Source of the DNA: Alistipes sp.
GTDB taxonomy: Bacteria > Bacteroidota > Bacteroidia > Bacteroidales > Rikenellaceae
Direction: 5' to 3'
Assembly (NCBI GenBank): GCA_009774895.1
Contig: VSOO01000025.1
Location: forward strand, 1 to 12,493
Length of the DNA: 12,493 nucleotides
The translations under genes and the position numbers were made by a program. This document shows positions 1 through 12,493 of this stretch, one piece after another. The stretch's first letter is position 1; the number at the start of each line of letters is the position of its first letter. The notes beneath the pieces were generated by a model, which searched no databases, was not told the DNA's origin, and was given only the letters and a program-made list of their open reading frames with translations.

Positions 1-1767
1 AATCGGATCCCAGGTACCTGACAGTTCGCCCGGGGTAAGCAGCTTATCTGTCCCGGGTTTGTTCCAACCTTCGTCGAACGACGGCACGTGGAGGTAAAGC
101 CCCGTCAGCGGATCAGCCGGGAAGTCGGACGGAAGCTCCGAGAATTGGAGCCGGAGCGTGTTCGGATTGAACGAAAGCACCGCAGCCTTGAAAGCCACCG
201 GCAGGATCTCCGCGCCGTTTTCCGTAATCTGCACATAGGACGAAACGGCCGTGGGCACACCGTCGTTATCGACGCCGCAGGCGATTTTGAGCGTCATGCC
301 TCGCATGGGAGGATTCGACAGCCCCGCAAGCCGTACGCTCCACACCTTGTTCTGCGCGTCCCATGTCTCATTCTCGGTCAGACCGCCGCCGGCCGCATAG
401 TCGGGGAATTCCCAGTTGTCATTCAGACCGAACAGCATGCAGGTCGAAATACCGTTGGCGTTGTACACGAACTTGTTGTCGGGGTCGATGATCGTAACGC
501 GCAGCCATCCGTCCTCGATGTTCGCCTTCAGTGCGAAAGCATCCTCCTCGTATTCGGCGGGCTGGGCTATGTAGTCGTAGGCCACGCAACGCGTGCAGGT
601 CGCACCGTTGGACTCCGTGGCCGAAACCATGAAGTAGATGCGCTCGCCGTCTTCCGGCTTCAGGTAGGGCAGGAACAGCGGCTTGGTGAGCTTGATGTAC
701 TTTCCGTCCTTGGAGGTGAAGAGTTTCTGCTCCGTAACGATCGTGCGGCGCACTTCGCCCCAGTCGTTCTTCACGTCGCGCTCCAGCCACCAGCGGTACT
801 CGACATCGGCCGCGAGCGTCTGGCCCGACTTGAGCTGCGCCTCCGAAAGGTCGGTGTAGGTGCGCACGCGGTAGTCGGGAGCCTTCTGCACGTACTCGAT
901 CGGTGCCGTGCGCTGCAACTGTCCGGGATTCAGACGCATGGGTTCGTCCGACGGGTTCATCAGGCGCGTCATCGAATTGCCGTCGGCATCGGTCACCTTC
1001 ACCGTGAAACCTTTCGAGAAATCGGTGGGCAGCACCACGCAGCGCACCTCGACGGCATCGGATGCCGAGGTGCCCGCCGCAATGTCGCCCTCGACCCGCA
1101 CCCAGGTGCACTCCTGGTAGTTGATGAAGTAGTCGTCGCCATTCTCGCGCACGGCCGGGTCGGCATAGCCCTCGGGCAGGGTCTTGTAGGTCGTAAGGCC
1201 GAAGAGTCCGGAGATGGGATAGCCTGCGGCGTTCACCTCCACGCTGCGCAGCCCGGTCTGGGCCGGAGCATAGACCGGAACGACCAGCATGGCCGCCATC
1301 GGCTTGAAGAGCACGCCCTTATCCGACGCCTTCCAGCGGCCTACCATCGGGAACACCTTCGGCGCGAGACCGTCGGCCACGTATGCCTGCACGTTGGGCA
1401 CGGTCTGCCACAACGCATCCACGCCGTACTTCGAGTCGAACATCGGGTTGAGCGCTCCGACCGTAGCCATGTTGAACGTGGCTCCGGGAATGCTCCGCGG
1501 CTCCTGAAAGCCGAAGAAGCAGCCCAGGGGCGCACCTTCACGGGGTTTGAAGTGGTGCCAGCTGTAACCCGATCCGGTGTATACGGCCAGCGTATCCTCT
1601 AAGGTCCACTCCGGCTTCGTGCCGTCGAGCGCCACGCGCGTGGCCTGCCCGAGGCGCGCCTCGATTGAGTAGACCGTCTCGGTGCCGGAATCGGGAACCA
1701 GCGCCTCGTCCCGGGCGCACGACACGACCGCAAAGGCCGCGGCGCACAATAAAAACAATCTTTTCAT
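1..1767 (-). CDS. Fimbrillin-like surface lipoprotein, module B (3' end cut by window)
   Basis: The frame stays open for 589 codons from the ATG at 1767 to the window edge, so the C-terminus is missing. The N-terminus is a lipoprotein signal: MKR, a hydrophobic stretch and the lipobox VVSC, with the lipidated Cys at residue 17. It is followed by ARDEA, an acidic patch like those linked to surface export in Bacteroidetes. After that comes a pattern typical of Mfa/fimbrillin-like N-terminal domains (IEARL, TRV, a Trp, then an Asp before AVY), followed by PMVGRW, FKPMAAMLVVPVY, GFTVKVTDADG and LNPGQLQ. These blocks recur in the lipoprotein at 1998-3563, so the two are paralogues. The rest looks like several beta-sandwich repeats. 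The protein is probably anchored in the outer membrane as an adhesin or fimbria-type subunit; its ligand is unknown. The start lies 19 nt after the stop of the 52-aa peptide gene, and the next upstream gene rules out a longer start. Family assignment is by motif pattern only. Confidence 0.85.
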   Translation of the reverse strand, partial: MKRLFLLCAAAFAVVSCARDEALVPDSGTETVYSIEARLGQATRVALDGTKPEWTLEDTLAVYTGSGYSWHHFKPREGAPLGCFFGFQEPRSIPGATFNMATVGALNPMFDSKYGVDALWQTVPNVQAYVADGLAPKVFPMVGRWKASDKGVLFKPMAAMLVVPVYAPAQTGLRSVEVNAAGYPISGLFGLTTYKTLPEGYADPAVRENGDDYFINYQECTWVRVEGDIAAGTSASDAVEVRCVVLPTDFSKGFTVKVTDADGNSMTRLMNPSDEPMRLNPGQLQRTAPIEYVQKAPDYRVRTYTDLSEAQLKSGQTLAADVEYRWWLERDVKNDWGEVRRTIVTEQKLFTSKDGKYIKLTKPLFLPYLKPEDGERIYFMVSATESNGATCTRCVAYDYIAQPAEYEEDAFALKANIEDGWLRVTIIDPDNKFVYNANGISTCMLFGLNDNWEFPDYAAGGGLTENETWDAQNKVWSVRLAGLSNPPMRGMTLKIACGVDNDGVPTAVSSYVQITENGAEILPVAFKAAVLSFNPNTLRLQFSELPSDFPADPLTGLYLHVPSFDEGWNKPGTDKLLTPGELSGTWDPI

Positions 1768-1786
1768 TTGGTTGCAATTTTTCGAT

Positions 1787-1945
1787 CTACCACTCCCAGG
1801 GCGTCGAACTGTCGTCGAACTCCTGCATTTCGCCGAACGGCGTCGATACGGCGAAACCCTGTTCGGTCCGCACGCACACCGTGTCGATTGCCGGCGCTAC
1901 GTAGGCCGGCTGCGTCGTCGCCGACGCAATCGAATCTCTTTTCAT
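1787..1945 (-). CDS. 52-aa EQGFAVS peptide, module B
   Basis: This short gene has an ATG at 1945 and a TAG at 1787. It encodes a 52-residue peptide starting MKRDS, with EQGFAVS at residues 28-34 and ending in WEW. I recognise no enzyme or domain, and there is no signal peptide or membrane segment. It aligns without gaps over its full length with the peptide at 3581-3739, with 20 identical positions out of 52. Shared features include Tyr15, Ala17-Pro18, Cys24-Val25, EQGFAVS, Glu39, Gln41, Asp44, Trp50 and Trp52. That conservation and the equal length show it is a real gene and not chance. It sits 19 nt before a fimbrillin-like lipoprotein gene, so translation of the two is probably linked. It starts only 12 nt after the T-run of a strong terminator. 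Possible roles, all inferred, are a chaperone or partner of the lipoprotein, a processed peptide, or a regulatory leader peptide. Confidence 0.8.
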   Translation of the reverse strand: MKRDSIASATTQPAYVAPAIDTVCVRTEQGFAVSTPFGEMQEFDDSSTPWEW

Positions 1946-1957
1946 GATTTTTTCGGG

Positions 1958-1988
1958 AAAAAACGCCCTCCGCCCGAAGCGGAGGACG
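1958..1988 (-). terminator. Strong intrinsic terminator between the two modules
   Basis: On the minus strand a 10-bp stem (1979-1988 with 1964-1973, one G-T pair) closes a 5-nt loop and is followed at once by six T (1963-1958). This is a textbook intrinsic terminator just after the module A lipoprotein stop. Its T-run ends 12 nt before the ATG of the module B peptide, so it lies between the modules and no promoter fits after it. It may act as a partial terminator that sets the ratio of module A to module B expression. Confidence 0.85.
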
Positions 1989-1997
1989 CAAAATTGA

Positions 1998-3563
1998 TTA
2001 CTTCGTATAAACGACTTCGTTGGACACATGGTCGGGCAGACCGTCTCCGTCGTCATCGCAGCAGCCTACCTGTATGTAGTGTTCGCCCGGATACATCAGT
2101 GCCGGAGTGGTCATGGAGATCGTACCGGCCGTCGCGTCGTACGTTGCCGACAGGAATCCCGCGGCATTCTGCATCGACCAGTCGTTCTTTTTGTCCACCA
2201 GCACCCAGGTCTTGTAATTCTCCCAGGTAAACGCCTCGGGGTTCTCCACCGTGATCGTAAGCTTCATACCCGTATAGGTTACGGAAATCTGAATCGTAGC
2301 CTCGCCCGTTTCGACTTTCGGCGTATAATAGATGAATTCGTACTGACGGGTGTAAACCGAACCGTCCTTACGTGCGGCGATGAGCTCCAGACGGCACTTG
2401 TCGCCCTGCGAGAGGTAGTGTGCGACGTCGGCCATCCGTTCGTGCAGCAGGATCGGCGCATCGGCCGCCAGCGTCACCTCCTCCGCCGTCTCATTGACCG
2501 GGAGCCAGCTGTCGCCTGCCGGGCGGTAAAGCTTGATGGAGTAGGTCGTGGCAGCCTCCACCTGATCCGGATCGGCCGGCGTCACGGCGATCTTGCCCTG
2601 GTCGTCGGGATCCACGGCGAGCGTGAGCGCCGGTGCGAGCTGGTTGTAGAGCAGCGGCTCGAAAGCCTGCATCTGGCCCGGACGCAGCGCCAGCTCGGTC
2701 TCCGATGCGGGCTTTTTCACGGTCATCGTGCTGCCCTCGGCATCGGTGATCTTGAGCGTGAAGCCGTCGCGGTAGTCGCCCGCAGCGACCGCCATATAGA
2801 GCTCCGCAGCCGTCTCCGCCTGGGTGCCCGGACGCATTTCGCCCTTCAGCACCACGCGTTTGCTGCCCTCCTCGTCCGCAACGACGTACGTATCGACCTG
2901 CTCGGCCGAGGGATCGGCTACGTTGTAGTTCTCGGGCAGGTCGAGGTTGTTCAGGGCCACCTTACCCGTCATGTTGCGCACGGGCGAGGTGAGCTCCACC
3001 TGTTCGATCACCACGCCCTCCTCGGCCACATAGAGCGGAATGCGGAAGACGCCTGCCACGGGCTTGAACATCACCTGCGCATCGTCCTCAAGCCAGCGGC
3101 CGATCAGCGGCAGGGCGCCCTTGGCGACGGAACCCTCGGTGTAGGTCTGCTCCTCGGGTACGGTCATCGCAATGCGCGAACGCTCGGGTGCACCCATCGG
3201 AGCGCCCTGGTACACGGCGACATAATAATCCTGTCGGTAAACGGGTTCGGGGGCGTCGGTGCCCGAAAAAATACCGGTTTGTCTGATTGTCTGGCCGTCC
3301 TGCTCGACAGTGCGGGTTTCGTAGACGGCCCAATTCGACGAAAGGACATAGACGCAGTCCTCGTCGTCCCACTTCAGATCGGTGCCCTCGATGTGGACAC
3401 GGGTGGGGTTGGAAAGCTGTGCTTCAATTACATATTCCCGATTTTCGGAGGGGGGGGGAATTTCACCGTTGCCAATCGCCTCTTTGGCGCCGTCGCAGGC
3501 CGTGGCAGCCAGGGCCAGACCGGCGCATCCCAGGAAATGGAGAGATTTCTTCATGACATTCAT
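1998..3563 (-). CDS. Fimbrillin-like surface lipoprotein, module A, with C9 tract
   Basis: The gene encodes 521 aa from the ATG at 3563. A second in-frame ATG at 3554 gives 518 aa and a more typical MKK start. I chose 3563 because the 17-nt gap to the peptide stop resembles the 19 nt in module B. The signal peptide ends in an ATAC lipobox (Cys23). A Gly/Pro linker follows, in which nine consecutive C bases encode Pro36-Pro38. The next part resembles Mfa/fimbrillin-like N-terminal domains: IEAQL, TRV, a Trp and acidic residues, a FSG block, and later PLIGRW, FKPVAGVFRIPLY, GFTLKITDAEG and RPGQMQ. The C-terminal half looks like fibronectin- or BACON-like beta domains (for example TYSIKLYRP and YEFIYYTPK). 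It is a paralogue of the lipoprotein at 1-1767 and is likely surface exposed in the outer membrane. A one-base change in the C tract would end translation after about 44-46 residues, so it is a candidate phase-variable gene. The family call comes from motif pattern alone. Confidence 0.88.
   Translation of the reverse strand: MNVMKKSLHFLGCAGLALAATACDGAKEAIGNGEIPPPSENREYVIEAQLSNPTRVHIEGTDLKWDDEDCVYVLSSNWAVYETRTVEQDGQTIRQTGIFSGTDAPEPVYRQDYYVAVYQGAPMGAPERSRIAMTVPEEQTYTEGSVAKGALPLIGRWLEDDAQVMFKPVAGVFRIPLYVAEEGVVIEQVELTSPVRNMTGKVALNNLDLPENYNVADPSAEQVDTYVVADEEGSKRVVLKGEMRPGTQAETAAELYMAVAAGDYRDGFTLKITDAEGSTMTVKKPASETELALRPGQMQAFEPLLYNQLAPALTLAVDPDDQGKIAVTPADPDQVEAATTYSIKLYRPAGDSWLPVNETAEEVTLAADAPILLHERMADVAHYLSQGDKCRLELIAARKDGSVYTRQYEFIYYTPKVETGEATIQISVTYTGMKLTITVENPEAFTWENYKTWVLVDKKNDWSMQNAAGFLSATYDATAGTISMTTPALMYPGEHYIQVGCCDDDGDGLPDHVSNEVVYTK
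3450..3458 (-). repeat. Homopolymer tract of nine C in lipoprotein gene
   Basis: There are nine consecutive G on the plus strand, read as three CCC codons in the lipoprotein gene, 13-15 codons after the lipidated Cys. With eight C the frame meets TAA about six codons after the tract; with ten C it meets TGA about eight codons after. Either change abolishes the mature protein. Runs of this length are known slippage sites in phase-variable surface genes; that this one varies is inference. Confidence 0.9.
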
Positions 3564-3580
3564 TGTTTTAGACGTTGTTC

Positions 3581-3739
3581 TTACCAGGTCCAGACACCAT
3601 CTCCTTCGTCGAGACCCTGGATCTCGTTCGCCTCCATCGAGACGGCGAAACCCTGCTCGGCATTCACGCAGCACACCGACATCTCGGGTGCGGCGTAAGA
3701 TTGCGGACGGAAACCCTCCGCACGTACTTCGTACTTCAT
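3581..3739 (-). CDS. 52-aa EQGFAVS peptide, module A
   Basis: This short gene has an ATG at 3739 and a TAA at 3581. The 52-residue product starts MKYEV and has AAPEM at 16-20, a Cys-Cys pair at 23-24, EQGFAVS at 28-34 and WTW at the end. It matches the module B peptide residue for residue in length, with 20 of 52 identities and no gaps. No signal peptide, membrane segment or known domain is visible. It is the first gene after the promoter at 3892-3923, and its start is preceded by an AT-rich stretch without a Shine-Dalgarno site, as is usual in Bacteroidetes. The lipoprotein gene begins 17 nt (or 26 nt) after its stop, so it probably shares the transcript. The function is not known. The repeated pairing with fimbrillin-like lipoproteins suggests a linked role in their expression, export or assembly, or a separate peptide product. 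Confidence 0.82.
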   Translation of the reverse strand: MKYEVRAEGFRPQSYAAPEMSVCCVNAEQGFAVSMEANEIQGLDEGDGVWTW

Positions 3740-3768
3740 AGATTTTGAAATAGATAATAAAAATAAAT

Positions 3769-3830
3769 CCGGAACACATATCCGACCGTTCCGGGAAATC
3801 GGTCATAGCCTATGTCGAACCTCCGACCGA
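3769..3830 (-). promoter_or_regulatory. Structured 5' leader of module A with competing hairpins
   Basis: On the minus strand, TCGGTC (3830-3825) can pair with GACCGA (3804-3799). GACCG within the second arm (3804-3800) can instead pair with CGGTC (3788-3784). A further perfect 7-bp hairpin joins CCGGAAC (3794-3788) to GTTCCGG (3775-3769) across a 12-nt loop, and is followed by a T-rich stretch interrupted by single A residues. The middle pairing and the last hairpin share base 3788, so they exclude each other. This could be an attenuator-like leader. No known riboswitch class was recognised. Confidence 0.4.
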
Positions 3831-3891
3831 AAGTCGTCCGCAGACCTGCTGCCGACAGTCGCAACGCATTCGCAACGGAATTGTTCTGCGA

Positions 3892-3923
3892 CAAATATAA
3901 ACAATTTATTCTGAAATGCCAAA
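3892..3923 (-). promoter_or_regulatory. Bacteroidetes-type promoter for module A
   Basis: On the minus strand there is a TTTG (3923-3920), a 20-nt spacer, and TATATTTG (3899-3892), which fits the Bacteroidetes -33 TTTG and -7 TAnnTTTG consensus. Transcription would start near 3885, leaving a leader of about 145 nt before the peptide ATG at 3739. It lies in the 269-nt gap between the glycosyltransferase stop and the peptide gene. It is the only recognisable promoter for either module. Confidence 0.75.
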
Positions 3924-4008
3924 AACAGACACGGAAAATACGCCGTTCGGCCGTCAAATCGCAGTTGCATGCGCGTCCTGCGCAAGCGACCGGCCGCACG
4001 GCGAAGCC

Positions 4009-5019
4009 TCACATCATCCGCCCGAAGGTCCGGCGCCCCGCGAGGTAGCGCAGCACGATCGAACCCCGATAGATATAGGTGCCGGCGAATGCCCGGCGTG
4101 TCGCCTGAATCCGGCGCCGGGCCCGGGCGAGTTCGCGATGATGCCGCAGGAACCACCACCACGCGCGGCCCACGGCGCAGAAGTTCCGCCAGCGCCCCTG
4201 CGCCAGGTAGGAGAGTGCCGCGAGCGCATCGAGCGGCGGCCGCACCACGGCCGTAAGCAGCCGCTGCGGCGCGGGTGCGCACTTGAACAGCATGGCGAGG
4301 TTGTTCCGGTGGTTGAAGTAGACTTTGGCGGGCGACTGCGCCTTCAGCGTGCCGCCGCCCAGATGGTATACCGTGCTTCGGGGCACGATCCTCACGCGGC
4401 GGCCCGCAATCCGCATCCGCCAGCAGAGGTCGATCTCCTCCATGTGGGCGAAGAACGAGGCGTCGAAACCGCCCAGCTCGCGGAAGACCTCCGCACGGCA
4501 GCAGAACGCCGCACCGCTCACCCAGAACACGTCGCGCTCGTCGTCGTACTGCCCCTCGTCACGCTCCACGCAGCGCAGGATGCGTCCGCGGCAGAACGGG
4601 TAGCCCAGCAGGTCGAGATAACCGCCCGCGGCCCCCGCATACTCGAACGACGCCCGGTCGCGCCACGACCGCAGCTTCGGGGCCACGGCCGCCACGTCGG
4701 GTTCGCGCTCCAGCACCTCAAGCAGCGGTTCGAGCCACCCCGCCGGGGTCTCCACGTCGGAGTTCAGCAGCACGAAGCACTCCGCATCCACCTCGCGCAG
4801 CGCACGGTTGTACCCCTCGGCGAAGCCGTAGTTGCGTCCGAGGCGCACCACGCGCACCGTGGGGAACTCGCGCGCGAGCACCTCGGCGGAGTCGTCCGTG
4901 GAGCCGTTGTCGGCCACGGTGACCCCCACCCCTGCGGGCGCCGCGGCCACCACCGAGGGCAGGAAGGTGCGCAGGTGGTCGCGGCCGTTCCAGTTGAGTA
5001 TGACGATCTCTGCGGTCAT
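4009..5019 (-). CDS. Family 2 glycosyltransferase
   Basis: The product is 336 aa, a usual length for a rhamnosyltransferase-like GT2 enzyme. The N-terminus shows a GT-A fold: a first strand EIVILNWNG (residues 4-12), the nucleotide-binding DNGSTDD at 37-43, GRNYGFAEGYN at 61-71 and LLNSDVE at 84-90, where Asp88 stands in the metal-binding DXD position. MEEIDLCWR at 193-201 fits the catalytic ED motif region. The C-terminal third is rich in Arg and aromatic residues and looks membrane-associated. The enzyme would transfer a sugar from a nucleotide donor to a lipid-linked or lipopolysaccharide acceptor on the cytoplasmic face; donor and acceptor cannot be read from sequence. The ATG at 5019 overlaps the stop of the acyltransferase gene by 4 nt (ATGA), so translation is probably coupled. 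No convincing terminator follows. Confidence 0.93.
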   Translation of the reverse strand: MTAEIVILNWNGRDHLRTFLPSVVAAAPAGVGVTVADNGSTDDSAEVLAREFPTVRVVRLGRNYGFAEGYNRALREVDAECFVLLNSDVETPAGWLEPLLEVLEREPDVAAVAPKLRSWRDRASFEYAGAAGGYLDLLGYPFCRGRILRCVERDEGQYDDERDVFWVSGAAFCCRAEVFRELGGFDASFFAHMEEIDLCWRMRIAGRRVRIVPRSTVYHLGGGTLKAQSPAKVYFNHRNNLAMLFKCAPAPQRLLTAVVRPPLDALAALSYLAQGRWRNFCAVGRAWWWFLRHHRELARARRRIQATRRAFAGTYIYRGSIVLRYLAGRRTFGRMM

Positions 5020-5921
5020 TCGCGTTTGTGTTTCCATCTCCGATGGGACCACATCCACAATTCGGGCCGTTCGCGGATCATCGACTCCAGACGACGCACG
5101 TAACGCTCCGTGATCTCGTGTTCGGCCACCTCCTCCTCGCCGTCGTAGATGCACTCGAAGCTCATCTCGTAAAAGCCCCTGCGCACGCGGTCCATGCGTG
5201 CGAAGTAGACCGGCAGGCGGCATTTGAGCGCCAGCTTCTCGCCCCCGTCGAAGAAGAGCGTGTCCTGGTTGAGAAAGCGGAACCAGTGGCTGTCGGGGCG
5301 GCGCGGGGGATTCTGGTCGGCGATGAGGCCCATGACCAGGTTCTTGCCCTCGATGCCGCCGTTGCGGTTGCGCAGGTAGAAGCGCAGGCTCTCGCCCATG
5401 GTCACGGTCATCGTATTGTGGCGTCGTCGCAGCCGCTGGTAGAGCTCCTCCATCACCGTGCTGCGCAGCGGATGGTAGACCGCCACCACCACCTGCGAGG
5501 GTTCGTACGTGCCCCAGAACGAGCCGTACTCCCAGCATCCGAAGTGGGCCATCAGGGCGATCCAGTCGCGGCCCGCCGTGGCGCGGCTGTGGCCCTCGGC
5601 ATTGGCGAAGCGTATCATGCGGCGCGACTTCTTCACGCCGGCGAGCGACACCGTATCGACGAAGATTTCGGCCAGCGTGCGGTAGAACCGCCGGCGGATG
5701 CGCCGGCGCTCGGACTCGCTCTTCTCGGGGAAGGAGTTGCGCAGGTTCTCCGTCACGACCTTCATGCGGTAGCGCAGGCAGCAGAAGAGGATGAAGAAGA
5801 CGATGTTCTCGACCACGTAGTAGCGGAACCAGTAGGGCAGCAGCGCGAAGCCGCAGCACAACGCCCACAGCGTCTCAAGGCCGGCCCGCTGCCAGAGGGT
5901 CATCGGCGTGTTAGTTCTCAT
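5016..5921 (-). CDS. LpxL/HtrB-family lipid A acyltransferase
   Basis: The product is 301 aa, close to the usual 290-310 for this family. A hydrophobic N-terminus (about residues 14-50) anchors it in the inner membrane. HFGCWE at 126-131 is the HX4(D/E) catalytic motif, and NLRNSFPEKS at 59-68 is typical of the family. GLIADQNPPR, near residue 220, and a FFDGGEKLALKCRLPVYFARM-type block match later family regions. It likely transfers a secondary acyl chain to a lipid A precursor, although some Bacteroidetes members make other acylated lipids. The start is uncertain: the ATG at 5921 overlaps the upstream stop by 11 nt, while the ATG at 5903 (MTLWQ) leaves a 7-nt gap and fits the family equally well. 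The 4-nt overlap with the glycosyltransferase supports a shared role in the lipopolysaccharide or glycolipid pathway. Confidence 0.9.
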   Translation of the reverse strand: MRTNTPMTLWQRAGLETLWALCCGFALLPYWFRYYVVENIVFFILFCCLRYRMKVVTENLRNSFPEKSESERRRIRRRFYRTLAEIFVDTVSLAGVKKSRRMIRFANAEGHSRATAGRDWIALMAHFGCWEYGSFWGTYEPSQVVVAVYHPLRSTVMEELYQRLRRRHNTMTVTMGESLRFYLRNRNGGIEGKNLVMGLIADQNPPRRPDSHWFRFLNQDTLFFDGGEKLALKCRLPVYFARMDRVRRGFYEMSFECIYDGEEEVAEHEITERYVRRLESMIRERPELWMWSHRRWKHKRE

Positions 5922-7308
5922 CGGCGGAGGGTTCTTCGATAAAGAGGCGAATGTCGCGGATCTTCGTCCGCAGGCGCAGCCACTCCTTCAGGGTTTCGGT
6001 GTCGATGCGTGCGCCCGGCGTGCGCGGCGTGACCAGTCCGAGCAGCAGCGTGTCGCACGGTGCGCCCTCGCAGTCGAAGCGGACGCCCTTCGTGAGGGCG
6101 ATCGAACCCACCGAGGGCATCATCACGCCCAGCTCCTGCGATATGCCGTCCACGCCCGCATCGACCACGCGGTAACGCTCGATCTGCGATTGCAGCTCGG
6201 CGATGCGGCGGTTCTTCTCGCCGAGCAGCTCGACGTAGTTTTTCTGGAGCGTCGAGAGGTCCAGGCGGTCCGTGCCCGACGCCTGGCGCACGACCAGCTC
6301 CGTATTTTTCAGTCCGAAGCGTTCGAGCTGCGCCTCGGCATTGCCGATCACATCCTCCGTGAGGGTCTCGCCCACCAGCAGCAGCTCGATGCGCGACGGT
6401 TTGCGCCCCGCGCCGTAGAACTTGGCGCACTCGATCACGCGCGTGTTCTGAAAGGCGAAGACCTGCGCCACATATTTGTCGGCCACGGCCTCGAACACCG
6501 ACACGCGCACCATGCGCAGGCCGATGAAGACGCTCGGTATGAAGGTCACGAGCGTGATGGCGAGCATCGTGCGCCGCACGTTGCGTTCGCGCACCTTGTC
6601 GATGAACACCTTCTTCTCGTACTTGAGGAAGCGGACCATGAGGAACGTGGCCAGCGCGATGAATACCGAGTTGATGAAGAACAGGTAGAATGCCCCGGCA
6701 AAGAAGCGCAGCTGCCCCGTAGCCAGGCCGTAGCCCGCCGTGCAGAGGGGCGGGATGAGGGCCGTGGCGATCGCCACGCCCGGAATCACCGTCGAGGTGC
6801 GGTCGCGGCGCGACTGCGCCACGATGCCCGCCAGACCGCCGAACAACGCGATCAGCACGTCGTAGGTCGTGGGCACGGTGCGGGCCAGCAGCTCGCTGCG
6901 CGCATCGCCCAGCGGTGAGATAAAGAAATAGACCGTCGAGGTGACGATGGCCACGATGAACATCAGCGTGAGGTTGCGCAGCGACTTCTTCAGCAGATCG
7001 AAATCGTTGATGCCGAGCGAAAAGCCCACGCCCATGATGGGCCCCATGATGGGCGATATGAGCATGGCGCCGATAATCACGGCGGCCGAATTGACGTTCA
7101 GGCCCAGCGACGCGATCATCGTGGCGAAGATCAGCACCCACAGATTCACGCCCCGGAAAACCACGCCCTTCTCGATCGCGGCGTACACCTCGTCGCGCGG
7201 CGCCTTGTCCTCCTCCAGGCTGAAGCGGCCGTTCATGAACCCCTTCAGTTCGGCGAACCACGCCGGGCCGCCCGTTCTCTTTCCGCTATCGGTCGTATGT
7301 CCTTCCAT
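5911..7308 (-). CDS. DUF389 (TIGR00341-type) membrane protein
   Basis: The product is 465 aa. A short cytoplasmic N-terminus is followed by about seven membrane segments (roughly 53-72, 75-100, 112-132, 148-166, 173-198, 202-226 and 247-267). The hallmark of the family is the stretch around residues 75-97, with AVIIGAMLISPIMGPIMG, and later GVAIATALIPPLCTAGYGL at 177-195. These features identify DUF389 clearly, but the family has no firmly assigned activity; a transport or membrane-stress role is only a guess. The C-terminal 200 residues are soluble and include a likely coiled coil around 346-380 (LQKNYVELLGEKNRRIAELQ), which suggests oligomerisation or a partner protein. The gene starts 11 nt after rsmI and overlaps the acyltransferase start. 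Confidence 0.92.
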   Translation of the reverse strand: MEGHTTDSGKRTGGPAWFAELKGFMNGRFSLEEDKAPRDEVYAAIEKGVVFRGVNLWVLIFATMIASLGLNVNSAAVIIGAMLISPIMGPIMGVGFSLGINDFDLLKKSLRNLTLMFIVAIVTSTVYFFISPLGDARSELLARTVPTTYDVLIALFGGLAGIVAQSRRDRTSTVIPGVAIATALIPPLCTAGYGLATGQLRFFAGAFYLFFINSVFIALATFLMVRFLKYEKKVFIDKVRERNVRRTMLAITLVTFIPSVFIGLRMVRVSVFEAVADKYVAQVFAFQNTRVIECAKFYGAGRKPSRIELLLVGETLTEDVIGNAEAQLERFGLKNTELVVRQASGTDRLDLSTLQKNYVELLGEKNRRIAELQSQIERYRVVDAGVDGISQELGVMMPSVGSIALTKGVRFDCEGAPCDTLLLGLVTPRTPGARIDTETLKEWLRLRTKIRDIRLFIEEPSADEN

Positions 7309-7319
7309 CTCTCTCCATT

Positions 7320-8099
7320 TTATTTTCGGTCGTAATCAGTTCGGTCGTCGTCCCGCTCCGGCGGCACGGGACCGTCGTCCGGCGCCGCGTCCCGCCCGCC
7401 GGCAACCTCCTCCGCCCGGCGTCCCGGGTCGGCCTTGCCGGCCACCACCACCACGAATTCGCCCCGCGGAGCGTGTTCGCGGAAGTGGGCCGCCAGCTCG
7501 TCCAGCGTGCCGCGCACCGTCTCGCCGAACTTCTTGGTCAGCTCACGCGACACGGCCGCGCGCCGCTCGGGGCCGAAGACCTCGGCCAGCTGTTCGAGGC
7601 AGCGCACCACACGGTACGGCGACTCGTAGAAAATCATCGTGCGCCGCTCGTCGGCCAGCGCCTCGAAAAACTTCATGCGGCCCTTCTTCTGGGGCGGGAA
7701 GCCCTCGAAGCAGAACCGGTCGCACGGAAATCCGCTCTGCACGAGCGCCGGTACGAAAGCCGTGGCGCCGGGCAGCGCCTCCACCTCGATGCCCTGCTCC
7801 ACGCAGGTGCGCACGAGCAGAAAACCCGGATCGGAGATGCCCGGCGTGCCCGCATCCGACACCAGCGCCGCATCGCGGCCACCGGCGATCGTGGCGGCCA
7901 CCGCCTCCACGGTAGCGTGCTCGTTGAACTTGTGGTGCGAGCGCAGCGGCTTTTCAATGCCCAGGTGATGCAGCAGCACCGACGTGGTGCGCGTATCCTC
8001 GGCCAGGATCAGATCGACCTCGCGCAGCACGCGCACGGCGCGGAGCGTGATGTCGTCGAGGTTGCCTATGGGCGTGGGTACGAGATAGAGCTTGGCCAT
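7320..8099 (-). CDS. rsmI: 16S rRNA (cytidine1402-2'-O)-methyltransferase RsmI
   Basis: The product is 259 aa. It has the full set of RsmI tetrapyrrole-methylase-fold motifs: LYLVPTPIGNLDDITLRA at the N-terminus, AEDTR at 33-37, SDAGTPGISDPG at 81-92, EALPGATA at 107-114, and FEGFPPQKKGR followed by IFYESPYR at 157-163. It methylates the 2'-hydroxyl of C1402 in the ribosomal decoding centre using S-adenosylmethionine and acts in the cytoplasm. Residues after about 226 form a charged, Arg/Asp/Pro-rich tail that goes beyond the usual end of the enzyme and looks disordered. The ATG at 8099 follows the upstream gene by 4 nt, so the genes are co-transcribed. Confidence 0.96.
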   Translation of the reverse strand: MAKLYLVPTPIGNLDDITLRAVRVLREVDLILAEDTRTTSVLLHHLGIEKPLRSHHKFNEHATVEAVAATIAGGRDAALVSDAGTPGISDPGFLLVRTCVEQGIEVEALPGATAFVPALVQSGFPCDRFCFEGFPPQKKGRMKFFEALADERRTMIFYESPYRVVRCLEQLAEVFGPERRAAVSRELTKKFGETVRGTLDELAAHFREHAPRGEFVVVVAGKADPGRRAEEVAGGRDAAPDDGPVPPERDDDRTDYDRK

Positions 8100-8103
8100 A
8101 GCG

Positions 8104-9816
8104 CTACGAAAATTTGCGTTCGAGCAGTTCGATCAGTCGCTTCGCCCCGTCGCTGCTGGGGTTCCACACATGGTTTTCGGCGATGTAGACGATGCAGTCG
8201 TCCAGATCGGCGCAGGCGTTCAGCGCGTCGATCGTGCGCTCGTACTGCACGGAGTCGCCGCCGAAAAGGTCGCGGATCAGCAGGAATTTGTCGTTCAGCC
8301 CGATCGCTGCGCGCAGGTCGGTCACCGCCTCGCCGCGCGCCAGCTCCGACGCCGCATCGCGCGGCGCCGCGATCGTGTCGGCCAACGTGCGCACGTCGTG
8401 GTTGAGCACATCGCCCAGCACCGCGGCCTCCGGTTCGCCGGCCGCATCGCGCATCGCCGCCTCCACGCGCGCTCCCGCAGCATGGGGCGCTCCGGCCTCG
8501 CCGCGCACCGGTTCGTCGTCGAGAATTTCGATCTCCTCGATCACCAACTCGTCGCCGGCATCGCCGAGCGACGAGGCGGCCGCATCGTACGCCTCGCTTC
8601 CGACGCTCCGCGACGCTTCCTGCCGCCCGTTTTCCTCCCTGGCTTCCTCTCCGGCCTCCTCTCCGGCCTCCGACACGGCACCGGCACCGCCCGGCACATC
8701 CGCCGGACGCGGTCCGTCCTCACACGCACCGCACCGCTCTCCGACCGTCTGCGGGGCTTCGGCCACGGGCGCTTCGGCAGGCTCCCCGCACGACACCGCA
8801 GCCGGGTCGTACGTACGCTCCTCCATTCCGATGCCCTCCTGCGGCGCCTCGGGCCCGGGCTCGGCATCGACCTCGATGACCACCCATTCGTCCCCGGACG
8901 AACCGGACGCCGATGCGTCCGACAGCTCCACCGCCTCCGGTTTTTCCGATTTTTCCGGACCGCACGCCGGACGCACCTCGTCCGCAGCCTCCGGCACATC
9001 GTCGTAGAGCGACAGCAGCAGCCGCTGCTTCTGGCGGCGACGCATCCGCTCCGCCTCGGCCCCGGCAGCCTCCTCCGGAGCCGGCACGCGCTCCCCGGCG
9101 AAAAATCGGGACACCGGCGGCTCCGGCTCCGCGACGCGTCCGGGATTCTCCGGTTCCGCAACGCACCCGGTCTGCTCCGGCTCTGCGGCGTGTCCGGGGT
9201 TCTCCGGCTCCGCGGTGCATTCCGTCTCGCCCGACGCCGCTTCCGGTGCTGCGGCCTCCGTAGCGGAACCATCCGATGCTTGCGCAACGCTCGCCTCGGA
9301 CGACTCCGCAGCGGGCTCCTCTGCCTCGGAGACTTCCGATGCTTCTGCGGACACCTCCGATGCCTCCGCGACGGGCGCATCGGACGCTGCCACCGCATAC
9401 GACGGCGCCTCCGCAGCCGGACGGTCCTCCGCCTCTTGCGCAGCACATTCCTCCGGCACTTCAGCAGCAGCACGGCACTCCGTCACAGCCGCATCCGGTT
9501 CTCCGGCCGGCCGCGACAGCTCCGCAACGGGCTGCCGCATACCCCCTGCGGGATCGCCAGAGGCCGCGCAATCAGCCCCATGCAGCACCTCCGGAACCGG
9601 CCGCGGCGTCGCATCGGACACCGGTTTCTCCGGGGCCGGCACGGATGCCGGCGCGGGCTCCGCAACCGCGATTCCGGTCTGGAGCGCCTCGTAAAGCATG
9701 CGCAGTTTTTCGAGCGCCAGGTCGCGCTCGATCGGCGCCACGGCACCGGCGGCCTCCCAGCCGTCGGCCCAGGCGGCGAGCCGTCGCAACACGGCCTGCA
9801 TATCATTCAGTGTCAT
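8104..9816 (-). CDS. Acidic low-complexity 570-aa protein with conserved ends
   Basis: The product is 570 aa from the ATG at 9816, which follows a TATCTTTG promoter element by about 20 nt; longer starts would run through that promoter. Three parts are visible. Residues 1-50 form a helical domain (MTLNDMQAVL, LEKLRMLYEAL). Residues 51 to about 465 are an Ala/Glu/Pro/Ser-rich, strongly acidic and probably disordered linker. Within it are four 9-residue repeats around 196-232, a basic patch RMRRRQKQR at 257-265, and two similar acidic-hydrophobic motifs (GDEWVVIEVD at 308-317 and GDELVIEEIE at 421-430). Residues 499-570 form a compact C-terminal domain (AIGLNDKFLLIRDLF, TIDALNACADLDD, VWNPSSDGAKRLIELLERKF), which I recall as conserved in Bacteroidetes hypothetical proteins. 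There is no signal peptide or membrane segment, so it is probably cytoplasmic. It heads the operon. Its function is unknown; a scaffold or adaptor role would suit its layout. Confidence 0.85.
   Translation of the reverse strand: MTLNDMQAVLRRLAAWADGWEAAGAVAPIERDLALEKLRMLYEALQTGIAVAEPAPASVPAPEKPVSDATPRPVPEVLHGADCAASGDPAGGMRQPVAELSRPAGEPDAAVTECRAAAEVPEECAAQEAEDRPAAEAPSYAVAASDAPVAEASEVSAEASEVSEAEEPAAESSEASVAQASDGSATEAAAPEAASGETECTAEPENPGHAAEPEQTGCVAEPENPGRVAEPEPPVSRFFAGERVPAPEEAAGAEAERMRRRQKQRLLLSLYDDVPEAADEVRPACGPEKSEKPEAVELSDASASGSSGDEWVVIEVDAEPGPEAPQEGIGMEERTYDPAAVSCGEPAEAPVAEAPQTVGERCGACEDGPRPADVPGGAGAVSEAGEEAGEEAREENGRQEASRSVGSEAYDAAASSLGDAGDELVIEEIEILDDEPVRGEAGAPHAAGARVEAAMRDAAGEPEAAVLGDVLNHDVRTLADTIAAPRDAASELARGEAVTDLRAAIGLNDKFLLIRDLFGGDSVQYERTIDALNACADLDDCIVYIAENHVWNPSSDGAKRLIELLERKFS
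9121..9228 (-). repeat. Four tandem 27-nt repeats in low-complexity gene
   Basis: Four adjacent 27-nt units begin at 9121, 9148, 9175 and 9202, each starting CTCCGG on the plus strand. They encode 9-residue repeats of the type NPGxxAEPE in the acidic linker of the 570-aa protein. The units differ at several third positions and at a few residues, so the repeat is not recent. Changes in copy number would stay in frame and alter only linker length. Confidence 0.8.
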
Positions 9817-9837
9817 TCGTAACAGGTTATTTGCCCC

Positions 9838-9845
9838 CAAAGATA
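9838..9845 (-). promoter_or_regulatory. -7 promoter element for the leftward operon
   Basis: TATCTTTG on the minus strand (9845-9838) matches the Bacteroidetes -7 consensus TAnnTTTG. It is preceded by a run of seven T (9853-9847), but no clear TTTG is found at the -33 position. Transcription would start near 9831, giving a leader of about 15 nt before the ATG at 9816. Confidence 0.6.
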
Positions 9846-9855
9846 GAAAAAAATT

Positions 9856-9868
9856 CGGAATTATTCCG
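9856..9868. promoter_or_regulatory. 13-bp palindrome, possible operator
   Basis: CGGAAT and ATTCCG flank a single T and form a perfect palindrome. It sits 10 bases upstream of the leftward -7 element, overlapping the space where the polymerase would bind. This is the usual place for a repressor site, but the palindrome is short and no regulator is known, so the role is inferred. Confidence 0.35.
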
Positions 9869-10160
9869 TACGCGCCCCCTTTCGGGCCTGCGGAACGGAG
9901 CCGTCGGCCCCGCAACCCGCCTCCGCACACCCCGAAGGCGCTGCGCCCGACCCGGCCGCGCACCGCCGCACCGCCCGATCCCCGAAGCACGTTCGACCGC
10001 AGGACAGCCCCTCCGGACACCTCCGGCAATGCCGTCCCGGGACCTCCGGCAAGGGCCGCCGCACGTCCGCATGCCCCCCGGCGCCGCACACGAAGCCCTG
10101 CGACGACGAAAAAAGTCGCCTACACCCCGCAAACAGGTGCCGGGATTCCGTTTTTTTGCC
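9869..10160. other. Gene-free GC-rich intergenic core
   Basis: This stretch lies between two outward-facing promoter elements. I see no supported gene: frames open across it lack a credible start, conserved motif or coding character, and mostly continue shadow frames from the neighbouring gene. It is very rich in C on the plus strand. The 11-mer ACCTCCGGCAA occurs twice (10019-10029 and 10042-10052). No tRNA, insertion sequence end or clear terminator was found. A small RNA cannot be ruled out by eye. Confidence 0.5.
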
Positions 10161-10168
10161 TATCTTTG
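10161..10168 (+). promoter_or_regulatory. -7 promoter element for the ROK kinase-manA operon
   Basis: TATCTTTG matches the Bacteroidetes -7 consensus exactly. It is preceded by seven T (10151-10157), as in the opposite promoter at 9838-9845, and again no good -33 TTTG is present. Transcription would start near 10175, leaving a leader of roughly 175 nt before the ATG at 10351. Confidence 0.6.
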
Positions 10169-10350
10169 CAGGTAGACAACGCGATACATGGCCTGACGTA
10201 CCGACAACACCGCATCCCTCCTCTTCGGACGAACGCACGGGCGCCGCATCCGCGGCGACGGCCTGCGGACCCCGACAGCCGGGAGGCGACCGGCGCGCAC
10301 CGGCACCCGGGCGTACGATCGCACAGACGAATCAATCCGATACCGGACCT
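10169..10350 (+). promoter_or_regulatory. Long GC-rich 5' leader of the kinase gene, with hairpin
   Basis: The leader of about 175 nt holds no recognisable gene. A perfect 6-bp hairpin (CGCCGC at 10242-10247, loop ATCC, GCGGCG at 10252-10257) is the clearest structure. There is no T-run after it, so it is not an intrinsic terminator. No known riboswitch was recognised. No Shine-Dalgarno site precedes the ATG at 10351. Confidence 0.35.
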
Positions 10351-11460
10351 ATGTACAACAACGACAATCGCATCGTCATCACGCTCGATGCCGGTGGCAC
10401 CAACTTCGTATTCAGCGCCATGCAGCACGGCGAATTCGTCGTCGCACCCGTTTCGGTTCCCTCGAACGCCCACGACCTCGACCGCTGCCTCCGCACGCTC
10501 ACCGAAGGTTTCGCCGCCGTAATCGCACAACTGCCCGAGGCCCCCGTGGCCATCAGTTTCGCCTTTCCCGGCCCCGCCGACTACCCCAACGGCATCATCG
10601 GCGGCTACCTTCCGAACTTTCCCTCGTTCCGCGACGGCGTGGCCCTCGGCCCCTACCTCGAAGAGCAATTCGGACTTCCCGTGTTCATCAACAACGACGG
10701 CGACCTGTTCGCCTACGGCGAAGCCCTGTGCGGCGCCCTGCCCTGGGCGAACGAGCGGCTCCGGGCCGCGGGCAGCGCCAAGCAGTACCGCAACCTGCTG
10801 GGTTACACTTTCGGCACGGGCTTCGGATTTGGCCTGGTGACCGAGCGGACCCGCCTCCACATCGGCGACAACTCGTGCGCCGAGACGTGGTGTCTGCGCC
10901 ACAAACGCTACCCGGAGCTCATCGTCGAGGAGGGCGTGGCCGTGCGGGCCGTGAAACGCGTCTACGCCGAGGCGTCGGGCGACACGCACCACACGCTCGA
11001 ACCGCGCGACATATTCGACATCGCCGAGGGCACGCGCCCCGGCGATCGCGAGGCGGCGCGCAAGGCTTTCGAGGCGATGGGCGAAGCGGCGGGCGACGCC
11101 ATCGCTGCGGCCGCCACGCTGCTCGACGGCCTGGTCGTCATCGGCGGCGGCATCACGGCGGCCCGCAAGTATTTCATGCCCGCCCTGCTGCGCGAGTTGC
11201 GCGCCGAGACGGGCACCTTCGGCGGCGACCGCTTCCCGCGCATGCAGATGAAAGTCTACGACCTCGACGACGAAGCCCAGTTCGCCCAGTTCGCCCGCGG
11301 CGAGCAGCGCGAACTGAAGGTCTACGGCTCGGAACGCACCGTGAGCTACGACCCCGAGAAACGCATCGGCGTGATGATTTCGCGGCTGGGCGCCGACCGG
11401 GCCATTTCGGCCGGAGCCTACGCCTTCGCACTCAACGAACTGGATAAAAAAGTAGGATAG
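10351..11460 (+). CDS. ROK-family sugar kinase with atypical zinc region
   Basis: The product is 369 aa. LDAGGTN at 12-18 is the ATP phosphate-binding loop, AFPGPADY at 71-78 a family motif, INNDGD at 113-118 contains the likely catalytic Asp116, and YTFGTGFGFGL at 152-162 and VVIGGGITAA at 262-271 complete the actin-like ATPase fold. The usual ROK sugar/zinc segment (GEIGH and the Cys-rich CxCGxxGCxE) is replaced by GDNSCAETWCLRH at 172-184, with only Cys176 and Cys181, so zinc binding is doubtful. There is no DNA-binding N-terminus, so it is an enzyme and not a ROK repressor. Next to manA it would plausibly phosphorylate mannose, fructose or glucose in the cytoplasm. ATG 10351 is chosen because the product then begins a few residues before the ATP loop; an in-frame ATG at 10156 lies upstream of the promoter element. 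The manA gene begins 4 nt downstream. Confidence 0.9.
   Translation: MYNNDNRIVITLDAGGTNFVFSAMQHGEFVVAPVSVPSNAHDLDRCLRTLTEGFAAVIAQLPEAPVAISFAFPGPADYPNGIIGGYLPNFPSFRDGVALGPYLEEQFGLPVFINNDGDLFAYGEALCGALPWANERLRAAGSAKQYRNLLGYTFGTGFGFGLVTERTRLHIGDNSCAETWCLRHKRYPELIVEEGVAVRAVKRVYAEASGDTHHTLEPRDIFDIAEGTRPGDREAARKAFEAMGEAAGDAIAAAATLLDGLVVIGGGITAARKYFMPALLRELRAETGTFGGDRFPRMQMKVYDLDDEAQFAQFARGEQRELKVYGSERTVSYDPEKRIGVMISRLGADRAISAGAYAFALNELDKKVG
11454..11457 (+). promoter_or_regulatory. Shine-Dalgarno-like AGGA before manA
   Basis: AGGA lies inside the last codons of the kinase gene, 7 nt before the manA ATG at 11465. Most starts in this window lack such a site. It supports that start and suggests ribosomes reload where the two genes meet. 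Confidence 0.5.
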
Positions 11461-11464
11461 AACC

Positions 11465-12436
11465 ATGTATCTGCTCAAATTCGAACCCATTCTGAAACAG
11501 ACGCTCTGGGGCGGCGACCGCATCGTGCCCTACAAGGGCCTCGCCGCGGGTCCCGCGCACGTAGGCGAAAGCTGGGAGTTGTCCGGCGTGCGGGGCAACG
11601 AGTCGGTGGTGGCCAACGGCCCCTGGGCCGGCACGACGCTCCCCGCACTGATCGCGCGCGAAAAGGGCGCCTTGGTGGGCGACAGCGTCTACGCCCGCTT
11701 CGGCGAGGAGTTCCCGCTGCTCATCAAGTTCATCGACGCGCGCGAGGACCTCTCGATCCAGGTGCACCCCGACGATGCGCTTGCCCGGCGCCGCCACGGC
11801 TCGCAGGGCAAGACCGAGATGTGGTACGTGGTCGATGCCGCGCCCGGCGCACGCCTGCGCTCAGGTTTCGCACGCAGCGTGACGCCCGACGAATACGAGG
11901 CCAGCGTGGCGAACGACACCGTGACGCAGATCCTGCGCGAATACGAAGTACGCCGCGGCGACCTCTTCTTCCTGCCCGCCGGACGCGTGCACAGCATCGG
12001 CGCCGGCTCGTTCATCGCCGAAATCCAGCAGACGTCGGACATCACCTACCGCATCTACGACTTCAACCGCAAGGGCCCCGACGGCAAAACCCGCGAGCTG
12101 CACACCGAGCTGGCGAAGGAGGCCATCGACTACACGGTGCTCGACGACTACCGCACCCGCTACGCTCCGGAGCCCAACCGCGCGGTGGAGCTGGTGTCGT
12201 GCCCCTACTTCACCACCGAGCTCTACGAGCTGGACCGGCCCTGCGCATGCGACCTCGCGTCGCTCGACTCGTTCCTCGCGGTCATCTGCACCGACGGCGA
12301 AGCCCGCCTGACGGCCGACGGGGGCGAACCCCTTTCCGTGCACGCCGGCGAAACGGTGCTCGTGCCGGCCGCCGTGCGCTCGCTCCGCATGGAGCCCGCG
12401 CCCGCAGCACGCCTGCTCACGAGCTGCATCCGCTGA
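11465..12436 (+). CDS. manA: Mannose-6-phosphate isomerase, class I
   Basis: The product is 323 aa, typical of the short bacterial class I (cupin) enzyme. The N-terminal FEPILKQTLWGG is characteristic. The zinc ligands are visible: Gln99 and His101 in SIQVHPDD, Glu118 in KTEMWYV, and His176 in AGRVHSIG. ITYRIYDFNR at 193-202 carries the catalytic Arg196. The enzyme interconverts mannose-6-phosphate and fructose-6-phosphate in the cytoplasm. It feeds mannose into glycolysis or supplies mannose-6-phosphate for GDP-mannose and glycan synthesis. It follows the ROK kinase by 4 nt, so the pair could take a free hexose to fructose-6-phosphate. The 57 nt between its stop and the window end show no gene or terminator. 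Confidence 0.96.
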   Translation: MYLLKFEPILKQTLWGGDRIVPYKGLAAGPAHVGESWELSGVRGNESVVANGPWAGTTLPALIAREKGALVGDSVYARFGEEFPLLIKFIDAREDLSIQVHPDDALARRRHGSQGKTEMWYVVDAAPGARLRSGFARSVTPDEYEASVANDTVTQILREYEVRRGDLFFLPAGRVHSIGAGSFIAEIQQTSDITYRIYDFNRKGPDGKTRELHTELAKEAIDYTVLDDYRTRYAPEPNRAVELVSCPYFTTELYELDRPCACDLASLDSFLAVICTDGEARLTADGGEPLSVHAGETVLVPAAVRSLRMEPAPAARLLTSCIR

Positions 12437-12493
12437 CACCCCGGCATCCCGGGCCGCGCACCGCACGAGGAGCGCACCCGCGGCACACCTGCT

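Follow-up and report, generated by a model that had tools for sequence, protein, structure and literature searches.

A peptide gene ahead of each lipoprotein gene

The window, by which we mean the whole 12,493-nt stretch of DNA that was analysed, carries two short reading frames on the minus strand, each directly ahead of a gene for a fimbrillin-like lipoprotein. In the order in which the strand is read, the features are:

3581..3739, minus strand: peptide p2, 52 aa, read from the sequence; leader YAAPEM...EQGFAVS, tail MEANEIQGLDEGDGVWTW
3680..3697, minus strand: YxxPx[ILVMF] motif of p2, residues 15–20; a family motif, position counted from the sequence
3638..3640, minus strand: Ser34 of p2 (Y+19), proposed modification site; Ser/Thr is kept in 126 of 127 peptides
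1998..3554, minus strand: fimbrillin-like lipoprotein 1, 518 aa, with 3563 as an alternative start; from sequence and putative structural matches
1963..1989, minus strand: terminator-like hairpin between lipoprotein 1 and p1; a consensus match only, with 3 found against 1.9 expected in shuffles
1787..1945, minus strand: peptide p1, 52 aa, read from the sequence; leader YVAPAI...EQGFAVS, tail TPFGEMQEFDDSSTPWEW
1886..1903, minus strand: YxxPx[ILVMF] motif of p1, residues 15–20; a family motif, position counted from the sequence
1844..1846, minus strand: Ser34 of p1 (Y+19), proposed modification site, from family conservation
1..1767, minus strand: fimbrillin-like lipoprotein 2, 589 codons seen, truncated at base 1 where the window ends; read from the sequence

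The sequence-only reading had described p1 and p2 as peptides of exactly 52 residues that align without gaps at 20 identities, share EQGFAVS at residues 28–34 and end in WxW, and all of this proved correct. The 20 identities compare with a mean of 3.2 (sd 1.7, maximum 12) in 100,000 shuffles of one peptide. The reported spacing of 17–19 nt to a paralogous lipoprotein gene was also confirmed: p1 ends 19 nt before the start of its partner, and p2 ends 17 nt before the first ATG of its partner and 26 nt before the ATG of MKKSL. As had been noted, neither peptide contains a known domain (no Pfam or NCBIfam match above cut-off). No signal sequence was seen in the peptides, and no fold was predicted (pLDDT 67, neither strand nor long helix). 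With p2 alone as a protein query there were only 5 matches, all near-identical; a profile of the two peptides picked out 44 contig stretches, of which 0 were confirmed; and a pattern search of 80 loci around the DUF389 gene found no such peptide–lipoprotein pair. The window had no match in Rfam, there was no match among phages, and no maturation genes were found within the window. A single PHROGs match, at E 0.044, was left unused.

Lipoproteins 1 and 2 are paralogous, at 27% over 538 columns (E 1e-33). Each can be read from its sequence to have a lipobox, a signal sequence and an N-terminus of fimbrillin-like character (TRV...W..ED). Lipoprotein 1 carries the lipoprotein signal and the N-terminal Arg site of a fimbrillin. 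Neither has a Pfam or NCBIfam match above cut-off, lipoprotein 1 has no Pfam hit at E ≤ 1, and the lipoprotein profile had no match by sequence in the PDB; among ten partner lipoproteins scanned elsewhere, one matched PF13149 (E 1e-17). A [T/S]R site, presumably the fimbrillin Arg processing site, is present in 102 of 110 partner lipoproteins, in 99 of them 21–38 residues past the Cys.

The pairing extends far beyond the window

The fixed pairing had been taken to suggest a functional unit, and it holds well past the two original cases. In a sample of 151 genomes from the Alistipes genus, profile searches located peptides of this kind in 119, at up to 28 places per genome. In six genomes other than the window's own, a lipoprotein gene follows 71 of the 74 peptides with room downstream (70 by a home-made lipobox detector and one, at L191, by eye); by the same detector, a lipoprotein gene follows 20 of 126 background genes. 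This six-genome set comprises 75 of 87 listed places, the other 12 being duplicates or filter losses. The gap between peptide and lipoprotein in Alistipes pairs has a median of 19.5 nt (n = 66, range −17 to +65). At E < 0.05 and with length filters there were 137 distinct peptides, 135 of them with room downstream and 110 with a strict lipobox within 300 nt.

The profile search with the next gene recorded, which the sequence-only reading had proposed, therefore found a link to lipoproteins rather than scattered homologues, but the link is not to lipoproteins only, and about ten relatives lack one. These ten, with no lipoprotein directly behind them, are L125, L126, L139, L141, L146, L148, L149, L162, L194 and L226; the same is true of the divergent relatives L133, L135 and L144. 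Conversely, two genomes hold 64 fimbrillin-like genes, of which 47 are paired and 17 have no detected peptide. This test is partly circular, since most of the sequences behind the profile used to select fimbrillin-like N-termini (A4, E ≤ 1e-7) were paired lipoproteins from these very genomes. The literature searched, with most subscription papers outside its reach, yielded no description of these peptides or of a peptide gene ahead of type V fimbrillins.

The leader has a fixed register

YxxP occurs in 136 of the 137 profile-found peptides, and a hydrophobic residue follows at P+2, as in the lasso leader motif YxxPxL, in 132 (YxxPx[ILVMF]; shuffles: mean 3, maximum 8). The distance from Tyr to Gly is 15 in 127 of the 130 peptides where both were found, and Y+19 is Ser or Thr in 126 of 127. 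These fractions are partly a matter of ascertainment, since the search profiles already hold Y, P and GFA.S. With the same proviso, the peptides share with RRE-dependent RiPP precursors a leader in which a motif known to be recognised by RREs keeps a fixed register. In lasso precursors, YxxPxL is the motif that PqqD-type recognition elements read, and YxxP has been characterised as a lasso recognition motif (PMC12710340).

Other features of lasso precursors differ. With Tyr at −17, the −2 position, where lasso precursors have Thr and rarely Ile or Val, corresponds to Y+15, which is Gly in 125 of 127 peptides. Asp or Glu occurs at core positions 7–9 with frequencies of 0.29, 0.30 and 0.21, no higher than elsewhere in the tail; a lasso ring was rejected for want of an acceptor pattern at these positions. 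The lasso-precursor model NF033524 was touched by 2 of 28 members of the A3 peptide family, with a best E of 0.0078.

The peptide and its tail are under selection

Among 16 reciprocal-best pairs the peptide pN/pS is 0.335, a value that supports coding. For the same number of pairs, pN/pS is 0.232 for the tail and 0.394 for the lipoprotein; in a second set of orthologues the order is the opposite, with 0.214 for the leader and 0.355 for the tail. The acidic, aromatic tail varies between loci and is kept between orthologues. Its similarity is 0.68 where the lipoproteins are close and 0.18 where they are distant. We considered that the tail might copy part of its own lipoprotein, and rejected this (mean cognate rank 0.61).

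Peptides co-occur with PqqD and a nucleotidyltransferase

Scoring PqqD as PF05402 over its cut-off in the 151 genomes, which do not include the window's own, gave 112 genomes with both PqqD and peptide, 7 with peptide only, 2 with PqqD only and 30 with neither (Fisher p 1.1e-22, a naive value that ignores kinship). A candidate RRE protein is thus present in 112 of 119 peptide genomes and absent from 30 of 32 peptide-free ones. The corresponding counts for NTP_transf_5 are 99/20/2/30 (Fisher p 4e-16, kinship again ignored), and NTP_transf_5 is missing from all 30 genomes that lack both peptide and PqqD. On a tree of 29 genomes, absence requires 6 changes, of which 4 are forced by well-supported branches. 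Only genomes concordant for peptide and PqqD entered the tree, so that the 9 discordant ones were left out; 29 of the 30 chosen were used, G019 being dropped because only a paralogue was found. Two genomes (G004 and G005) were scored negative from their absence in match lists, with four of five such handles belonging to the sample; in the tree both are neighbours of genomes listed as negative. Among the absent cases, G023 has an assembly smaller than those of its relatives.

In the eight PqqD loci of the genus that were read, PqqD lies ahead of a TonB-receptor-like ORF, with the peptides elsewhere; it may therefore serve something else. No kinase-like gene was found next to these eight. Outside the genus, PqqD also occurs in 11 of the 20 genomes that had no profile match, a pattern search found no YxxP peptide in 30 PqqD loci (~1.5 kb on each side), and 11 of 21 PqqD loci from peptide-positive genomes have a P-loop ORF other than ABC. 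PqqD had no match by sequence in the PDB. One locus, L366, brings the components together: a GFAAS peptide is followed by genes for kinase-like, signal-peptidase-like, PqqD (E 1.5e-10), NTP_transf_5 (E 4e-33) and ABC exporter proteins. The candidate precursor stands next to putative maturation genes at L366, unlike in the window and at the eight PqqD loci read in the genus. Pfam comparison of six proteins of L366 gave neither a B2 peptidase nor a cyclase.

A sister family in Prevotella-like genomes

A sister family in a Prevotella-like genus, for which 25 of 30 loci gave a usable distinct peptide, aligns with the A3 peptide profile (hhalign 97%, E 9e-11 over 26 N-terminal columns). Y+19 is Ser in 15 of 16 rows, and Ser or Thr in 23 of 25 loci. 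Here 22 of 25 loci have the peptide downstream of its partner gene, an order also seen in L313, L334 and L335. The partners end in a sorting-domain-like tail, which may be a T9SS sorting domain, in 22 of 22 cases by a hand-made pattern that was loosened after the tails had been seen; the first, stricter pattern caught 6 of 22. The background for this pattern is 6 of 466, mostly from genomes other than the Prevotella-like ones.

Discussion

Among the closest known systems is the bsf system for a phosphorylated lasso peptide (BsfA/B1/K/N). The bsf cluster is reported to hold an RRE, a kinase and a nucleotidyltransferase, and BsfK with BsfB1 phosphorylates Ser3; YxxPxL lies at −17 to −12, so that Ser3 corresponds to Y+19 (PMC10368454). 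On that description, the two systems share a YxxPxL leader, a discrete PqqD-type RRE, a nucleotidyltransferase, an HprK-like kinase (here in some genomes only) and a Ser or Thr whose spacing from the Tyr equals that of the phosphorylated Ser3 (PMC10368454). In contrast to bsf, our peptides lack a lasso ring acceptor pattern and have Gly, not Thr or Ile, at −2; the L366 Pfam hits include no B2 or cyclase; and the precursors are scattered beside surface-protein genes, with PqqD elsewhere. The HPr-rel-A system (TIGR04352 HprK_rel_A, TIGR04353 PqqD_rel_X) is touched by the kinase-like genes of L366, L457 and L458 and by the L458 PqqD, with all scores far below cut-offs, a likeness by model names only. 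The partner lipoproteins resemble type V (Fim/Mfa) fimbrillins of Bacteroidales in their lipobox and [T/S]R site and, for lipoprotein 1, in putative structural matches; most partners here have a leader-tagged peptide gene ahead of them, a feature that the literature searched did not describe for those fimbrillins. GG-leader/PCAT precursors of Bacteroidales are likewise short leader-plus-core peptides, and the accessible part of their description has no mention of YxxP, Alistipes, fimbr or lipoprotein (PMC10352776). No GG-leader family model in NCBIfam matched p1, p2 or the 28 A3 peptide-family members.

We lean towards the view that each 52-aa peptide is a RiPP-type precursor, modified in trans, and the partner of one surface protein. 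The first ~33 residues, YxxPx[ILV]...E.GFA.S with its register fixed, would form a leader for docking on a recognition element of the PqqD family whose gene lies elsewhere in the genome. The NTP_transf_5 nucleotidyltransferase and PqqD, in some genomes with an HprK-like kinase, would act in trans, probably at the conserved Ser/Thr at Y+19 (Ser34 in p1 and p2). The tail would give the mature peptide its specificity for the surface protein encoded in the same operon, and peptide and lipoprotein would therefore be made and used together, in assembly, display or choice. Of three readings offered from the sequence alone, a cytoplasmic partner, a precursor of a processed peptide and a translated leader, the precursor gains most, because of the YxxP motif in fixed register, the co-occurrence with PqqD and the nucleotidyltransferase, and the RiPP-type cluster at L366; processing itself is putative.

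Could the peptides act unmodified, as cytoplasmic chaperones, adaptors or regulators of the paired surface protein, with YxxP only part of a binding motif? The lack of a visible signal sequence, a tail that is kept between orthologues and tracks the lipoprotein, and the lack of maturation genes in the window or beside most pairs read are consistent with this. We nonetheless consider it unlikely, given the fixed register of YxxPx[ILV] with Ser/Thr at Y+19, the co-occurrence with PqqD and NTP_transf_5, and the L366 cluster. A translated leader, whose reading would set expression of the next gene by coupling or attenuation, with amino acids that count for little, or solely through ribosome stalling, loses weight because relatives are found behind the partner gene (22 of 25 Prevotella-like loci, and L313, L334 and L335) and the peptide, tail included, is conserved as a protein. 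The co-occurrence with PqqD also argues against it. We regard it as improbable despite the tight Alistipes spacing (median 19.5 nt over 66 gaps), the terminator-like hairpin ahead of p1, and the frequent position of peptides first after a promoter-like motif (judged by eye, the motif scanned being the Bacteroidetes promoter motif).

It is also conceivable, and in our view very improbable, that operon sharing is a matter of history only and that the co-occurrence with PqqD and NTP_transf_5 follows lineage or another trait. Pairing in 71 of 74 cases in six genomes, at least four forced changes on the tree, and NTP_transf_5 in none of the 30 genomes without peptide and PqqD all speak against this, whereas the unrelated-looking operon in which PqqD sits, the relatedness of the sampled genomes and the assembly of the absent case G023, smaller than those of its relatives, speak for it.

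What might a RiPP-type precursor tied to a surface protein be for? We tentatively propose a genome-wide peptide-tag system, in which a single PqqD-type element would serve dozens of leader-tagged peptides from scattered loci. Each peptide would be encoded alongside one surface adhesin and bear an adhesin-specific tail. The modified peptides might mark, select or help assemble surface proteins, namely fimbrillin-like lipoproteins in Alistipes and sorting-domain-like proteins in Prevotella-like genomes. If true, the cell would here be putting RiPP chemistry to use in surface display, not in making a secreted natural product. A peptide gene fixed to most fimbrillin-like lipoproteins, together with a distant recognition factor, would join RiPP maturation and surface-protein display, a link for which we found no precedent in the literature searched. 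It also offers a testable function for stand-alone PqqD and NTP_transf_5 proteins, and for a large set of unnamed 40–60-aa Bacteroidales ORFs. Fimbrillin-like lipoproteins make up a large share of the surface repertoire in the gut Bacteroidales seen here, and the tag common to nearly all of the peptides, known elsewhere as a docking mark for enzymes that modify peptides, may point to a mode of surface-protein production or control that has yet to be described.

A peptide family paired with lipoprotein genes

The sequence-only reading had described two 52-aa peptides without known domain, each lying 17–19 nt ahead of one of two paralogous lipoprotein genes. Our analysis bears out each of these points, and both ORFs are found in the window:

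1787–1945, minus strand: peptide p1, 52 aa
3581–3739, minus strand: peptide p2, 52 aa

The peptides align without gaps, with 20/52 identities (maximum of 12 in 100,000 shuffles of one peptide), and neither is covered by a Pfam or NCBIfam family. Each directly precedes its lipoprotein gene, p1 by 19 nt and p2 by 17 nt if the first ATG is taken as the start, and the lipoproteins are paralogues (27%, E 1e-33). A homologue with 98% identity to p2 is labelled uncultured Alistipes, and the DUF389 protein encoded in the window is likewise closest to Alistipes. A terminator-like hairpin of 12 pairs (window 1963–1989) ends 17 nt ahead of the p1 start, and hence there is little space for a separate p1 promoter. 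Elsewhere in the window (8104–9810, minus strand), an Ala-, Glu- and Pro-rich frame of 568 aa, with no Pfam match at E ≤ 0.001, lies near methyltransferase, ROK and phosphomannose-isomerase genes.

A profile of p1 and p2 matched 12 places in five of 10 Alistipes-type genomes (E ≤ 10). Nine of these, from three genomes, are relatives, and the profile built from them (A2) matches 119 of 151 genomes of the Alistipes-type genus (E ≤ 0.1). A further profile of 28 rows (A3) found 28 places in one single genome (E ≤ 1). Among the Bacteroidales genomes sampled, 14/295 have profile matches, with genome G003 counted in (E ≤ 0.01).

The proposed pairing proved to be general when we combined profile search with inspection of the next gene. 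In six genomes, 87 places were filtered to 75 peptides, 74 with room downstream; a lipoprotein gene lies behind 71 of the 74 (70 by lipobox detector, L191 by eye), versus 20/126 genes in control stretches. Across all fetched loci, the strict detector was positive behind 110 of 135 peptides, and several of its misses are lipoproteins when read by eye; ten peptide matches have no lipoprotein gene directly behind them. A [T/S]R site is present in 102 of the 110 partner lipoproteins, 21–38 residues past the lipobox Cys in 99. The peptide is not universal to fimbrillin-like genes: 47 of 64 fimbrillin-like N-termini in genomes G104 and G037 (E ≤ 1e-7) have a paired peptide and 17 do not, a paired share that is inflated because the profile came mostly from paired genes. 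At one locus (L117:1295-1641), tandem peptides, one Prevotella-like and one GFAVS, lie ahead of a PF13149 lipoprotein.

A putative leader and its likely partners

The N-terminal part of the peptides has the features of a leader in fixed register. YxxP occurs in 136/137 peptides and YxxPx[ILVMF] in 132/137 (shuffles: mean 3, maximum 8), and the Tyr lies 15 residues before the Gly of GFAxS in 127 of the 130 peptides with both located. Counting from this Tyr, the 127 have Glu at Y+13 (125), Gly at Y+15 (125), Phe at Y+16 (120) and Ser/Thr at Y+19 (126), although such motif shares are partly ascertainment, because the search profiles already contain these residues. Ascertainment does not explain why the leader is shared by paralogues whose tails differ.

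Are these lasso peptides? According to PMC12710340, YxxP has been characterised as a recognition motif of lasso peptides, and PqqD-type recognition elements bind W/Y/LxxP-type motifs; 2/28 A3 members touch the lasso-precursor model (best E 0.0078). However, we do not file them as such, because the ring acceptor pattern is absent and position −2 is Gly. There is also a likeness to the bsf system (PMC10368454), where YxxPxL occupies −17 to −12 and Ser3 is phosphorylated by HprK-like BsfK with help from PqqD-like BsfB1. Counted from Tyr(−17), Ser3 is Y+19, the place of the conserved Ser in our peptides.

A peptide relative at locus L366 (YTSPEIEVVEVIEYGFAAS) heads a RiPP-type cluster, in this order:

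kinase-like protein, 287 aa (TIGR04352, far below cut-off)
signal-peptidase-like protein, 149 aa (below cut-off)
PqqD (E 1.5e-10, above cut-off)
NTP_transf_5, a nucleotidyltransferase (E 4e-33)
ABC exporter, downstream of NTP_transf_5

PqqD tracks the peptides across the genus. PF05402 is above cut-off in 114/151 genomes: 112 have both, seven the peptide alone, two PqqD alone and 30 neither (naive Fisher 1.1e-22 for 151 related genomes). NTP_transf_5 is found in 101/151 genomes (99 with peptides, two without), is absent from all 30 lacking peptide and PqqD, and joins both in 97. Because the genomes are related, we built a ParE/GyrB-like protein tree of 29, picked for agreeing peptide and PqqD state. 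The negative label requires six changes, four forced by well-supported branches; hence, absence is not one single loss. Genome G002, negative for all three, is recorded (L012) as a strain rather than a MAG, so missing contigs need not account for every absence.

At eight loci read by eye (L399–L406), the stand-alone PqqD gene precedes a TonB-receptor-like ORF and is not beside peptides. There, a His/Cys-rich ORF often intervenes and an HMA-like ORF often follows. Three genomes (L457, L458, L459) carry a second PqqD with NTP_transf_5 inside exopolysaccharide gene clusters, with an HprK-like gene at L457 and L458. The association weakens beyond the genus, where PqqD occurs in 11/13 and 12/13 peptide-positive genomes, yet also in 11/20 without profile matches. 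By pattern, 11/21 PqqD loci from peptide-positive genomes there have a nearby non-ABC P-loop ORF versus 2/9 other loci, and 5/21 versus 1/9 have an S26-like ORF; a YxxP peptide was found in the short flanks of 0/30.

Gene order, selection and peptide tails

A sister family (A6) is present in 13/15 genomes of a Prevotella-like genus and matches the leader by hhalign (97% over the leader). The 30 loci examined gave 25 distinct peptides, 23 with Ser/Thr at Y+19. Twenty-two lie no more than 120 nt downstream of a large ORF; with a pattern adjusted once the tails had been inspected, each of these ORFs ends in a sorting-domain-like tail (background 6/466). GFAxS peptides at L313, L334 and L335 likewise lie downstream of such proteins. 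Peptide/partner order is therefore not fixed. This speaks against one role suggested from the window, that of a simple translated leader setting lipoprotein expression, since these relatives come after, not before, the partner gene.

The peptides are coding and under selection. G104 and G037 share 16 reciprocal-best pairs, whose pN/pS comes to 0.335 in the peptide (0.413 in the leader, 0.232 in the tail) against 0.394 in the lipoproteins; a second set of six orthologues, all pairs used, gives 0.214 for the leader, 0.355 for the tail and 0.351 for the lipoprotein, the leader/tail ranking flipping between sets. At L232/L227, L215/L219 and L223/L214, pS is 0.04–0.13 in peptide genes versus 0.31–0.49 in downstream lipoprotein genes, perhaps reflecting recombination near the peptide.

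Tail similarity is 0.68 where partner lipoproteins are close and 0.18 otherwise; N-part similarity between peptides of distant lipoproteins is still 0.36. Comparing tails with cognate lipoproteins ruled out that the tail is a piece of its own lipoprotein. Two larger proteins have C-terminal tails resembling peptide tails, at L203 (ORF end about 1475; EGDWGANTPGGSI / EGDWGTNTPGGAI) and L233 (a lipoprotein of 308 aa encoded ahead of the peptide; IGIGGWDSDGEDY / IGIGGWDSDENEY), with synonymous DNA differences in both. There are 16 tail matches scoring 42 or more (some trivial), versus 0–3 with shuffled tails.

Each peptide is linked to one surface protein by gene order and tail conservation. We propose, as the most likely reading of these sequences, that the N-part would serve as a leader tag, putatively recognised by PqqD in trans, and that the peptides would be modified near Ser34, the Y+19 residue of p1 and p2.
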